NCBI GenBank assembly: GCA_027623555.1
Contig: JAQBSZ010000009.1
Coordinates: forward strand, 1 to 64,000
Direction: 5' to 3'
Source of the DNA: Pseudomonadota bacterium
Lineage (GTDB): Bacteria; Pseudomonadota; Gammaproteobacteria; Pseudomonadales; Pseudohongiellaceae
Length of the DNA: 64,000 nt
Position 1 is the stretch's first letter. The number at the start of each line of letters is the position of its first letter. Position numbers and translations under genes: made by a program. The notes beneath the pieces are model-generated. The model searched no databases. It worked only from the letters and a program-made list of their open reading frames with translations, and was not told the origin of the DNA. Of the stretch, positions 1 through 64,000 are shown piece after piece.

Positions 1-1454
1 CGACCCTGTTGATGCATAATGTCCACTGGTAAATTATTGATAGTGGCGCCATCGACAAATATTTGTCCGTCACTGAATACCGGTGGCAGCACGCCAGGAA
101 TTGCAACCGAGGCACGCAACCAGTGCCACAGTTCACCCTGGCGATGCACTACACTGCGACCTGTTGTGAGATTTGCAGACACGCAGAAATAGGGCAGCCC
201 CAGATCTTCGATATGTACGTCAGAAAATTCACGGCGCAGCAGACGACTGACCTTGCGCCCTGCCACCAGAGAGATGAACGGAAAGGTATAGTCATCCAGA
301 GGATTGTCAGCCACGAACGAGCGATTCATGTGAAAAACCATTTCCTGGAAGTCCCAACCCGCCGCGATACCCCCGGCAATGATGGCCCCGATACTCGTGC
401 CACCAACAATGTCGATGGGTATTTCTGCCTCCTGCAAAGCGCGCATCACACCAATGTGCGCGAATCCCCGCGCACCGCCACCCGATAGCGTCAGCCCGAG
501 ACCGCGCCCCGTGATCAGACGTGTCAGGCGCGACAGATCTACCCTATTACCGACGTGGTGGTGGGGAATATCAGGCGTGATGTTGAGCCAACTCCTGGCG
601 GCATGGGGCACAATGCCCTGAGAATTCAGCAGCACCAGTTCAGTGCGATAATCCTGCCGAGCGGGTTTGCCAATGTCGGTAAGCATATTCCAGGGCTGCG
701 GGTTGGCAGTGGCATTGGCTAACAACAGCACCGAGTCAGACTGACGCAGACACAATCGGGTCCACGCCGTTGACCGGGAATCGGTGAGATACACCACAAA
801 ATCATGACTGCGTTCGATGCGATAAAACCAGTCGCTGGTGTACTCGGTGCCGTGCACTTCCTCAATCAGCGCGGTGCGCCCATAGTGCTCCAGGCAGGTG
901 ACCAATTGCCTGACAAAGGCGGTTCCGTCCACGTCGGGACCTTGAGGAACCACAGCAAAAGTTTTCAAAAACTTGCGGCGAGCAGAACGTACCTGAAACC
1001 GCTGGGAATTTTCCAGTCTTTGCACGATGAGGCGGGTAATCTGCAGCAGCTCCCGTGGATGGTACTGCATTAGCGTATCAAATCCCTGCTTTGGCCAGCG
1101 ACCGAGTTCCGAGTCACGCAGGGCAATAATTGTGGCGTTACGAGGATTGCCAGAGATCAGGGCCATCTCCCCCACTGATTCGCCCGCCACGATATGTCCC
1201 AGCAAACGTCGATTCCCGCTGCTCTGGTCGCTTGCAAAGGCACCGAGACAGCCGGTTATGACGAAATACACCGCGTTGGCGGCTTCCCCCGCTTCGAATA
1301 AGGTTGTGCCACCAGGCAGGGCAAACCATTCGATTTCTTCGGCGATTTTGCCTTGCAGCTCGCGGCTTAGTTCGCTGAACAGGGGCAGGTTGGAAACTAC
1401 ATTCAGCAGGCTGTGAATGTCTCCAGTAACGTTGGATCCAGAATCGTTTGTCAT
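1..1454 (-). CDS. Cyclic nucleotide-binding domain / patatin-like phospholipase (NTE-type), partial
   Basis: Translating the minus strand from the ATG at 1454 gives an open frame that runs off the left edge, so the C-terminus is missing. Residues about 20-130 look like a cNMP-binding beta-roll (the stretch around LFEAGEAANAVYFVITG and GESVGEMALISG). Further on comes a patatin domain with the oxyanion loop GGGARGFAHIG, the nucleophile elbow GTSIG (Ser of GxSxG) and the DGA motif holding the catalytic Asp of the Ser-Asp dyad. This order matches bacterial neuropathy-target-esterase-like lysophospholipases, which hydrolyse acyl esters of membrane lipids; whether it really binds cAMP is unknown. 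The gene is followed upstream by the TerC gene on the same strand, 187 bp away, so it probably has its own promoter. Confidence 0.9.
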   Translation of the reverse strand, partial: MTNDSGSNVTGDIHSLLNVVSNLPLFSELSRELQGKIAEEIEWFALPGGTTLFEAGEAANAVYFVITGCLGAFASDQSSGNRRLLGHIVAGESVGEMALISGNPRNATIIALRDSELGRWPKQGFDTLMQYHPRELLQITRLIVQRLENSQRFQVRSARRKFLKTFAVVPQGPDVDGTAFVRQLVTCLEHYGRTALIEEVHGTEYTSDWFYRIERSHDFVVYLTDSRSTAWTRLCLRQSDSVLLLANATANPQPWNMLTDIGKPARQDYRTELVLLNSQGIVPHAARSWLNITPDIPHHHVGNRVDLSRLTRLITGRGLGLTLSGGGARGFAHIGVMRALQEAEIPIDIVGGTSIGAIIAGGIAAGWDFQEMVFHMNRSFVADNPLDDYTFPFISLVAGRKVSRLLRREFSDVHIEDLGLPYFCVSANLTTGRSVVHRQGELWHWLRASVAIPGVLPPVFSDGQIFVDGATINNLPVDIMHQQG

Positions 1455-1641
1455 TGCAGGGGACAGATTTATTTTTGCCTTAGTTTGGCACCAAGCGATT
1501 TTGAGCGCTATAGCAAATCGGCTGGACAGCAAAACAAAGGTCACCAGCAAAATAACAATTTAAAGGATTAAGGATGGCAATCTTTTCATTGCCAAATTGG
1601 TTACTTTTCTAGTGTCCCCAATCGCCTCTTTGGTCGTTGGC

Positions 1642-2856
1642 CTAACTGCGATGGTTTTTTAGCAAGGTTTCGCGAAATTGCTGCAGGGCATGCACTGCCC
1701 ATATTGTTATCAGAATGAGAATGGCTAATACCATCGCGGTGACGAATACTGGGGGTCCGGGTAGGATGAATACAGTTACGCCTGCGAGAATGAAAGAAGA
1801 GCATAGCAGCAGTATCACCGCTCGTCGTGCCTGCCTATATGACACGTTCAATAATGATTCAATTTCATCCGCCAGAGGCGACAACAAGGTCACTGTCTCG
1901 AAGACGGTCTTGGTGGAGGCAAATATCCCGACGAATAGAATGCCACCAATTATTGAGAGTGACACAGTCGGTGGAATCGGGAAGTAATGCACCAGCATCA
2001 TCTTCACGCCGATGTAGGCGAGCAGGAACGCCAGGCTAATCTTCAGATATCGAAATTTCTCCATAAGTCCTGCCAACATAAAATAGAGAGATCGCAGCCC
2101 CAGTATCGCAAATACATTCGAAGTGAAAATAATAAATGGATCCCTGGTTATCGCAAATATTGCGGGAATCGAATCAATGGCGAAGGTGACATCACTGGTT
2201 TCTACTAAAACCAGCGCCAGAAACAGCGGCGTAGCAGTACGAACCCCGTTCTGCATAATGAAGAAATGTGCTCCATGAAAATCGGCAGTGACGGGAAAGT
2301 AGCGTTGAACAGCTCGAATGAAAAAATTGTTTTCCGGGGAAATATTGTCATGATGCGACACGAGCATGTTCGCTGCAGAGAAGAGTAACAGCAAGCCGAG
2401 TATGTAAACTACCCATTCAAACCTCTCAATTACTACAACACCCGCAAATATCATAATTCCGCGTAACACAACGGCTCCGAGAATTCCCCAGAAAAGTACC
2501 CTGTGTTGCAGTTCCAAGGGCACCTGAAAGTGCACGAAGATCATTGCGATAATGAAAATGTTATCAATGGACAGGGATTTCTCAACCACATAACCGGTGA
2601 AGAAATTAAGCGCACCCTCAGCCCCGGTTAATTGCTCTGTATCCATATCCCAACCGGAGGGATTCAGCTCATACAAGTAGTAAATGACGACATTGAATGC
2701 GAGAGCCAGCGTGACCCAGACACAGGTCCAGCCGATTGATTCGGGCAGGCTCACCACGTGAGGCTTGCGGTGAAAAACGCCCAGGTCCAGCGATACAACT
2801 ACGATGATAAATAAGAAGAAACCAATCCAGACAAGCGCGGTGAACGAGAAAAGCAT
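1642..2856 (-). CDS. TerC-family integral membrane protein
   Basis: A protein of 404 residues with about nine hydrophobic segments. The TerC signature is clear: the paired acidic transmembrane motifs VEKSLSIDNIFII (about residue 90) and VLVETSDVTFAIDSIPAIFAIT (about residue 220), which in TerC/Alx/MeeF proteins form the presumed metal (Mn2+) site. After the TerC core (to about residue 305) there is an extra two-helix C-terminal tail with a PGPP turn, as in the Alx-type proteins extended by a putative transmembrane domain. The start at 2856 is supported by AAGGA six bases upstream of the ATG. Likely role: Mn2+ export, perhaps coupled to insertion of exported metalloproteins. The leader (2857-3000) does not show the conserved core of the yybP-ykoY manganese riboswitch. 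Confidence 0.9.
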   Translation of the reverse strand: MLFSFTALVWIGFFLFIIVVVSLDLGVFHRKPHVVSLPESIGWTCVWVTLALAFNVVIYYLYELNPSGWDMDTEQLTGAEGALNFFTGYVVEKSLSIDNIFIIAMIFVHFQVPLELQHRVLFWGILGAVVLRGIMIFAGVVVIERFEWVVYILGLLLLFSAANMLVSHHDNISPENNFFIRAVQRYFPVTADFHGAHFFIMQNGVRTATPLFLALVLVETSDVTFAIDSIPAIFAITRDPFIIFTSNVFAILGLRSLYFMLAGLMEKFRYLKISLAFLLAYIGVKMMLVHYFPIPPTVSLSIIGGILFVGIFASTKTVFETVTLLSPLADEIESLLNVSYRQARRAVILLLCSSFILAGVTVFILPGPPVFVTAMVLAILILITIWAVHALQQFRETLLKNHRS

Positions 2857-3061
2857 TGTTGTCCTTCAAAAATGCCAGATTGTTATTGCCAAGAGCAAAG
2901 TATCCCTATTCTACTGCAAGGGACTCAATCAATTCCTATATCTATCCAATGTATTTTGCTCGTCAGGACACTGTAAATCGTTCCCAATCGCCCAGGCAGT
3001 TGATAAGCAATTGGGTTAGGGCTAAAGTTAAAGTCACTCGCACCTGACCTGGAGCAACCTC

Positions 3062-4066
3062 ATGAAATCACGCGCGTTTCTTGTAGTTTCCTTGCTTGTA
3101 CTTTGTTCTGGCCACAGCGCCGCTCAGTCTGACGCCGATTACAAAGTACTTCGCACCGAATATGGCCAGCCCGATCTGCAGGGAGTGTGGAATTTCAGTT
3201 CAAATACGCCCTTGCAACGACCCGAGGCATTCGGTGACCGGGCATACATGACCCAGGAAGAAGCCCGTGAGCGACAGACCCGTACTGTAGCCGCCACCGA
3301 GCAGGGCAGCCAGTCCGCCGATGGGGTTGGAGGCTACAACACCTTCTGGTTCGAGATGGCAGGGCGGGGTGATAATTTGCGCACTTCCCTGATTACGTAT
3401 CCGGAAAACGGGCGTCTGCCCGCGATTGCTGAAGGCGCGCCCTATCAGGTTGGTGGCCTCGGTGATGACGTGCCCAGTCAACGACCGGTTAGATTCTCGG
3501 TGGGGGGTATTTCAAAAGACGGTCCGGAGGACCGTGGTTTGTCAGAACGCTGTATCGTTGGCTTCAATGCCGGCCCACCGTTTCTGCCCAGTGGCTACAA
3601 CAATAACCTGCAGATTATTCAGCACCGAAACTACGTGGTTATCATGACTGAGATGGTGCATGACGCGCGCATCGTTCCGCTGGACAGCAACACAGAACTT
3701 CACGACAGCATTCGCCTCTGGTCGGGGGACTCGCGGGGCTACTGGGACGGCGAAACCCTGGTGGTGGAATCAAAAAACTTCACTGACTATACCCAGAGCC
3801 TGCCGCCATTCGGAGCGGCTGATTACGGCACTGCATACCACAAAACCCTCACCGAGCGTTTTACCCGTGTCGATCCCTATACTATTAATTATGAATTCAC
3901 ACTCGAAGATCCCGCTACTTTCAGCGACAAGATCGTAGCGATGGTGCCAATGGCCAAGGTCGATGGGCTGATGTACGAGTATGCCTGCCATGAGGGCAAC
4001 TACGGCATGCTGAACATGCTGCGAGGTGCGCGCATGGAAGAGCGAGGGATTGCCACTAACGATTAG
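3062..4066 (+). CDS. Exported protein of unknown function
   Basis: 334 residues. A Sec signal peptide is evident (MKS, hydrophobic LVVSLLVLCSGHSA, cleavage near SAAQ-S). The mature part is soluble and contains the segment GQPDLQGVWNFSSNTPLQRP near its N-terminus, a motif I associate with a large family of exported hypothetical proteins in environmental Acidobacteria and Gammaproteobacteria, often encoded near quinoproteins. Two Cys remain (SERCIVGFN and YACHEGN), possibly a disulfide. No catalytic motif is recognised. It stands alone on the plus strand between two minus-strand genes, with a 205-bp upstream gap that must hold its promoter. Confidence 0.75.
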   Translation: MKSRAFLVVSLLVLCSGHSAAQSDADYKVLRTEYGQPDLQGVWNFSSNTPLQRPEAFGDRAYMTQEEARERQTRTVAATEQGSQSADGVGGYNTFWFEMAGRGDNLRTSLITYPENGRLPAIAEGAPYQVGGLGDDVPSQRPVRFSVGGISKDGPEDRGLSERCIVGFNAGPPFLPSGYNNNLQIIQHRNYVVIMTEMVHDARIVPLDSNTELHDSIRLWSGDSRGYWDGETLVVESKNFTDYTQSLPPFGAADYGTAYHKTLTERFTRVDPYTINYEFTLEDPATFSDKIVAMVPMAKVDGLMYEYACHEGNYGMLNMLRGARMEERGIATND

Positions 4067-4475
4067 ATAAAGGGGACGGAGGGATTTAGTTTGATAGATA
4101 GAGAGATAAAGGGGACGGAGGCTGAGATATCCCCACAAATTTTTGCCCATACTTGGACTAGCTTTTTTGTATCTATCACTGGAATAAGCACGCGGTGACG
4201 GGGATATTTCCCACGAGCAATCAGCGCCGCAGGCGCGTGGGGAGGGAATATCCCCGTCACCACGGGCGAAGAGGCGACTGCTACGGGCCGGCGGCCGAGG
4301 GCTGGGATATTATTTGCTCACGGACCTTCGGCCCTGATTGTTCGCAATCAACATCCCTGCCCTCGGCTTGAAGTCGAAAATCATGGGCTTCGATTGCTTT
4401 CAATCCGCAAACAGAAACGTAAAACAAGTTAATCCACTGAGTTAATTCGATATTTTCTGGGGATCCCTCCGTCCC
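4065..4475. repeat. Composite intergenic repeat island with terminal inverted repeats
   Basis: This 438-bp gene-free stretch is built from repeats. GGGACGGAGGGAT at 4073-4085 has its exact reverse complement at 4463-4475, so a unit of about 403 bp is bounded by 13-bp inverted repeats. An 18-bp direct repeat ending in GGGGACGGAGG lies at 4065-4082 and 4104-4121. Inside sit two strong hairpins: 4194-4212 with 4244-4261 (18 bp paired, one bulged T) and 4294-4308 with 4353-4367 (14 of 15 bp). No transposase is present. It could be a non-autonomous mobile element or a nest of REP-like units; what would have moved it is not visible. Confidence 0.65.
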
Positions 4476-4504
4476 ATTTTTTTTCCAGAATCCGCCGTAT
4501 ATTA

Positions 4505-6484
4505 CTATCGATCGCGAAGAGCATAGGCAATCAACTCCGGAGCATCTTCGCTTAGCACCGCTACAACGATGTACTGCCGTCCATCCTGACTGTAGGTCAT
4601 CGGTGCCGCCCGCGCCGCTGCCGGCAAAGGAATTGTTGCCAGTTCGGCGCCAGTGGCCTTGTCTCTCGCGACAAGCCATGCACCGTCGCTGTAGTTCTGG
4701 GCATGCACCAACATAGTTGGTGTGACCAGAAGCGGATTGCGACCACCACCGCCTAAAGGTGGCAGGTCGATTCCTGCCAACGCCGGGTGGTTCTCAACAT
4801 TCGGTGCCCGGTCGCCGTTCGCTACCCGCCAGACGATGTCTCCGGTATTCATGTCGATGGCGGTAATCGTATTGTAGGGGGGCTTCAACAGGGGCAGTCC
4901 CTGGGGACCGCGGGTGCCGCCATAAGAGAAGCGCCTGAAGCGTAAGGTGGATTCAGACGGGTCTGTCTCTCTCACGATGGGTACAGCAATCGCGTCGGAA
5001 GAGGGCACATAGAGCATGCCGGTTTCCGGGTCGACTCCCGCACCCATCCAGTTTGCGCCACCACCGGCGGCGGGTCGCAAGATAGTGCCGCGGTTGCCGC
5101 CGATTTCGGACAGGGTGATCGGTGTGAACAGGGGTCCGTAAGTATATTCGCTGATAATGGCTTCCGCTTCGGCGCGCAGCTCCGGCGTGAAATCAATAAG
5201 ATCATCGACGCTCAGACCCTGCCCCTCAAACGCTGGCGGTTTAGTTGGAAACGGTTGAGTCGGGGACAGGCGCTCGCCTGGCAGCACCGGTGTCTGCGGT
5301 ACTGCTCTTTCCTCGATCGCCCATATCGGTTCGCCGGTGGCCCGGTCGAAGGCGAACACAAAACCCTGCTTGGTGACTTGTGCCAGCGCCTTGATCTGCC
5401 TTCCCGCCACCGTCACATCGAGCAGATTAGGTGCCGCCGGCGGGTCGTAATCCCAGATGCCATGATGGACCATCTGAAAATGCCAGCGACGTTCACCGGT
5501 CAGGGCATCGACCGCAACGATGCTCTGACTGAACAGATTATCGCCGGGGCGGTTGCCTCCGTAGAAATCATCGGTCGGCGCATCGATTGGCAGGTAGACC
5601 AGGCCCAGTTCGGGATCGGCGCTCATCATTGACCAGACGCCGCTGTTGCCAGTGCGGCGCCAGGATTCCTCTTCCCACGTATCGACGCCGTATTCCCCGG
5701 CGAGGGGAATCGTGTGAAAGGTCCATACTGTGGCACCGGAGTGCACATCGAAACCTCGCACCCACATCGGCGGTCGTTCTCTTAATAGGGGGCGGGCCTG
5801 GGTGATCTGTGAAGAGACGACGATATCCCCAATCACGATCGGCGGTGACACGACGGCTACCGGTTGTGCTCCCGTCCAGTCCAGCGCATCTCGCGTCGCC
5901 CGTGGAATGCCCACCGACAGATCGACGCGACCACCGTTGAACGCCGCATCGGGCAGGCCGGTCTCGGCATCGAGTGATATCAAGTAGCCGTCATTAGTGC
6001 CGGCGATAATCCTGGCTGCTTCGCCATCGCTCCAGTACGCCACGCCGCGGGTGTGATAGCCGATAGGATTAATCGGTGACCCGGACAGATACACTTCCGG
6101 GTTATAGGTCCACAGCGTTGCACCGGTAGACGCATCGAGGGCAGCGATCTGGTTCATTGCCGTGATGATGTAGAGCCTGTCAGCAATCTTCAGCGGAGTG
6201 CCCTGGAAGTTATTGATGTTTACATAGTCATTCACTTCCTGCAGGGCTTCGATGTCGAGTTCGGCATCGACCGAGGTCCAGCGCCAGGCGATTTCCAGGT
6301 CAGTAAAATTGTCAGGATTGACCTGATCGAGGGGGGAATACTTGGTGGAACCGGCATCGCCGCCATAACTGGGCCAGTCGCCGGACTGGGTGCCATACTG
6401 AGCGCTGGCAACGCATGTGAGCCCGCCGAGGATTACTCCGGCAAGTGCATTAAATGCAGTGAGAGTTCTATTTTTGAATTGCAT
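4505..6484 (-). CDS. PQQ-dependent dehydrogenase, glucose dehydrogenase-like (exported)
   Basis: 659 residues from the ATG at 6484. A longer frame would begin at a TTG at 6508, but the ATG has AAGAGG eight bases upstream and starts a clean signal peptide (MQFKNRT... GGLTCVASA-Q), so it is preferred. The mature protein is an eight-bladed quinoprotein propeller starting with DWPSYGGDAGSTKYSPLDQ. The motif HHGIWDYDPPAAPNL (about residue 330) corresponds to the catalytic Asp region HHDLWDMDVPAQP of membrane glucose dehydrogenase; GGRNPLL and NTGDIVWR motifs follow. It lacks the N-terminal membrane anchor of Gcd and has no CxxCH haem site, so electrons must leave to a separate carrier. The substrate is unknown (sugar or alcohol). 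It is followed, 64 bp away on the same strand, by a paralogue. Confidence 0.88.
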   Translation of the reverse strand: MQFKNRTLTAFNALAGVILGGLTCVASAQYGTQSGDWPSYGGDAGSTKYSPLDQVNPDNFTDLEIAWRWTSVDAELDIEALQEVNDYVNINNFQGTPLKIADRLYIITAMNQIAALDASTGATLWTYNPEVYLSGSPINPIGYHTRGVAYWSDGEAARIIAGTNDGYLISLDAETGLPDAAFNGGRVDLSVGIPRATRDALDWTGAQPVAVVSPPIVIGDIVVSSQITQARPLLRERPPMWVRGFDVHSGATVWTFHTIPLAGEYGVDTWEEESWRRTGNSGVWSMMSADPELGLVYLPIDAPTDDFYGGNRPGDNLFSQSIVAVDALTGERRWHFQMVHHGIWDYDPPAAPNLLDVTVAGRQIKALAQVTKQGFVFAFDRATGEPIWAIEERAVPQTPVLPGERLSPTQPFPTKPPAFEGQGLSVDDLIDFTPELRAEAEAIISEYTYGPLFTPITLSEIGGNRGTILRPAAGGGANWMGAGVDPETGMLYVPSSDAIAVPIVRETDPSESTLRFRRFSYGGTRGPQGLPLLKPPYNTITAIDMNTGDIVWRVANGDRAPNVENHPALAGIDLPPLGGGGRNPLLVTPTMLVHAQNYSDGAWLVARDKATGAELATIPLPAAARAAPMTYSQDGRQYIVVAVLSEDAPELIAYALRDR

Positions 6485-6493
6485 TAAAGTAAT

Positions 6494-6525
6494 CCTCTTT
6501 ATAACCAAACCTCTTTATAACCAAA
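6494..6525 (-). repeat. 16-bp tandem duplication covering the RBS
   Basis: The 16-bp unit at 6494-6509 is repeated exactly at 6510-6525. Each copy carries AAGAGG on the minus strand, so the quinoprotein gene starting at 6484 has two Shine-Dalgarno sequences, only the proximal one being correctly spaced. The duplication also creates the in-frame TTG that lengthens the reading frame. Confidence 0.8.
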
Positions 6526-6548
6526 CAACAAAAGACCATTATCAACTG

Positions 6549-8411
6549 TTAGGGTAAGCTAAAACTGACAACGTTGTCTGTCGCCGTGATTACCACGTAT
6601 TGCTTGCCATCGCTTCCTAAATACGTCATCGGATTGGCATTACCCCGTCTCTCCAGGCGCTGTTCCCAGATAATCTCGCCGCTGCTTGCGTCCAGGGCGC
6701 GGAAGTAATTGTCATCGGTAGCGGCAATAAATAACAGGTTGCTTGCGGTGATCAGGGCAGCGGCACGACCGGGTCTGCCGGTACGCTGCTTGTCTGCGGT
6801 CAGCCCTTCGGTGATACCGAGCGGGATCTGCCAGACAATGTCACCGGTAGCGGTATCTACGGCCGTGAGTTTTCCCCAGGGTGGTTTCTGGCAGGGCATG
6901 CTTCTGCCGTCCAGGCGTACATCGAATCCGGCGGGCCTTGGACCGCTCAGCACATAGGGCAGATCCGAGCCGGGTTCGGCGTCTTCCATCCATCCGAGGG
7001 TGCCGATGTCGGCGGCAAACACATAGACATAACCATTGTTCGGGTTGTGGGCCACGCCACCCCAGTTGGGGCCGCCCGCCAGGCCAGGGAAGAGCAGGGT
7101 AGTCTGGCCACCGGTACCGTCGGGACGATAGGTCCAGGGCGTGAAGGCCCCGGCGTTGTAAATCTCGCCGACTGATTCCACCAGTTCTGCACAGGCCTGG
7201 GCATGTTCGGCATTGGTATCCGCTGCGGTTACCAGGTCGGCGGGATCGTAGCTTACACGCGCCATCGCAGCGGGTTTAACCGGTATTGGCTGGGTTGCAA
7301 AAGTTTCTTCACCCGGCACGTTACTCTGTGGCATCGGCCGCTCTTCGACACCATAAATCGGTTCGCCGGTTTCACGATTGAGTACATACAGGTATCCTGA
7401 CTTGGTAGTGACGCCGAGAGCAGGAATCGTCCTGCCGCTGCGAGTTACATCAAACAGCGCAGGAGGCGCCGGCGGATCATGATCCCATAGATCGTGATGA
7501 ATGGTTTGAAAGTGCCAGGCGTATTCACCGCTGTGAATATCCACGGCAACTAACGAGTTTGAATACAGATTCGAACCGGCGCGATCACCGCCATAGCCAA
7601 ACGGGATAGGAGAGGCTAACGGAATATACAGTTGATCGCGTTCTTCATCGACAGTGAAGTAGAACGGCCAGGCATTTGCTCCCAGGCGACCGACCCAGCT
7701 ATCCCCTTCCCAAGTGTCATGACCGGCACTGCCGGGCTGCGGCACGGAACTGAACTCCCACAGCCTGGCGCCGTTCTGCGCACTGAAGGCCCGTGCATTA
7801 CCGATGCCACCAATCGCTCCTCGTGGGGTGTTTGCCCCTACTACGATGACATCTTCATAAATCATCGGTACTGAAATGTACGGCACGCCAAGGTCTACCT
7901 CACCCGATTCACCAAACTCCCTGTCTACTGTGCCGGTTTCTGCATCCAGTGCCACCAGTCGGTCGAACGCCGTGAAGAAGATGCGTGGTGAGACGCCTCC
8001 CTGGCCCGGCCAATAGGAGACGCCGCGGCGGGATGGAGCATTGACGCCTACTGAATGACTCCAGAGTTCTTCACCGGTCACAGAATCGAGCGCCACCACC
8101 TGGTCGACTGTCGGCAGGTACATCACTCCATCGACAACGATAGGAGTGGCCTGCGAGTTTGGATCCCGAGCATTTTCCGCCTCATCGTTACGAAGCGAAT
8201 AGCTCCAGGCCTGTGTCAGGGATCCCACATTGCCTGCGGTAATCTGATCAAGCGCAGAAAAACCAGTACCGGCAGGATTGCCGCGAAACATCGGCCAGTC
8301 GTTGGGACTGGTAGTAGCCATTGCCGAGTCGGAGTCTTGTGAACAACTGACGTTGAAGGCCAATAGCAGGATGAGTGCGCTCAAAGAGCAGGACTTGTGT
8401 AGGGAGTTCAT
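6549..8411 (-). CDS. PQQ-dependent dehydrogenase, glucose dehydrogenase-like lipoprotein
   Basis: 620 residues. The N-terminus is a lipoprotein signal (LILLLAFNVSC, lipid-modified Cys at about 24), so this paralogue is membrane-tethered, unlike the soluble one downstream. Propeller blades begin at DWPMFRGNPAGTGFSALDQ. The catalytic region reads HHDLWDHDPPAPPALFDV (about residue 315), very close to the HHDLWDMD motif of Gcd-type glucose dehydrogenases. Two Cys occur far apart (AQACAELV and MPCQKPPWG). No haem-binding CxxCH. Start at 8411 has GGAGCGC a few bases upstream on the minus strand. Gene order suggests co-transcription with the gene at 4505-6484. No PQQ synthesis genes are in the window, so the cofactor is made elsewhere or scavenged. 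Confidence 0.88.
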   Translation of the reverse strand: MNSLHKSCSLSALILLLAFNVSCSQDSDSAMATTSPNDWPMFRGNPAGTGFSALDQITAGNVGSLTQAWSYSLRNDEAENARDPNSQATPIVVDGVMYLPTVDQVVALDSVTGEELWSHSVGVNAPSRRGVSYWPGQGGVSPRIFFTAFDRLVALDAETGTVDREFGESGEVDLGVPYISVPMIYEDVIVVGANTPRGAIGGIGNARAFSAQNGARLWEFSSVPQPGSAGHDTWEGDSWVGRLGANAWPFYFTVDEERDQLYIPLASPIPFGYGGDRAGSNLYSNSLVAVDIHSGEYAWHFQTIHHDLWDHDPPAPPALFDVTRSGRTIPALGVTTKSGYLYVLNRETGEPIYGVEERPMPQSNVPGEETFATQPIPVKPAAMARVSYDPADLVTAADTNAEHAQACAELVESVGEIYNAGAFTPWTYRPDGTGGQTTLLFPGLAGGPNWGGVAHNPNNGYVYVFAADIGTLGWMEDAEPGSDLPYVLSGPRPAGFDVRLDGRSMPCQKPPWGKLTAVDTATGDIVWQIPLGITEGLTADKQRTGRPGRAAALITASNLLFIAATDDNYFRALDASSGEIIWEQRLERRGNANPMTYLGSDGKQYVVITATDNVVSFSLP

Positions 8412-8481
8412 GTGCGCTCCTTAATGTGCACCTTATGCAGAGATTGATTTTTTAGTGTACGTGAAAGCGTCGCGCTTGTAT

Positions 8482-9471
8482 TCAGGGCCTCGCTACTATC
8501 ATGGCGAAGTGTGGTGACAGTTCTCCAGTGGCTACCAGCTTGTCTTCCGTGTCGAAGATTGCCTGTAGTGCCTGCATCGATTTCGGATCGCGTTCCACGA
8601 AATTACCCGCTATGTCATGTAACAGAAACTGCATGAGAGTACCTCCGCAATCGTTGAATTCCTTGATGGTGAAGTGTTGCTTTACGGCGGCTACGATCTC
8701 AGCGGAATGAATCGCTTCAGATGGATCCACGCGCTCAACTTCTTCTGGATTGGGAAAGTAGATATGTTCTCTTATCTGGCCGCGATCATGTTCGGCGTGG
8801 GAGTGGCGGTAGCATGCTGGAATCTCGAAAAAGGTTTTTTCTAAGACTTCTTTTTCCTTATCGCTCAGTGCGAATCGGTTAGGTCCGATATACTCATTGA
8901 TAAACAGATAGCCATTGTTCTTCAAGGCGGCTGCACACTTGCTCAATATGCCATCCAGGTCTGACATGTGGTGCAGGGAGGAATTGAAATAGATAGCATC
9001 ATAATCGGTGCCTGGAAAATCTGTCGTTTCCACATTGCAGACACTGTAGCGGATAGTATCGGTGAGCCCCGCCTCGTCGGCTTCCCGCTGGGCAATCTCG
9101 ATGCGCTTCGGAGCCAGGTCGATGCCATCGATCTGTTTCGCAGTATTCAGGCTGGCCAGGTGCCGTTCCAGCACGCCGTCGCCACTGCCGATGCTGAGTA
9201 CTCTGTCAACAGGGAGGCTATTTTTCCTGCGTCCGAGAAAACGATCAAGCAGTGAACGTGATCCGAGAAAATGCTGCACACTGAAATCGACCCAGGACCC
9301 ATATCTGCGGCCTCCGGCGGCCTTGCGTTGATAGCGTCGATTGATCGCCGGATTGGCAAGCCAGTAGGTCTCACCAAAAAAGGTCTCATCCGTGTGTTCG
9401 TCCCAGTAATCGGCAACTCTACTGTCTGTACTGTGCTGTTCCTGGTCAACCACTGCTGTATTGCCTGCCAT
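8482..9471 (-). CDS. Class I SAM-dependent methyltransferase
   Basis: 329 residues, cytoplasmic. The Rossmann-type SAM fold is visible: motif I VLSIGSGDGVLERHLA (about 92-107), the acidic residue ending strand 2 in IDGIDLAPKRIEIA, then YDAIYFNSSLHHMSDLDGIL (motif post-II/IV, about 155) and LKNNGYLFINEYIG (motif V). An N-terminal segment (DYWDEHTDETFFGETYWLANPAINRRYQRKA) resembles that of small-molecule methyltransferases found near polysaccharide or lipid genes. The substrate cannot be told from sequence. It lies on the same strand as the quinoproteins but 70 bp upstream of the nearest one. Confidence 0.8.
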   Translation of the reverse strand: MAGNTAVVDQEQHSTDSRVADYWDEHTDETFFGETYWLANPAINRRYQRKAAGGRRYGSWVDFSVQHFLGSRSLLDRFLGRRKNSLPVDRVLSIGSGDGVLERHLASLNTAKQIDGIDLAPKRIEIAQREADEAGLTDTIRYSVCNVETTDFPGTDYDAIYFNSSLHHMSDLDGILSKCAAALKNNGYLFINEYIGPNRFALSDKEKEVLEKTFFEIPACYRHSHAEHDRGQIREHIYFPNPEEVERVDPSEAIHSAEIVAAVKQHFTIKEFNDCGGTLMQFLLHDIAGNFVERDPKSMQALQAIFDTEDKLVATGELSPHFAMIVARP

Positions 9472-9522
9472 TGTCGTGAATAAGTTGCGGCTATTGTAGC
9501 GATAATCGCGCCGAAAAAGGGA

Positions 9523-9609
9523 GGGGACACCTACAATTTAACAACTTAATAACTTGATTGCCAAACGCTGCCTATTGGGTTATTAAGTTGTTAAATTGTA
9601 GGTGTCCCC
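9523..9609. repeat. Long-hairpin repeat, copy A (31-bp perfect arms)
   Basis: Arms at 9523-9553 and 9579-9609 are exact reverse complements over 31 bp; the outer end reads GGGGACACCTACAATTTAAC. The 25-bp loop is not shared with copies at 31977-32073 and 56318-56408. The unit sits between two minus-strand genes. It lacks the T-run of an intrinsic terminator. Confidence 0.9.
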
Positions 9610-9659
9610 AAAAAAGGCTTTGCCACTCGCGTGCGCCTCCTTTTTTACGGTTCGGCCTT

Positions 9660-11357
9660 TTATGGTTTCTCTTCCAGTTCGATAAATTCCAGCCCATCCA
9701 CACCAGCTTCGTTTGTCAGGCGCATATAGACATCATACTCGGTACTGTCTGGTGGTGAGATATTGATTACCTTGACGCGCGGAACGTAAAGTAGAGATTG
9801 GTTCGCATCGAAGGCAGCACCATGTTGCCAGATTGGCGTCGAGCCGGTTTCGTTCAGTTCCTGAAGGGTAAACAGCGAACTACCTGCTGCGGGTGGTGCC
9901 AGCACGCCGGCGTAGGTAGTGTCGATTCCCAGTGCCTGTAAGGACTCGAATGAAAGCTCAGCTGTCGCGCTGTCGAAGGAATTACTGCCGGTGATGGCAA
10001 TTGCATTGTCGCGCTTGAACGTCGGCAGGGTGGTGGACACGGTCAATCCCGGGTCATAGTTACAGTTGTCCTCATCTTCTGCTGTGGCAAGACAGGTCAA
10101 CGCCAGATCCACTGGATTCGGTTGCAGGCTACCCTGCACCCAGTCGCTTAACTCATGCCAGGCAGCGAGACCTTCATCGATGGTAAACCCGCAGTGGCTG
10201 GGACTGTTTGAGTCATTCACAATGGCGACAGTTAACTGATTCGTGGGCAGGGCATTAATCAGTGCGGTTTGATTCTGTACTTTTACCAGACCGTCGTGGG
10301 AGGTATGAATGGAAACGACCCTGGTGCTACCGATGTCACCCGTGGGTGTGTAGTTCGCCAGCAGCGCGGCACTGCTTGAGGGCAGGGCAATAGTGCGCAG
10401 GGCGGCCTGGTTGACTGAGCCATCGCCGTAATCGATGCCAATATTGTCGAAGGGGAGCAGCCCATTCAATTGCGTTTCGTCATTGATGAGTCTGGGTATC
10501 TGGAAGACGGCGTACCAGAGGTTCAATCCCATGAAGAAGACGTTGCGGGTGTCGGAAGTCTCGAGAATTTCTTCCAGTCGGTCGGCGGCATCCGGGTTAT
10601 TGAGTTCCCAGACGAAGACTTCGAGTGGATCGTTCTCGTCGATGAGCAAGCGCGTGCTGATGCCCGTGCACTTATCGAGTGAATCCAGAAAATCGACTTC
10701 GCCGAACAGTAACTCGGGTCGCTCGTACCAGGGCGTGGGTAACCCGGCGCCGGGAACACTAGCGCATACTGCTTCGTAGATCGTGCGCAGGTCAAACGCC
10801 TCATACCAATTCACGGCACCGGCCACGGCACCACACAGTATCAGTGCGCCATCGGGCTCGGGAACCAGGTCCGATTCCAGGTCTCGCATAGTAACGATGC
10901 CACCGAGTGAAGCGCCCACTATATAAAACTGCGTCGGTGCGCCCTGACCCTCGTTAGCCGCAACACTGAGAAACTGCTCGTACAGTTCACCATTGGATAC
11001 CTGGGAGTCGAACACCGCCCAGCCGGTCTGACTATAACTGGAAGCCGCCATGGCGAACCCTTCCGCGAGAATGGTTTCGGCATAGGGGCCCAGCCCGGGT
11101 TCGTCCTGGACGTCCCCGGTGTAATAGCCATCCCAGAAAGGATTGAGAAGTGACAAAAGGTCGGTGGGCTCGAAGCCAGTCATAAAACTCTGGAAGCCGT
11201 GGTTCCAGATCACCAGGCCGTCACTCGCCACCCAGCCTGCTGGTTTGGCAATGGTGTAATAGGCGCCGCTGGCAGTCTCACCGTACCAGACTGGATAGCA
11301 GGCACCGTTTTCTGTTTCGTACTGGGCTTCGGCACAATTCCAGGCAAGAGCTGGCAA
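9660..11357 (-). CDS. Exported alpha/beta-hydrolase-like protein, signal peptide frameshifted
   Basis: 565 residues if translation begins at the TTG at 11357, but that is probably not the real start. In another frame an ATG at 11395 encodes MRTHIGRLLILAA; adding one T near 11356 would join it to LPALA-WNCAEAQYETENG and give a textbook signal peptide of about 18 residues. The body has an oxyanion-type HGF (VIWNHGFQSF), the nucleophile elbow GASLGG (Ser at about 169), and a later GD and H region (SPSHCGFTIDEGL) that may complete the triad. The last 170 residues match nothing I recognise. Probably a secreted esterase or lipase. Either the gene is damaged or the assembly lost one base. Confidence 0.7.
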   Translation of the reverse strand: MPALAWNCAEAQYETENGACYPVWYGETASGAYYTIAKPAGWVASDGLVIWNHGFQSFMTGFEPTDLLSLLNPFWDGYYTGDVQDEPGLGPYAETILAEGFAMAASSYSQTGWAVFDSQVSNGELYEQFLSVAANEGQGAPTQFYIVGASLGGIVTMRDLESDLVPEPDGALILCGAVAGAVNWYEAFDLRTIYEAVCASVPGAGLPTPWYERPELLFGEVDFLDSLDKCTGISTRLLIDENDPLEVFVWELNNPDAADRLEEILETSDTRNVFFMGLNLWYAVFQIPRLINDETQLNGLLPFDNIGIDYGDGSVNQAALRTIALPSSSAALLANYTPTGDIGSTRVVSIHTSHDGLVKVQNQTALINALPTNQLTVAIVNDSNSPSHCGFTIDEGLAAWHELSDWVQGSLQPNPVDLALTCLATAEDEDNCNYDPGLTVSTTLPTFKRDNAIAITGSNSFDSATAELSFESLQALGIDTTYAGVLAPPAAGSSLFTLQELNETGSTPIWQHGAAFDANQSLLYVPRVKVINISPPDSTEYDVYMRLTNEAGVDGLEFIELEEKP

Positions 11358-11587
11358 GCAGCGAGAATCAGCAATCGTCCGATATGAGTGCGCATAGCCA
11401 GTTTTTTCTCAGTAATGAATGCCCGGCAGGACTGATAAGTACAAGACCTTCAAAATACTAACGGTTATCTGAACGATAACTGAATAGCTGGTGGCAAGGC
11501 ACTGGATTGGATTCCAGAAAAGAGGGCTCAGAAGGGAGCCCGATAAAGTTAGTAAGTCATTATGCGGCGGATTGGGATAGCCGATGA

Positions 11588-13309
11588 TCAAAGCAACTGA
11601 GGATTCAGTTTCACTTCGGCGAGATAAAGCAGGTATTCCTGGAATTCGCTCATTGCAGTCAAATTGACACTGAGGTTCTGGATCAAGTCATTGACTTCAT
11701 AGAGGTTGCTTACAAACAAGCTGCGATTCGGTAACAGGTAAGTTCGCACCTGTTCGATGGTCTCGAGGTCTTCCTGGAATGCTCTATCGAACTGATAGTT
11801 ACGCTGTACCGGCATCTGAATGTGATAGCGACAGTTTCGGTATTCACTGATATAGAATTCCTCACAAAATTTGTCCTGCAGAACGACTCGTTCATTTTCA
11901 CTCAGGCGATCGCGGAAGCCCGCGTCGACTTCGTGGAAGTATTCGCCACTGGCGAGATAAGTTCCACCATCGTCATAATAGCTATGACCCACCGAGTAAA
12001 TATAAGGAGAGCCATCCCGGTTGATTACCAGCGGCCAGAGACTCCTTACGGCTACGTTCTGCGGTACTTCGATCAGCACGTTTACGCGTTGACCTCTACT
12101 CAGTTCGCCCTCGGATAAACTCCAGAATTCATTGAGCTCCAGTGTATTGCCATTCAAGGCATACACATATTCTACATTTCTCAGGTTTTCCTCGGCATTG
12201 GCTGCATTGAAGCCATAGCCTGAATAGTCCACCGCAATTCTCACCTGGTTGCCAGGGGAGTCGCTGGTTTTCATGCTTATTCGCACTGAGCCATAGGCTG
12301 TGTCCAGTGGTCGATCTTCAATAAATTGCAGGTTGAGTAGGTTGCCTGCCAGTGGATAACTGCGCTCTATTGTCTCCTGCTGGTACACATCCCAGGCGTT
12401 CAGAAGGAAGAACATGGTGGCAACCAACATGCCGGCGGGTATTACGGCGCCTACTTTCAGGCGGCGGGCAATCTGAAAATGTGGGTTCGAGAGATAATAG
12501 TCGCGAAAGTAGATGGCCAGACCGAGCACCACCAGGTACATGGCAGCGATGAACAGCAGTAAGGCGATTAGCGTGGGGAAGACTCTTGCGTTAAAGGCCG
12601 CATACATGATGATGCAGGCTGTGGTGGCAAACCCCAGCAACACGAACGCTACAATATTTTTCATGATGCGCAGATATCCACCACTGCGCTTTCTAAAGTG
12701 ATTGGCAATAACCGTGAACAATGCACCAATCAGACTGAAGGGCAGGAAAATAATCCGCTGAATCTGGTGTGCGGCGCCTTCAGACTTTCCACCCACTGCG
12801 GCGATCGATTTCGCAGTCTGTGCTTTCCCTTGCGCTGCCAGCACGGCATTACGGCTGGTATTGGAATCGAAGGACATCCAGAAAACCAGGTAGAGGATTA
12901 TGCCCAATCCGGCTAACGGGGTTAACAGCAGAAAGATGAGCCGAACTATAAATGCCGGAACGCGAAACCTCATAGCCAGTCCGGCGCAGACTCCGGCGAT
13001 GATTTTGTTTTGTTGATCCAGGAAGAAGCGACGCGGAGTTTCAATCGCTTCAATATCGCTGTCGATGAACCCAACCTGTTCGATTACCTCGTTTACCTGT
13101 TCGATCGAAATGGCTTTCTTGTCATCGCTGCGGAATGCATAGAGCAATTCCGCGATGCGCAGTTCAATATCATTCAAGATGTCAGCCGCTTCTTCTTCGG
13201 CGGACAGCTGCACGTGGATTTTTTTCAGATAAGCATGCAGTACTTCATAAGCCTCCTCATCTGTCGAGAAGACCTGACCGGCAATTTCGATGCTGACGAC
13301 CTTATTCAT
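11588..13309 (-). CDS. PspC-domain membrane protein
   Basis: 573 residues. Residues 1-90 are soluble and acidic (MNKVVSIEIAGQVF... IELRIAELL). A PspC domain follows at about 94-147 with the hallmark NKIIAGVCAGLAMRF and a membrane helix. Three or four further membrane segments lie between about 185 and 310, then a long extracytoplasmic tail (about 320-573) rich in beta-strand-type sequence. This layout (short N-terminal domain, PspC, multi-pass region, periplasmic tail) is common in PadR-linked envelope stress proteins. The start codon lies inside the end of the padR gene (8-bp overlap), so the two are translationally coupled and both should respond to the palindromic operator at 13677-13709. 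Confidence 0.87.
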   Translation of the reverse strand: MNKVVSIEIAGQVFSTDEEAYEVLHAYLKKIHVQLSAEEEAADILNDIELRIAELLYAFRSDDKKAISIEQVNEVIEQVGFIDSDIEAIETPRRFFLDQQNKIIAGVCAGLAMRFRVPAFIVRLIFLLLTPLAGLGIILYLVFWMSFDSNTSRNAVLAAQGKAQTAKSIAAVGGKSEGAAHQIQRIIFLPFSLIGALFTVIANHFRKRSGGYLRIMKNIVAFVLLGFATTACIIMYAAFNARVFPTLIALLLFIAAMYLVVLGLAIYFRDYYLSNPHFQIARRLKVGAVIPAGMLVATMFFLLNAWDVYQQETIERSYPLAGNLLNLQFIEDRPLDTAYGSVRISMKTSDSPGNQVRIAVDYSGYGFNAANAEENLRNVEYVYALNGNTLELNEFWSLSEGELSRGQRVNVLIEVPQNVAVRSLWPLVINRDGSPYIYSVGHSYYDDGGTYLASGEYFHEVDAGFRDRLSENERVVLQDKFCEEFYISEYRNCRYHIQMPVQRNYQFDRAFQEDLETIEQVRTYLLPNRSLFVSNLYEVNDLIQNLSVNLTAMSEFQEYLLYLAEVKLNPQLL

Positions 13310-13661
13310 TGGTTTGCACCTTCGTTAGTTTTTTGGTTCCGCTGCGTATCAATTTGACTGACTCATTGATGTCCTGCCAGGCGCTGTCCAGTTCGTTCAA
13401 TAATTTCCGACCAGGTTCGGTGAGGGAGTAATACTTGCGTGGAGGACCCGATTCAGATTCTTCCCAGCGGTATTGCAGCAAGCCGGCCTTCTGGAGTCGA
13501 TTTAGCAGAGGGTAGAGCGTCCCGTCAGTCACCAGAAGGTTGGCTTTCTTCAGTCGGTCAATCAGCTCTGCGGTATAGACCTCGTTATTCGCCAGCAGGC
13601 TGACAATACAGAATTCGAGAAACCCGCGGCGCATCTGAGTAATGGTGTTCTGTGCTTGCAT
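13302..13661 (-). CDS. PadR-family transcriptional regulator
   Basis: 119 residues. A winged-helix PadR domain fills the protein: MRRGFLEFCIVSLLANNEVYTAELIDRLKKANL..., then the recognition-wing segment VTDGTLYPLLNRLQKAGLL and RKYYSLTEPGRKLLNEL, which are signature PadR features. The C-terminal dimerisation helix is short (subfamily PadR-s2). It is the first gene of a two-gene operon with the PspC protein and lies 16 bp from a 33-bp palindrome. PadR proteins usually repress their own operon, and that is the likely arrangement here. Confidence 0.93.
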   Translation of the reverse strand: MQAQNTITQMRRGFLEFCIVSLLANNEVYTAELIDRLKKANLLVTDGTLYPLLNRLQKAGLLQYRWEESESGPPRKYYSLTEPGRKLLNELDSAWQDINESVKLIRSGTKKLTKVQTNE

Positions 13662-13676
13662 GGGGGCTGACTATAA

Positions 13677-13709
13677 CGCCTAGTACCTTGCAGTGCAAGG
13701 TACTAGGCG
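13677..13709. promoter_or_regulatory. 33-bp perfect palindrome, probable PadR operator
   Basis: The left arm CGCCTAGTACCTTGCA pairs with TGCAAGGTACTAGGCG around a single central base (13693). It lies directly upstream of padR. The TACCTTGCA-n-TGCAAGGTA core resembles operators of PadR proteins paired with PspC-like genes. Likely autoregulatory site overlapping the operon promoter. Confidence 0.75.
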
Positions 13710-13763
13710 ATAAAGATGCTTAGTCGAAGGAATAGGGGGGAAAATAGCTATCTTTTCAGCGGC

Positions 13764-15260
13764 CTATATATCCATCACCCGCTCGATATCGTAATCCAGC
13801 TGTGGTGGTTTGGTGACCAGCGACACGCCGATGAACAACACCATGGAAGAGGCGAAGGCGACGAGTTGGCCACTGATGGCATAGGGGAAAGTGTAACCAG
13901 CCAGCTGTGAAACAAAATTTATCAGCAGTGCCGCGACGATAGCGGTAACTGCGCCGGGCACCGTTGCGCCTTTCCAGTTGAGTCCCACCGCCACCACCGG
14001 AAAAATGGAAGCAGCGAACGTGCCCCAGCCGAAAGCACCGAGAATGGCCACCAGGGTGGCGTCGCGGAAGTGGGAGTACAGGGCAAAGCTGGCCGCCACG
14101 ATTGCCAGCAATACTGTCACAACTCGAGCCCAGAACAATTCGTTCTTGATGCTATGGCCGCGAATTGCCTTGGGAATGTCGTGGATGATGGCGGCGGTGC
14201 CGATGTTCAGGAAGGCATCAGAGGTCGACATGATGGCGGCAAACAAGCCGGCAAACACCACACCCGCCAACAGCGGGTTCGCGAAAGCAGTCAGAAACAC
14301 CGAGGCCGCATCGTCCGGTAATGCCAGGGGATCGACTACGCCATCGATGACCGCCGCGCGCATGACGATGCCGATGGATATCCACAGCAGCGCTGCCATG
14401 ACGTAGCCGAACAGGGACATGGGCAGAATGCTGCGATTGTCCGCTATGTTCTTGTTCATCATCATCTTGGTAATCAGATGGGGCTGCCCGGCAAGACCCA
14501 GACCGAATACGAAGAACCAGCCGAGCGATGCCATGATGCCGGCTACACCATAAGGCATGATGGCCTCAGCGTCATCGGCGAGAATGATCGAAGTCGCTTC
14601 CTGCATGCCGCCGTCGAACACCGACATCGCGGTAAACAGGATCAGCGTGCCCGCCACCATCATGATCATGCCCTGCACCACATCGGTGTACACCGAGGCG
14701 ATAATGCCGCCGGTGACGCAATAGAAGATCAGTACCGCCGATGAAATGGCTACGCAGGTAACCAGTCCCACATCGGCAAACATTTCGGTGCCAGAGAGTA
14801 TTGCCTGCATTACTACGGCCATGGCCAGGATCTGGGTAGCGAGATAGCCCATAACCCCGAGTACGATTGTTATGGCAATCAGGAACCTGACCGCTTCGCT
14901 ACCATAACGTGCCGCAACAATATCGGGCAGTGAGATACAGTCACGCAGTTCGGCGATCATGCGTATACGCTTGGAGACCAGAAAGAAGCCAACCGCATAA
15001 CCGGTAGATGAAATGACAACCATCCAGAACGAGCTGACGCCAATGGAATAGACCAGGCCGGGTCCACCGACAAAACCGAAACCGCTGAGTGTGCTGGAGA
15101 ATAGCGCCAGGGCTACTACGATAGGGCCGAGGCCCCGTCCGGCGATGAAGAAGTCGCTCGAGTTGTGAGTGCGACGCATCGCCCACAAGCCGGTGATGAT
15201 GCAGAACAGCATGTAAACGACGACAGCGCCGACGATAATCTCCTGCCTGAATGCCTCCAT
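13764..15260 (-). CDS. Sodium:solute symporter (SSS family)
   Basis: 498 residues with about 13 hydrophobic helices. The SSS signature is present: NSSDFFIAGRGLGPIVVALALFSSTLSGFGFVG at residues 33-65 (helix 1 unwound region), later YAVGFFLVSKRIR and the helix 8 region AAIMSTSDAFLNIGTAAI with the adjacent Ser/Thr that bind Na+. Family members import proline, pantothenate, short carboxylates or sugars; the substrate is not readable here. The ATG at 15260 has GGAG about nine bases upstream, and the preceding small membrane gene ends 3 bp before it, so the two are one operon. Confidence 0.9.
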   Translation of the reverse strand: MEAFRQEIIVGAVVVYMLFCIITGLWAMRRTHNSSDFFIAGRGLGPIVVALALFSSTLSGFGFVGGPGLVYSIGVSSFWMVVISSTGYAVGFFLVSKRIRMIAELRDCISLPDIVAARYGSEAVRFLIAITIVLGVMGYLATQILAMAVVMQAILSGTEMFADVGLVTCVAISSAVLIFYCVTGGIIASVYTDVVQGMIMMVAGTLILFTAMSVFDGGMQEATSIILADDAEAIMPYGVAGIMASLGWFFVFGLGLAGQPHLITKMMMNKNIADNRSILPMSLFGYVMAALLWISIGIVMRAAVIDGVVDPLALPDDAASVFLTAFANPLLAGVVFAGLFAAIMSTSDAFLNIGTAAIIHDIPKAIRGHSIKNELFWARVVTVLLAIVAASFALYSHFRDATLVAILGAFGWGTFAASIFPVVAVGLNWKGATVPGAVTAIVAALLINFVSQLAGYTFPYAISGQLVAFASSMVLFIGVSLVTKPPQLDYDIERVMDI

Positions 15261-15263
15261 GTA

Positions 15264-15806
15264 TTACTGCTCCGAACGCGTTCGTTCTTGGGCTTTCTCT
15301 GACAAGAGTTGCTGAAACTTTTCTTCGTCTTGTGGTGTGTAGATGTATTTACGAAATCCCAGACTATAGATGATGACCAGAGGAATGGCGCCCAACCAGG
15401 TTCCGTAGAGTTGCCAGGCCGTTGCGGTGGGAAAGCCCATGAAGTATCCGGTGCGTCCGGTATCAAGGTACTGTGTATGGCCTGAATACATTTGCCAGCC
15501 GATGAAAAGTGTGAACAACATCGTGCCGCCCATGTAGACGAAAAGGTCGGTTGTGCGATGTCGTTCAGCTATGCCTAGCAATGATAATAATATGATCTGG
15601 CTTAACAGCAGGCATTGAAAGGTGAAGCCGAGCAAGCCGATGTGCTCAAGTCTGGCTGCACCATCGCCACCAATCTGCATACCCGGAAAATCAGGATGGG
15701 CAGCTCCGCCGGCATTGGCAACCGGTTCCGCCAGAGAGATGGCCAGCAGAATGCCGGCCATGAGCACCGCGATTGCGAAGATTATGTAGATCAGCTTGCT
15801 TCGCAT
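15264..15806 (-). CDS. Four-helix membrane protein, symporter partner
   Basis: 180 residues with hydrophobic segments at about 5-26, 55-78, 88-107 and 130-150 and a charged cytoplasmic tail (TPQDEEKFQQLLSEKAQERTRSEQ). I do not recognise a named family. The 3-bp gap to the symporter gene resembles small accessory proteins encoded just ahead of SSS transporters (for example YjcH before ActP, DUF485), but the sequence is not that family. It is likely co-expressed and may assist the symporter. Confidence 0.7.
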   Translation of the reverse strand: MRSKLIYIIFAIAVLMAGILLAISLAEPVANAGGAAHPDFPGMQIGGDGAARLEHIGLLGFTFQCLLLSQIILLSLLGIAERHRTTDLFVYMGGTMLFTLFIGWQMYSGHTQYLDTGRTGYFMGFPTATAWQLYGTWLGAIPLVIIYSLGFRKYIYTPQDEEKFQQLLSEKAQERTRSEQ

Positions 15807-15842
15807 AATGCTCTGGTAGGTAAGCTGGGCTTCAATGCGCGC

Positions 15843-17669
15843 TTAATTGGCTAGCTTGAATACGTAGAGTTGGCCGCCTTCGGGGATAGAGATATCGCCA
15901 CCCACGAATCCGGCCAGCGTCTGAAAATTACCCGACCCGATCGCCACGTAGGATTCACCGTCGATCTGGTAGGCCACCGGTTGGCTGCGCACTCCGCCAC
16001 CCAGCCTGAAGCGCCACAATTCTTCGCCGGTTTCAGCATCCAGCGCAATCGCGTGGCCAGTCTGACTACCGGTAATGACCAGGCCGCCGGCAGTGCTCAA
16101 GGTACCCGCCATCATTGGCTGAGGATCAAGGTAACGCCAGCGTACTTCACCTGACTGGTAGTCCATCGCCGTGATGTGGCCGTAAGAAGCCCCACTGCTG
16201 GCATCCACGGAAATTGGCATTCCGCCGGTGAACTGTAATCCTTCAACGTGGATGCTCAGTCCTTTCTGCATGAGCTGACAGCTTTCGATCACCGGTATGA
16301 AGGCAAGGCCGAGCTGCGGATTGAGTGAGCCGGACACCGAGCCGTTCATGCCACCCATAACGCCGGGACAAACCCGCATAGTCGGTTCCTCAGTCGGGAA
16401 AGCTTCCGGGTTGATAACCGGCCGGCCATTCGCTTCCATCGATAGCGCCCAGTTGAGCTGCTCCATGTAGCTGGTGGCACGGATAAACTCGCCATTCTCT
16501 CGGTTGATGGCATAGAAGAAGCCATTGCGATTAGCCTGTACCAGCGCCTTGACTGTTGCGCCGTCCTGTTCGAGATCGACCTGGAACAGATGGGTATTGC
16601 CGTCGTAGTCCCAGACATCATGGGGGGTGAACTGGTAATACCACTGGCGTTCTCCGGTATCGGGATCGAGCGCCAGTATGCTGTCCGAGAACAGGTTATC
16701 ACCGAGGCGGGCATCGCCATTCCAGTCCGGCGAGGGATTGCCGGTGGTCCAGTAAAGCAGGTCGAGCTCGGGGTCGTACGCGCCAATAGTCCAGGCTGGG
16801 GCGCCACCGGTCTCGTAAGAGGTTCCCGACCAGGATTCATAACCGGGCTCGCCAGCGGCAGGCACCGTGTAGTGACGCCAGACCCGCTCGCCGGTGTTTA
16901 CATTGTAGGCATCGAAGAAGCCCCGCACACCGTATTCGCCACCGGCAATACCGATGATGGCCATATCCTTGACGATAAGAGGGGCCGAGGTTGCGCTGAA
17001 GCCGCGGTAGTACTCGATGATTTCGCTGTTCCAGAGAATCGCACCTGACTTGCGGTCGAACGCCATGATCCTGGCATCCAGTGTCGCCATCAGCACCTTG
17101 TCATCGACTATAGCCACACCGCGGTTGGCAGGACCACAGCACAGGCGCAGGTCTGCCGGTTGCGGATGGTCATAACGCCAGTGCAACTCACCGGTGCGCG
17201 CATCGAGGGCAAACAGTCGGTTATAGGAAGAAGTCACATACATGATGCCGTCATAGATTACCGGTGATACCGAAAACTGACCCAGGGTGCCGGTGGGGAA
17301 TCCCCAGGCAAACTGCAGGTCGCCGACATTTTCCGGAGACAGCTCAGTAATCGGGCTGTGGCGGGTGTTTGAGTAGTCGCCACCGTACTGTAGCCAGCTA
17401 CTGGCACTCAAGGGTTGCGAGAGCAGCGCATTGCTGACCGGCCCCAGGCCATCGCCGATAGGGTCTGCGTTGATCCAATGGCTCTGGGTAATTATCAGCG
17501 CCTCGCCCGGCTCCTGAACATCGACCGGAACGGCCCCGGCGCGGTCGTCTGCAACTGTGGACGGCGCCATGGGTGCGGGCTGTGCGGTCTGTGAAGAATC
17601 CGGGCTACAGGAGACAGTTAACAGCAATACTGCGGCGAATAAGGAAACAAACGATTGGCGTAATTGCAT
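15843..17669 (-). CDS. PQQ-dependent alcohol dehydrogenase, DYD (lanthanide-type) lipoprotein
   Basis: 608 residues from the ATG at 17669, which has GGAG eight bases upstream and opens a lipoprotein signal (LLLTVSC, Cys21); a longer frame reaching 17759 lacks this. Type I alcohol dehydrogenase features: vicinal Cys177-Cys178 in RLCCGPANRG, Glu245 in GGEYGVRGFFDAY, Asn311 in TTGNPSPDWN, and the catalytic region TPHDVWDYDGN with Asp354. Two residues on is Asp356. In XoxF, ExaF and PedH this second Asp coordinates a lanthanide, while calcium enzymes have Ala, Ser or Thr. So this one is predicted to need a rare earth. There is no haem domain. The enzyme would be anchored to a membrane and feed electrons to a cytochrome not encoded nearby. 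Confidence 0.88.
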   Translation of the reverse strand: MQLRQSFVSLFAAVLLLTVSCSPDSSQTAQPAPMAPSTVADDRAGAVPVDVQEPGEALIITQSHWINADPIGDGLGPVSNALLSQPLSASSWLQYGGDYSNTRHSPITELSPENVGDLQFAWGFPTGTLGQFSVSPVIYDGIMYVTSSYNRLFALDARTGELHWRYDHPQPADLRLCCGPANRGVAIVDDKVLMATLDARIMAFDRKSGAILWNSEIIEYYRGFSATSAPLIVKDMAIIGIAGGEYGVRGFFDAYNVNTGERVWRHYTVPAAGEPGYESWSGTSYETGGAPAWTIGAYDPELDLLYWTTGNPSPDWNGDARLGDNLFSDSILALDPDTGERQWYYQFTPHDVWDYDGNTHLFQVDLEQDGATVKALVQANRNGFFYAINRENGEFIRATSYMEQLNWALSMEANGRPVINPEAFPTEEPTMRVCPGVMGGMNGSVSGSLNPQLGLAFIPVIESCQLMQKGLSIHVEGLQFTGGMPISVDASSGASYGHITAMDYQSGEVRWRYLDPQPMMAGTLSTAGGLVITGSQTGHAIALDAETGEELWRFRLGGGVRSQPVAYQIDGESYVAIGSGNFQTLAGFVGGDISIPEGGQLYVFKLAN

Positions 17670-17829
17670 GGCACTACTCCACGTGGTTCTTCTATTTATA
17701 AGGGACTGGGTTACGCAGGACTGGGGAATGCCAGGTTCATCCAGCGAATAGCAGAGCATAAACAGCCCACCATCCTTAGTCTAGTCGCAGAGTGGATGGA
17801 AAAGCGCTAAATGCCAAGGTTCGGGCTTC

Positions 17830-17858
17830 TTGACAAGTCTCGTACGAGAGTTCATGTT
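17830..17858 (+). promoter_or_regulatory. Possible promoter with palindrome in the spacer
   Basis: A perfect -35 TTGACA at 17830-17835 is followed after 17 bases by CATGTT, a weak -10. The spacer holds the palindrome TCTCGTACGAGA (17838-17849), extended by AA/TT outside one mismatch. Placement between -35 and -10 is typical of regulator-controlled promoters. It would drive the NHL gene at 17924; the divergent quinoprotein gene could share it. Confidence 0.4.
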
Positions 17859-17923
17859 CTGGGGTTCCGCCAAAATCTAGTCAGTACATCCAGGTTTTTT
17901 ATCAGTAGTTGATCACGAGGTGA

Positions 17924-19096
17924 ATGATGAACAAGAGCAACAAACGACACCCCCATTGCTTCCTTAAGGCAGGTCTGGCCGGGTTAATTCTTGCGGCGCT
18001 GTCCGCAACCGCACTGGCACAGCCAGGCTCCATGGCCGTAACTGGTCAGCCTGCCGCTCATGCCGGACAACAACCCATTAACAATTTACCGAATCCCTAT
18101 GTCACTCAACGCAGTTTCGGCAGTCTCCCCGATGGCCGCAACTGGGGATCAGTCAGCGCCGTCGATGTCGATGTAGACGGTGTGCATATCTGGGCTGGTG
18201 ACCGTTGTGGCACTAACTCCTGCGCCACCAGCGCCGTCGCTCCTATCGTCAAGCTGGATCCGAATGGTCGCGTAGTAGCTATGCTGGGCGCTGGCCAGAT
18301 CATCTGGCCACACGGCCTGGATGTGGATGCACAAGGCAATGTCTGGGTGGCCGATGCACGTCTTGCAAATGAAAATGAGCTTCGTGAAAATCCAGCGGCA
18401 CGCAGTCTCGGCAGTGTGGTCAGGAAATTCAGCCCAAGCGGTACATTGCTGCTGACTATTGGCACACCGGGCGCGATGGGCGATCCACCCACCCACCTGA
18501 CCGAACCCAACGACGTGTTGATTGCGCCAAACGGCAATATCTTTATCGGCGAAACCCACGGCGCACAGTTCCAGAACGAGCCTGGACCCAATGCCAAGGG
18601 CCGCATCACGGTATGGGCGCCGGATGGCACTTTTATCAAGTCCTTCGGTGAATGGGGTTGGCAAGACGGCCAGTTCCGTGCACCGCACTCGCTGGCAATG
18701 GACTCACAAGGCCGGCTGTTCGTCGCCGACCGCGGCAACAATCGCATCCAGATCTTCACCCAGGACGGTGAACACCTGGATACCTGGTACCAGTTCAGCC
18801 GCATCAGCGGACTGCACATCGACCCCACGAACGACATGCTCTATGCCATCGATTCTGAATCTGACCCGAACTACAATCCCGGTGGTTGGAGAAAAGGACT
18901 TCGAGTTGGTAGCGCGCGCACCGGAGAAGTGTATTACTTCGTGCCTGAACACATATCAGCAGAACGCGCATCGGGCATGGGCGGTGTCGGTTCCATGGGT
19001 GAGGGCGTGACCGCCGACAGAGACGGCAATGTGTACGCCGGCGAAGTTGGACCGATTCAGGGAATGACCAAGTTCGTACCCGTTCTTATTCCTTAA
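17924..19096 (+). CDS. Exported NHL-repeat beta-propeller (peptidyl-amidating-lyase-like)
   Basis: 390 residues. Two adjacent ATGs (17924, 17927) follow GAGG; the second is better spaced. A signal peptide ends at LSATALA-Q. The mature protein has NHL repeats such as PHGLDVDAQGNVWVADA, EPNDVLIAPNGNIFIGE, APHSLAMDSQGRLFVADRGNNRIQIFTQDGE and VTADRDGNVYAGEV, giving a six-bladed propeller related to the lyase domain of peptidylglycine amidating enzyme. In bacteria these proteins often accompany quinoproteins; no catalytic role is established. A paralogue lies at 50611-51537. Divergent from the DYD quinoprotein gene and closed by a strong terminator at 19114. Confidence 0.88.
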   Translation: MMNKSNKRHPHCFLKAGLAGLILAALSATALAQPGSMAVTGQPAAHAGQQPINNLPNPYVTQRSFGSLPDGRNWGSVSAVDVDVDGVHIWAGDRCGTNSCATSAVAPIVKLDPNGRVVAMLGAGQIIWPHGLDVDAQGNVWVADARLANENELRENPAARSLGSVVRKFSPSGTLLLTIGTPGAMGDPPTHLTEPNDVLIAPNGNIFIGETHGAQFQNEPGPNAKGRITVWAPDGTFIKSFGEWGWQDGQFRAPHSLAMDSQGRLFVADRGNNRIQIFTQDGEHLDTWYQFSRISGLHIDPTNDMLYAIDSESDPNYNPGGWRKGLRVGSARTGEVYYFVPEHISAERASGMGGVGSMGEGVTADRDGNVYAGEVGPIQGMTKFVPVLIP

Positions 19097-19113
19097 GCTA
19101 GCAGCAACAAACG

Positions 19114-19146
19114 AAACGGGCGAAGCACAGGCTTCGCCCGTTTTTT
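19114..19146 (+). terminator. Intrinsic terminator after the NHL gene
   Basis: AAACGGGCGAAGC (19114-19126) pairs perfectly with GCTTCGCCCGTTT (19131-19143) across a four-base loop and runs into six T. Eighteen bases after the stop codon. Confidence 0.9.
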
Positions 19147-19179
19147 CATGATTTAAAAACATCAATCCTGGGTTTACAT

Positions 19180-20259
19180 ATGAGTAGTCTGTTCGATCCT
19201 TTAACATTTTCCCGCGGACCGAGCATGAAGAATCGCTTCATGCTGGCGCCGCTTACCAATCTGCAAAGCCATGAGGACGGAGTGCTATCCGACGAAGAGT
19301 TTCACTGGCTGACCATGCGAGCCAAAGGAGGCTTCGGCCTCACCATGACCTGTGCCGCCCACGTGCAGGCAATTGGCCAGGGTTTTCCAGGCCAGCTCGG
19401 TATCTTTGGTGATGAGCACATTGCAGGGCTGACGCGTCTGGCAGCGGCTATCAAAGAGCAGGGCAGCATAGCAATCTGCCAGCTTCATCACGCCGGCATG
19501 CGTTCACCAGCGGAGTTGATAGGAGCGACTCCGGTCTGTCCCTCTGACAATGAAGAGACGGGTGCGCGGGCATTGAGTCATGCCGAAGTCTTCGCGTTGC
19601 GAGACGATTTTATCGCCGCGGCCGTGCGCGCTGAGCAAGCCGGCTTCGACGGTGTGGAGATTCACGGCGCCCATGGCTATGTACTGTGCCAGTTCTTCTC
19701 TAGCGAAATTAATAGGCGCGAGGATGAATACGGCGGCAGTCTCGAGAATCGCTATCGCATCCTGTTCGAGATCATCGATGGTGTGCGTGAACAGTGTCGG
19801 GATGACTTCATGTTGGGTGTACGCCTGTCGCCCGAACGCTTCGGCATGAAGCTAAAAGAGGTAACTGAGATAGCACAACAACTCTTTGACTCAGGCCAAA
19901 TCGATTTTCTCGACATGTCTTTGTGGGATGTGTTCAAGGAGCCCATGGAGGAAGACATGCAGGGTCGTAGCCTGCTGTCCTACTTCACCGAACTGGACCG
20001 CAAACAGGTACGCCTGGGTATCGCGGGCAAGATCCGCACACCCGCCGAAGCCGAACGGGCGATTGCCGACGGCGTAGACTGGATCATGCTGGGCAGGGCG
20101 GCAATCCTTAACCATGACTTTCCGCTTAAGCAGCAGAACAATCCTGATTTTATGCCGGCAGGTCTTCCTGCTTCACGCGCACATTTGGAAAACGAGGGGG
20201 TGTCGGAGAAGTTCATCGACTATCTGAGTTCCTGGAAAGGGTTTGTTGCCGAAGACTAG
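19180..20259 (+). CDS. Old Yellow Enzyme-family NADH:flavin oxidoreductase
   Basis: 359 residues, a single FMN-binding TIM barrel. Visible family motifs: NRFMLAPLTN near the N-terminus, the substrate-binding pair in QLHHAGMRS, EIHGAHGYVLCQFFSSEINRREDEYGGSLENRYRI (about 165-195, the OYE signature) and GIAGKIRTPAEAERAIADGVDWIMLGRAAI at the FMN phosphate site. It would reduce activated C=C bonds of enones or similar electrophiles with NAD(P)H. No Fe-S or second flavin domain, so it is the short OYE form rather than 2,4-dienoyl-CoA reductase. Cytoplasmic. It starts 34 bp beyond the upstream terminator, so it must have a compact promoter. Confidence 0.92.
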   Translation: MSSLFDPLTFSRGPSMKNRFMLAPLTNLQSHEDGVLSDEEFHWLTMRAKGGFGLTMTCAAHVQAIGQGFPGQLGIFGDEHIAGLTRLAAAIKEQGSIAICQLHHAGMRSPAELIGATPVCPSDNEETGARALSHAEVFALRDDFIAAAVRAEQAGFDGVEIHGAHGYVLCQFFSSEINRREDEYGGSLENRYRILFEIIDGVREQCRDDFMLGVRLSPERFGMKLKEVTEIAQQLFDSGQIDFLDMSLWDVFKEPMEEDMQGRSLLSYFTELDRKQVRLGIAGKIRTPAEAERAIADGVDWIMLGRAAILNHDFPLKQQNNPDFMPAGLPASRAHLENEGVSEKFIDYLSSWKGFVAED

Positions 20260-20341
20260 CGCGAGGAAGCAAATCGCCCAGTGCTAGTATTTTTTTCGGC
20301 CTGCCACAGTGATACTCTGTCCGGGAAAGCGGGAACTGACA

Positions 20342-21364
20342 ATGAATTCTACAACAAGACTGCAGCGCATCCGACTCCTGTACCTAGCGGCTCTCTTCAG
20401 TAGCTCCTTATTCATTCTCTTTTGGGTAACTTCAGTTACGGCTCAAGATGAGGAAACCTGGCAGGCACTGGATGATATGCCAGTCGGGAAATGGGAACCA
20501 GGCACTGTTGTTCTTGATGACAAGCTCTTTATCTTCGGTGGTTACACTCTTGGCGTAGTATCGAGCAAGCGCGCCGAAATTTTCGATCCGTACAATAATA
20601 GCTGGACTTCGATTCAGGATCTGCCCAGCGCTATCACGCACATGAACACAGTGCTCGATGGTAGAACCGTCTGGTTCGCTGGAGGCTTCAAGGATGGCTA
20701 CAAGGGGCATGCGATAGCCGAAGTCTGGAACTACGCTGTCGACCTGGACAGGTACATTGCTGCGCCGTTGTTACCCGAGCCACGGGCCGGAGGCGGCCTG
20801 GCGCTGATTGGCCGCGAGCTGCATTTCTTTGGTGGGCTGATGGCAGACCGGGATACCGATTCCAGCGATCACTGGGTACTCAACCTGGAAGATTGGGCCG
20901 GGGGGTCTGCAACATGGACCACGGCGGCACCGATGCCGGTACCGCGTAATCAGTTTTCGACCGTAGTTTTCGATGGGAAAATTTATGCCATTGGTGGTCA
21001 GTTTCATCACGACAGCATGCAACTGGATCAGCCCCGCGTGGATATCTACGATCCCCAAACCAATTCATGGAGCAGTGGGCCGGATTTACCGAAAGGCCAT
21101 TCCCATGCCGAAGGCGCCACGTTCGTACACGACAATCAAATCTACATGATCGGTGGGCACACGACACCAGCCGGCGGTAGCAAGTCGCAGGACCCGGATA
21201 TTCTCAAATTAGCCAGGGGCGGTCAGTGGCAGGTGGTAGGCAGGCTACCGATGCCCCTGTCATCGCCAGCCGCTGCTATTATTCAGGACAATCTCTATGT
21301 GGCCGGTGGCGCCTCGGGAGGAAGCACAGTCGTGGCCGGGATGTGGGTTCGCCCCGCACCTTGA
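20342..21364 (+). CDS. Exported Kelch-repeat beta-propeller protein
   Basis: 340 residues from the ATG at 20342 (GGGAA about eight bases upstream); the frame is open back to 20309 but the shorter form starts directly before an N-terminal hydrophobic segment ending VTSVTA-Q. Kelch blades are obvious: LDDKLFIFGGYTLG...AEIFDPYNNSWTSI, LDGRTVWFAGGF, RELHFFGGL, DGKIYAIGGQF...VDIYDPQTNSWSSG, HDNQIYMIGGH and DNLYVAGGASGG. These form a six-bladed propeller in the periplasm, likely for binding; no enzymatic motif. Probably its own unit; nothing in the neighbours explains the partner. Confidence 0.87.
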   Translation: MNSTTRLQRIRLLYLAALFSSSLFILFWVTSVTAQDEETWQALDDMPVGKWEPGTVVLDDKLFIFGGYTLGVVSSKRAEIFDPYNNSWTSIQDLPSAITHMNTVLDGRTVWFAGGFKDGYKGHAIAEVWNYAVDLDRYIAAPLLPEPRAGGGLALIGRELHFFGGLMADRDTDSSDHWVLNLEDWAGGSATWTTAAPMPVPRNQFSTVVFDGKIYAIGGQFHHDSMQLDQPRVDIYDPQTNSWSSGPDLPKGHSHAEGATFVHDNQIYMIGGHTTPAGGSKSQDPDILKLARGGQWQVVGRLPMPLSSPAAAIIQDNLYVAGGASGGSTVVAGMWVRPAP

Positions 21365-21429
21365 TGTATAGAACAGGCGTTGAACTCCACTCACTCTGAC
21401 TAAATTCACCGCGCAACGGGAGAACGATC

Positions 21430-21630
21430 ATGTTACAAAATTCCATGCAAGCTTATCTCATCGTATCAGCCGCAATCTTCGGCATTGTCGCCATTATTCA
21501 CCTGGTTCGTGCTGTCAACACTTGGGCGTTCGTTATCGGACCGGTGACAATCCCCGTTACAGTTTCCTGGGTCGGCTTTGTGCTGACGGCGGCATTGTGT
21601 TTATGGTCGATTCGACTGTTCACCTCGTAG
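21430..21630 (+). CDS. Small two-helix membrane protein
   Basis: 66 residues with helices at about 8-27 and 40-60 and a short polar link (RAVNTWAFVIGPVTIP). GGGAGAACGATC precedes the ATG, a good ribosome site. I know similar short hypothetical membrane proteins in marine Gammaproteobacteria but no function. Confidence 0.7.
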   Translation: MLQNSMQAYLIVSAAIFGIVAIIHLVRAVNTWAFVIGPVTIPVTVSWVGFVLTAALCLWSIRLFTS

Positions 21631-21716
21631 CCCGAATCGAATCTGGATAAAAGCCTGCATCCTGCCTGGCCAATTCCGGTCAGAGCAGTAATTTGTCCAA
21701 AAGAAAGGAATATTAA

Positions 21717-22160
21717 ATGAAGATAAAGATTTGCTTAGCACTCGCCCTGTCGACATTCGCCGTCGTAGTCTTCAGTCAAACCCCAATGGCACCCGCGCTT
21801 TACATGAAGGCGACCGACATCGCCTCGGCTCTGCAGCAGTCGGCCGCGGAGCGGCAGAATATGGCCGTAGCGCGCATCAAGGTAGAGGATGACTATGGAA
21901 TCAATGTTATTCGTCGCACCGCGGCGGCGGGTGCGATCGTACATGTGGTAGGGACGGAATTGCACTTCATTACCGAAGGCGCAGGCACGCTGGTCACCGG
22001 TGGTATAGCAATCCGGCCGGCTGAGGGTGAACCGGCAACTATAGAAGGTGGCATGGCACAGCGGGTTAGCGTCGGCGATGCGATTCTGATCCCGGAAGGA
22101 ACTCCACACATGTATAGCGCGGTGGAAGGATCGGTAACTTATCTTGAGGTGCGTTTCTAG
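21717..22160 (+). CDS. Exported cupin-domain protein
   Basis: 147 residues. Signal peptide to about residue 20 (LALALSTFAVVVFSQ). A single cupin barrel follows: IVHVVGTELHFITEGAGTLVTGG is cupin motif 1 in a degenerate form (the first His pair is partly replaced), and GDAILIPEGTPHMYSAVEGSVTYLEVRF is motif 2 with its His. The changed motif 1 makes metal binding uncertain. AAAGGA eight bases before the ATG supports the start. It precedes the AhpD-like (seleno)protein gene by 69 bp on the same strand, so co-transcription is possible. Confidence 0.82.
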   Translation: MKIKICLALALSTFAVVVFSQTPMAPALYMKATDIASALQQSAAERQNMAVARIKVEDDYGINVIRRTAAAGAIVHVVGTELHFITEGAGTLVTGGIAIRPAEGEPATIEGGMAQRVSVGDAILIPEGTPHMYSAVEGSVTYLEVRF

Positions 22161-22229
22161 GTTTGAATTCCTTGAATCAGGTTTTGTCGAAGCGCTCAGT
22201 TATTCAGGCTTGTTTATTGGACGGAAAAT

Positions 22230-23345
22230 TTGAACTTTGTATATAACACATCGCCGTTTCCCATCAGAGAAGATATTCCTCCAGCGTATCGCGTGTATTG
22301 GCAAGCGCTGGCCAATGCCGGTTCCTGGTGGACTGGTGCGCAGCGTGTGGCGATTGCGCAGGAAGTGCGCAATGCAAGCCGCTGTGGGTTTTGCAGCGAA
22401 CGCCGTCAGGCACTTTCTCCCAACAGTGTCCAAGGTCAGCATGACAGCAGCACTGAATTATCAGAATTCGCAATCGATGCGGTACACAGAATCATCACTG
22501 ATCAGACCCGCATAACGCAGACCTGGGTGGATGAGTTGGCTGAGAACGGTTTGAGCAATGAAGCCTATGTCGAACTGGCCGGAGTAGCAGTCAGTGTATT
22601 CAGCATTGACGAGTTTAATCGTGCACTCGGCATCCCGCTTGAGCCCTTACCCGAGCCTGTGCCTGGCGAGGCTTCCCATTATCGCCCGCAACAGGCGGTG
22701 TTAGGCACGGGTTTCGTGCCGATGCTGCCACCCGATGGCGATACCGGAAACGAAGCAGGCATCTGGCCCGGCCAGCGATCCGCGAATGTTCTGCGGGCTT
22801 TCACACTGGTGCCCGATGCATTTCGCGAGTGGCTCGCCCTTTCCAATGTCCAGTACATTCCCGTTGAAAACATGGCGAATATGTTTAAGCCCGACGGGCG
22901 CTCGATCGATCGCATGCAGATAGAGCTTATTGCCGGGCGAGTATCCGCCATCAACCAGTGTTTCTACTGAACCAGTGCTCATGCCTCGATGCTCCGTGCG
23001 AGCGCGATGACTAACGACACCGTTGTGAATATTCAGGCGGTAAACGGTGCTGTATCTGGCGCAGACATTGGCGTGCAGTTCGGAGCAGAGCTGCTGTACT
23101 TTGCAGAAAGTGTTGCCGCCCATGATGATGACGGCTTGCAGCAAGCGCGGGCCAGGCTGCTGGAAGTGGCTGGACCAACAGTATTAGTGGACGCGGCGGG
23201 AGTGGCGGCAAACTTCCAGCGCATGGTGCGTGTCGCCGATTCGATGGGAATTCCAGTCGATGACATGCAGACAGAACTCGGGCAACAGGTGCGGGAAGAG
23301 CTGGATCTGTTTCGGTTCGCTTCGGCGCAATATTCAACGAATTAG
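22230..23345 (+). CDS. AhpD/carboxymuconolactone-decarboxylase-like protein, probable selenoprotein (UGA at 22968-22970)
   Basis: 371 residues if UGA at codon 247 is read through. The frame starts at TTG 22230 (no ATG available; GGACGGAAA upstream), is open to TGA at 22968 and stays open after it to TAG at 23343. Around the UGA the sequence is RMQIELIAGRVSAINQCFY-U-TSAH, an exact E-x11-C-x2-U-x3-H copy of the AhpD redox motif, with Glu232, Cys244, Sec247 and His251. A first CxxC (Cys52-Cys55, SRCGFCSE) lies in an N-terminal AhpD-like half. CMD/AhpD proteins with Sec at this site are known, including a family called alkylhydroperoxidase-related (seleno)proteins. A candidate SECIS follows. The alternative, a nonsense mutation, would have hit precisely the redox Cys, which is less likely. 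Confidence 0.8.
22968..23005 (+). promoter_or_regulatory. Candidate bacterial SECIS element
   Basis: Downstream of the UGA, GCTC (22991-22994) pairs with GAGC (23000-23003), extended by a U-G wobble, around the loop CGTGC (22995-22999). The loop begins 25 bases after the UGA and has G as its second base, meeting the usual bacterial SECIS rules. A competing pairing (22975-22980 with 23000-23005) exists, so folding should be computed. Confidence 0.5.
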
Positions 23346-23403
23346 ATCAATCTTTTAAATTGTTTCATCTATGTTCCATTGATAAAGGGTGCAGGAGTCG
23401 CAT

Positions 23404-23940
23404 TTGAACTGGGAAGCAATCGGATCAATCGGAGAAATCGCCGGTGCACTCGGTGTCATCGTCACACTGCTCTACCTGTCCAGGCAGATCCGCGAGAGTA
23501 ACCTCGCCGCCCGCCAGGCGGGAACCCAGGAGATTCAGAACCAGACCCAGCAGTTCGTGGCAACCCTTGGGTCAACACCTCAGATGTCCCGCTTGTGGGT
23601 GCGAGGCAACATCAATGATGGGACGCTGACTCAAGATGAGTTGATTCAGTTTCGCACTCTGCTTATGCAGATGGTCATGGTCTGGGAACGAACCTACGCT
23701 CTGAATTGCCAGGACCGGCTCGATCCGGGTTTCTGGGAAACCCTGACTCTGCATCGCCGACATTTGTTGGTCAGTCCGGGATTTAAGGCGTTCTATAAAG
23801 ATCGACATCTACAATTCAATACCAACTTTCAGCAATTTCTGAATAAAGAGGTTGCCGAAGCAAGCGGTGAATGGCGACCGATGGGAGTAAGTGTTCTGCC
23901 TGGCGAAGACGCTCAGCCCATGGAGTCAGCGACGGATTGA
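23404..23940 (+). CDS. Hypothetical protein with N-terminal membrane helix
   Basis: 178 residues from TTG at 23404, which gives the N-terminus LNWEAIGSIGEIAGALGVIVTLLYLSRQIR, typical of a widespread family of one-helix hypothetical proteins usually starting MNW(D/E)AIGAIGE. AGGAG sits six bases before this TTG; a frame start at GTG 23389 would place the ribosome site inside the gene. After the helix the rest is a helical cytoplasmic domain with conserved-looking Trp and Arg (RLWVRGNINDG, WERTYALN, FWETLTLHRRHLL). Function unknown. Its 3' end overlaps the convergent MFS gene by 28 bp. Confidence 0.72.
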   Translation: MNWEAIGSIGEIAGALGVIVTLLYLSRQIRESNLAARQAGTQEIQNQTQQFVATLGSTPQMSRLWVRGNINDGTLTQDELIQFRTLLMQMVMVWERTYALNCQDRLDPGFWETLTLHRRHLLVSPGFKAFYKDRHLQFNTNFQQFLNKEVAEASGEWRPMGVSVLPGEDAQPMESATD

Positions 23941-25217
23941 TCCAGGTTACGCAGCGTCGAACTGGCGAAGTAAAACAACACCACCAGTACCACCAGGATA
24001 ATTGCCGCACCCAGGATAGAATTGGCAGCACCGAAGTTGTCGGCCGCAATGGCCATGGGGAACACCCCAATCGGCGTTAAACCAAAACTCAACATCATGA
24101 AGCTGCTCATGCGACCGCGCATGGGATCCGCCACCAGCAGTTGAATCGATGAATTATTCACCGTCTGGCTGGCACTGGCACAGGCATTGGCGGCTAACAG
24201 CGGCAGCAACGCGACATAGAAGTTGGCAGTCTGGGTGAATAGGCCCAGGAACAGGCCGAAGGCGATGGTACTGCCGAGCATCAGTTGCAGGCGGCCGGCC
24301 CGGTCGCCGCGTCTTACTATCCAGATGGCGCCGATCACGCCGCCCACGCCACCGGTGGCCATCAATATACCGACGCCACTCTCGCCAGCCTGCCAGGCCT
24401 GCTCCGCCATCACCACGAGGATGTTCTGAAAGGGCATTGCCAGAAACATCGGCAACAAGCCAAATAACAGGCAGATCAGGATGGGACGGTTCTGCCGTAT
24501 ATAGCTGATTCCATTCGAGATATCGGCGAGCAGGGGTTTCTTTTCTTCATGTGCTTCCGACGATCGGCTCTTGTCGATGCCGAACATGCAGAGCACGGCG
24601 CAGCTATAGAGGATTACCGAGAGCGCATACGCCGTAGTAAACGAGGACTGGGCGATAATCACCCCCATGACAGCCGGCCCCACCACCCGGTTCAGGTTCA
24701 TTGCCCCGCTCTGGTAGGCCATGGCGCTCTGCAGTCGTTGCGGGCCGACTACTTTCATGGTGATCGCCATGCGGGCGGGCATGATGAAAGGGAATGCACA
24801 ACCCGCCACGAAGGCGGTGCATAACAGATGCCAGAATTCCAGGTGTCCGGAAATTAATAGTGCCAGGATGAAGACTTCGTTGGCTATGATCAGGCTCTGC
24901 CCAATGATGACGAGTTGCCGACGCTCGACGCGGTCGGTTATCGCGCCCCCAAGGATAGAGACAAAGATCATGGGGACGGCGACCACCAGGTTGATATAGG
25001 CCAGCGCCGTGGCTTCGCCGGTGAGTTCCCAGGCAATCAGGGTACGGGTGAGCATCTGACCCTGCATGGCGAAGAAGAAGGCGACATTGCCCATGAAGAG
25101 CCAGCGGAATTGCGGGACAGAAAATACGTCTAAGGCGCGGGAGCGGGGTTGCTCCGAATCATGCAGTGAAGAGGAAATAAGTCTTGCTCCCAAAAAACTG
25201 GGCGCAGTATAGCGCAA
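23913..25217 (-). CDS. MFS transporter (EntS/MFS_3-like)
   Basis: 434 residues with about 12 helices. After a 30-residue polar start comes FRWLFMGNVAFFFAMQGQML and the loop 2-3 motif GGAITDRVERRQLVIIGQ, the MFS signature (GxxxDRxxRR). A second copy of the motif occurs at WIVRRGDRAGRLQLMLG. This form resembles EntS/MFS_3 exporters for siderophores or drugs. The start is uncertain: the frame opens with TTG at 25217 and offers no ATG before the first helix. Substrate unknown. Confidence 0.85.
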   Translation of the reverse strand: MRYTAPSFLGARLISSSLHDSEQPRSRALDVFSVPQFRWLFMGNVAFFFAMQGQMLTRTLIAWELTGEATALAYINLVVAVPMIFVSILGGAITDRVERRQLVIIGQSLIIANEVFILALLISGHLEFWHLLCTAFVAGCAFPFIMPARMAITMKVVGPQRLQSAMAYQSGAMNLNRVVGPAVMGVIIAQSSFTTAYALSVILYSCAVLCMFGIDKSRSSEAHEEKKPLLADISNGISYIRQNRPILICLLFGLLPMFLAMPFQNILVVMAEQAWQAGESGVGILMATGGVGGVIGAIWIVRRGDRAGRLQLMLGSTIAFGLFLGLFTQTANFYVALLPLLAANACASASQTVNNSSIQLLVADPMRGRMSSFMMLSFGLTPIGVFPMAIAADNFGAANSILGAAIILVVLVVLFYFASSTLRNLDQSVADSMG

Positions 25218-25252
25218 CAGGATACAGGGGTCAGTTTTGCTATTGAATAGAT

Positions 25253-26071
25253 CTACAGATTCTTGTAAGTCTTCTGTTCGGGTGGAAGTCGCCTGAGAAT
25301 ATTCGCAATATTGCCTTGAAACTCCGGGTACTGGCTCATGATTTCGAAGCTATGCATGAAGACCCGGATTCCAAACACGATTGCCTGTGTCTTCGGCAGA
25401 CGTCGGAGGGTTTGCCGTTCCACCCGCCAGAACTTCTCTGTTTCATCGCTATAGTCTTTCAGGTCGGCGCGCCAGAACATGTCGGCGCCGGGCTGAATTG
25501 ACCAGTTCAGCCGCTGTACGGGTTTGTCTGCCTTGAGGCCGATTAGCAGCCTGTTGACCTTAGCCCCCATAGCGTCCTGATAGCCAGGAACGGGGCCATG
25601 TATCACATCTACAGTGCGACCGATCTTCTCTTCCAGCTTCCAATTGGAAGGCGAGCAGACACTGGCTGCAGTCAGACAATAGCTATCGCCTGACGATTCG
25701 AGAATGCAGATGTCCTCCTGGATCCACAGACTGCTATGCCATAAATCGGTCAACGCCGTATCCCATGCCAATTGGGAGTTGGTATGCACCAGTTTTTCAT
25801 CCTCGTTGATCATATAAGCATGGTCGCGTTCCAGGTGCTTTTGCAACATCTGGGCGAACTCCTCCTGCGCCGCGGCTGATTGTGGCAGCGCTTGAAAGAC
25901 GCGCTCTATGTGCAACTCATGCTGCTGAAGTTTGTGCGCGTAAAACTGTGGCAAGTCGGCATCGACCATCATCCACTGTGCTGTTGGCAATGGCTGCAAG
26001 CCCATGCGCATGACAGTCGCTTGTTCGGCATCGGGGAAGAAGATCGGTTCTATCTTGGATCGCAGTTGCAT
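25253..26071 (-). CDS. DUF3445 protein, haem-dependent oxidative N-demethylase-like
   Basis: 272 residues. The family signature is the central block LTAASVCSPSNWKLEEKIGRTVDVIHGPVPGY (about 158-188) followed by NRLLIGLKADKPVQRLNWSIQ and WRVERQTLRRLPKTQAIVFGIRVF. DUF3445 is the alpha-subunit fold of a haem-dependent oxidative N-demethylase that removes methyl from dimethylamine-type substrates; the other subunits are not in this window. The protein is soluble. The ATG at 26071 lies 91 bp from the divergent nucleoside transporter gene, so the two promoters share that space. Confidence 0.85.
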   Translation of the reverse strand: MQLRSKIEPIFFPDAEQATVMRMGLQPLPTAQWMMVDADLPQFYAHKLQQHELHIERVFQALPQSAAAQEEFAQMLQKHLERDHAYMINEDEKLVHTNSQLAWDTALTDLWHSSLWIQEDICILESSGDSYCLTAASVCSPSNWKLEEKIGRTVDVIHGPVPGYQDAMGAKVNRLLIGLKADKPVQRLNWSIQPGADMFWRADLKDYSDETEKFWRVERQTLRRLPKTQAIVFGIRVFMHSFEIMSQYPEFQGNIANILRRLPPEQKTYKNL

Positions 26072-26162
26072 AGTGAAAGACTATTCACTAATTCGCTGAC
26101 TTGCAAACCGGCGCTGGATCATGAAACTATCAACCGCCTGCTGATCCATTGGATTTATTGCC

Positions 26163-27437
26163 TTGTTAATACTGCAAGCCCTGCTTGGAATCCTGGTTTT
26201 CGTTGCCCTGGCCGTATTGTTCAGCGAACGTCGCCAATTGCCGCACTGGAAACTGTTGCTCGCTGGTCTGGGATTACAGTTTCTGTTCGCCGTGCTCGTG
26301 TTTCGTCTTGGATTGCTGCAATCGTTTCTCGGTGCTCTAAACCAGGGGGTAGCGGCAATCGTCAACGCTACCGAAGCCGGCACCCTGTTCGTCTTCGGTT
26401 ATCTCGGCGGTGATGTTACTAACGTGGCGTATCCTTATTCTATCGATGATCCCGGTGCCACGGTTATTCTGGCGTTTCGCATCTTGCCACTTATTCTTAT
26501 CTTTACTGTGCTATCAGCCATTCTATGGCACTACCGAATCCTGCCCTGGATCGTGTATGGATTCTCTGTGGTGCTGCGGCGATCGATGGGAGTGAGCGGG
26601 GCAGTGGGCTTGAGTGCAGCGGCGAATATCTTTATCGGCATGGTCGAATCACCGGCGCTGATCAGACCCTATATCAAACGTCTGACCCGCAGCGAGTTGT
26701 TCGTGGTGATGTCCTGCGGCATGGCCACGATTGCCGGCACCGTGATGGTGCTGTATTCGGTAATCCTCGCGGATGTCATCCCCAACGCGCTGGGCCATAT
26801 CCTCACCGCATCGGTGATCAGTGCACCTGCTGCGATTATGCTGGCTCTGATAATGGTACCGCCTGCGACTGAGGGTGAAGCAGGAGAAGGAGGTGGAGAT
26901 GCAGTTGATATCCGCACCGACTACCACAATGTCATGGATGCCATCGCCCGGGGGACCAGTGACGGCCTGAAATTGATGGCCAATGTCGCTGCTATGTTAC
27001 TGGTGCTGGTGGCATTGGTAGCCCTGCTTAACAGCGCGCTCTCATTGCTTCCGTATCCTGCCGATGAGGCGCTCACGCTGCAATCTATGCTTGGCTGGAT
27101 ATTCGCTCCACTGGTGTGGCTGATGGGGATACCCTGGCAGGAGGCGACTGTGGCCGGAGGCCTGATGGGCACCAAAACCGCGCTGAACGAATTGCTGGCT
27201 TTTCTGGCCTTGGCGGAACTCCCGGCTGGCACCTTGTCGGATAAATCCACCATCATCATGACCTATGCGCTGTGCGGCTTCGCCAATTTCGGCAGTCTGG
27301 GCATAATGATTGCCGGTTTAACGGGCATGTGTGCCGAGCGAGCCCAGGAAATTGTCGCGCTGGCTCCCAAGTCATTGATCTCTGGCACACTGGCGACCTG
27401 CATGACTGGTGCCATCGCGGGTTTATTGTCCTTTTAG
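26163..27437 (+). CDS. Concentrative nucleoside transporter (CNT/NupC family)
   Basis: 424 residues, about ten membrane segments. CNT features are clear: the N-terminal LVFVALAVLFSERRQLPHWKLL, the gate region GYLGGDVTN, GLSAAANIFIGMVESPALIRPYI (about 160) and the second repeat GLMGTKTALNELLAFLAL plus TYALCGFANFGSLGIMIAG (about 340-390). It couples Na+ or H+ to uptake of nucleosides. The start is TTG 26163 and no good ribosome site is seen, so a nearby upstream start cannot be excluded. Confidence 0.92.
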   Translation: MLILQALLGILVFVALAVLFSERRQLPHWKLLLAGLGLQFLFAVLVFRLGLLQSFLGALNQGVAAIVNATEAGTLFVFGYLGGDVTNVAYPYSIDDPGATVILAFRILPLILIFTVLSAILWHYRILPWIVYGFSVVLRRSMGVSGAVGLSAAANIFIGMVESPALIRPYIKRLTRSELFVVMSCGMATIAGTVMVLYSVILADVIPNALGHILTASVISAPAAIMLALIMVPPATEGEAGEGGGDAVDIRTDYHNVMDAIARGTSDGLKLMANVAAMLLVLVALVALLNSALSLLPYPADEALTLQSMLGWIFAPLVWLMGIPWQEATVAGGLMGTKTALNELLAFLALAELPAGTLSDKSTIIMTYALCGFANFGSLGIMIAGLTGMCAERAQEIVALAPKSLISGTLATCMTGAIAGLLSF

Positions 27438-27511
27438 GCGAGACGCTTTAAGTTTGCAGCGCTTTGTAATACCTTCAGATTCCCACTTCGTCGAATTACA
27501 GGAAACTGCTC

Positions 27512-28588
27512 ATGTCTCAGGATCGTCGTGCATTTTTACAGACAACCCTGGTTGCGGGTCTTGGTGCTGCCACCTACCCAATGAATCTTATGGCTCAATC
27601 TAACGGGGTAAGACCGGCTCCGTTGATGCCGGCACCCAGCTTCGTCGACACCAATGGCATCTCCATGGCGGTCTATGAGAAAGGCTCGGGCCCGGCCGTT
27701 GTATTCAGTCATGGCTTTCCGGAACTGGCCTTCAGCTGGCGCAATCAACTCGACGCCGTGGCGGAAGCCGGCTACCACGCCATCGCACCTGATCAGCGCG
27801 GCTATGGGCTGACAGGCGGTCCCGACGATCCGGCACTCTACGGCATCGATTACTTCTGTGACGATCTGGTGGGCCTGCTCGATGCCAGGGGCATCGACAA
27901 GGCGGTGTTTGTCGGACATGACTGGGGTGGCGCCGTAGTCTGGGCCATGCCACGCCTGCATCCTGACCGCTGTCTTGGCATCATCGGATTGAATACTTCC
28001 GCGGGCAGACCCGCAGATCTGCCGCAGGTAGAGGACAGTGAACCCTCGCTGATAATTCAAACCCCCAATTATTATTTCAACACCTTCATACCTGAAGGTC
28101 TGGCCGAATCGATACTGGAGGCCGATGTCAGGAAGGCGTTCGACTTTTTCCTGTCGCGAGGCGGCATCTGGGACAAGGAAAGTTTTGCCCTGTTACCGGA
28201 AGACTCCGCCGAACGCCAGATGAATCTGCTGGCAATGCTGCAGCAGGAGGACCCACCTGGCGATCCGTTCATGTCTGAACAGGTCATGGCCTATTTCACC
28301 GATACCTATGAAGCCACAGGTTTCACCGGTGGACTGAACTGGTATCGGGCGAGTGTACGCAGGGGGACTATTTTCGCGAACGCGCCGACGCGAATCGAGG
28401 TGCCGAGTCTGTACATTGGTGCTGAGAACGATGTGATCCTGCCGCCATCTTCTGCCGACGGCATGGAAGACTTCATCACCGACCTGGAGAAGTACACAGT
28501 GATGGATAGTGGCCACTGGACCCAGCAAGAAAAACCGGATGAAGTAAACCGCGTCATTATCGAATGGCTTAATCGCAAGATTGCCTGA
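27512..28588 (+). CDS. Tat-exported epoxide-hydrolase-like alpha/beta hydrolase
   Basis: 358 residues. The N-terminus MSQDRRAFLQTTLVAGLGAA is a Tat signal (DRRAF). Catalytic elements of epoxide hydrolases are all present: oxyanion HGFPELAFSWRNQ (about 70), nucleophile Asp in FVGHDWGGAVVW (about 137), a cap region, acidic residue in ENDVILPP and the base His in MDSGHWTQQEKPDEV (about 331). Nucleophile Asp instead of Ser/Cys favours epoxide hydrolase or haloalkane dehalogenase; the HGFPE and GHDWGG pair favours epoxide hydrolase. Tat export of such an enzyme suggests a periplasmic detoxifying role. It lies 74 bp downstream of the nucleoside transporter and 36 bp before the S41 protease. Confidence 0.88.
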   Translation: MSQDRRAFLQTTLVAGLGAATYPMNLMAQSNGVRPAPLMPAPSFVDTNGISMAVYEKGSGPAVVFSHGFPELAFSWRNQLDAVAEAGYHAIAPDQRGYGLTGGPDDPALYGIDYFCDDLVGLLDARGIDKAVFVGHDWGGAVVWAMPRLHPDRCLGIIGLNTSAGRPADLPQVEDSEPSLIIQTPNYYFNTFIPEGLAESILEADVRKAFDFFLSRGGIWDKESFALLPEDSAERQMNLLAMLQQEDPPGDPFMSEQVMAYFTDTYEATGFTGGLNWYRASVRRGTIFANAPTRIEVPSLYIGAENDVILPPSSADGMEDFITDLEKYTVMDSGHWTQQEKPDEVNRVIIEWLNRKIA

Positions 28589-28624
28589 GACTCTCATCAA
28601 CAACAAGAACACCAGGATGTCATC

Positions 28625-31600
28625 ATGAAAAAAATTCTGTTCATGCTGTTCGTACTATTCACCAGTAATCTTTGCCACGGACAGATCAATGCCCGGTTAA
28701 TGCGTTACATGGATGTTGCCGACGATCAGATCACGTTTGTCTATGGCGGTGACATCTGGTTGGTGGGCAAGCAGGGCGGAACGGCCGTGCAGCTCACCAA
28801 TTCCCCTGGCGAAGAGAGCTATCCGCGCTTCTCACCGGATGGCTCGGAGATCGCCTATACGGCGAGCTACAACGGCAATGAAGATGTCTTCGTGGTCCCC
28901 GTTACCGGCGGAGTACCCACTCGGGTTACTTATCAGTCCCATGCCGACCGCATGGTGGAGTGGCATCCCGATGGTGAACATATTCTGATTGCCTCATCCC
29001 GCGCCAGTGGTATCCAGCGCGTGCGAAAATTCTTCCTGGTGAATAAAGCCGGGGGCCTGCCGGAACCGCTGAACGTTCCTTATGGTGAATTGGCGAGTTT
29101 CTCGCCGGATGGGTCACAACTGGCTTATGTAACCAGACTTGCCGAAGACCGACCCTTCAAGCGCTATCGCGGGGGCTATTCCTCCGACATTTATGTGTAC
29201 GACCTGGCCAACGATACCGCCATCAATATCACTGACAGCACGGCAATCGATGCCAAGCCCACCTGGGTAGGAGACAAGATCTTCTTCCTCTCCGATCAGG
29301 ATGCCAACATGCGGCTTAATATTTATGCCTACGACATCCGCGAAGGCGCCACCACGCAGATCACTGAATTCGCGGATTTCGATATCTCCTATCTCGGCGC
29401 CGGTAGCAATGACCTGGTGTTCGAGGCAGGCGGTGCGCTGTACCAGATGAATATCGATACGCTGGAAGCGCAACCCGTAGCAGTGAACGTGATTAGCGAC
29501 CTCACGGCAGAGATGCCGCGCGCCGAGGATGTCAGTCGGCGCATTGAAAACATGAGTGCCTCCCCGGGCGGCAAACGCATCGTGTTTGAAGCAAGGGGAG
29601 AATTATTTAACGTGCCGGTGAAGGAAGGCTATGTAGTAAACATGACGCAAAGCAGTGGTGCCTACGATCAGAATCCGTCCTGGTCACCCGACGGTGAACT
29701 GGTGGCTTACTGGAGTGATCGAACTGGTGAGTATGAGATTCATCTGCAAGGTTCTGACGGCACGGCAGTGGGCAGACAGCTCACAAATCGGGGCAAGGGA
29801 TTTGGCTATGAGCTGTTCTGGTCTGGCGACAGTAGCAAAATCTCGTTCATTGATGAAACCAACTCCATCTCCATCGTGGACGTGGCGAACGGCGACACCA
29901 CGGTAGCCGGTAACTACACCTGGAATCTCGGGCACGGCGCGCGCTTCAATTATTCGATAGCCTGGTCACCAGACTCGCGCTGGCTGGCGTTTGCCCAGGG
30001 TCAGGACAATTCCAACGATGCCATTGTTATCTTCGACACGCTCGAAGGTGAAGCCCACCAGGTAACCAGTGGCTATTATTCTGACACCGCCCCGGTCTTC
30101 AGTAACGATGGCAAGTACCTGTTCTTCCGTACCAATCGCAATATGGATGCCGTGTATTCGGACTTCGACGAAACCTGGATCTATCCCAATTCCACGCAGA
30201 TTGCAGCAATCAGCCTGCTACCGGATACACCGACATTGTTGCCGGTCAAGAACGACGATCTGGAGCTGGAAGACGACGCTGACGAACCGGACTTGGATGA
30301 CGATGCAGAAACCAATGTTAGTGATGACGATGAAGAATCGGAATTAGCTGTAGAGATCGATTTTAACGATATGGAATCACGACTCGTGTTGTTACCGCCA
30401 GCAGCTGGCAATATCGGTCGCCTGTTCCCGTTCGAAGACAAATTGGCTTACGTACGCCGCCCAAACAGTGGTTCGGCAGATGAAGATGCTGCGCTGGTGT
30501 TCTACGACTTTGAGGAGCAGGAAGAGAAGACGGTTTTTTCTGATGTGGATCGAGCAGTGAAGACAGCCGATGGGGAAGCGATGTTGATCTCCAGCAACAA
30601 CCGTTATGGCATTGTCGAAGTCTCACCAGATCAGAAGCTCGAAGATCCAGTTCCAACCGATGGCCTGGTGATGGACCTGGTGCCCAGGGAGGAATGGCAG
30701 CAAATATTTGATGACACCTGGCGTCGTTATCGGGACTTCTTCTATGACCCGAGCATGCATGGGTTGGACTGGAACGCCATGCGTGAGCAGTACGGTGCTC
30801 TGCTGGTCGATGCTCGGACACGCTGGGACTTGCAGAACATCCAGTTTCACTTGTTAGGCGAAACTAGTGCCGGGCATACCTACGTCAGGGATGGGGACGT
30901 GGAACGCGCCGAACGTCGTGAGACCGGATTCCTGGGCATCGATTGGGCTGAAGACGATGGGCTCTATCAGATCGGCCGCATCATACGCCCCGCAGCCTGG
31001 GATACAGAAGTACGCTCTCCATTTGATGGTACAGGGCTGGAAGTTCATGCAGGAGATTACGTTCTTGCTGTTAATGGAAGAAACCTGGATACAGGCAAGG
31101 ATCCTTATGCCGCTTTTGACGGATTATCCGGAGATACAATTTCTCTGTTGATAAGCAGTTCTGGAGAACGCGAAGATGCGCGATCGATTACCGTGAAGGC
31201 GCTCACCCAGGCTCAGGAGAATTCGCTGCGTAATCTGGAATGGATCGAGAACAATCGCAAGTTGGTGGACGAGTTATCCGGCGGCAGGCTGGGCTACATT
31301 TACATGTCCAACACAGCCGATCGCGGCCAGCTCGAATTAGTACGTATGTTCTATGGTCAGCTGGATAAAGAGGGGTTCGTCATCGATGAGCGATTTAATG
31401 GCGGCGGGCAACTGGCGGACCGGTTCCTCGAACTGATGCAGCGACCGATTGTGTATAACCTGCACTGGCGTCATGGCCGCGATGTCACCCAGCCCATCAA
31501 GACCAATCCCGGTCCTATGGGTATGTTGATAAATGGTTGGGCGGCCTCGGGTGGTGATGGGTTGCCCTGGGCATTTCAGGAACTGCAGGCCGGTCCTATC

Positions 31601-31906
31601 GTTGGCGAAAACACGATGGGTATACTGGTAGGTCCTGCCACCGGGCATCAGCTCATCGATGGCGGTGGCATCACTGTTCCCGGTGCGCGCCTGTATGATA
31701 ACGATGGACACTGGTTCTGGGAAGGCGAAGGGGTGAGCCCCGATATCGAGATCTGGGATGATCCTTCGATTCTCGCTCAGGGGAGAGACCCGCAGATTGA
31801 ACGCGTTGTTGAAGAAGTCATGAAGCTGCTCGAGAATGCCCCGCCACGTATGACGCCAGCGCCAGCTCTTGAAGACCGGACTGCGCGTGGTCTCAGAATT
31901 AACTGA
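28625..31906 (+). CDS. Tricorn-type S41 peptidase, exported
   Basis: 1093 residues with a signal peptide (MKKILFMLFVLFTSNLCHG-Q). Residues about 30-520 form PD40/Tricorn propeller blades (FSPDGSEIAYTA, WHPDGEHILIAS, WSPDGELVAYWSD, WSPDSRWLAFAQG). A highly acidic stretch at about 542-578 separates them from the protease half. From 689 comes the Tricorn C1 helix domain (WQQIFDDTWRRYRDFFYDP), then a PDZ domain (about 780-850) and the S41 core with GYIYMSN, FNGGGQLAD and the catalytic Ser975 in AASGGD. This matches Tricorn homologues that trim peptides; export to the periplasm is common in Gram-negatives. The stop lies 71 bp from hairpin repeat copy B. Confidence 0.93.
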   Translation: MKKILFMLFVLFTSNLCHGQINARLMRYMDVADDQITFVYGGDIWLVGKQGGTAVQLTNSPGEESYPRFSPDGSEIAYTASYNGNEDVFVVPVTGGVPTRVTYQSHADRMVEWHPDGEHILIASSRASGIQRVRKFFLVNKAGGLPEPLNVPYGELASFSPDGSQLAYVTRLAEDRPFKRYRGGYSSDIYVYDLANDTAINITDSTAIDAKPTWVGDKIFFLSDQDANMRLNIYAYDIREGATTQITEFADFDISYLGAGSNDLVFEAGGALYQMNIDTLEAQPVAVNVISDLTAEMPRAEDVSRRIENMSASPGGKRIVFEARGELFNVPVKEGYVVNMTQSSGAYDQNPSWSPDGELVAYWSDRTGEYEIHLQGSDGTAVGRQLTNRGKGFGYELFWSGDSSKISFIDETNSISIVDVANGDTTVAGNYTWNLGHGARFNYSIAWSPDSRWLAFAQGQDNSNDAIVIFDTLEGEAHQVTSGYYSDTAPVFSNDGKYLFFRTNRNMDAVYSDFDETWIYPNSTQIAAISLLPDTPTLLPVKNDDLELEDDADEPDLDDDAETNVSDDDEESELAVEIDFNDMESRLVLLPPAAGNIGRLFPFEDKLAYVRRPNSGSADEDAALVFYDFEEQEEKTVFSDVDRAVKTADGEAMLISSNNRYGIVEVSPDQKLEDPVPTDGLVMDLVPREEWQQIFDDTWRRYRDFFYDPSMHGLDWNAMREQYGALLVDARTRWDLQNIQFHLLGETSAGHTYVRDGDVERAERRETGFLGIDWAEDDGLYQIGRIIRPAAWDTEVRSPFDGTGLEVHAGDYVLAVNGRNLDTGKDPYAAFDGLSGDTISLLISSSGEREDARSITVKALTQAQENSLRNLEWIENNRKLVDELSGGRLGYIYMSNTADRGQLELVRMFYGQLDKEGFVIDERFNGGGQLADRFLELMQRPIVYNLHWRHGRDVTQPIKTNPGPMGMLINGWAASGGDGLPWAFQELQAGPIVGENTMGILVGPATGHQLIDGGGITVPGARLYDNDGHWFWEGEGVSPDIEIWDDPSILAQGRDPQIERVVEEVMKLLENAPPRMTPAPALEDRTARGLRIN

Positions 31907-31976
31907 AAAAACTGGAGAACCTGGAGGGAACACTCACAACTTAACAACTTCTCGGAACAATTTAGCAAAGGGGAAA

Positions 31977-32073
31977 GGGGGCACCTACAATTTAACAACT
32001 TAAAGGTAGATTTCTGATTCTCACGATCGCTTGTTAGTTTGTCCCGTTAAGTTGTTAAATTGTAGGTGTCCCC
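31977..32073. repeat. Long-hairpin repeat, copy B (27-bp arms)
   Basis: Arms at 31977-32003 and 32047-32073 pair over 26 of 27 bp; the outer end is GGGGGCACCTACAATTTAAC, one base different from copy A. The loop is 43 bp. A further half-arm ACAACTTAACAACTT lies at 31936-31950, a decayed extra unit. The copy sits between convergent genes. Confidence 0.88.
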
Positions 32074-32107
32074 TGTTTGCTCTTGCTCTCAAATAAGTCG
32101 CAATTTA

Positions 32108-32425
32108 TCACTCTGCGCAACTCATGCACTTAGTGGCATAAGGCAAAACCTTTAGTCGCTCCGCACCGATATCTTCTCCGCAGCTCATACACAGCCCATA
32201 ACCGCCATTCTCAATTCGCGCTAACGCTTGTTTGATCTGGGCGATCTCTTCCAGGGTCACGTCGCCAACTTCTTCCAGTACTTCATCACCGGCTGCTTCT
32301 ACAGCCGCTTCTCCCCAGTCATCATCAGCAGGTTCGGTGAGGTCATCATCGATATCTTCACTCCGTTCAATCATTGCTGCCAATTTTTCCTGCAATAGTG
32401 ATTTTATGTCTTCTAGATTCGTCAT
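32108..32425 (-). CDS. DksA/TraR C4 zinc-finger protein
   Basis: 105 residues. An acidic helical N-terminal part (LQEKLAAMIERSEDIDDDLTEP...) is followed by LARIENGGYGLCMSCGEDIGAERLKVLPYATKCMSC, the four-Cys zinc finger of the DksA/TraR family with 17 residues between the CxxC pairs. It is shorter than E. coli DksA (151) and lacks the coiled-coil tip DxxDxA, so it is a TraR-like or YbiI-like protein that may bind the RNA polymerase secondary channel. It starts near the UspE-like gene and zinc-ribbon gene, all on the minus strand, suggesting a stress-related set. Confidence 0.9.
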   Translation of the reverse strand: MTNLEDIKSLLQEKLAAMIERSEDIDDDLTEPADDDWGEAAVEAAGDEVLEEVGDVTLEEIAQIKQALARIENGGYGLCMSCGEDIGAERLKVLPYATKCMSCAE

Positions 32426-32491
32426 CTCAACCTCTTTTCGATTCTTTTGCTTAATTTCAAGATTTTCAACAATTATTGAAAATCTGAATTC

Positions 32492-33397
32492 TCATGATTT
32501 TAAAACTAGCACATCACAAGGGCATCCTTCCAGAATTTGTTCTGCGGTATCGCCAATAATCGCTCTCTCCAAAATGTTGCGTGATAGTGCGCCGATAACC
32601 AGGATACTGGTGGCACTGGCTTCGATATAGTCGGTCAAGCCAGGAACTAGTTCTCCCTTGCTAATCTTTATATTGGTCGGCTCGATAGTATGACCTGCGA
32701 GAAAATCCATCAATATTTTCTCATGGCGCTTTTTAATTCCGAGCAAGAATTCCTGAGTTCCCTCAATTTCAGGGATGAAAGAACTCAATAATGGCAGATA
32801 GGCATGAAAGACAAGAGCGGAAAGTGATAATTGTTTGGACAAAAATTCTATCGTGGAAAGCAGTTTATGATCCAAATTGGATTCTTCGGAGTTGCGATGC
32901 AAGGGATCGACGGCCGCTACCACAGTTCCACCTTTGTGCCAGGGTTCTGAATTAACCAGAAGCAACGGAAATGGGTTCTTGCGAACCAGTCTTCAGTCGG
33001 TATTGCTCAAAACGGATCGTTCTATCAGATTGTGTTTGTGTGTGCTTTTAATTAGTAAGTCAGGTTGGAATTCATTTGCCTGTTTGAGAATCGCCTCGGC
33101 GAGATTATGCTCCTCTCTAAATTCCATGGATACTGCCAGGCCCAGAGCTGAGAATTCTTCAACGAATTCTTCCAAATTCTCGACATTGTGCTGCACGAAA
33201 AGTTTTTTCTGTATCGAAATAAAATCTTTATGCATGCCTTCATATAGATAAGGTTCTTCCTCCAGGCTATTCGAATTATTAATGAACAGTCTGATTTCAG
33301 CTTTGCATGATTCAGCGATGAGTTTTGTCCGATCAATCACGAAGTCTCTGTCCACACTGGGATCAACTATGACAAGAATTCGATGGATCTTATTCAT
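32492..33397 (-). pseudogene. uspE: UspE-like tandem universal stress protein, interrupted by UGA (32993-32995)
   Basis: Two frames in the same phase make one 301-codon gene if the TGA at 32995-32993 is ignored. The first half (MNKIHRILVIVDPSVDRDFVIDRTK..., ending SVLSNTD) and second half (RLVRKNPFPLLLVNSEPW...GGTVVAAVDPLH... TSILVIGALSRNILERAIIGDTAEQIL) are the two Usp domains of UspE, with an ATP-loop-like G-x-x-G region in the second. In UspE homologues the residue at the stop is usually Trp in a D-W-x-L-x-R-K-x-P motif, so TGG to TGA fits. The second half could restart at an internal codon near 32965. Real nonsense, stop-codon read-through or a base error are all possible. Selenocysteine is unlikely since no Cys belongs here. 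Confidence 0.75.
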
Positions 33398-33456
33398 TTG
33401 GTTTACTACTTTCGCGTGTAGTCAAAGGACAATACAGCAATCTACGTTCTAACCTG

Positions 33457-33490
33457 GGGAGCCTCTGGTCATATGTGATCAGAGGCTCCC
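33457..33490 (-). terminator. Strong hairpin downstream of the zinc-ribbon gene
   Basis: GGGAGCCTCTGGTCA (33457-33471) pairs with 33476-33490 over 15 positions with one mismatch and a four-base loop, 14 bp after the stop of the minus-strand gene. No T-run follows, so it could stabilise the mRNA end rather than terminate alone. Confidence 0.5.
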
Positions 33491-33503
33491 TGGTGTAGCA
33501 TTT

Positions 33504-33884
33504 TTAAAAATTTGTTCTCAGGGTCTTCAGCATCTTGGTAAACCGGTCCAGAATGGTTAATTCCTTAAGATCTCGGAATTCTCCTGCATCAAAAAATGTG
33601 CCGTAACAATTCACACAGGATTCGTACCTGATATGGAACTGATCTTTGTCGATCATCGGGACCATCCGTTGATTGCAAACAGGACAATCGATATTTCTCA
33701 TGTCTCGGTATTGTAGGCCGACCTGATCGCTTCCTATATCTATGGACTCTGATCCTTTAATTTGTATTAGATCTTCTTTCTCTAACATATCGAACCAGAG
33801 CCCCTGGCAGTTGTCGCAGCGCTCGAATTTGATGTTTTCGAATGTATAGGTTTTAAATGTACCCAAGCATTTTGGACAGTTCAT
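33504..33884 (-). CDS. Double zinc-ribbon (zf-TFIIB-like) protein
   Basis: 126 residues from the ATG at 33884, which has GAGG six bases upstream; an ATG four codons earlier lacks this. Two zinc ribbons of the TFIIB type are visible: MNCPKCLGTFKT...FERCDNCQGLWFD (residues 2-36) and IDCPVCNQRMVPM...YESCVNCYGTFFDAGE (about 65-98). Each has CxxC pairs and the aromatic W/F-F-D-x-E end usual in this family. Known members are small cytoplasmic proteins of unknown function. It belongs to the minus-strand stress-like group with the DksA-type and Usp genes. Confidence 0.85.
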   Translation of the reverse strand: MNCPKCLGTFKTYTFENIKFERCDNCQGLWFDMLEKEDLIQIKGSESIDIGSDQVGLQYRDMRNIDCPVCNQRMVPMIDKDQFHIRYESCVNCYGTFFDAGEFRDLKELTILDRFTKMLKTLRTNF

Positions 33885-34261
33885 GACAGACCTCATTTAG
33901 TTGGTAACGAATTGCATAGAAGAATTAGATCGATGGAGAAAGTGTTGATTGTCGATTAGTGTAATCTAGTGGCCGGAGCGGTTCGGAGCATGCTTCAGAT
34001 AGACAGAGAGTATAGGGTTAAAACCCTCAGGCACTGCTCTTTTTCTCAACTAGCAAATAAAAAAATCCTGCGTTTAACTCGTCATGAATCCATTGAGCGG
34101 AATGATTCTCATTATCAGCATTGCCGCGCCTAACGTACTCGAAGTGATTAAAAACAACAAGGTAAAAGGGCTACTCATTACTTTGTAACGTATCTGGCAG
34201 AATTCAATTCCTCGACTTCCCTGGCAGATTTGTCTGGATAAATTATACGTTATGAGTGTCC
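33885..34261. other. 377-bp gene-poor spacer
   Basis: No convincing gene. An ATG-TAA frame of 34 codons (34084-34188, plus) has no ribosome site. A Fur-box-like sequence lies at 34100-34116. The spacer must hold the promoter for the zinc-ribbon gene. Confidence 0.5.
34100..34116. promoter_or_regulatory. Possible Fur box
   Basis: On the minus strand it reads GATAATGAGAATCATTC, differing from the GATAATGATAATCATTATC consensus at few positions. It is 216 bp upstream of the zinc-ribbon gene; no iron gene is adjacent, which lowers confidence. Confidence 0.3.
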
Positions 34262-35953
34262 CTATCGCTGATTTGACGATTCGTCTCGTAGTGACTTAAA
34301 TTCATTTCCCTCAAACCATTCCGGAAACGTAGTTTCCTGACTGAGTTTCTGCGCGATCTCGAAATATATCAGTATGTCCTCCACGGCACCGCTGAAATTC
34401 CACGCCGGGTCATACTCATCATAAGGCGTATGATAGCGATTGTCGGTATAGTCCTGTGCCTGAGACGCACCATAGTCTCGTCCAAATTCGATGTTATCTT
34501 CGCCAGATTCAGCATAGAGTGCCGGGACGCCCACTTTGGCAAAGTTAAAATGGTCAGAGCGATAATAATAACCGCGCTCAGGATTTGGTTCTGCAACTAT
34601 ATACCTGTCTCGAGCCGCCGCCGCTTCTTGCAGATAATCTTCAAGTTCACTGCTGCGTGCTCCCACCACGATCACGTCCCGAGCTCGGCCTACGGTATTT
34701 AATATATCCATGTTGATATTCGCCACAGTGGTAGGGATGGGATAGAGCGGATGCTCTGCATACCATTGTGACCCCAGTAGTCCGGACTCCTCAGCTGTCA
34801 CCGACAGGAATACAATGGTCCGTTCTGGTGGTGCTACCCGGCCATGGAGATAAGCCAGTGCCAGTAGCCCTGCAGTACCAGTGGCGTTGTCGGCGGCGCC
34901 GTTCCAGATATTGTCTCCCTCGATCTCATTATTAATTCCCAGATGATCCCAGTGTGCGGTATAGATGATCGTTTCATCGGGTCGCCGGGTTCCTGGAATG
35001 GCAGCGATTACGTTCTGCGAAGTAGAAGTTCGCACAGAGTTTTCAATGCTTGCGCTGGCCTTGATATCGGCCAGTGGAACGGCAATGAAGCCGGGTTCGG
35101 CGGCGGCCGCTTTCAATGCCTGGTAATCGAGTCCGGCGCCGTCGAACAGGGCTTCGGCTGAGTCAAGGGTCAGCCATCCTTCGATTTCGGTGCGGTGGCC
35201 ATTGAGATTTTCCGCTTCCAGGCCAATTTGAGGCCCTGACCAACTGTTGTTCACTACCTCCCAGCCGTAACCCGCCGGGCCCGTCTCATGCACAATCAGA
35301 GCCGCCGCCGCGCCCTGCCGTGCGGCCTCCTCATATTTGTAAGTCCAGCGACCGTAGTAAGTCATGGCGTTACCATTAAACAACGCCGGATCCTGGGTGG
35401 CATAACCCGGATCATTCACCAGGATAATAACGGTCTTGTCAGTCACATCGATCCCAGCATAGTCATTCCAGTCGCGCTCAGGCGCGACGATTCCGTAACC
35501 AACGAAAACTACATCACTGCCCTGAACAGTAATAAAAGGTAGCTGCTGTTGCGTACCCACCACCATCTGCTCGCCGTAAATAAACGTGGCTTCATAGTCA
35601 CTTCCCTGCAGGTAGAGCAGGGCGTCACTCGAAGTATTGAGTTCGGTCACAGCAACCGCTTGGAAATAGGAATCTCCATTTCCCGGGCCGATACCCAGCC
35701 TGGCGAACTCTTCCTGCAAGTAGGCGATAGTTTTCTCCTCACCAGGTGTAGCAGGAGCTCGACCCTCGAACTCATCGGAAGCCAGCACCGAGGTATGCCG
35801 GTGCAGCAGCGCCTCGATCTCGCCACTTAAGGAATCTGCGACGAGTGAAGAGGTGGGTGATGTATTCCTTGATGCTTCATCTGACGGGCTTTCACCGCAG
35901 GACGATAAAACCAGGGAAAATAATAGTATTAGGTGCGTTGCGCGGGTATGCAT
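34262..35953 (-). CDS. M28-family metallopeptidase lipoprotein with PA domain
   Basis: 563 residues. ATG at 35953 follows GAGG by six bases. The lipobox VLSSC (Cys at about 19) makes it a lipoprotein. A PA insert region (about 150-300: YGIVAPERDWNDYAGIDVTDKTVIILVNDPG) precedes the dinuclear zinc catalytic domain, whose ligands are seen in IIYTAHWDHLG (His, Asp pair), WNGAADNATGTAGLLALA (bridging Asp), VTAEESGLLGS (catalytic and ligand Glu) and YYRSDHFNFAKVGVPAL (His). It should act as a periplasmic aminopeptidase or carboxypeptidase. The gene is alone between spacers, convergent with nothing close. Confidence 0.92.
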   Translation of the reverse strand: MHTRATHLILLFSLVLSSCGESPSDEASRNTSPTSSLVADSLSGEIEALLHRHTSVLASDEFEGRAPATPGEEKTIAYLQEEFARLGIGPGNGDSYFQAVAVTELNTSSDALLYLQGSDYEATFIYGEQMVVGTQQQLPFITVQGSDVVFVGYGIVAPERDWNDYAGIDVTDKTVIILVNDPGYATQDPALFNGNAMTYYGRWTYKYEEAARQGAAAALIVHETGPAGYGWEVVNNSWSGPQIGLEAENLNGHRTEIEGWLTLDSAEALFDGAGLDYQALKAAAAEPGFIAVPLADIKASASIENSVRTSTSQNVIAAIPGTRRPDETIIYTAHWDHLGINNEIEGDNIWNGAADNATGTAGLLALAYLHGRVAPPERTIVFLSVTAEESGLLGSQWYAEHPLYPIPTTVANINMDILNTVGRARDVIVVGARSSELEDYLQEAAAARDRYIVAEPNPERGYYYRSDHFNFAKVGVPALYAESGEDNIEFGRDYGASQAQDYTDNRYHTPYDEYDPAWNFSGAVEDILIYFEIAQKLSQETTFPEWFEGNEFKSLRDESSNQR

Positions 35954-36182
35954 GATGACCTCGAGCTTACTGTGCAGGCTGTATTAGACAATAGAAGGAT
36001 GAGCATATATGGCAGCGACACGGTTCGTCTACTCTGGCGCAAGAGAAATAAATTTCCTAAACGTGCAGATATAAGTTATAAATTGAACTTGTACCTTAGC
36101 GCGCTGGCTGAAATTTCTATCCGGGCCAGATTAAGTGCAGCTTATGTAATCTGAGTGAATCACCGCCTACAGGAAACAGAAC

Positions 36183-36947
36183 ATGGCTGAATTTCTGAAT
36201 GAATTTCCTGAAGTCGCCGCAATACTAGTTCTAATTCTCGGTTTCGCTCTAGCTAAACTTGCCCAGCACCAGGCAGGCAGACTGCTCACCTTCCTGGACC
36301 GAATTACCTCTCGCTATGCTACCAGCGACGCCACAGTAATTTCTCCAGATCTTATACGCTTGTCGCAGTCTGCGGCCTATTGGGTAGTGGCACTCTTCTC
36401 AATGGTAATTGCGCTGCAGATGCTCGGAGATGGGCAATTCTCGAACTGGCTAGAAAACGTCCTGGCCTTTGTACCTCGAATACTTGTTGGTTTGGTTATT
36501 ATCGGGGTAGGCAATGTGCTTGGTGTGGTTTCGCGTTACTTGCTTTCGCAATTAAGCGAGTCCATGACACCAAATTCAGCGGCGCCCCGCTTCGTCCATC
36601 TAGCCATCATGACGATCTCCATCGTGCTTGGCCTGCAGCAGATGCTGATAGACATCTCCTTTATTACTCAGCTTCTGTTACTCATAATAATTCTAATCGG
36701 TGGTGCGCTTTCACTGGCGTTCGCCTTGGGCACAAAAGACTATGTAGCTAATCTGGTTGCACAATCAGAGTTCGATCAGTATCGGATCGGTGATCGTATT
36801 CGTGTTGACGATGTGGAAGGAGAGATTATCGAGATTACCAAGACCAGTGTGCGAATCGATGGCGATGAAGGCATCATCAGCATACCTGGTTCGACATTCA
36901 TTAATGCTAATGTCATGAAGTTACATGTGAGCAGCGATGCCAGCTAA
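36183..36947 (+). CDS. MscS-related small membrane protein (TM-helix repeat family)
   Basis: 254 residues. A helix near the N-terminus (VAAILVLILGFALAKL) and four or five further segments carry the repeated pattern of the conserved TM-helix family (YxxxxxxFVPRILVGLVIIGVGNVLG). The tail FALGTKDYVANLVAQSEFDQYRIGDRIRVDDVEGEIIEITKTSVRIDGDEGIISIPGSTF is a compact MscS-type beta domain. It could be a mechanosensitive or cation channel. It begins an operon: the MgtE-like gene starts inside its last codons (11-bp overlap). Confidence 0.8.
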   Translation: MAEFLNEFPEVAAILVLILGFALAKLAQHQAGRLLTFLDRITSRYATSDATVISPDLIRLSQSAAYWVVALFSMVIALQMLGDGQFSNWLENVLAFVPRILVGLVIIGVGNVLGVVSRYLLSQLSESMTPNSAAPRFVHLAIMTISIVLGLQQMLIDISFITQLLLLIIILIGGALSLAFALGTKDYVANLVAQSEFDQYRIGDRIRVDDVEGEIIEITKTSVRIDGDEGIISIPGSTFINANVMKLHVSSDAS

Positions 36948-37749
36948 GGATTCAAAGCTGCTGCAGGGTTTTGCAAGGAAAGCGCCTGAAGATTTCGCAC
37001 ACGCTGTAGATAGTGCGCCGGCTGGTGAAGTGGCGGAAATACTTGGGGGCCTTCCAGTAGAGGCTCGAGCCACCGTGGTTGCACATCTCTCTCCAGGCTG
37101 TATCGATACATTGAAAATGGAGCATCCATTGTACATCAGCGAGTGTATCGCCAATGGCGGCTTGGAAGATGCGAAGGCAATCCTGGTCCGTCTGGCACGC
37201 AGCAGTCGTCTGGATCTGGTAAATGCGATGCCGGCGAACGCCAGGCGTCGCGCACTACTGCGTTTTATGAACTATCCCGATCATAGTATCGGAAACTTTG
37301 TAACCAGCGAAGTAATCATCGTGCCACAGGATTCTCAGACGGATACAGTGCTGGCACTTATTCGCAAGAGTCGTCCGGGTTGCCCGGTGTTGTTACAGTC
37401 ATCTAAAGGCACATACGCCGGGATTATGGATGCGCGCCGGGTTATCGAGGGTAATTCGCATGAATCAATCGAGAATTTCGCTGATGAAGTGAAGCCACTC
37501 CAGGCTGAAATGCCAATTCTGGAAGCGGTCAATGTAGACCAGTGGAATACTCACACACTCTTACCCGTAGTGGATTTTGAGAATCACATTCTCGGAGTAG
37601 TAGACAGGGAGGATATTGTAGCTCATGTCTCCCATCATGCACCCCAGGTCGAACGCGCTCGGGATGCGCTGCAATCGGTGCTTTATTTGTACCTGAAGGT
37701 TATGTCTTCCATGATGCAATCGCTCTTCAGCAAGGGTGAGTCAACATGA
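36937..37749 (+). CDS. Soluble MgtE N-domain/CBS protein without membrane part
   Basis: 270 residues and no membrane segment. Residues about 10-95 form an MgtE_N-type helical domain (EVAEILGGLPVEARATVVAHLSP...), followed by a CBS pair at about 105-230 (IGNFVTSEVIIVPQDSQTDTVLALI... HTLLPVVDFENHILGVVDREDIV). The last 35 residues are helical and mildly hydrophobic. The next gene encodes a full MgtE with the same two domains plus the channel, overlapping by four bases (ATGA). This looks like a partial paralogue that may bind Mg2+ or nucleotides and adjust the channel; that role is inferred. Confidence 0.85.
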   Translation: MPAKDSKLLQGFARKAPEDFAHAVDSAPAGEVAEILGGLPVEARATVVAHLSPGCIDTLKMEHPLYISECIANGGLEDAKAILVRLARSSRLDLVNAMPANARRRALLRFMNYPDHSIGNFVTSEVIIVPQDSQTDTVLALIRKSRPGCPVLLQSSKGTYAGIMDARRVIEGNSHESIENFADEVKPLQAEMPILEAVNVDQWNTHTLLPVVDFENHILGVVDREDIVAHVSHHAPQVERARDALQSVLYLYLKVMSSMMQSLFSKGEST

Positions 37750-39035
37750 CCTTGAGTGTTCAATTAAAGGAGGCCTACCTCGCGCTGCATCCGAAACAGA
37801 GCACAGAGTTGCTGGAACAATTAGCCGTTGACGAACTTTCAATGGAGTTGGAATCGATAACCCCGCGAGCAATTCTGCCTATCCTGGACAGACTGACATC
37901 GAGTCGAGCTAACCAGGTATTTGCTCATCTGGATGATGAACAGAGACGAGGCGTACTAAAGGAAGCATCACCCCGCCTGGCGGTGTTGCTGGTTGCGGAA
38001 TACAACGAGGAACAGAGAGAGTCGCTGTTTTCGAGTTTGGATGCGGCAGTGCGCAACGATCTGGAACGTATTCTGGAATTCCCGGAAGACACCGCCGGGC
38101 GTTTGATGGAGAAGCCCGTCGATGTTCATTCTGATATGACCATCGAACAAGTCAAGAATCGAATCCGCGAATCAGATGTCAATCGCGCGCGTTCGGTCTA
38201 TGTAGTCAATAACAAGAATAAACTGGTCGGCAGAGTAGACATGCAGGATTTAGCATTGGCGGAGCCGGGCGATGAATTTTCAAAATTCATTCACAAATCT
38301 CGCCTGGCCGTTCCGGCTACGGCAAAAAGAGAAGAGATCGTCGATTTCCTGGAACAAAATCGCGTGGATTCCGTGCCTGTAGTGGATACAGAAGGCCGCT
38401 TGATGGGAATAGTTCGCTACCAGAAAATATTTGAAGCCATCGAAAGTGTTGCATCGTCAGATATGCTCCGCATGATGGGTGGCAGCGGCGATGAACGCGC
38501 GCTATCTACAGCGACATTCTCAATCAAACGCCGTTTACCGTGGTTGCATATCAACCTGTTGACTGCATTTCTTGCTGCATCGGTGGTGGGGCTGTTCGAG
38601 AACTTGATTGCCCAGTTCACCGCACTGGCTGTGTTATTACCTGTGGTGGCAGGTCAATCGGGGAATGCCGGCTCGCAGGCGCTCGCTGTGACTATACGTG
38701 GAATCGCTCTGCGAGAGATCGGCACGAGAGAGTGGCGCGGTGTGCTTAGAAAGGAAGTGATGGTCGGTCTGGTTAACGGAGTTGTGTTGGCATCAACCTG
38801 CGGACTCGGTGTGTTTCTCTGGAGCCGTTCGATTGGATTGTCATTGGTGATCGCAGTTGCCATGGTGCTTTCGATGATAGCCGCCGGAATAGCTGGGGCC
38901 CTGGTGCCCCTGGTGTTGACTCGTGTCGGGCAGGACCCGGCCACTGCTTCGTCAATCATTCTCACGACGGTAACCGACGTGGCAGGCTTCTTTGCCTTTC
39001 TCGGAACTGCTTCCCTCCTGGCGTTTATGTTATAG
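37746..39035 (+). CDS. mgtE: MgtE-family magnesium transporter/channel
   Basis: 429 residues, typical of the family. Domain order: MgtE_N (1-120), CBS pair (about 125-245: EDTAGRLMEKPVDVHSDMTIEQV and NRVDSVPVVDTEGRLMGIVRYQKIF), plug helix, then five membrane helices beginning LPWLHINLLTAFLAASVVGLFE and the pore motif ALAVLLPVVAGQSGNAGSQALAVTIRGIAL, which is the conserved Mg2+ selectivity region. It imports Mg2+ and is gated by Mg2+ binding between its cytoplasmic domains. It is the last gene of the MscS-like / MgtE-N / MgtE operon. Confidence 0.95.
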   Translation: MTLSVQLKEAYLALHPKQSTELLEQLAVDELSMELESITPRAILPILDRLTSSRANQVFAHLDDEQRRGVLKEASPRLAVLLVAEYNEEQRESLFSSLDAAVRNDLERILEFPEDTAGRLMEKPVDVHSDMTIEQVKNRIRESDVNRARSVYVVNNKNKLVGRVDMQDLALAEPGDEFSKFIHKSRLAVPATAKREEIVDFLEQNRVDSVPVVDTEGRLMGIVRYQKIFEAIESVASSDMLRMMGGSGDERALSTATFSIKRRLPWLHINLLTAFLAASVVGLFENLIAQFTALAVLLPVVAGQSGNAGSQALAVTIRGIALREIGTREWRGVLRKEVMVGLVNGVVLASTCGLGVFLWSRSIGLSLVIAVAMVLSMIAAGIAGALVPLVLTRVGQDPATASSIILTTVTDVAGFFAFLGTASLLAFML

Positions 39036-39054
39036 CCGCTGCTTGTCTCTGTAG

Positions 39055-39873
39055 CTAACTCTGGTTCACTACGATCTTACGGTATAAGTGCCAGGTCGCA
39101 TGCCCTAATATCGGCAAGGCTACCGCCAGTCCGATTAAAAACAGTGCGGCCCCCAGGGCTATAAACACAACAACAACGATTCCCCATACAGCAAGCACAT
39201 AGACGTTTAGTGAAAATGCCTTGATCGAAACCGTAATCGCCGTCATTGCAGTAACCGGCTTGTCAAGGGCTAGTGGAAAAGCCACGACTGATAGGGCCAT
39301 TGCCGCAAAGGCAAACAGGAAACCGACAAAATTGCCATAAGCGATGAGTGCTCCGCCGCGCCGAGTAGTCAGTACCTGGTTAATAAAATCAGCCATTGAA
39401 CTCGGTGGGTTCTCGCCAAACAAACCGAAATAGATGAGCTCGGCCATGTAAACCCAGGAGACGTAAAGCACCATCATCAAAAACGACAATGCCAGTATGG
39501 GTGCGAATGAGTGGGTATGAATAAATCTGAATGAAGATCGCCAGTTCATGTCTAATCCTTTTTCCCGACGACGACTCATTTCGAAAAATGCGATGGCGAC
39601 AATAGGCCCGATCAGATTAAAGCCTGCAACCATGGGAAAAACGAGGTAGCGCATTTCTTGCCCGAAGGCGAACAGAGAAAAGACCAGAGCGAATAAGAAA
39701 TAGAAGAGAATTAGAAGTGCAATGGAACTTGGTTTCGCGCCGTAGTCATCATAGCCTTCCCGCAAAGATTGCCAGAGATCTCGCAGACCAATCCTGTTGA
39801 TCTGAATATCTTTTGCCGAAAGACAAATATCTTCAAATGCAGATTCTTTTTGCTGATGAGTAAGTTCAACCAT
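39055..39873 (-). CDS. DUF2189 membrane protein
   Basis: 272 residues with six membrane helices. The start INRIGLRDLWQSLREGYDDYGAKPSSIALLILFYFLFALVFSLFAFG and the later RREKGLDMNWRSSF are typical of DUF2189 proteins. Members are found in many alpha- and gammaproteobacteria, sometimes near cytochrome oxidase genes; function is not known. It converges with mgtE, 19 bp apart. Confidence 0.87.
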   Translation of the reverse strand: MVELTHQQKESAFEDICLSAKDIQINRIGLRDLWQSLREGYDDYGAKPSSIALLILFYFLFALVFSLFAFGQEMRYLVFPMVAGFNLIGPIVAIAFFEMSRRREKGLDMNWRSSFRFIHTHSFAPILALSFLMMVLYVSWVYMAELIYFGLFGENPPSSMADFINQVLTTRRGGALIAYGNFVGFLFAFAAMALSVVAFPLALDKPVTAMTAITVSIKAFSLNVYVLAVWGIVVVVFIALGAALFLIGLAVALPILGHATWHLYRKIVVNQS

Positions 39874-40368
39874 GTAAATACCGCCTCCAAATCAATTAGG
39901 TCTGCAGCAAGGTTGCTCACTTATGCCTCGAGTGAATTCAGTCAAGCTACGCTTGCTGGAGGCTAATTCCAGTGGCAGATTCGATCTCAAATCCCCAGTT
40001 TCGGCAGAGTACATTAAGAGCGAGATCATTCCGTGGTTTGAGTTTACTCTTGAAAACTTTTTGAATACAAGTCTAAACGCCAGGGGACGCTCATTATTTA
40101 GCTAATTAGCGCAAATTCAGTAATTCTCATTAGTGCCCCAACGCACCAAGTCTTCCATGCTCGCCATCGATAACAAGGCACTGAATTCCCCAGGCTACAA
40201 GATTCTGTGTTATCGCAAAAACCAGTAATTTTCTCATCCAATCTCGAGCGCCGGATTTTCTGACTTAGCCGTTTCTGAAACTATCCTCCCGAGTAAATAA
40301 TTGAAAGACAAGATGAAAGAACAGGCGTATAAGTACGCTGATTTTTAACTATTTCAGGATCTATTCAA
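39874..40368. other. 495-bp intergenic stretch, divergent promoters
   Basis: No gene or clear repeat seen. A 60-codon frame at 39923-40105 has no ribosome site and no recognisable sequence. The region separates divergent genes and must hold both promoters. Confidence 0.5.
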
Positions 40369-41700
40369 ATGGAAGAACTGGTCTGGGATACGAAAATGCT
40401 GATCTCGGGTGTGATTCTCATAATCACATTTATCGCAATCTTTACCGAAGGCGTACATGGCGTTCACCGGGTGAAAGTAGCCATGGCTGGTGCCGCAACT
40501 ATGATCGTAGCCGGGCAGGTGGCTGGGTTCTATTCGCCCGATCTCGCCATCGAAGCGATTGACTGGAACGTAGTGCTACTGCTCGGTGGCATGATGACAA
40601 TCGTGGCAATCATGATTCCCACGGGTGGATTTCAACAACTGGCTTATGGAATAGCCGACTTCAGCAAAGGCCGCCTGTTCCTGCTGCTAGTGTTGATGGG
40701 AACACTCGTGACTGTCCTGTCACTCCTGTTGGATAACGTCACCACCGTTGTCATTTTTGGTCCGTTAATCATCTTGATCTGTCAGTCATTGAAGGTTAGC
40801 CCGATTCCTTTTCTGCTTGCTGCTGCCTTGCTGTCCGACACCGGCGGCGTGGCAACACTGGTTGGCGACCCACCTAACCTGATGATTGGTTCGGCTGCCG
40901 GTATCGATTTCAATACCTTTGTCTATCACATGGGGCTGATGGTATTGGTAGCCTGGATAGTTATTCTATTGTTTCTGCGTGTGCTTTTTGCCAAGGAGTT
41001 GTCAGTAATTCCTGCTGCGCTCTCTCTGGAGAACAGGCTGCAGATAGCCGACCGGAGAACCTGGAATGCAGCGCTGCTTGTTCTTGGAGTGATGGTCATA
41101 GGATTCATCATCCATAGCCGTATTGGCTGGGAACCCTGGTTGGTCACAGCGATGGGTTTAACGCTGCTTATTTTTATTGGTAGAAACATCGACCTTGAAG
41201 AATCCGTGGCCCACATCGAGCTGGCTTTGCTAATGTTCTTCATCTCGCTGTTTATCATCGTGGGTGGTGTAGAGAATAGTCAATTTCTCGAATATCTGGG
41301 CCAGTTTATTGTTCCCTTTGTGCAAGATGACTTGATGTCTTCAACCATTATTCTTATGTGGGCGTCGGCAATCCTGTCTGCAGCGATAGACAACATTCCC
41401 TTCACCGCGGCGATGATCCCGATAATCCTTGGCATGGAGACGCAAGGCATCAACGTAACACCGCTGTGGTGGGGACTGGCGGCTGGAGTAGGCATGGGTG
41501 GCAACGGGACTCACCTGGGCTCCACTGCCAATGTGTTTATCGTGACAATTTCAGAGAAGCTGGCCAAGGACTCGGGTGATCCGTCGCTGGCAATTACTCC
41601 GGGACTGTGGTTCCGCAAGGGAACTCCTGTCATGCTGATGACTCTGGTAACCTGCACAATAATCATGCTGCTGTTTTTCGATTTCTTTGCCGGCAATTGA
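40369..41700 (+). CDS. ArsB/NhaD-family ion transporter
   Basis: 443 residues with about 11 helices. The ion-transporter superfamily marks are seen: DWNVVLLLGGMMTIVAIMIPTGGFQQLA near residue 65, LLDNVTTVVIFGPLIILIC, LLSDTGGVATLVGDPPNLMIGSAAGIDF (the first repeat hairpin) and the second-repeat hairpin WASAILSAAIDNIPFTAAMIPI with GVGMGGNGTHLGSTANVFIV. This matches bacterial P-protein-like/ArsB/NhaD transporters: Na+/H+ exchange, arsenite or organic anion transport. No ars genes are nearby, so arsenic is not favoured. Confidence 0.9.
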   Translation: MEELVWDTKMLISGVILIITFIAIFTEGVHGVHRVKVAMAGAATMIVAGQVAGFYSPDLAIEAIDWNVVLLLGGMMTIVAIMIPTGGFQQLAYGIADFSKGRLFLLLVLMGTLVTVLSLLLDNVTTVVIFGPLIILICQSLKVSPIPFLLAAALLSDTGGVATLVGDPPNLMIGSAAGIDFNTFVYHMGLMVLVAWIVILLFLRVLFAKELSVIPAALSLENRLQIADRRTWNAALLVLGVMVIGFIIHSRIGWEPWLVTAMGLTLLIFIGRNIDLEESVAHIELALLMFFISLFIIVGGVENSQFLEYLGQFIVPFVQDDLMSSTIILMWASAILSAAIDNIPFTAAMIPIILGMETQGINVTPLWWGLAAGVGMGGNGTHLGSTANVFIVTISEKLAKDSGDPSLAITPGLWFRKGTPVMLMTLVTCTIIMLLFFDFFAGN

Positions 41701-41860
41701 GCAGGTGAAGGGATGACGGGACATTCATAAATTATTAATTTAGAGGGCAAATTCTCAAATTGGCTTGGTGTTCCGCAATGGACCAGTCAAATATCCGATT
41801 TGCAGGCGCCTAATAAATCCAATCCAATTTCAACGCTGTGTTGATTGAACTGAATTTGCA

Positions 41861-43495
41861 ATGCTCAGACTGAATCAACTGTCATTAACCGAACTGCGCG
41901 GTGACCTGTACGGAGGGCTTACCGCGGCGGTCATAGCCTTACCGCTGGCTCTGGCTTTCGGGGTTGCCTCGGGGATGGGACCGGTGGCCGGCCTCTACGG
42001 CGCTATCTGTGTCGGATTTTTTGCAGCATTGTTCGGTGGTACCAATGCCCAGATATCGGGCCCTACCGGGCCGATGACTGTAGTGTCCGCTAGCGTTTTT
42101 ACCCAGTTCGCGGCCGATCCGGCAATAGCGTTTACCGTAGTAATGCTGGCGGGTGGTTTTCAGATCCTGTTCGGTTGCTTGAAGTTGGGACGTTATATCA
42201 ATCTTATGCCCTATCCTGTGATCTCTGGTTTTATGACCGGTGTCGGATGTATCCTTATCATCCTGCAGTTGGAGCCGTTGACCGGACATATTGCCGCTCC
42301 AACAGTAGTCAATGCAATTACCGCCCTCCCCAGTGACTTGATTTCTATTAACTGGCCGGCCTTCGGCATTGGCTTATTCGCGTTCCTGTTGTGCCTGCTA
42401 ATGCCAAAACCAGTGGCGAAAAAACTGCCCCCTGCACTACTTGCATTGGTGCTAGGCAGCGTGGCTGCCTTGCTGATCGATGGCATTCCCACGCTCGGTG
42501 AGGTTCCGGTTGCTATGCCGGACCTGCAGTTGCCAAGAATCGATTTCGCCCAACTCAATATCATGTTGTTGTCAGCTCTGGTTCTCGCCGCGCTTGGTTC
42601 CATCGACAGTCTGCTGACCTCCCTGGTGGCGGATAATCTCACCCGAACTTTTCATGACTCGGACAAGGAATTGGTTGGCCAAGGTGTGGGCAACCTGCTG
42701 GCGGGATTCGTAGGGGGATTACCGGGAGCAGGTGCGACGATTCGCACTTTGGGAAACATCAATGCCGGAGGCAGAACACCTCTGTCAGGCATCTTCCATG
42801 CTGTAGTGCTGCTGGTAATCGTATTGGGACTGGGCCGAGTCGTGGCATTTGTCCCTCATGCCGCACTGGCCGGTATCCTGCTGAAGGTCGGCACCGATGT
42901 AATCGACTGGCGATTTATCAAACGCATAAACCGGGCGCCGCGTGTCGATGCGGTGCTCATGGTAATTGTATTGCTGGTGACGATATTCGTGGATGTGATA
43001 ACAGCCGTCGCGGTCGGCGTAGTCTTTGCGAGCCTGATCTTCGTAAAGGAGATGGCGGAGTTTCAGGCGCAATCAATTCGCGCCATCGTCGGGGAGGAGG
43101 GAGACGAGTCTTTTTCCAAGTCGGAAAATGAGGCTTACCTGAAATGCAATAGGTGCGTGGCTGTACTGCATCTCTCCGGCCCCATGAGCTTCGGTGCTGC
43201 CAATGAAATGATGCGGCGCATCGCCCTGATTAATCCGGTAAAAGTGCTCGTGATCGACCTGACTCATGTCCCCGGGGTCGATGGCAGCGCGGCCCGCACC
43301 CTGGAGGAAATTATCCAGCGGGCGCTTCAGGCTGACCAGCAGGTCTTCGTCGCCGGGATACAGTTCGGTGTCGCCCGCTTATTGAGTAGAATGGGAGTAT
43401 TTGATGAATTGAGAGTGACAACCCGATTCGCAACACGATTAGAAGCGCTCAAGGCGGCCGCTAAAGCAATTGGCAACACGCCTAGCAGTAAATAG
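41861..43495 (+). CDS. SulP-family anion transporter with STAS domain
   Basis: 544 residues. The SulP signature LYGGLTAAVIALPLALAFGVASGMGPVAGLYGAI and GGTNAQISGPTGPMTVVSA open the membrane core of about 11-14 helices; the C-terminal STAS domain follows (about 435-530: CVAVLHLSGPMSFGAANEMM, VLVIDLTHVPGVDGSAARTLEEI). Bacterial SulP proteins carry sulfate, bicarbonate or C4 dicarboxylates; the STAS with DGSA resembles an anti-sigma-antagonist-like regulatory domain. The gene starts at 41861 without a clear ribosome site. Confidence 0.93.
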   Translation: MLRLNQLSLTELRGDLYGGLTAAVIALPLALAFGVASGMGPVAGLYGAICVGFFAALFGGTNAQISGPTGPMTVVSASVFTQFAADPAIAFTVVMLAGGFQILFGCLKLGRYINLMPYPVISGFMTGVGCILIILQLEPLTGHIAAPTVVNAITALPSDLISINWPAFGIGLFAFLLCLLMPKPVAKKLPPALLALVLGSVAALLIDGIPTLGEVPVAMPDLQLPRIDFAQLNIMLLSALVLAALGSIDSLLTSLVADNLTRTFHDSDKELVGQGVGNLLAGFVGGLPGAGATIRTLGNINAGGRTPLSGIFHAVVLLVIVLGLGRVVAFVPHAALAGILLKVGTDVIDWRFIKRINRAPRVDAVLMVIVLLVTIFVDVITAVAVGVVFASLIFVKEMAEFQAQSIRAIVGEEGDESFSKSENEAYLKCNRCVAVLHLSGPMSFGAANEMMRRIALINPVKVLVIDLTHVPGVDGSAARTLEEIIQRALQADQQVFVAGIQFGVARLLSRMGVFDELRVTTRFATRLEALKAAAKAIGNTPSSK

Positions 43496-43548
43496 AAGCT
43501 GTGGAATTAGGGTCAGATCTATTTATTTATAGTTCCTGAAATCATTCT

Positions 43549-43743
43549 TTAGCCTTCGGTTTCGATACGGTTACAGTCCATCTCCAAATCGTCAACAAAA
43601 GTTTCGGCTGACTGATGAAACTTGTTCTGCAGCGTGAGGATCTCCTTTATGGCTGTAGTAAACTCCTTATGCTTCATTTGATCGCTCAGAAACAGCCAGA
43701 ACTCACCGAGCTTCTCAATATTAGATTCGGAGTAGTGCAGCAT
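43549..43743 (-). CDS. Small hypothetical protein
   Basis: 64 residues from the second ATG at 43743 (GGAG nine bases upstream); a first ATG at 43752 abuts that site. It is charged and helical (SNIEKLGEFWLFLSDQMKHKEF...), like a short coiled or four-helix fragment. I know no family. Coding status is uncertain. Confidence 0.4.
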   Translation of the reverse strand: MLHYSESNIEKLGEFWLFLSDQMKHKEFTTAIKEILTLQNKFHQSAETFVDDLEMDCNRIETEG

Positions 43744-43916
43744 TTCTCTCATCTCCGAAATTATACTTCATGCTTTCTCTATATGAGATTTTGCGTTTTC
43801 ATTAGACATTTTTCAGTGTTCCTTTATGGCATTTTTAGCCTATAGTCGAAGTTCCCATATAGGATTCCTATAGCAGGCCATAAGTCACATCTACGTGCAA
43901 ACCTTATAGAATCCCT

Positions 43917-45203
43917 TCAGCTAAACAGATCCAGTTTCTCCACGCCAATTGGAAACAGGCTGTCGAGATCGTCTTGTACGCCGAGAAAATCCCGTAAGGC
44001 GCGATGTACGTGCTGTGGAGTGACGATGATACCGTTCGAGTCTGCTTCCAGGGTATCGGGATTCAGTTTTAATGCTTCGAAGTTTTCATCAGTCTCACCA
44101 ATCACACGATTGCCTGTGATACCTGCCCCCATCGCCATTATGGAAGTGATATTCCAGTGATCCTTGCCGTCGCCGTCGTTGTAAAACGGCGTGCGACCGA
44201 AATCTGACCCTACCACTACGGTAACCATGTCCTGCAGTCCCTGCAGCTCGATCTGCTCCCAGAGATGGTCCAGTCCTTCGAGGAGTTCGGTCAGGCTATC
44301 GGTATGATCGGCATCATGATTACCGTGGGTGTCGAAACCACCGGCGTTGAGATTGGCGCTCACTGCCAGGCCACTGGCGAACGCGGCAACGGCCACCTCG
44401 GCCTGACCCTGCAGGCCCTCTGAGACCTCCTCGGGTAGAAACGCCAACAGGCTTTCCAGTTCCACCTCGGTATTGCGAACCGTTGCCAGCTGATCCATCT
44501 GCAATTGACGCTTGGGCAGCGATTCTGCCACACGCAGCCTGGTCAGCCGTTGTTCGCGGGCCTGCTGCACCAGGTCATAGGAAGCACTGCCGAAATAACT
44601 GAGCGGCTGTAGTTCTTCATCCTCCGGAAACATACTGTTCGGATAAGCCAGTTGACTGAAGGTGTTGGCGCCGGCAGTGCGCACCGGCGCCACCAGCGAA
44701 GCGGTAAAGTCATAGCCGCCATTGGAGATGAAGGCCATCGGCTGGTCCGCATAGGGAGCCGCCGCCAGCGCTGCGATACTGGGGTAGCCTTGCTCGAGTT
44801 TGCCACTCCACACGAAGCGTCTGCCACTGTCGTGGCCGTTGGTTTGTGTGTCGATACCGTTGATTACCAGAAGCCGGTTCGAGTGCTTGGCAAAGAAGTT
44901 GTCAAAATGTCCAGCCGATTCAATGGATGGTGCCTGGATGATGTTCGAGTAGGGCGCATAGACAAGATTCCCGGCTGTCTTTATTTCGCTTGAAGAGAAG
45001 TTGTTAACTGGACCCAGGCCATCTGCACGAGGTGCATCACCCTTGGGATCGATAAGGCTGGTAGGATCCCAGCCACCCGATGCACTTACGGTTATCAGGA
45101 AACGCTCGGCCGTTGCTCCGAAAGCGGGTCGGATGAGTGACATGGGCAGGACTCCTGCCATACCCAGTCCGGTAACTGTTCTGAGAAATGTTCTTCTTTT
45201 CAT
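43917..45203 (-). CDS. DUF1501 protein, Tat-exported
   Basis: 428 residues from the ATG at 45203 (GGAG nine bases upstream), which starts MKRRTFLRTVTGLGMAGVLP, a Tat signal; the longer frame to 45386 has no such support. The DUF1501 sulfatase-like fold is visible: LITVSASGGWDPTSLIDP, NGHDSGRRFVWSGKL, NAGGFDTHGNHDADHTDSL and VTVVVGSDFGRTPFYNDGDGKDHWNITSIMAMGAGI. In Planctomycetes and other groups DUF1501 proteins are partnered with exported cytochrome-domain proteins, as here with the upstream gene, 47 bp away. The joint role is unknown; degradation of complex organics has been proposed for such pairs. Confidence 0.88.
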   Translation of the reverse strand: MKRRTFLRTVTGLGMAGVLPMSLIRPAFGATAERFLITVSASGGWDPTSLIDPKGDAPRADGLGPVNNFSSSEIKTAGNLVYAPYSNIIQAPSIESAGHFDNFFAKHSNRLLVINGIDTQTNGHDSGRRFVWSGKLEQGYPSIAALAAAPYADQPMAFISNGGYDFTASLVAPVRTAGANTFSQLAYPNSMFPEDEELQPLSYFGSASYDLVQQAREQRLTRLRVAESLPKRQLQMDQLATVRNTEVELESLLAFLPEEVSEGLQGQAEVAVAAFASGLAVSANLNAGGFDTHGNHDADHTDSLTELLEGLDHLWEQIELQGLQDMVTVVVGSDFGRTPFYNDGDGKDHWNITSIMAMGAGITGNRVIGETDENFEALKLNPDTLEADSNGIIVTPQHVHRALRDFLGVQDDLDSLFPIGVEKLDLFS

Positions 45204-45250
45204 GGTGGAACTCCTCAACGATTGACTCTCGCTGCTCTTAAGGTTTGGAT

Positions 45251-47695
45251 TTATTCGTAGACAAAGCGATAGTCGGACATCAGGTAAGCGGCAACCGCCA
45301 TCCAGGCCCGAATTACGTAATTGGCATCCAGTACTAGCACATTCTGAAGCGGAGCCCCGCTCAACAAGTCGTTGGTGCGTCGGCACGAAGAGGGCAGCGC
45401 GTTGCCCTCGTTGCTGGCCTGGCTTGCCGCCAGTACATCGACAAACAACTGGTAGGTAGTCTCGACCTCGAGGTCATCGATCGCCAGTTCTTCTCCCAAC
45501 AGATGCTCGTGCAAGTACTGGATGTTGGTCTTGATACTGGCCTGGTCCGTGCTGCCGATTGGCTGTGTGTCTGCCTCGACATAGGGGAATAACACTCGAT
45601 CCTGGGTGCTGTAGAGGAAATCGTTAGCTACGGCATAACAGGCTAGTTCATTCGCCATGCGTTCCTGCACGGCAACCATCAGTCCATTCGGCTCGGTGAG
45701 TCGTTCGGTGACGACGAAGGAGTCGATGCCACCATAGATCTGGTTATAGAACTGCGAGTCATCCAGCAGACGTGCCTGGTTGTCGAGCTCAATTGTTACG
45801 CTGTAATTATTCAGCGGGCTGCGCCACTCGAAACCCAGCAGTGCAATGATTTTTCGATGCAGCATCTCCGGCGACAGCAAGCGTGCGGCGCCGGTTTCCT
45901 CATGAATTACGGCAAAGGCATCTGACTCCAGAGCTTCGGCCCGCCAGTAGGGGCTGAGGATAATCTCCTTGATCAGGCTCTTCAGGTTTTGGTTATCGGC
46001 GACGTAGACTGCTTTCAATTCATCCAGATGTACCGACTCGGCATTGAAGGCATCCCACTCGGCTTCGGTGCCGGTCTCGCTAGGTGGATCCAGCGGTTCG
46101 CGTCCGGTCAGGCCGTTGTAAACGATACGTACCATGGCGTCATCGAAGCGCGGATCGGTCTGCATCTGTGTGGAGAGCCATTGCAGGGAGGTATCCTCCT
46201 CACTGTCCGGGCGATCGATTCCGGCAAATCCTGCCTGGAACATGTCCTCGTACCAGGGCTGGTTGGGGCGGTACTGGCCGCGCTCATTCCAGTTCTGGAA
46301 AGAAGAAGCCACTGGATCCAGCAGGCCATGGCAGATAACACAGTCGTCGTTGTCCATGGTCGGCGCCGGGCTGCTGATATCTACCGCTTCGCCATCCGGG
46401 CGGGTGCCTTCCAGGGCGAGGATGTCGACATCGAGAAACAGATCGTATACGACCCGTGAGCGCCCGCGGTTGACGTTGGTATCACTGGTGGGATAGCGAT
46501 TCAGGAACATCAATGAGGTCATCATTCCAGCATGGGGAATTCCAGGTAACTGAGCTGGCAGCCACTCCTGGGGGTCCCATTCATCGTTGAAATTCAGTGC
46601 ATCGATCACGCCATAGCTCTTCGCCGAATAGCCGTTCACCATGAAGTAATCCGCAGTGAGAATCTCGGGCATAGGCATGTCGTTCTTGACCACGTAATTA
46701 ACCAGCTGTAGTGGTTCGAGGGCGACGCTGTCGTTGGTAGTTACCCGGTTGAACTGAAACTCATCGTCACGGACACCGTCACCTGGATCGAACCAGCGGA
46801 AATCTGGAAATCCACGCATCAGGTTTATGGCTTCTTCCGGGCGACTGTTTGCAGCCAGATAACGATTGGTATGAATTAGATCATTGAATATCTCGATAAG
46901 ACGCGCGTAAAAGGACTGTTCCTGCATCATGCCGTCCAATACAGTGCGTAGCCCGTCGTCGCCATCACTGGCCACCAGTGCCACCTCGCTGTCGGTGGGT
47001 AAGCGGCCGACCAGTTGCAAGGAAGCCTTGCGCAGCGTGTCATCCAATGGCATCGATATCAGTGCAGCAATCGATTGTGCGACCATCGGGCTATCGTCTA
47101 CCTGAAACACAGTTAGGATGTATTCGGTGACTTCGCTGGCACAGGTGTCGATGCAGCTGTTTGGTACGCCGAGTGGCATCACGTTGTTGATATAGGAAGT
47201 GAGCGCGTTGGCGTCGCCGCAGTTGGCACAATTCACCATGGACACGGCAACAGCACCTCCCTGGCCATTAACTCCGTGGCAACTTGAGCATAGTGAATTG
47301 TAGTTATCCTGGCCGGCTACTGTTGTTGCATCTGCGAGCAGCACCTGAAACAGGTCTCCGGGTATCAGCTGCAGCTGCAGGGTATAGAAGTCGAATGCCA
47401 ATTGGGTCAGCGGAATGTCCAGGATGGCTGAATCCAGATCAAATGTGGCGCCTGGGGTGAGCCCCGGTTCGGCAGCTATTGCCTCAATGATGCTAAACGT
47501 AAGTGCGGTCGCATCGACGAGTTTGAGTTCAAGGCGTAATGATCCATAGCCTTCCACGTCGATGCGCGGAATGTGCAGGGTATCAATCTCAAAATAGGGG
47601 ATTGAACTACCGGATTGCGCCGACGCAGGTGCCGTGGCACCTACGCTTAGCAGCACAAAGGCGATTGCATAGAAGATAAATCTGAATTTGGCCAT
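45251..47695 (-). CDS. Exported di-haem cytochrome-like protein with DUF1592/1588-type regions
   Basis: 814 residues from the ATG at 47695; a GTG six codons earlier is possible. Signal peptide ends at APASA-Q. Two haem c sites are seen: CSSCHGVNGQGG (about residue 142) and CVICHGLLDPVASSFQNWNERGQ (about 445). The second lies in the DUF1588-like block (NRGRSRVVYDLFLDVDILAL). The early part (LRKASLQLVGRLPTDSEV...) resembles the DUF1549-type segment. Such proteins occur as partners of DUF1501 proteins, encoded just downstream here. It would transfer electrons in the periplasm; substrate unknown. It has an extra CGDANA Cys-containing stretch after the first haem. Confidence 0.82.
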   Translation of the reverse strand: MAKFRFIFYAIAFVLLSVGATAPASAQSGSSIPYFEIDTLHIPRIDVEGYGSLRLELKLVDATALTFSIIEAIAAEPGLTPGATFDLDSAILDIPLTQLAFDFYTLQLQLIPGDLFQVLLADATTVAGQDNYNSLCSSCHGVNGQGGAVAVSMVNCANCGDANALTSYINNVMPLGVPNSCIDTCASEVTEYILTVFQVDDSPMVAQSIAALISMPLDDTLRKASLQLVGRLPTDSEVALVASDGDDGLRTVLDGMMQEQSFYARLIEIFNDLIHTNRYLAANSRPEEAINLMRGFPDFRWFDPGDGVRDDEFQFNRVTTNDSVALEPLQLVNYVVKNDMPMPEILTADYFMVNGYSAKSYGVIDALNFNDEWDPQEWLPAQLPGIPHAGMMTSLMFLNRYPTSDTNVNRGRSRVVYDLFLDVDILALEGTRPDGEAVDISSPAPTMDNDDCVICHGLLDPVASSFQNWNERGQYRPNQPWYEDMFQAGFAGIDRPDSEEDTSLQWLSTQMQTDPRFDDAMVRIVYNGLTGREPLDPPSETGTEAEWDAFNAESVHLDELKAVYVADNQNLKSLIKEIILSPYWRAEALESDAFAVIHEETGAARLLSPEMLHRKIIALLGFEWRSPLNNYSVTIELDNQARLLDDSQFYNQIYGGIDSFVVTERLTEPNGLMVAVQERMANELACYAVANDFLYSTQDRVLFPYVEADTQPIGSTDQASIKTNIQYLHEHLLGEELAIDDLEVETTYQLFVDVLAASQASNEGNALPSSCRRTNDLLSGAPLQNVLVLDANYVIRAWMAVAAYLMSDYRFVYE

Positions 47696-47885
47696 AGCAC
47701 GACTCGCTCTCACAGAAAATCAGTTATTTCCAGTTATAACGCTAGAGGCAGGCAGGGGTTTACTTTAAGAAGCTGGGGAGGAGCGAACTGCGAACCAGGT
47801 CACAAAGGAATCAATTATTCGGACAGATGCATTTTAATTATTCTGGAAACAACTCAGAAACAAAGACGAGAAAATTGATATGCCC

Positions 47886-48116
47886 CTAGTTCTCTATGTG
47901 CTGGAAGCGTTGTAGCGTTTTTCCGTCACGTTCAATGGTCTCGAAGAACATCTCCAGCGGCCTGACCCAGAGTCCATGGTCTCCGTAAAGGGCGCGATAA
48001 ACCGCCATCGGCTCCTGGGTTTCGCTGTGAAGGGCGATATCGATCAGCTCGTAGCATTGACCCTTGAAGTGTCGGTAATTGCCCCGGGGAATGTCTGCAT
48101 AGTCTGTTTTACTCAC
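47886..48116 (-). CDS. DUF1653 protein
   Basis: 76 residues filling one DUF1653 domain: GNYRHFKGQCYELIDIALHSETQEPMAVYRALYGDHGLWVRPLEMFFETI. These small cytoplasmic proteins are common in proteobacteria and have no firm role. The start overlaps the end of the upstream sensor-like gene by four bases, so it is the last gene of that operon. Confidence 0.9.
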   Translation of the reverse strand: MSKTDYADIPRGNYRHFKGQCYELIDIALHSETQEPMAVYRALYGDHGLWVRPLEMFFETIERDGKTLQRFQHIEN

Positions 48117-48673
48117 TGATCGGGATTCCCGGGCAGCGCAGGTGCAGGTGCCGGCGCATCTGGAAATGGCAGACGGCCTGGTCCACCTGGTGGGCCACCG
48201 GGAATAAATTCTGGCCTGCCGTCTCGTCCTTCACTACCGCGGGGTCCGCGCCGCTGTACGAATTGCCGCGCCACCAGGCGTTCTGCCTCGGTGAGTTCTC
48301 TTAGTAGTACGATCGTTTGTTGATGAGACAATTGCTGGTAGCGTTCGCCGGCTTCACGCAGGTCGGCGAATGCCTGCTCCAACGCTTCGGTATCCAGCGA
48401 GGCCGAGGCCATCAAGTCATTGACACGGCGTTGTGCGGTAAACATCTGCTGGCGAAGTGGTCGAATCTCGTCATAGCTGCTCTCCAGTAGAGGTTCAAGC
48501 TCAGCTCGTCGTTCCTCGCTGAGGTCGCGCACCACCCAGCCTATATTCGGAGGAAATGGTCTCGGACCGCGCTCCTGGATACTGGACGCGCGATAGGAAA
48601 TACCACCAACAAATACCAGGTTGATGGCAACAGAGGCGAGCAGGGCGATCAGGATCAGTCTGCTTCTGTTCAT
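48113..48673 (-). CDS. Periplasmic sensor-like protein (Spy/CnrX type)
   Basis: 186 residues. A membrane anchor at 5-25 (LILIALLASVAINLVFVGG) is followed by a periplasmic helical hairpin: LSEERRAELEPLLESSYDEIRPLRQQMFTAQRRVNDLMASASLDTEALEQAFADLREAGERYQQLSHQQTIVLLRELTEAERLVARQF. This is the heavy-metal-sensor/Spy-like fold seen in CnrX and ZraP. The C-terminus is Gly/Pro rich (ratio unlike its neighbours). The metal ligands of CnrX are not conserved, so the signal may differ. It begins 3 bp after the anti-sigma gene. Confidence 0.82.
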   Translation of the reverse strand: MNRSRLILIALLASVAINLVFVGGISYRASSIQERGPRPFPPNIGWVVRDLSEERRAELEPLLESSYDEIRPLRQQMFTAQRRVNDLMASASLDTEALEQAFADLREAGERYQQLSHQQTIVLLRELTEAERLVARQFVQRRGPRGSEGRDGRPEFIPGGPPGGPGRLPFPDAPAPAPALPGNPDQ

Positions 48674-48675
48674 GA

Positions 48676-49128
48676 CTAAAAATTATTCTCCGAGTAATCA
48701 TCGAGTGAGAGCATGGCAAGTTCATCTTCCCAGAATTCAAGCTCGCTGGGTTCCACCATTACACCAAAACTGTAGTAGTTGCCGAGCACGATACCGAATA
48801 CCAGAGGTAAACAAGCTGCTATCGTGGGTCGCCACAAACGCAGGGTAAATCCCTCAGTTGGGGCCAACCAGTCGAGTAGTCTATCCATTGGAGATAAAGA
48901 GCGGGCAGGGAGTGGTTGATGCATTACAGTGGCTTCCAGACTGGCAAGTTCTGGCACTGGCAATTGGTTCAGCCGTTTCTCCAGTAGCTGGTGGCTCGCC
49001 AGCAAGGCTCGTACTTGTCGACTACTATCGAGTAATTCTGTGCAGCTTCGCCGCAGCTCGGATGGCCAGGACCGGGAGTCTGCGCCATGAACATTCAACA
49101 GCTTTTCAAATTTATCAAAGTTCATCAT
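48676..49128 (-). CDS. Probable anti-sigma factor
   Basis: 150 residues with one central membrane helix (TIAACLPLVFGIVLGNYYSF, about 105-125). The N-terminal part (FDKFEKLLNVHGADSRSWPSELRRSCTELLDSSRQVRALLASHQLLEKRLNQLPVPELASLEATVM) looks like the cytoplasmic sigma-binding part of CnrY-like anti-sigma factors. Position between an ECF sigma gene and a CnrX-like gene supports that role; sequence alone is weak. 155 bp with a tandem repeat separate it from sigma. Confidence 0.68.
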   Translation of the reverse strand: MMNFDKFEKLLNVHGADSRSWPSELRRSCTELLDSSRQVRALLASHQLLEKRLNQLPVPELASLEATVMHQPLPARSLSPMDRLLDWLAPTEGFTLRLWRPTIAACLPLVFGIVLGNYYSFGVMVEPSELEFWEDELAMLSLDDYSENNF

Positions 49129-49148
49129 CTTTAGTGCCTGTCTATTTA

Positions 49149-49260
49149 TGTGCGCTTTCTGGCTTCATGTGCGCTTTCTGGCTTCATGTGCGCTTTCTGG
49201 CTTCATGTGCGCTTTCTGATTTCATCTGCGCTTTCTATTTTTATCTACACTTTCTCGCAA
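49149..49260. repeat. 19-bp tandem repeat array between sigma and anti-sigma genes
   Basis: The unit TGTGCGCTTTCTGGCTTCA occurs perfectly at 49149-49167, 49168-49186 and 49187-49205, then degenerates (49206-49224, 49225-49243, 49244 onward). About 5.5 copies. Divergence grows toward the sigma gene. No spacers, so not CRISPR. Copy-number change would alter the distance and RNA structure between the two genes. Confidence 0.85.
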
Positions 49261-49283
49261 TATTCATAAGGTATTTTTTCAAT

Positions 49284-49826
49284 TCAAATTTTACTCAGTG
49301 TCTTGCGTAGCGTGCGTTTCGCTCTGGCTATTGCCGACTCCAATGCTTTGACTGATACATTCATAATAGCAGCGGCTTCCTTGTTAGAAAATCCGGAGAA
49401 GTGGCAGAGCATCAGCGCGCTGCGTTGATTTTCTGGCAAGGCAAGGATCGCCTGTTCCAATTGTGTGCTCTGATCATGGGCTGTATCGCGTTCGACCAGA
49501 TCAACCTGATGTTGCAATTTCGCTTCAGTTTCACTTTCGAGATTTGCCAGGGTCAGGGTTCTTGCGTGCCTTCTCAGGTAATCGACACACAGGTTGCGAG
49601 CAATCGTGTGCAGCCATGTCGACAGTTTCGCTTTCTCCGGCTGCCATTTCGCAGCATTCACCCACAGTTTTAAAAAAGTTTCCTGGCAAATGTCCTCGGT
49701 ATCCTTCTTGTTCCCCAACATCCGGTAAGCATAATGGCTGATTGATTTTAGATGTTGCCTGACGATGGCCTGATAAGCAGATTGATCACCATTACATACG
49801 GCCCGCATCAACTCTTCATCAGTCAT
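49284..49826 (-). CDS. ECF sigma-70 family RNA polymerase sigma factor
   Basis: 180 residues. Region 2 is seen in YAYRMLGNKKDTEDICQETFLKLWVNAAKWQPEKAKLSTWLHTIARNLCVDYLRR (about 32-85) and region 4 in ALPENQRSALMLCHFSGFSNKEAAAIMNVSVKALESAIARAKRTLRK (about 125-175). With the anti-sigma and sensor-like genes just downstream it forms a CnrH-Y-X-like set. The EF-hand gene lies 34 bp upstream on the same strand. Confidence 0.95.
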   Translation of the reverse strand: MTDEELMRAVCNGDQSAYQAIVRQHLKSISHYAYRMLGNKKDTEDICQETFLKLWVNAAKWQPEKAKLSTWLHTIARNLCVDYLRRHARTLTLANLESETEAKLQHQVDLVERDTAHDQSTQLEQAILALPENQRSALMLCHFSGFSNKEAAAIMNVSVKALESAIARAKRTLRKTLSKI

Positions 49827-49860
49827 TATGCTCTTTCAGGGATCCTTGCAGCGCGGAGAA

Positions 49861-50415
49861 CTAATTCTGCTGCGATTGTCCTCCACTATTTCCACCAGGT
49901 CTACCGCGCCCACCGCCTCTGGGACCAGCGCCGCCCTGGCGTGGCCTGCGTAATTCATCCTTGCTTAACACGCCATCGTCATCGCGATCCATCATGTTAA
50001 AGTTTGCCTCCTGGAATTCATCCAGTGTCACAATCTCGTCACCATCAGTATCCATTTCATGAAAACGTGCGGTGGCCCGTTCCGTCATCATTTCGCGCAT
50101 CTGTGCGCGGCGCTCATTGATCTGGCTTGCATCACCATTGCCGCTTCGCTGTCCGCCGGGGTTGCCAGCGCGGGGTCCGCCGGTCGGGCGAGCATTCAAA
50201 AATTCATCGATCGTCAAGACGCCGTTCTGGTCAGTATCGATTCGAGCCAGTACGTCCCGATCGCCTTCCTGAAACTCCACGAAGCTGACTGTTCCGTCAC
50301 CGTTACTGTCCAGATCTTCCAGTTCAAACCGACTGGGTCCATTGTCTTCGGCTGCCAGCACTGCTGTGGAAAGACTCAGTAGTCCCAGGCTCGTAATCCT
50401 CAGTAAATCTTGCAT
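49861..50415 (-). CDS. Exported EF-hand protein
   Basis: 184 residues from the ATG at 50415 (AGGAG seven bases upstream), giving a signal peptide to LSTAVLA-A; the longer frame to 50436 has no ribosome site. Four EF-hand loops are visible: DLDSNGDGTVSFVEF, RIDTDQNGVLTIDEF, EMDTDGDEIVTLDEF and MMDRDDDGVLSKDEL, the third with E where Gly is usual. A Gly/Pro/Arg-rich linker and tail surround them. It should bind Ca2+ in the periplasm. Just upstream of the ECF sigma gene on the same strand, so it could be part of the same signalling unit or a target of it. Confidence 0.9.
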   Translation of the reverse strand: MQDLLRITSLGLLSLSTAVLAAEDNGPSRFELEDLDSNGDGTVSFVEFQEGDRDVLARIDTDQNGVLTIDEFLNARPTGGPRAGNPGGQRSGNGDASQINERRAQMREMMTERATARFHEMDTDGDEIVTLDEFQEANFNMMDRDDDGVLSKDELRRPRQGGAGPRGGGRGRPGGNSGGQSQQN

Positions 50416-50610
50416 ACGTATTCTCCTGCATTGCATGTATTTATAGAGTTATACGCAGCGCGCGTATCGACCCGTCGCAACCCGGCTTATTCTTTTTCTG
50501 CGCTGCTTCTCATTAATCCAGTGAAATGATTTATCGAAGCACTCCGGTTGATTCACCGGAATTTCCGTGTAAGCATGGATAATCCTGACACGCAAATAGA
50601 GATTGCCGAG

Positions 50611-51537
50611 ATGACTAATCAAACCCGCAGATTCGCGGTCAAACTTGCCTTGCTATTGGTGGCGAGCCTGCTTTCAGTAGCCCACAGCTACGGGCAGGAA
50701 TACATCATGGATCCGAATTGGCCCAAGCCTTTGCCAGAAGGTATCGAATGGGGTCAGGTGCCCAATGTGACTATCGATAAAGAGGGTTACATCTACGCAT
50801 TTCATCGTGCTGACCCACCGGTGCTCAAGTTCGATAAGGATGGCAACCTGGTGGACTCCTACGGCAGTGCAGAATGGGTGTCGCTGCCCCATGGATTTCG
50901 CACCACACCAGACGGCAATATCTGGGCGACTGATTTCCATCCTTCTCTGGGACACACGATCACCAAGATCGACACTGATGGACGCATCATTTTACGGCTC
51001 GGTGCCCGAGGATTTACAGGAACCAGCCCCAACACATTCAATGGCCCGGCCGATGTTGTGCAGGCCCCGGACGGCAGCTTCTTCGTGGCCGATGGCCATA
51101 GCAACAACCGGATCGTCAAGTTCGACCGAGATGGCAGGTACCTGATGGAGTGGGGTAAGAAGGGCACGGGTCCGGGGGAGTTCGATCTGCCGCACACCGT
51201 CGTCATCGACAGGCGTGGCCGGCTCTTTGTTGGTGATAGATCAAACGAACGTATCCAACTCTTCACCCAGGAGGGTGTATACCTCACCGAATGGCAGCAG
51301 TTTGGTCGGGCGAGCGGCATGTTCATCGACCAGAATGATATTCTCTATGTGGCCGACTATGAAAAACTGCGTGGCGTCATCTTCGGCAGTGCTGAGGACG
51401 GCACTGTAATGGGATTTATCGAAGGTTCTGAGCCAGAAGGTGTCGTGGTCGATGCTGACGGCAATGTCTACACCGGTGAAGTTACCGGAGGTGAAGGTGG
51501 CGAGGGCCGCATCATGCGTAAGTTCATCAAGCAATAG
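50611..51537 (+). CDS. Exported NHL-repeat beta-propeller protein
   Basis: 308 residues from the ATG at 50611, chosen since it starts MTNQTRRFAVKLALLLVASLLSVAHSYG, a good signal peptide; frames back to 50548 or 50575 have no better ribosome site. NHL repeats: TIDKEGYIYAFHR, TTPDGNIWATDF, DVVQAPDGSFFVADGHSNNRIVKFDRDGR, TVVIDRRGRLFVGDRSNERIQLFTQEG and GVVVDADGNVYTGEV. It is a paralogue of the protein at 17924-19096 and looks like the same peptidyl-amidating-lyase-like propeller. Its neighbours do not reveal a partner. Confidence 0.87.
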   Translation: MTNQTRRFAVKLALLLVASLLSVAHSYGQEYIMDPNWPKPLPEGIEWGQVPNVTIDKEGYIYAFHRADPPVLKFDKDGNLVDSYGSAEWVSLPHGFRTTPDGNIWATDFHPSLGHTITKIDTDGRIILRLGARGFTGTSPNTFNGPADVVQAPDGSFFVADGHSNNRIVKFDRDGRYLMEWGKKGTGPGEFDLPHTVVIDRRGRLFVGDRSNERIQLFTQEGVYLTEWQQFGRASGMFIDQNDILYVADYEKLRGVIFGSAEDGTVMGFIEGSEPEGVVVDADGNVYTGEVTGGEGGEGRIMRKFIKQ

Positions 51538-51543
51538 CCCCGA

Positions 51544-51595
51544 TGAGCAGGTCTGTTCGCTCACTTAACTCTTTGATTTAATTAAGACCTGCTCA
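51544..51595 (+). terminator. Inverted repeat after the NHL gene
   Basis: TGAGCAGGTCT (51544-51554) pairs exactly with AGACCTGCTCA (51585-51595); 30-base loop. It begins seven bases after the stop. No strong T-run, so termination is uncertain. Confidence 0.35.
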
Positions 51596-51691
51596 CAATT
51601 ATTTGTTAAAATCCGGCTCCCTTTAATACGGTCTGTTAATACACTTACAACAAGCAGGTGTATTCAACGCAATGCCACCTGTAGTACTGCC

Positions 51692-53593
51692 ATGGAACTA
51701 GCCGAAGAAAAACTGGACGAGCATCATCTCGACGAGAAAGAAGTCGTCGATGTTGTCGTGCGCTTCGCCGGTGACTCCGGTGACGGTATGCAGTTGACCG
51801 GAGCCAACTTTACCCAGGCAACCGCGCTTTACGGCAACGACCTGTCCACCTTCCCCGACTTTCCGGCCGAGATTCGTGCACCGGTGGGTGCCACATTTGG
51901 TGTCTCGGCGTTTCAGATTTACTTTGGCGCCGAAGACGTAACCACCGCCGGCGATGAACTCGATGTCCTGGTGGCAATGAACCCGGCTGCCCTGATAACC
52001 AACATTGGCAACCTGGTCGATGGCGGTTTGATCATCGTCGACAGCGGTGCTTTTTCGGCGAAAAACCTTAACAAGGCAAAGTACGCCACTAATCCCCTGG
52101 AAGATGGATCACTGGGTGGTTTTCGCGTCCTTAGTATAGATATCTCCAAGCTGGTACTCAGTGCAGTGAAATCCTTCGGTCTTAGTCACAAGGATGGGCT
52201 GCGCTGCAAGAACATGTGGACACTGGGTCTGGTGATGTGGTTATTCGATCGCGACCGTATTCCCACCATTGAAAACCTGAAGCGAAAGTTTGCTAGTAAA
52301 CCTGACATCGCGAACGCCAACATTGCGTCGCTGAATGCCGGTCACGCCTACGGTGAAACGGCCGAACTACCAGCAGGTATTCACGTCTATAGAATCCCCA
52401 AGGCAAAAGTGGCACCTGGCACTTATAGAAACATAACGGGCACTACCGCCCTGGCTTGGGGATTGATTGCAGGTTCGGAACTGGCCGATATCGATTTATT
52501 GTTTGCTTCTTACCCGATAACGCCCGCCTCCAACCTGTTACATGAGTTGGTCAACCGCAAGCAATTTCGCATTAACACCTTTCAGGCAGAAGATGAGATT
52601 GCGGCGGTGTGTGCCGCGATAGGTGCGTCCTTCGCCGGTTCACTGGGAGTGACTTCCAGTGCCGGGCCTGGAATCGCACTCAAGTCCGAAGGTATTGCGC
52701 TGGCGGTTGCCACTGAATTACCGCTGGTCATCGTGAATACACAGCGCGGGGGTCCTTCCACGGGCTTGCCGACCAAGACTGAGCAATCGGATCTCAATAT
52801 GGCATTGTACGGCCGTCATGGCGACACCCCGATGCCGGTTATCGCGGCAGCCACCTCTATCGATTGCTTCGATGTGGCTATCGAAGCGGTACGCATCGCT
52901 ACCAAGTACATGACTCCGGTGATGCTGCTGTCGGACGGTTATCTCGCGAATGCTGCCGAGCCCTGGCAAATCCCCGATGTGGATAGCTTGCAGGCCTTTC
53001 CAGTGAGCCATCACCGTGACCCCGAAGGATTCAAGCCCTCTCTGCGAAACGACAAAACCCTGGCGCGGGTTTGGGCCAAGCCCGGCACACCGGGAACCGA
53101 ACACCGTATTGGCGGTATTGAGCGCAGCTTCGAGACGGGCGATATTTCCTACGATCCGGACAACCATCAGAAGATGACTGATCTGCGCGCAGCCAAGGTG
53201 GCTGGCATTGCGAATGATATTCCCCTGCAGGAAGTCTGCCTCGGCAATACTTCAGGCAAGTTGGCGGTAGTCGGCTGGGGATCTACTTTTGGTGCCATCC
53301 ACCAGGCCGTGAAACGTGCCCGTGGTGAAGGGCTGGATGTCTCCCATATCCAGGTCAGGTATCTCTCTCCCTTGCCGCCTAACCTCGGCGAGCTGCTAAG
53401 TAATTTTGCAGCCATCATAGTGCCGGAAATGAATACCGGTCAGTTTGTACGCCTGATCCGTTCTGAATTTCTGATTGATGCCGATGGTGTGAGCAAGGTC
53501 GCCGGGCAACCCTTCAAGATCGGTGAAATTCTCGCCGCGATTCATAAGAAGCTTGCCGAAATGGAAGCCGTTCACGCAGGTAGTGCCGCATGA
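51692..53593 (+). CDS. korA: 2-oxoacid:ferredoxin oxidoreductase subunit alpha (fused gamma-alpha)
   Basis: 633 residues. The N-terminal gamma-type domain (VVRFAGDSGDGMQLTGANFTQA..., about 20-200) is fused to the alpha pyrimidine-type domain: SYPITPASNLLHELV (about 275), GVTSSAGPGIALKSEGIALAVATELPLVIVNTQRGGPSTGLPTKTEQSDL (about 315-365) and a C-terminal part ending KIGEILAAIHKKLAEM. This is KorA of the two-subunit 2-oxoglutarate:ferredoxin oxidoreductase, which makes succinyl-CoA while reducing ferredoxin. Overlaps korB by four bases (ATGA), so strictly coupled. In aerobes this enzyme can replace or back up the 2-oxoglutarate dehydrogenase complex. Confidence 0.95.
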   Translation: MELAEEKLDEHHLDEKEVVDVVVRFAGDSGDGMQLTGANFTQATALYGNDLSTFPDFPAEIRAPVGATFGVSAFQIYFGAEDVTTAGDELDVLVAMNPAALITNIGNLVDGGLIIVDSGAFSAKNLNKAKYATNPLEDGSLGGFRVLSIDISKLVLSAVKSFGLSHKDGLRCKNMWTLGLVMWLFDRDRIPTIENLKRKFASKPDIANANIASLNAGHAYGETAELPAGIHVYRIPKAKVAPGTYRNITGTTALAWGLIAGSELADIDLLFASYPITPASNLLHELVNRKQFRINTFQAEDEIAAVCAAIGASFAGSLGVTSSAGPGIALKSEGIALAVATELPLVIVNTQRGGPSTGLPTKTEQSDLNMALYGRHGDTPMPVIAAATSIDCFDVAIEAVRIATKYMTPVMLLSDGYLANAAEPWQIPDVDSLQAFPVSHHRDPEGFKPSLRNDKTLARVWAKPGTPGTEHRIGGIERSFETGDISYDPDNHQKMTDLRAAKVAGIANDIPLQEVCLGNTSGKLAVVGWGSTFGAIHQAVKRARGEGLDVSHIQVRYLSPLPPNLGELLSNFAAIIVPEMNTGQFVRLIRSEFLIDADGVSKVAGQPFKIGEILAAIHKKLAEMEAVHAGSAA

Positions 53594-54594
53594 ACAAACC
53601 GTTGCCAGTACTCACCTTAAAAGACTTCACCTCGGACCAGGAAGTCCGCTGGTGCCCGGGGTGTGGCGACTACGCCATTCTGAAAACCATTCAGAAATTG
53701 ATGCCGGAGCTGGGTCAGGCAAGAGAGAACCAGGTATTTGTATCGGGTATCGGTTGTGCTTCCCGCTTTCCCTATTACATGAATACTTATGGTTTCCATA
53801 CCATACACGGCCGGGCTCCGGCCATCGCCACAGGTGTGAAGCTGGCCAATCCTCAACTCGATGTCTGGGTAATTACCGGTGACGGTGACGGCTTCAGTAT
53901 CGGTGGCAACCACATGTTGCATGTACTCAGGCGCAACGTGAATTTGCAGATACTGCTTTTTAATAATGAGATCTATGGTCTCACCAAGGGACAGTATTCA
54001 CCAACTTCCCAGCCAGGGACCCGATCGCCATCCTCCCCGGAAGGTTCGATAGATTCACCGTTGTCTCCCTGTGCCGTTGCACTCGGGTCAGGTGGCACTT
54101 TTATTGCGCGCTCTATCGATACCGAAGCGAAACACTTAACGATGGTAACGACCCGTGGTTATGCCCACAAGGGTGCCGCGTTTATCGAGATTCTGCAAAA
54201 CTGCCCAATCTATAACGACGGCATCTTCGAAAAGCTCAAAGACAAGAAGTCGGCACCGGACTTCCGGGTCGAAGTCGAGCATGGCGCGCCTATCATCTTC
54301 GGCCAGGATAATCAGAAGGGTATTCATTTGAACCGGGAATCGCTGTCGCTCGAAGTCATCGACGTGGCCGGCAATGAAGGCAGGATTCTGGTTCACAATG
54401 AAAATAACAAGGTGTTGGCGCAACTCCTGGCTGCGATGGTTGGTCCGGAATTTCCAGTCGCTGTCGGGGTGCTATACCGTGAAGATAAAGCAAGCTTTGT
54501 CGAGGATTCCCGTGAGCAACTTAGCAGGGCTCGAAGTAAACCGGGTTCCCTCAAAGAATTGTTACACAGCGGTCATACCTGGGAAGTAAAATAG
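53590..54594 (+). CDS. korB: 2-oxoacid:ferredoxin oxidoreductase subunit beta
   Basis: 334 residues. WCPGCGDYAILKTIQKL at about residue 17 and later Cys in SGIGCASRFPYY give ligands for the single [4Fe-4S] cluster. The TPP/Mg2+ motif is VWVITGDGDGFSIGGNHMLHVLRRNVNLQILLFNNEIYGLTKGQYSPTS (about 95-142). The four-Cys plus TPP combination is the KorB half of a 2-oxoglutarate:ferredoxin oxidoreductase; no separate ferredoxin-like subunit is encoded, as is normal for the KorAB type. Soluble, cytoplasmic. Confidence 0.95.
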   Translation: MNKPLPVLTLKDFTSDQEVRWCPGCGDYAILKTIQKLMPELGQARENQVFVSGIGCASRFPYYMNTYGFHTIHGRAPAIATGVKLANPQLDVWVITGDGDGFSIGGNHMLHVLRRNVNLQILLFNNEIYGLTKGQYSPTSQPGTRSPSSPEGSIDSPLSPCAVALGSGGTFIARSIDTEAKHLTMVTTRGYAHKGAAFIEILQNCPIYNDGIFEKLKDKKSAPDFRVEVEHGAPIIFGQDNQKGIHLNRESLSLEVIDVAGNEGRILVHNENNKVLAQLLAAMVGPEFPVAVGVLYREDKASFVEDSREQLSRARSKPGSLKELLHSGHTWEVK

Positions 54595-54635
54595 GATCCA
54601 TCCGCCGTAGGTCCGCACCTCAGGAGTTTAATTCC

Positions 54636-56006
54636 ATGCGCAGTAAAATTCTATTCACTCTGTCTCTTTCACTAATTATTAATCATGCGCTGGCCCAGAC
54701 GCTCGAAGACGAGTCGGTGGCCTGGCTGCAGGATTTCATCCGCATCGATACCATCAACCCGCCAGGCAATGAGAGTCGGGCGGTGGATTTTTATGCCAGC
54801 ATCTTCGAGGCGGAGGGGATTGAGTATGAGACCGCCGAGAGTGCGCCAGGCAGAGGTAATATCTGGGCGCGACTCTCCGGCGGTGATGAACCAGGACTGA
54901 TTCTGCTGCAGCACACCGACGTGGTTCCAGCCGAAGAAGAGTTCTGGACTATCGATCCCCTGTCAGGTGATATTCGTGACGGCATTATCCTCGGGCGTGG
55001 TACCCGCGACATGAAAGGCCTCGGCATTCTGCAGCTCGCTACGTTTCTGAGCTTGCACCGTTCCGGCGTGGAGTTGAATCGCGACATTATCTTCATGGCG
55101 ACCGCCGATGAGGAAGCGGGTGGCTATTTCGGGGTGGGCTGGTTAATCGAGAATCGCCCGGAGATTTTTGCCGGAGCAGGCATTCTGCTCAATGAAGGCG
55201 GCGGCGGTAGCCGCAGCGAAGAGGGAGACATCGTCTTCGGTGTGGAAGTCACGCAGAAGGTGCCCGTATGGTTGCGCCTGAACGCAATCGATACGCCCGG
55301 TCATGGCTCATCTCCGCGCACCACCAGTTCGGTCACACGCATCGTGCAAGCCTTGAACATCCTGCTGGAAAATCCCTTTCCACCCCGCATTATTGGACCG
55401 GTTGCCGAGTACTTTTCCGAGCTGTCTGTGGACATGGATGAAGAGTGGGGCCCTTCCTATGCCGATATCAACGCTGCAATTCGAGATCCAGCCTTCGTGC
55501 TAAAACTGCATGAAGAAAGACCGGGTCATAACTCGCTGGTAAGAGATACCTGTTCCATGACACGCCTCGGCGGATCTACCAAGATCAACGTGATTCCTCC
55601 GGAGGCCTGGGCAGAACTGGATTGCCGTATTCTGCCAGACAAGCCATCCGCGGTTTTTATTGCCGAACTCCAGGCGATGATTGCGGGCACCGGCGTTGAA
55701 GTCGAAACCATCATGGCATTCACGCCAGCCATTTCCGCAACCAGTACCCGACTGTTCGCCGCCATAGCGAGCGTCACCCAGGAATTGCATCCAGGTTCAA
55801 GAGTGTTGCCTTCGGTGAGTACCGGATTTACCGACAGCCATTTCACGCGTGATTTCGGCATTGTCAGTTACGGATTCAATCCGCTCATCACCAACGATGG
55901 CGAACATACCGGCGTACACGGCAACGATGAACAGGTACCCGAGATGGCGTTTCGTCGTGCGGTAGGCGACTTCTATGCGGTAGTCAGAAACGTCGTTATC
56001 GACTGA
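54636..56006 (+). CDS. M20-family metallohydrolase, exported
   Basis: 456 residues with a signal peptide (FTLSLSLIINHALA-Q). M20 dinuclear zinc ligands: ILLQHTDVVPAEEEFW (His), LGRGTRDMKGLGILQLA (bridging Asp), FMATADEEAGGYFGVGWL (catalytic and ligand Glu) and SCMTRLGGSTKINVIPPEAW region plus THFTRDFG (His) later. The lid dimerisation domain lies between about 200 and 330. It would be a periplasmic peptidase or amidohydrolase. GGAG lies ten bases before ATG 54636, 41 bp after korB, so co-transcription is possible but functionally odd. Confidence 0.9.
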   Translation: MRSKILFTLSLSLIINHALAQTLEDESVAWLQDFIRIDTINPPGNESRAVDFYASIFEAEGIEYETAESAPGRGNIWARLSGGDEPGLILLQHTDVVPAEEEFWTIDPLSGDIRDGIILGRGTRDMKGLGILQLATFLSLHRSGVELNRDIIFMATADEEAGGYFGVGWLIENRPEIFAGAGILLNEGGGGSRSEEGDIVFGVEVTQKVPVWLRLNAIDTPGHGSSPRTTSSVTRIVQALNILLENPFPPRIIGPVAEYFSELSVDMDEEWGPSYADINAAIRDPAFVLKLHEERPGHNSLVRDTCSMTRLGGSTKINVIPPEAWAELDCRILPDKPSAVFIAELQAMIAGTGVEVETIMAFTPAISATSTRLFAAIASVTQELHPGSRVLPSVSTGFTDSHFTRDFGIVSYGFNPLITNDGEHTGVHGNDEQVPEMAFRRAVGDFYAVVRNVVID

Positions 56007-56065
56007 AACTCAAGAATTGATCAGCACATTGCTTCTTCTCTGGAGGTGGTCGCCGTGGCTTCGAA

Positions 56066-56216
56066 CGGCACCGAGTCGCAGGCTGGTGAAGCTGCAGACC
56101 GCGCCCCTCCGGCGTGCCCTCGCTCCGAAAAGAAGCCTCGCAAAAAACGCGAGTCTTTTTTCTGCGCTCGGCGCTGGTCTTTTATTGCAGCCACACCAGC
56201 CTGCAACTCGTTGCCT
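56066..56216. repeat. Imperfect inverted repeat unit with internal terminator
   Basis: Arms 56066-56088 and 56194-56216 pair over 20 of 23 positions (core GCAGGCTGGTG). Inside, CTCGC (56136-56140) pairs with GCGAG (56148-56152) followed by TCTTTTTT, a weak intrinsic terminator that works in either direction. It may end the M20 transcript. MITE-like, without transposase. Confidence 0.5.
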
Positions 56217-56317
56217 CGGAATATTGCCAGGTTCTAAGTTATGCAACTTCGAGCCAAAATCTGCGCAAAGGTCAAAGCTTTTTCAAATCGTGATGCGTAG
56301 AATCAGGACTGTGACTA

Positions 56318-56408
56318 GGGGACACCTACAACTTAACAACTTAACGGCGACGAGTACTAAGTTATTAGTGTCCTTTATTCGTTAAGTTGTTAAGTTGTAG
56401 GTGTCCCC
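56318..56408. repeat. Long-hairpin repeat, copy C (28-bp perfect arms)
   Basis: Arms at 56318-56345 and 56381-56408 are exact reverse complements over 28 bp. The outer end reads GGGGACACCTACAACTTAAC. Compared with copies A and B both arms differ at the same paired position (T-A to C-G), so pairing is kept. Loop 35 bp, unrelated to the others. It ends 36 bp before the PhoX-like gene, so it may affect that gene's expression. Confidence 0.9.
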
Positions 56409-56444
56409 TCATGTATCGCCGCGAACATTGCGTAAACTTTCTTA

Positions 56445-57635
56445 ATGAATTCAATTCAAGTCAATCGTCGCAAGTTTTTGCAAATAGGCGCCGCCGGCAT
56501 TGGCTTATTCGCCGCTGGGGGTCTCACTCGCTGCTCCAATGACACGGCCGCCAATTCCTCCGCTCCATTTTATAAGCTTGGAGATATCGGGCCACTGCAG
56601 GCTCCAGACGAGTACGGTGTCATGCTGCCACCAGGATTCAGCTACAGAGTTGTAGCACGCAGCGGTGAGGCGCCGGCGGGTCTGCCTGGATATACCTGGC
56701 ATGGATCCCCCGACGGTGGCGCCTGTTTTCCTGCCACCGATGGGGGTTGGGTGTATGTCTCCAACAGCGAGATGCGCAGCAATGACGGTGGCGTGGGCGC
56801 ACTGCGTTTCGATGCTTCCGGAGACGTTATCGACGCGTATTCTATATTGGAGAATACATCGATCAATTGTGCCGGCGGTGCTACTCCCTGGGGAACCTGG
56901 CTGTCTTGTGAAGAATTTTCTCGCGGCCAGGTGTACGAGTGCGATCCGATGGGTAATGCACGTGCCGTGGTAAGGCCGGCCCTGGGTACCTTCAGGCACG
57001 AAGCCGTCGCTGTGGATATGGCGAATAATTGTCTCTACCTGACTGAGGATGTTCCCGAGGGCGGATTCTATCGCTTCATCTCAGCCAATGGGCTGCCAGA
57101 CCTGGAATCAGGACGGCTGGAGATTGCCTCAGTTACTGAGAGAGATGGCAAGAGTGTCGTTAACTGGCTGGAAGTTCCCGATCCCCTCGCAATCCTTACT
57201 CCTACCAGAGACCAGGTGTTAGGATTTACGCCATTTCGTGGTGGTGAAGGAATTGCACTGCATGATGGCAAGGCGTATTTCACTACCAAGCACGATAACC
57301 GTGTGTGGTGTTATGACACTCACGATCGGCAGATCGAAGTAATTTACGATGTCTTGACCAGTGACAACCCGATCTTGTCAGGCGTCGACAATGTAGTTAT
57401 TACTCCAGCCGGAGATGTGCTGGTGGCAGAAGATGGCGGCGATATGCAGCTCGTCGTCATCACGCCGGCTCAAGAACTGGCTCCACTTGTTCAGATCGTC
57501 GGTCATGAGAGATCCGAGATTGTCGGCCCCGCATTCGACCCTTCCTATCATCGGCTCTACTTCTCTTCGCAACGGGGAAATAGCGGCGACAGACGCGTAG
57601 GTGGCATCACTTACGAAATCAGCTTCACTGGCTGA
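56445..57635 (+). CDS. PhoX-like (DUF839) exported protein
   Basis: 396 residues. A Tat signal (VNRRKFLQIGAAGIGLFAAGG) with a possible lipobox (TRC) starts it. A PhoX/DUF839-type propeller follows: WHGSPDGGACFPATDGGWVYVSNSEM, NCAGGATPWGTWLSCEEFSRG, TFRHEAVAVDMANNCLYLTEDVPEGGFYRF, GGEGIALHDGKAYFTTKHDNRVWCYD and FDPSYHRLYFSSQRG. The ETP-like Cys-Glu-Glu and TED residues are those that bind Ca2+/Fe in PhoX phosphatases, but the full catalytic set cannot be confirmed by eye. It could be an alkaline phosphatase or a related exported hydrolase. No ribosome site is evident, and its ATG follows repeat copy C by 36 bp. Confidence 0.82.
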   Translation: MNSIQVNRRKFLQIGAAGIGLFAAGGLTRCSNDTAANSSAPFYKLGDIGPLQAPDEYGVMLPPGFSYRVVARSGEAPAGLPGYTWHGSPDGGACFPATDGGWVYVSNSEMRSNDGGVGALRFDASGDVIDAYSILENTSINCAGGATPWGTWLSCEEFSRGQVYECDPMGNARAVVRPALGTFRHEAVAVDMANNCLYLTEDVPEGGFYRFISANGLPDLESGRLEIASVTERDGKSVVNWLEVPDPLAILTPTRDQVLGFTPFRGGEGIALHDGKAYFTTKHDNRVWCYDTHDRQIEVIYDVLTSDNPILSGVDNVVITPAGDVLVAEDGGDMQLVVITPAQELAPLVQIVGHERSEIVGPAFDPSYHRLYFSSQRGNSGDRRVGGITYEISFTG

Positions 57636-57702
57636 GGCAGCTTGCATATACAGTAAATCTGATATTTGCTACGCTCAGGGCACTGATTCCCTGGAGAGCG
57701 AT

Positions 57703-58455
57703 ATGGCCAATAATCCCAAAAACAACACTCCGCAGCCGGACGATCAGCCCGAGAATATGTCCCGGCGTAACCTGTTAAAAAGCGCTGGCATCGTTGGTGC
57801 CGCGGCCGTCGGCTCGAGTGCTGGCTCGAATGTAATCGCCCAGGACTCTCCGCCTGTGGCACAGGCCAGCAGCCCCATCACCCTGGAAGCCCTTGAGACA
57901 TTGACTGCCGAGGAAGCGGAGACGCTCGAAGCGATCTGTGATTGCCTGATTCCTTCCGATGATAATGGTCCCGGTGCCCGGGAAGCGCGCGCGGTGCACT
58001 ATATTGACCGCTCACTCGCCAGCCACAATTCCGGTGCACGGCACAATTATCTGGTCAGCCTGGCGGCAATCAATGACTATGCGCGGCAGACCCGGGGTCA
58101 ACCGTTCAATCGATTAATCCGCGATCATCAGGAATCGATCCTGCAGGCGGTGCAGGACAACACCGTGCCGGGTTGTGCGCCAAGTGGTAGTGGCTTCTTC
58201 AACCTGGTTCGCAATCATACGATCGATGGTACGTTCTGCGATCCTTACTACGGAGGCAACCAGAATTTTGTCGGCTGGGACATGCTTCGCTACCCGGGTA
58301 TTCGCCTGAGTGCGTCTGAAACAGATGTCGCAAAAGGTGCCGAACTGGAACCCAATCATCAGTCTGCCTACGATAACCAGACTTACACGAAGATGGCCCA
58401 CAATATTCAGATGGGTGAGCAACTGAACAACGGGGGAGGCAGCAGCAATGTTTAA
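57703..58455 (+). CDS. Gluconate 2-dehydrogenase subunit 3-like protein
   Basis: 250 residues from the ATG at 57703, with GGAGAG eight bases upstream; the frame is open back to 57601 inside the PhoX-like gene but that part is not protein-like. A Tat signal (MSRRNLLKSAGIVGAAAVG) exports it. The body shows the subunit 3 pattern: LEALTAEEAETLEAICDCLIPSDDNGPGAREARAVHYIDR and DNTVPGCAPSGSGFFNLVRNHTIDGTFCDPYYGGNQNFVGWDMLRYPG. It would help fold or export the folded GMC subunit, encoded by the next gene with an 8-bp overlap. Confidence 0.9.
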   Translation: MANNPKNNTPQPDDQPENMSRRNLLKSAGIVGAAAVGSSAGSNVIAQDSPPVAQASSPITLEALETLTAEEAETLEAICDCLIPSDDNGPGAREARAVHYIDRSLASHNSGARHNYLVSLAAINDYARQTRGQPFNRLIRDHQESILQAVQDNTVPGCAPSGSGFFNLVRNHTIDGTFCDPYYGGNQNFVGWDMLRYPGIRLSASETDVAKGAELEPNHQSAYDNQTYTKMAHNIQMGEQLNNGGGSSNV

Positions 58456-60151
58456 GAAACTCCCTAAAACCAATGTGGTAATTATTGGCATGGGTGCCGC
58501 TGGAGGAGTCGCGGTTCTGCCATTGACTAACGCCGGGCTCAAGGTTGTTGGATTAGAGGCAGGCGGTTGGTTGAGCCCGCGAGATTTCGCGCCGGATGAA
58601 TTACGCAATAGCACGCGCAACTGGCCTCAGTCCGTGCAAAAGGCTGCAACGGAGGCACCGACAGTGCGCGCTACATCCAGTGACACTGCTGTACAAGGCG
58701 GGCACCCGATGATGAATGCGGTGGGCGGAACGACGATGCACTACTGGGCCCAGAGCTGGCGTCTGAATCCCTGGGATTTCAAAGTGGTTAGCGCAACCCG
58801 GGACCGTTATGGTAACGCTCGCATTCCGCAAGGATCCACCGTCGAAGACTGGCCATTCGGTTACGAAGAGCTGGAGCCTTTCTATGAGAAGGTCGAATAC
58901 TCGGTGGGTATTTCCGGCCAGGCGGGTAATGTTAAAGGACGTATCAATCCGGCGGGTAATATTTTCGAAGGTGAGCGGCAACAGGAATATCCCATGCAGC
59001 CCCTGCGTAGCTCTCCCTTTACCGAGCTGATGAGTGCTGCCGCCCGCAAGCTCGACTGGAATCCTTTCCAGGGTCCGGCGGCAATTACCAGTGAACTGTA
59101 TGACGGCCGCCCGCCCTGTCAGTACCACGGCTTCTGTAATAAAGGTGGCTGTCACGTGCAGGCCAAGAGTTCCACTGCCTTCACTACGATTCCCAAGGCG
59201 GTGGATACCGGGAACTTGGACGTGGTCACGTTTGCCCGGGTCACCAATATCGTGACCGATAACGATGGCAAAGTGACCGGTGTGGATTACATCAAAGGCA
59301 GTGAGACATTCTTCCAGCCCGCCGATGTAGTACTCCTGGCCGGATATACCTACGAGAATGTACGGCTGTTGCAACTCTCCAAATCAAGAGCCTTTCCCAA
59401 TGGGCTATCCAACAATGCCGGGATGGTAGGCAGGCACTACCTGAGTCATCACCAGATATCGTCAGTGAGTGCGCTGTTCCCGGATGACCTGCACAACTGG
59501 TATGGCTTGCCCGCCCAGGGTGTGGCAATAGATGAATGGGCCGATGACAACTTCGATCACAGCAATCTCGATTTCATCGGTGGAGGCAATCTCTGGGTCT
59601 ACACCGACCGCAAGCCCATGAGTGCAGCCAAGATGAGCACCTTCGGTGAAACCCGGAATTGGGGTTCAGACTGGAAGGCGTTCATCATGAAGAACGCAGA
59701 TCGAACGAATTCGTCGTACCTGCAAAACACCACCCTTCCTTATGAGTCGAACTATCTGGATCTGGATCCAGTGGTAAAGGATCCCCTGGGATTTCCGGTT
59801 ACGCGCATTACCGCGCGTTATGGAGATAATGAGAAACGTATCTCAGCTTTCGTTCAGGACAAGATGGAGCGGTGGTACCTGGAGGCTGGAGCCATCAAGA
59901 CCAGCAAGTCCGGTTTCGGAAATGCCATGGGTGCCTCGACCCATGCCTACGGAGGCACTCGCATGGGTAACAACAGCGAGACGAATGTCGTGGATCAGTG
60001 GGGTTTCTCGCACGAGGCGCCCAATTTAGGGATACTTGGCGCCTCGGTCATGGGAACCAGCGGTGCGCGAAATCCGACGCTCACGGTCCAGGCGCTCTCC
60101 TGGCGAACGGCGGAACACCTGGTAAAAAACTGGCGTTCAATTGCAGGGTAG
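58448..60151 (+). CDS. GMC-family FAD dehydrogenase, large subunit
   Basis: 567 residues. The FAD-binding Rossmann motif VVIIGMGAAGGVAVLPLTNAGLKVVGLEAG is at the N-terminus, then GGTTMHYWAQSWRLNPWDF, PCQYHGFCNKGGCHVQAKSS (Cys cluster typical of membrane gluconate/sorbitol dehydrogenase large subunits), and the C-terminal catalytic region GASTHAYGGTRMGNNSETNVVDQWGFSHEAPNLGILGASVMGTSGARNPTLTVQALSWR with the His/Asn pair. It lacks its own export signal and would ride with subunit 3. A cytochrome subunit is missing locally, so the electron acceptor is unknown. The substrate is probably a sugar or polyol. Confidence 0.92.
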   Translation: MFKKLPKTNVVIIGMGAAGGVAVLPLTNAGLKVVGLEAGGWLSPRDFAPDELRNSTRNWPQSVQKAATEAPTVRATSSDTAVQGGHPMMNAVGGTTMHYWAQSWRLNPWDFKVVSATRDRYGNARIPQGSTVEDWPFGYEELEPFYEKVEYSVGISGQAGNVKGRINPAGNIFEGERQQEYPMQPLRSSPFTELMSAAARKLDWNPFQGPAAITSELYDGRPPCQYHGFCNKGGCHVQAKSSTAFTTIPKAVDTGNLDVVTFARVTNIVTDNDGKVTGVDYIKGSETFFQPADVVLLAGYTYENVRLLQLSKSRAFPNGLSNNAGMVGRHYLSHHQISSVSALFPDDLHNWYGLPAQGVAIDEWADDNFDHSNLDFIGGGNLWVYTDRKPMSAAKMSTFGETRNWGSDWKAFIMKNADRTNSSYLQNTTLPYESNYLDLDPVVKDPLGFPVTRITARYGDNEKRISAFVQDKMERWYLEAGAIKTSKSGFGNAMGASTHAYGGTRMGNNSETNVVDQWGFSHEAPNLGILGASVMGTSGARNPTLTVQALSWRTAEHLVKNWRSIAG

Positions 60152-60201
60152 GCATACCAGTCGTTCTATCAATCGCTAACAACGAAGGAATTCAGAGCTA
60201 A

Positions 60202-61365
60202 ATGGGAGAGAGTCGACAAGCGGTTTTGAGTCGGCAGAAAATCCCGATTCTGGATGCGTTTCGATTTATTGCCTCAGTGCTGGTGGTGTTCGTCCACTAC
60301 GAGGTTATTTTCGGAAGTCCGGTCATCTACGGCACCTTTGCCACAACGGCGGTGTCCTGGTTCTTCGTGGTCAGTGGCTTCATTCTTTCCTATACCTACC
60401 CCAGTCTCGATACACGCCAGGACTACCGCCGCTTCTACCTGCACCGCCTGATTCGCATCTACCCCGTGTACTTCCTGGCAATCATTGTCTCGGCGTTGTT
60501 CGTATCGCTGAACTATGCAGCCATGGGGGATAGTTTCTTCTCAGAAGTGCATCGACCCCTGGAATTGATCCACGATCTGCCGGAGCAGAAAGACCCGGCG
60601 TTCTTTCTGACAGCGACCCTGCGGCACCTGGTCTTTGCGCAGTCTGTCGGCGGAATAGAAACGCTGAAGCTGGTGTTCAACGGGCCTCTGTGGTCAATTG
60701 TGCTGGAGATGTATTTTTATCTCGCCTTTCCTCTTTTGTTGCTATTGATTAAACCGCTGAACAGTATAGGCAAGGTGATCGCTGCATTTATCGTCGGTTA
60801 TTTTCTGCAGTTGTTACTGATACAGATGAATCTGCCGGAAGCAGAAACCTATAACGTGATTAATCTCAATGTGCCAGTCTATACCAACCCGTTTATTCGA
60901 GGCATCGAATTCCTGTTTGGCATGCTGCTCTATAAGGCCTTTGCGTTTACAGTGCCGTCAGAATCGGCGAGTTTACCTAACTGGCTGCCGACAGTCCTGA
61001 CGGTTGGGCTCTATGTTGCCGTGGTGATGCTGGTGCACGACAGGATTCCGTATGAGTACAGTTCGTTCTTCCTGGTCGTGCCTTTTGTAACCCTGATGAT
61101 CTATGCGCTGCTCAGAGTACGCTGGCTGCCGGCCGACAACATCGTTCAGTTCTGCACAATGCTCGGCGGCTTGAGCTATGTGCTCTATAGCTTTCACTGG
61201 CCGTTCATGGAGATCATTCAGTTTTATAATCTGCTGCCACAATTCAGTTCGCTGCTCCTTCACCTGCCGCTGTTAATGGGCTGTTTGCTGCTAGCGTCCT
61301 ACGTTATCTACAAGTTTATTGAGTCTCCTGTACGCAAGGCCTTGTATCGCAAATCAGATCGTTAA
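60202..61365 (+). CDS. Membrane acyltransferase (Acyl_transf_3)
   Basis: 387 residues, about ten helices. LDAFRFIASVLVVFVHYEVIFG is the first helix with the catalytic-type His (His near 33), followed by WFFVVSGFILSYTYPSLD, RFYLHRLIRIYPVYFLAIIVS and GPLWSIVLEMYFYLAFPLLL. This is the acyltransferase-3 fold used to acetylate polysaccharides, lipid A or other surface molecules. The next gene, an adenylating enzyme, begins 13 bp downstream; the pair may modify a common surface or secondary product. Confidence 0.9.
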   Translation: MGESRQAVLSRQKIPILDAFRFIASVLVVFVHYEVIFGSPVIYGTFATTAVSWFFVVSGFILSYTYPSLDTRQDYRRFYLHRLIRIYPVYFLAIIVSALFVSLNYAAMGDSFFSEVHRPLELIHDLPEQKDPAFFLTATLRHLVFAQSVGGIETLKLVFNGPLWSIVLEMYFYLAFPLLLLLIKPLNSIGKVIAAFIVGYFLQLLLIQMNLPEAETYNVINLNVPVYTNPFIRGIEFLFGMLLYKAFAFTVPSESASLPNWLPTVLTVGLYVAVVMLVHDRIPYEYSSFFLVVPFVTLMIYALLRVRWLPADNIVQFCTMLGGLSYVLYSFHWPFMEIIQFYNLLPQFSSLLLHLPLLMGCLLLASYVIYKFIESPVRKALYRKSDR

Positions 61366-61378
61366 GCGAAGTTCAGTC

Positions 61379-62725
61379 ATGAGTGAAGCGATACCCAAGC
61401 CGTTGATCAAGAATCCCAGGAATGACCTGGTGCACCAACTCTTGCTGCAGATGAACCAGGTGCAGTGGTGGACTCCGATCAAGATTGCGAATAACCAGCT
61501 AAAAGAGATTCGACAGCTACTCAGTCATGCACAGAAGTCCTCTGTATTCTACGGCCGGCGCCTGCAATGTGTTGATATCGACAACCTGGATTGGGAATCG
61601 TTTCGTGAAATTGCGGCTCTGACCCGAGACGATATTCGCGATCACCAGCATGAACTCAATAGCAATCCGCTTCCCCGTTCCCACGGCAAGGTGGAAGAGA
61701 TCATGACTTCCGGTTCTACCGGTTCCCCCGTAGTAGTGCGTAGCACCGGCATAACCAACGCCATGTGGTCAGCAATCGCGATGCGTGATCACCTCTGGCA
61801 ACTACGAGATGCCAGCAAGATCATCGCCGCGATTCGCTGGCGGGCGGAGAATATCGGGATGGCCCCCGAAGGTTGGGTGCTTGATAGCTGGGGAACTCCT
61901 CAGGATCAATTCTACAAAACCGGAAAAGGCTATTTTCTCAATAGTAGCTCCAACATAGCTGATCAAGTTCAGTGGCTCCACCGCATAAACCCCTTCTACC
62001 TCATCACTCATCCCTCCAACCTGGTCGCTCTGGTCCAGGAGTCTGAACGCCGGGGATTACACTATGAAAATCTGCACGACATTCGCACAGTGGGTGAGGC
62101 GTTGCCCAACGGCTTGCGAGACCTGGTCAGGGAGAAACTCAACACCAGGTTGATTGATTGTTATAGCAGTCAGGAAGTGGGCTACATAGCCATACAGTGT
62201 CCGGACCATGAGCACTACCATGTGCAGTCAGAGAGCCTCTATCTGGAAGTTGTCAACGAGGCAGGCACGCCCTGTAATCCCGGGGAGATGGGCAAGATCC
62301 TGGTAACCAGCCTGCGCAATTTTGCTACCCCTATCATCCGTTATGATATTGGCGATTACGGCGTGCTGGGTAATCCCTGTCCCTGCGGGCGAGGGCTACC
62401 AGTGTTGCAGCAGGCCATGGGACGGGTCAGGAATATGCTGGTATTGCCCGATGGTAACCGGCGTTGGCCCAATCTGGGTTTCAAGGAGATCATGAGCGTT
62501 GCCAGTATTCGCCAGTTCCAGGTAGTTCAGCATGAGCCGGAAATATTGGAGTTCAAGCTCTTGGTCGAGCCAGTGCTGAGTGTTGAACAGGAAGAAAAAA
62601 TAAAAAACATACTGAGAAAGTACCTCGATTATCCCTTCCAGATCGACATTACTTATCACGCTGAAATTCCGCGCAGTGCCGGTGGCAAGTATGAAGATTT
62701 CTTATCTCTTGTGGAAACGGACTAA
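61379..62725 (+). CDS. CapK/PaaK-like adenylate-forming enzyme
   Basis: 448 residues from the ATG at 61379; a longer frame from 61319 would overlap the acyltransferase. The ATP-binding loop EEIMTSGSTGSPVVVRSTG (about residue 105), TVGEALPNGLRDLV, YSSQEVGYIAIQC and FATPIIRYDIGDYGVLGNPCPCGRGLPVL mark the phenylacetate-CoA ligase/CapK family; GGKYEDF at the end holds the conserved Lys. CapK proteins lie in capsule or surface-polymer loci. The acyl substrate is unknown. The MFS pseudogene starts 3 bp downstream. Confidence 0.9.
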   Translation: MSEAIPKPLIKNPRNDLVHQLLLQMNQVQWWTPIKIANNQLKEIRQLLSHAQKSSVFYGRRLQCVDIDNLDWESFREIAALTRDDIRDHQHELNSNPLPRSHGKVEEIMTSGSTGSPVVVRSTGITNAMWSAIAMRDHLWQLRDASKIIAAIRWRAENIGMAPEGWVLDSWGTPQDQFYKTGKGYFLNSSSNIADQVQWLHRINPFYLITHPSNLVALVQESERRGLHYENLHDIRTVGEALPNGLRDLVREKLNTRLIDCYSSQEVGYIAIQCPDHEHYHVQSESLYLEVVNEAGTPCNPGEMGKILVTSLRNFATPIIRYDIGDYGVLGNPCPCGRGLPVLQQAMGRVRNMLVLPDGNRRWPNLGFKEIMSVASIRQFQVVQHEPEILEFKLLVEPVLSVEQEEKIKNILRKYLDYPFQIDITYHAEIPRSAGGKYEDFLSLVETD

Positions 62726-62728
62726 CCA

Positions 62729-64000
62729 ATGCCCGTCGACATAAGCAAGCACTGCCACGCCTTGATGTTTGTGATCTTTGTCGTGCTGATCGATGCCATC
62801 GGTTTTGGCATTATTCTGCCGGTAATGCCGCAGTTGATCATGAGCCTTTCCGACGTCAGTCTGGCCGCGGCATCCCGTATTGGTGGTTACCTCATGTTTA
62901 CCTATGCGGCGGTGCAGTTCTTCGCCGCGCCTATCCTCGGGAATCTCGGTGACCGATACGGTCGCCGACCCGTGCTGCTGTTTTCTCTGGCCGCCCTTAG
63001 CATCGATTCTCTGTTCATGGCGCTGGCGCCTACCCTGTTCTAGGGAGCCTCTGAACAAGACTATGGCCGCTCTGGCTTACAGCCAATTTCGCTCTCAAGG
63101 CGCGCGCAGGACGGTCGACCTTTCAAGCCAGTGCAACGCCGAGAGCGCACTCGATGTACACCCCCGACCGGCGGGGCCTGTCGCGCCGTGTTGGCGCGCT
63201 TGCCAAGGACGACTGCCATTGCCTGCGCACGACGCCTAGCGGCAAAACGCGACAGACTCCCGCTCAGTGGCCATAGTCTTGTTCAAAGGCCCCCTAGATA
63301 TTTATCGCGCGATTGATTGCCGGTGTAGCCAGTTCGACTTTTCCTCTGGCCTATGCGTTTGTCACCGATATCACTGCTCAAGAAAAAAGGCGCAACGCTT
63401 CGGGATGATCGGTGCCGCGTTCGGTGGAGGATTTATCTTCGGCCCTGTCATCGGCGGTATCCTCGGCGAGTTCGGTCCACGTGTACCATTTTACGCGGCG
63501 GCGGCCCTGGCGTTTATTAACTTGATTTACGGATACTTTGTGATGGGGGAATCGCTCAGTGAAGAGCACCGCCGTCCCTTTGAACTGAAGCGGGCAAATC
63601 CTGTCGGCGCGATCAAACATCTAAGAAAATACCCTGTGGTGCTCGGCCTGGCCTTCGCTTACTTTCTCTTCATGGTCGGACGCGCGTCCCTGCCGAGCAC
63701 GTTCACTTATTACACGATTGAGAAGTTCGCCTGGTCTGAAAGCCAGATTGGTCTGGCGCTCGGTTTCGCTGGCGTATTCATGATCCTGGTGCAGGCCTTT
63801 CTGATCCGCTGGGCCATCCCCGCCATGGGTGCCTATAACGCGGGAATCCTGGGGATGGTGACTATTATCGTTGGCTTCTGCGGCTACGCTTTTTCCACGG
63901 CAGGCTGGCAACTCTACCCCTGGATGGCACTGGCAGCTTTATCAAGGTTTGTAACCCCGGCATTTCAGTCGATCATGACCAGTCAGATACCAGCCAACGC
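62729..64000 (+). pseudogene. MFS (TetA-type) transporter, disrupted by a MITE and a frameshift, partial
   Basis: Residues 1-104 are a normal MFS start (MFVIFVVLIDAIGFGIILPVMPQLI, then GNLGDRYGRRPVLLF). The frame then stops at TAG 63041 where a 250-bp element is inserted. After it, at 63298, the protein resumes as IFIARLIAGVASSTFPLAYAFVTDITAQE and, after one missing base near 63385-63391 (A6G2 run), continues FGMIGAAFGGGFIFGPVIGGILG... to the window edge. Removing the element leaves TTC-TAG-ATA, so even the empty site carries an in-frame amber. The gene is therefore damaged three ways, or part of this is an assembly error. It was the third gene of the acyltransferase/CapK operon. Confidence 0.88.
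63044..63293. mobile_element. 250-bp IS5-type MITE with CTAG target duplication
   Basis: Ends GGAGCCTCTGAACAAGACTA and their inverted copy pair over 23 of 25 bp (63044-63068 with 63269-63293). CTAG flanks both sides (63040-63043, 63294-63297), the YTAR-type duplication made by IS5-family transposases. No transposase frame inside. It is inserted in the MFS gene. Confidence 0.9.

Follow-up and report, generated by a model that had tools for sequence, protein, structure and literature searches.

The gene at positions 22230-23345 on the forward strand of the window (the analyzed stretch of 64,000 nucleotides from contig JAQBSZ010000009.1, Pseudohongiellaceae) is best read as encoding a selenoprotein of family NF041238: its in-frame UGA would be decoded as selenocysteine (Sec) 247 in dependence on a downstream hairpin, the chain would adopt a Sestrin-like fold of two halves, and the Sec redox center would act most likely on an organic hydroperoxide. 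Taken as a whole, this reading is regarded as rather probable. Its decoding part, i.e. Sec at position 247, SECIS element and machinery, is supported by sequence comparison, in agreement with a preliminary description that had interpreted the UGA as a Sec codon: the UGA is conserved, distant relatives carry Cys, the hairpin is constrained, the Sec machinery is complete and the gene co-occurs with selB.

Gene structure and family assignment

The frame runs from a TTG, whose use as start codon is not proven, to a terminal TAG (23343-23345), and readthrough of its single in-frame stop, the TGA at 22968-22970, yields a protein of 371 residues (246 before and 124 after the UGA). Translation bore out the earlier statement that the frame is open save for this TGA and continues for 124 codons beyond it; likewise, the AhpD motif E-x11-C-x2-[UGA]-x3-H reported there is present as E232-x11-C244-x2-U247-x3-H251 (translation and alignment place the codons of the second-half redox motif C244-F-Y-U247 at 22959-22970), all named positions being invariant in 26 aligned sequences. 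The difference rates versus relatives at codon positions 1/2/3 amount to 0.32/0.23/0.63 before and 0.33/0.25/0.62 after the UGA, i.e. judged by substitution pattern the sequence on both sides of the TGA evolves as coding. The Pfam CMD domain PF02627 (cut-off 23 bits) scored 35.1 bits on the read-through protein and 15.2 bits on the pre-UGA piece; on the post-UGA piece it was not found by Pfam. When the window was screened mechanically for reading frames that one TGA interrupts and that have a Cys three residues to either side of it, three candidates emerged, this gene among them. By eye, no hydrophobic signal-like stretch was seen in the first 20 residues; the protein is therefore assumed to be cytoplasmic.

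The protein matched NCBIfam NF041238 (AhpD_rel_CFYUT, "alkylhydroperoxidase-related (seleno)protein") with 455.5 bits against a cut-off of 175, residues 12-364 covering profile positions 1-356 of 357, and the AhpD core domain TIGR00778 with 29.5 bits (cut-off 27.8) at residues 225-271. Scores for TIGR00777, equivalent to classical AhpD (20.7 bits versus 191.95), and for the peroxidase-related enzyme TIGR01926 (46.1 versus 81.8) fell below their cut-offs, and AhpD and peroxidase-related proteins ranked first in the profile search. Chaperonin matches in the PDB sequence search (E 0.0045-0.0066, profile positions 41-112) were taken as chance.

NF041238 is listed with its CxxU motif as "AhpD-related protein (hypothetical protein 1, Sargasso Sea metagenome)" in PMC13188914; in the section of the 2005 Sargasso Sea selenoproteome paper on this protein (PMC1088965), hypothetical protein 1 comprises four sequences with CXXU and a predicted SECIS element, and functional evidence is not given there. 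Full-length match, CxxU and predicted SECIS are common to that entry and the present gene, and in these accounts nothing separates this member from the family. Since NF041238 is already catalogued, the novelty is modest (the gene adds one member to a known selenoprotein family), and an annotation pipeline using this model need not split the gene into two hypothetical proteins, as had been expected.

Conservation of the UGA codon

The search for related loci retrieved 25 loci, among Gammaproteobacteria, Pseudomonadales, OM182, Halieaceae and similar MAGs, and gene matches were present in 23 of the 137 genomes of the window's taxonomic family. TGA occupied the same column in 37/37 non-redundant homologues, an alignment based on 49 rows that cover 200 or more query residues and from which 12 redundant rows were removed (left out were L002 and the matches of less than 200 query residues, i.e. 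L045, L046, L070, L071 and short pieces of L067/L072); in a larger tally it was found in 52/52 distinct loci from many assemblies. Among 390 genomes of the order, each of the 19 matches above the NF041238 cut-off, located in 17 genomes, holds exactly one TGA, which lies at the CxxU column in all 17 inspected loci of this set, the window included (15 placed by motif, in addition L079 with CYYU and L081 with CFYU; the other two matches stood outside the column check). Close Cys forms above the cut-off were absent from these 390 genomes, and in the overlapping class (369 genomes) and phylum (398 genomes) sets the genome of the window was the sole one with a match at E 1e-25. When weaker matches are counted as well, most of them open frames that cover the second half, 151 of the 390 order genomes are positive, the 17 among them.

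The proposed alignment with Cys homologues placed Cys at the Sec column in all 14 distant relatives (13 from the order set and one from the window's own genome), which carry E-x11-C-x2-C-x3-H; the gene thus displays the bacterial selenoprotein pattern of a conserved UGA at a redox position with Cys-containing homologues. As judged from the sampled sequences, column 247 is occupied by Cys in the wider superfamily, and the close family is Sec-only. The row of hypothetical protein 1 in Table 2 of PMC1088965 (4, 7, 0, 5) counts against Sec being always present if it includes Cys homologues, as we take it to do from an inferred meaning of the columns.

That the TGA is a real stop, whether the locus is a pseudogene, contains a sequencing error or encodes two separate proteins, would accord with the standard-code listing of two open reading frames (22230-22970 and 22989-23345), but is scarcely credible given the same TGA in 52/52 loci of many assemblies and the equal coding constraint on its two sides; nucleotide constraint beyond the protein level and the link to selB, both described below, speak against it as well.

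Three homologous loci deviate in other respects. In the homologue of L041, a second in-frame TGA at codon 144 (5430-5432) replaces a mostly Gly codon; as this TGA occurs in no other of the 37 homologues, it is more readily explained by an error or mutation of one base than by a second Sec. The homologue on contig C16 of G089 (L067/L072) is frameshifted near the UGA, its two parts matching in different frames, and in L038 one contig bears the selenoprotein gene twice (1584-2672 and 6414-7511, some 3.7 kb from each other), both copies with TGA.

Putative SECIS element

A SECIS-like hairpin core is located at 22991-23003 of the forward strand, its stem formed by 22991-22994 and 23000-23003 (GCTC/GAGC). 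The enclosed loop CGTGC (22995-22999), whose loop G is position 22996, has its first base 25 nt beyond the UGA. Numbered from the U of UGA as 1, bases 24-27 pair with 33-36 (GCUC/GAGC) around the five-base loop 28-32. Standard pairing of the four stem pairs is retained in 51, 50, 52 and 52 of the 52 distinct loci (the frameshifted L072 was dropped from these tallies), the loop G29 in 52/52 and U30 in 50/52. The stem varies little (ten G-U for G-C, one U-G and one two-sided C-G to U-A in L073), and covariation proper is therefore thin.

On the aligned sequences, synonymous constraint is the stronger evidence for a SECIS element. In 36 sequences, z values of 41 and 46 were obtained at codons 0-12 and 6-18 after the UGA, compared with 12.6 for the window straddling the UGA and at most 10.1 for every other window; the values derive from codon shuffling within each sequence, which ignores kinship, and moderate positive z is therefore background. 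After the UGA, Leu is encoded by CTC in 35 of the 36 sequences, followed by CGT or AGT in all of them, and the tenth codon ends in G in 36/36 yet encodes Ala, Val, Gly, Leu or Thr: in this alignment, protein selection fails to explain the fixed G. In the 52-locus tally the same base is G in 51 cases and A in one, there with a changed partner.

When the window sequence was folded alone, the hairpin was not singled out (z −0.51, 58 of 200 shuffles folding at least as well), and the minimum-energy fold differs among relatives; at the Rfam gathering score nothing was found in the window. The stem-loop with G in a small apical loop 25 bases downstream of the UGA, as claimed in the preliminary description, is hence present and comparatively supported, but its single-sequence stability is not significant.

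Selenocysteine machinery and link to selB

The genome of the window (4.5 Mb, 97.5% complete) was searched for selA, selB, selC and selD, a check suggested earlier, and all were found: tRNA-Sec with 65.3 bits and anticodon TCA (ARAGORN), selB with 407.5, selA with 557.9 and selD with 285 bits, each above its cut-off. Neither an absence of selB and selC nor a lack of Cys- or Sec-bearing homologues at this column, both named beforehand as evidence against Sec decoding, is thus observed. In the order set, selB was detected in 17/17 gene-positive versus 40/373 gene-negative genomes (Fisher p 6e-16, kinship not corrected), in the family set in 21/23 versus 70/114 (p 0.003); the two gene-positive genomes lacking a selB match, G055 and G059, are 75% and 89% complete, respectively. 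In two genomes of one sister genus (L103, L104) selB lies on the same strand 1.3-1.4 kb upstream of the gene, from which two ORFs separate it, and in G147 about 1.8 kb downstream on the same strand.

Readthrough of the UGA with insertion of another residue, e.g. Trp or Cys by suppression, has no specific observation in its favor, and the presence of tRNA-Sec, selA, selB and selD, the confinement of the gene to selB-bearing genomes in the order set and the SECIS-like hairpin make it very unlikely. For Sec decoding, we propose that the hairpin 25 nt downstream causes the UGA at 22968 to be read as Sec; conservation, constraint and machinery suggest that SelB with Sec-tRNA(UCA) would perform this step.

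The selD product of the own genome (L107:698-2965, contig C12) is a fusion of 755 residues with Pyr_redox_2 ahead of the AIRS/AIRS_C domains of selenophosphate synthetase; a fusion of selD with a pyridine nucleotide-disulphide oxidoreductase is a known kind (PMC2398784).

Gene neighborhood

PQQ-type dehydrogenase genes directly adjoin the selenoprotein gene in L023, L026, L028/L029 (two contigs of one assembly) and L030 and lie one gene away in L103 and L104 (identified by Pfam for L023, L026, L028 and L103). The own genome (G000, 4.5 Mb) contains 111 PQQ_2 (PF13360) matches, i.e. matches rather than genes, several of them in the window at 4505-17759 on the reverse strand; for this reason, and because some of the loci are close relatives, the PQQ neighborhood was not used as a substrate clue. 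In L103 and L104 the gene immediately preceding the selenoprotein gene encodes a DUF6152 protein (L103:6038-6421, L104:6386-6778; Pfam assignment for L103 only), and genes for cytochrome c and PQQ-type dehydrogenase follow downstream, all near selB.

Predicted structure of the two halves

Structure prediction gave AhpD-family folds for the whole model as well as for the first half alone. For neither model did Foldseek return a match at E 0.001 or better, and its probabilities were used instead; in VIA-align, the first half reached a best Z of 8.1, in a range that the tool calls doubtful for helical folds, with rows 1-16 all of the AhpD family and the remaining rows at Z of at most 2.8. The first half contains the invariant dithiol motif C52-x2-C55 (codons at 22383-22394, forward strand; both Cys invariant in 26 and in 21 sequences). 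By eye, Glu is missing from the position 12 residues ahead of C52 in the alignment, and the relay His is replaced by Arg or Lys in the rows inspected. Of the two CxxC/U halves proposed earlier, the paired motif of the first is hence confirmed, but this half lacks the AhpD Glu and relay His. Alignment of the two halves by hhalign gave a probability of 1.4% over 17 columns, which do lay C52/C55 on C244/U247; kinship of the first half to AhpD is evident in the modeled fold and hardly in the sequence. The product is accordingly predicted to be a pseudo-dimer in which two AhpD-like halves are fused into a single chain, as in Sestrin.

Proposed reaction of the Sec center

E232 and H251 presumably serve as AhpD-type relay residues. 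Together with these and Cys244, Sec247 would attack the oxidized substrate, most likely an organic hydroperoxide; Cys244 would resolve the intermediate by forming a Cys244-Sec247 selenenylsulfide, and the latter might then be reduced by a cellular dithiol or by the C52/C55 pair of the first half. The model for the two relay residues is taken partly from PMC4674687. A peroxidase or thiol oxidoreductase activity is likewise what had been supposed before, and the earlier assignment came close on the enzyme class. The organic hydroperoxide is the default substrate, with dehalogenation as the live rival.

Alternatively, the selenoprotein may resemble Bmp8, a debrominase with AhpD fold, and carry out reductive dehalogenation or some other reduction that depends on thiols. 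This is considered unlikely: the scores of other structures from the AhpD family are equal within error (6k40 13.5, 2oyo 13.2, 2prr 13.1), the profile search points first to AhpD and peroxidase-related proteins, no halogen gene was recognized adjoining the gene in the loci inspected, whose neighbors are partly identified, and a literature search on Bmp8 or debrominase with AhpD found nothing. A role as thiol-disulfide carrier, i.e. as reductant for a partner such as peroxiredoxin rather than as enzyme acting on a small substrate itself, is suggested by the M. tuberculosis AhpD, which reduces AhpC (PMC11429811), and by the two CxxC/CxxU pairs of the family; with no peroxiredoxin gene recognized beside the gene in the loci inspected and a gene neighborhood that is not conserved, it is possible but judged improbable. 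The lack of close Cys forms in the sampled genomes suggests a reaction for which selenium matters.

Comparison with known systems

New for NF041238 are the SECIS constraint, the Sec/selB link and the predicted two-half fold. For a selenoprotein family that entered the literature in 2005 as a hypothetical protein, the SECIS element now has nucleotide-level evidence across the family; within the order as sampled, the gene is strictly tied to selB, and the predicted fold resembles Sestrin and carries two redox pairs.

The peroxidase-related AhpD-like proteins (TIGR01926; 2prr, 2oyo, 6k40, 3c1l) have the E-x11-C-x2-[C/U]-x3-H motif and the second-half fold in common with this protein, but are single-domain Cys proteins of about 150-200 residues. 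The AhpD-like 1 and AhpD-like 2 selenoproteins of the GOS survey are, like the present one, AhpD-like marine proteins with CxxU; in the counts given there, Cys forms outnumber Sec forms by 902 to 299 and 207 to 70, respectively (PMC2398784). PMC11429811 regards YciW as an AhpD dimer that has been fused, comparable to the halves predicted here; the YciW-related (seleno)protein model NF053654 gave a faint first-half match with the whole protein (E 0.005; 2 of 21 members, best E 0.0047), its 16.6 bits lying far below the cut-off of 310.

Sestrin (human Sestrin2; 5t0n, 5dj4) has 9% identity to this protein, and the Sestrin2 chains were ranked by Foldseek alone, at a probability of at most 0.75. 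According to the predicted fold, two AhpD-like halves in one chain are common to both. As described in PMC4674687, the first half of Sestrin retains a single Cys and the second half lacks Cys, whereas the present protein has CxxC in the first and Sec in the second; the catalytic residues of the Sestrin second half are replaced by the electronegative hinge DDYDY (PMC11429811), whereas E-x11-C-x2-U-x3-H is present here. The interest of the family rests on this predicted two-center design and on the Sec-only pattern in the sample. It is conceivable, though a long way from probable, that the protein represents a selenium-dependent bacterial counterpart of Sestrin with Sec kept everywhere, in which the first-half CxxC would be the built-in dithiol reductant of the Sec center and one chain would combine reductase and peroxidase (or dehalogenase).
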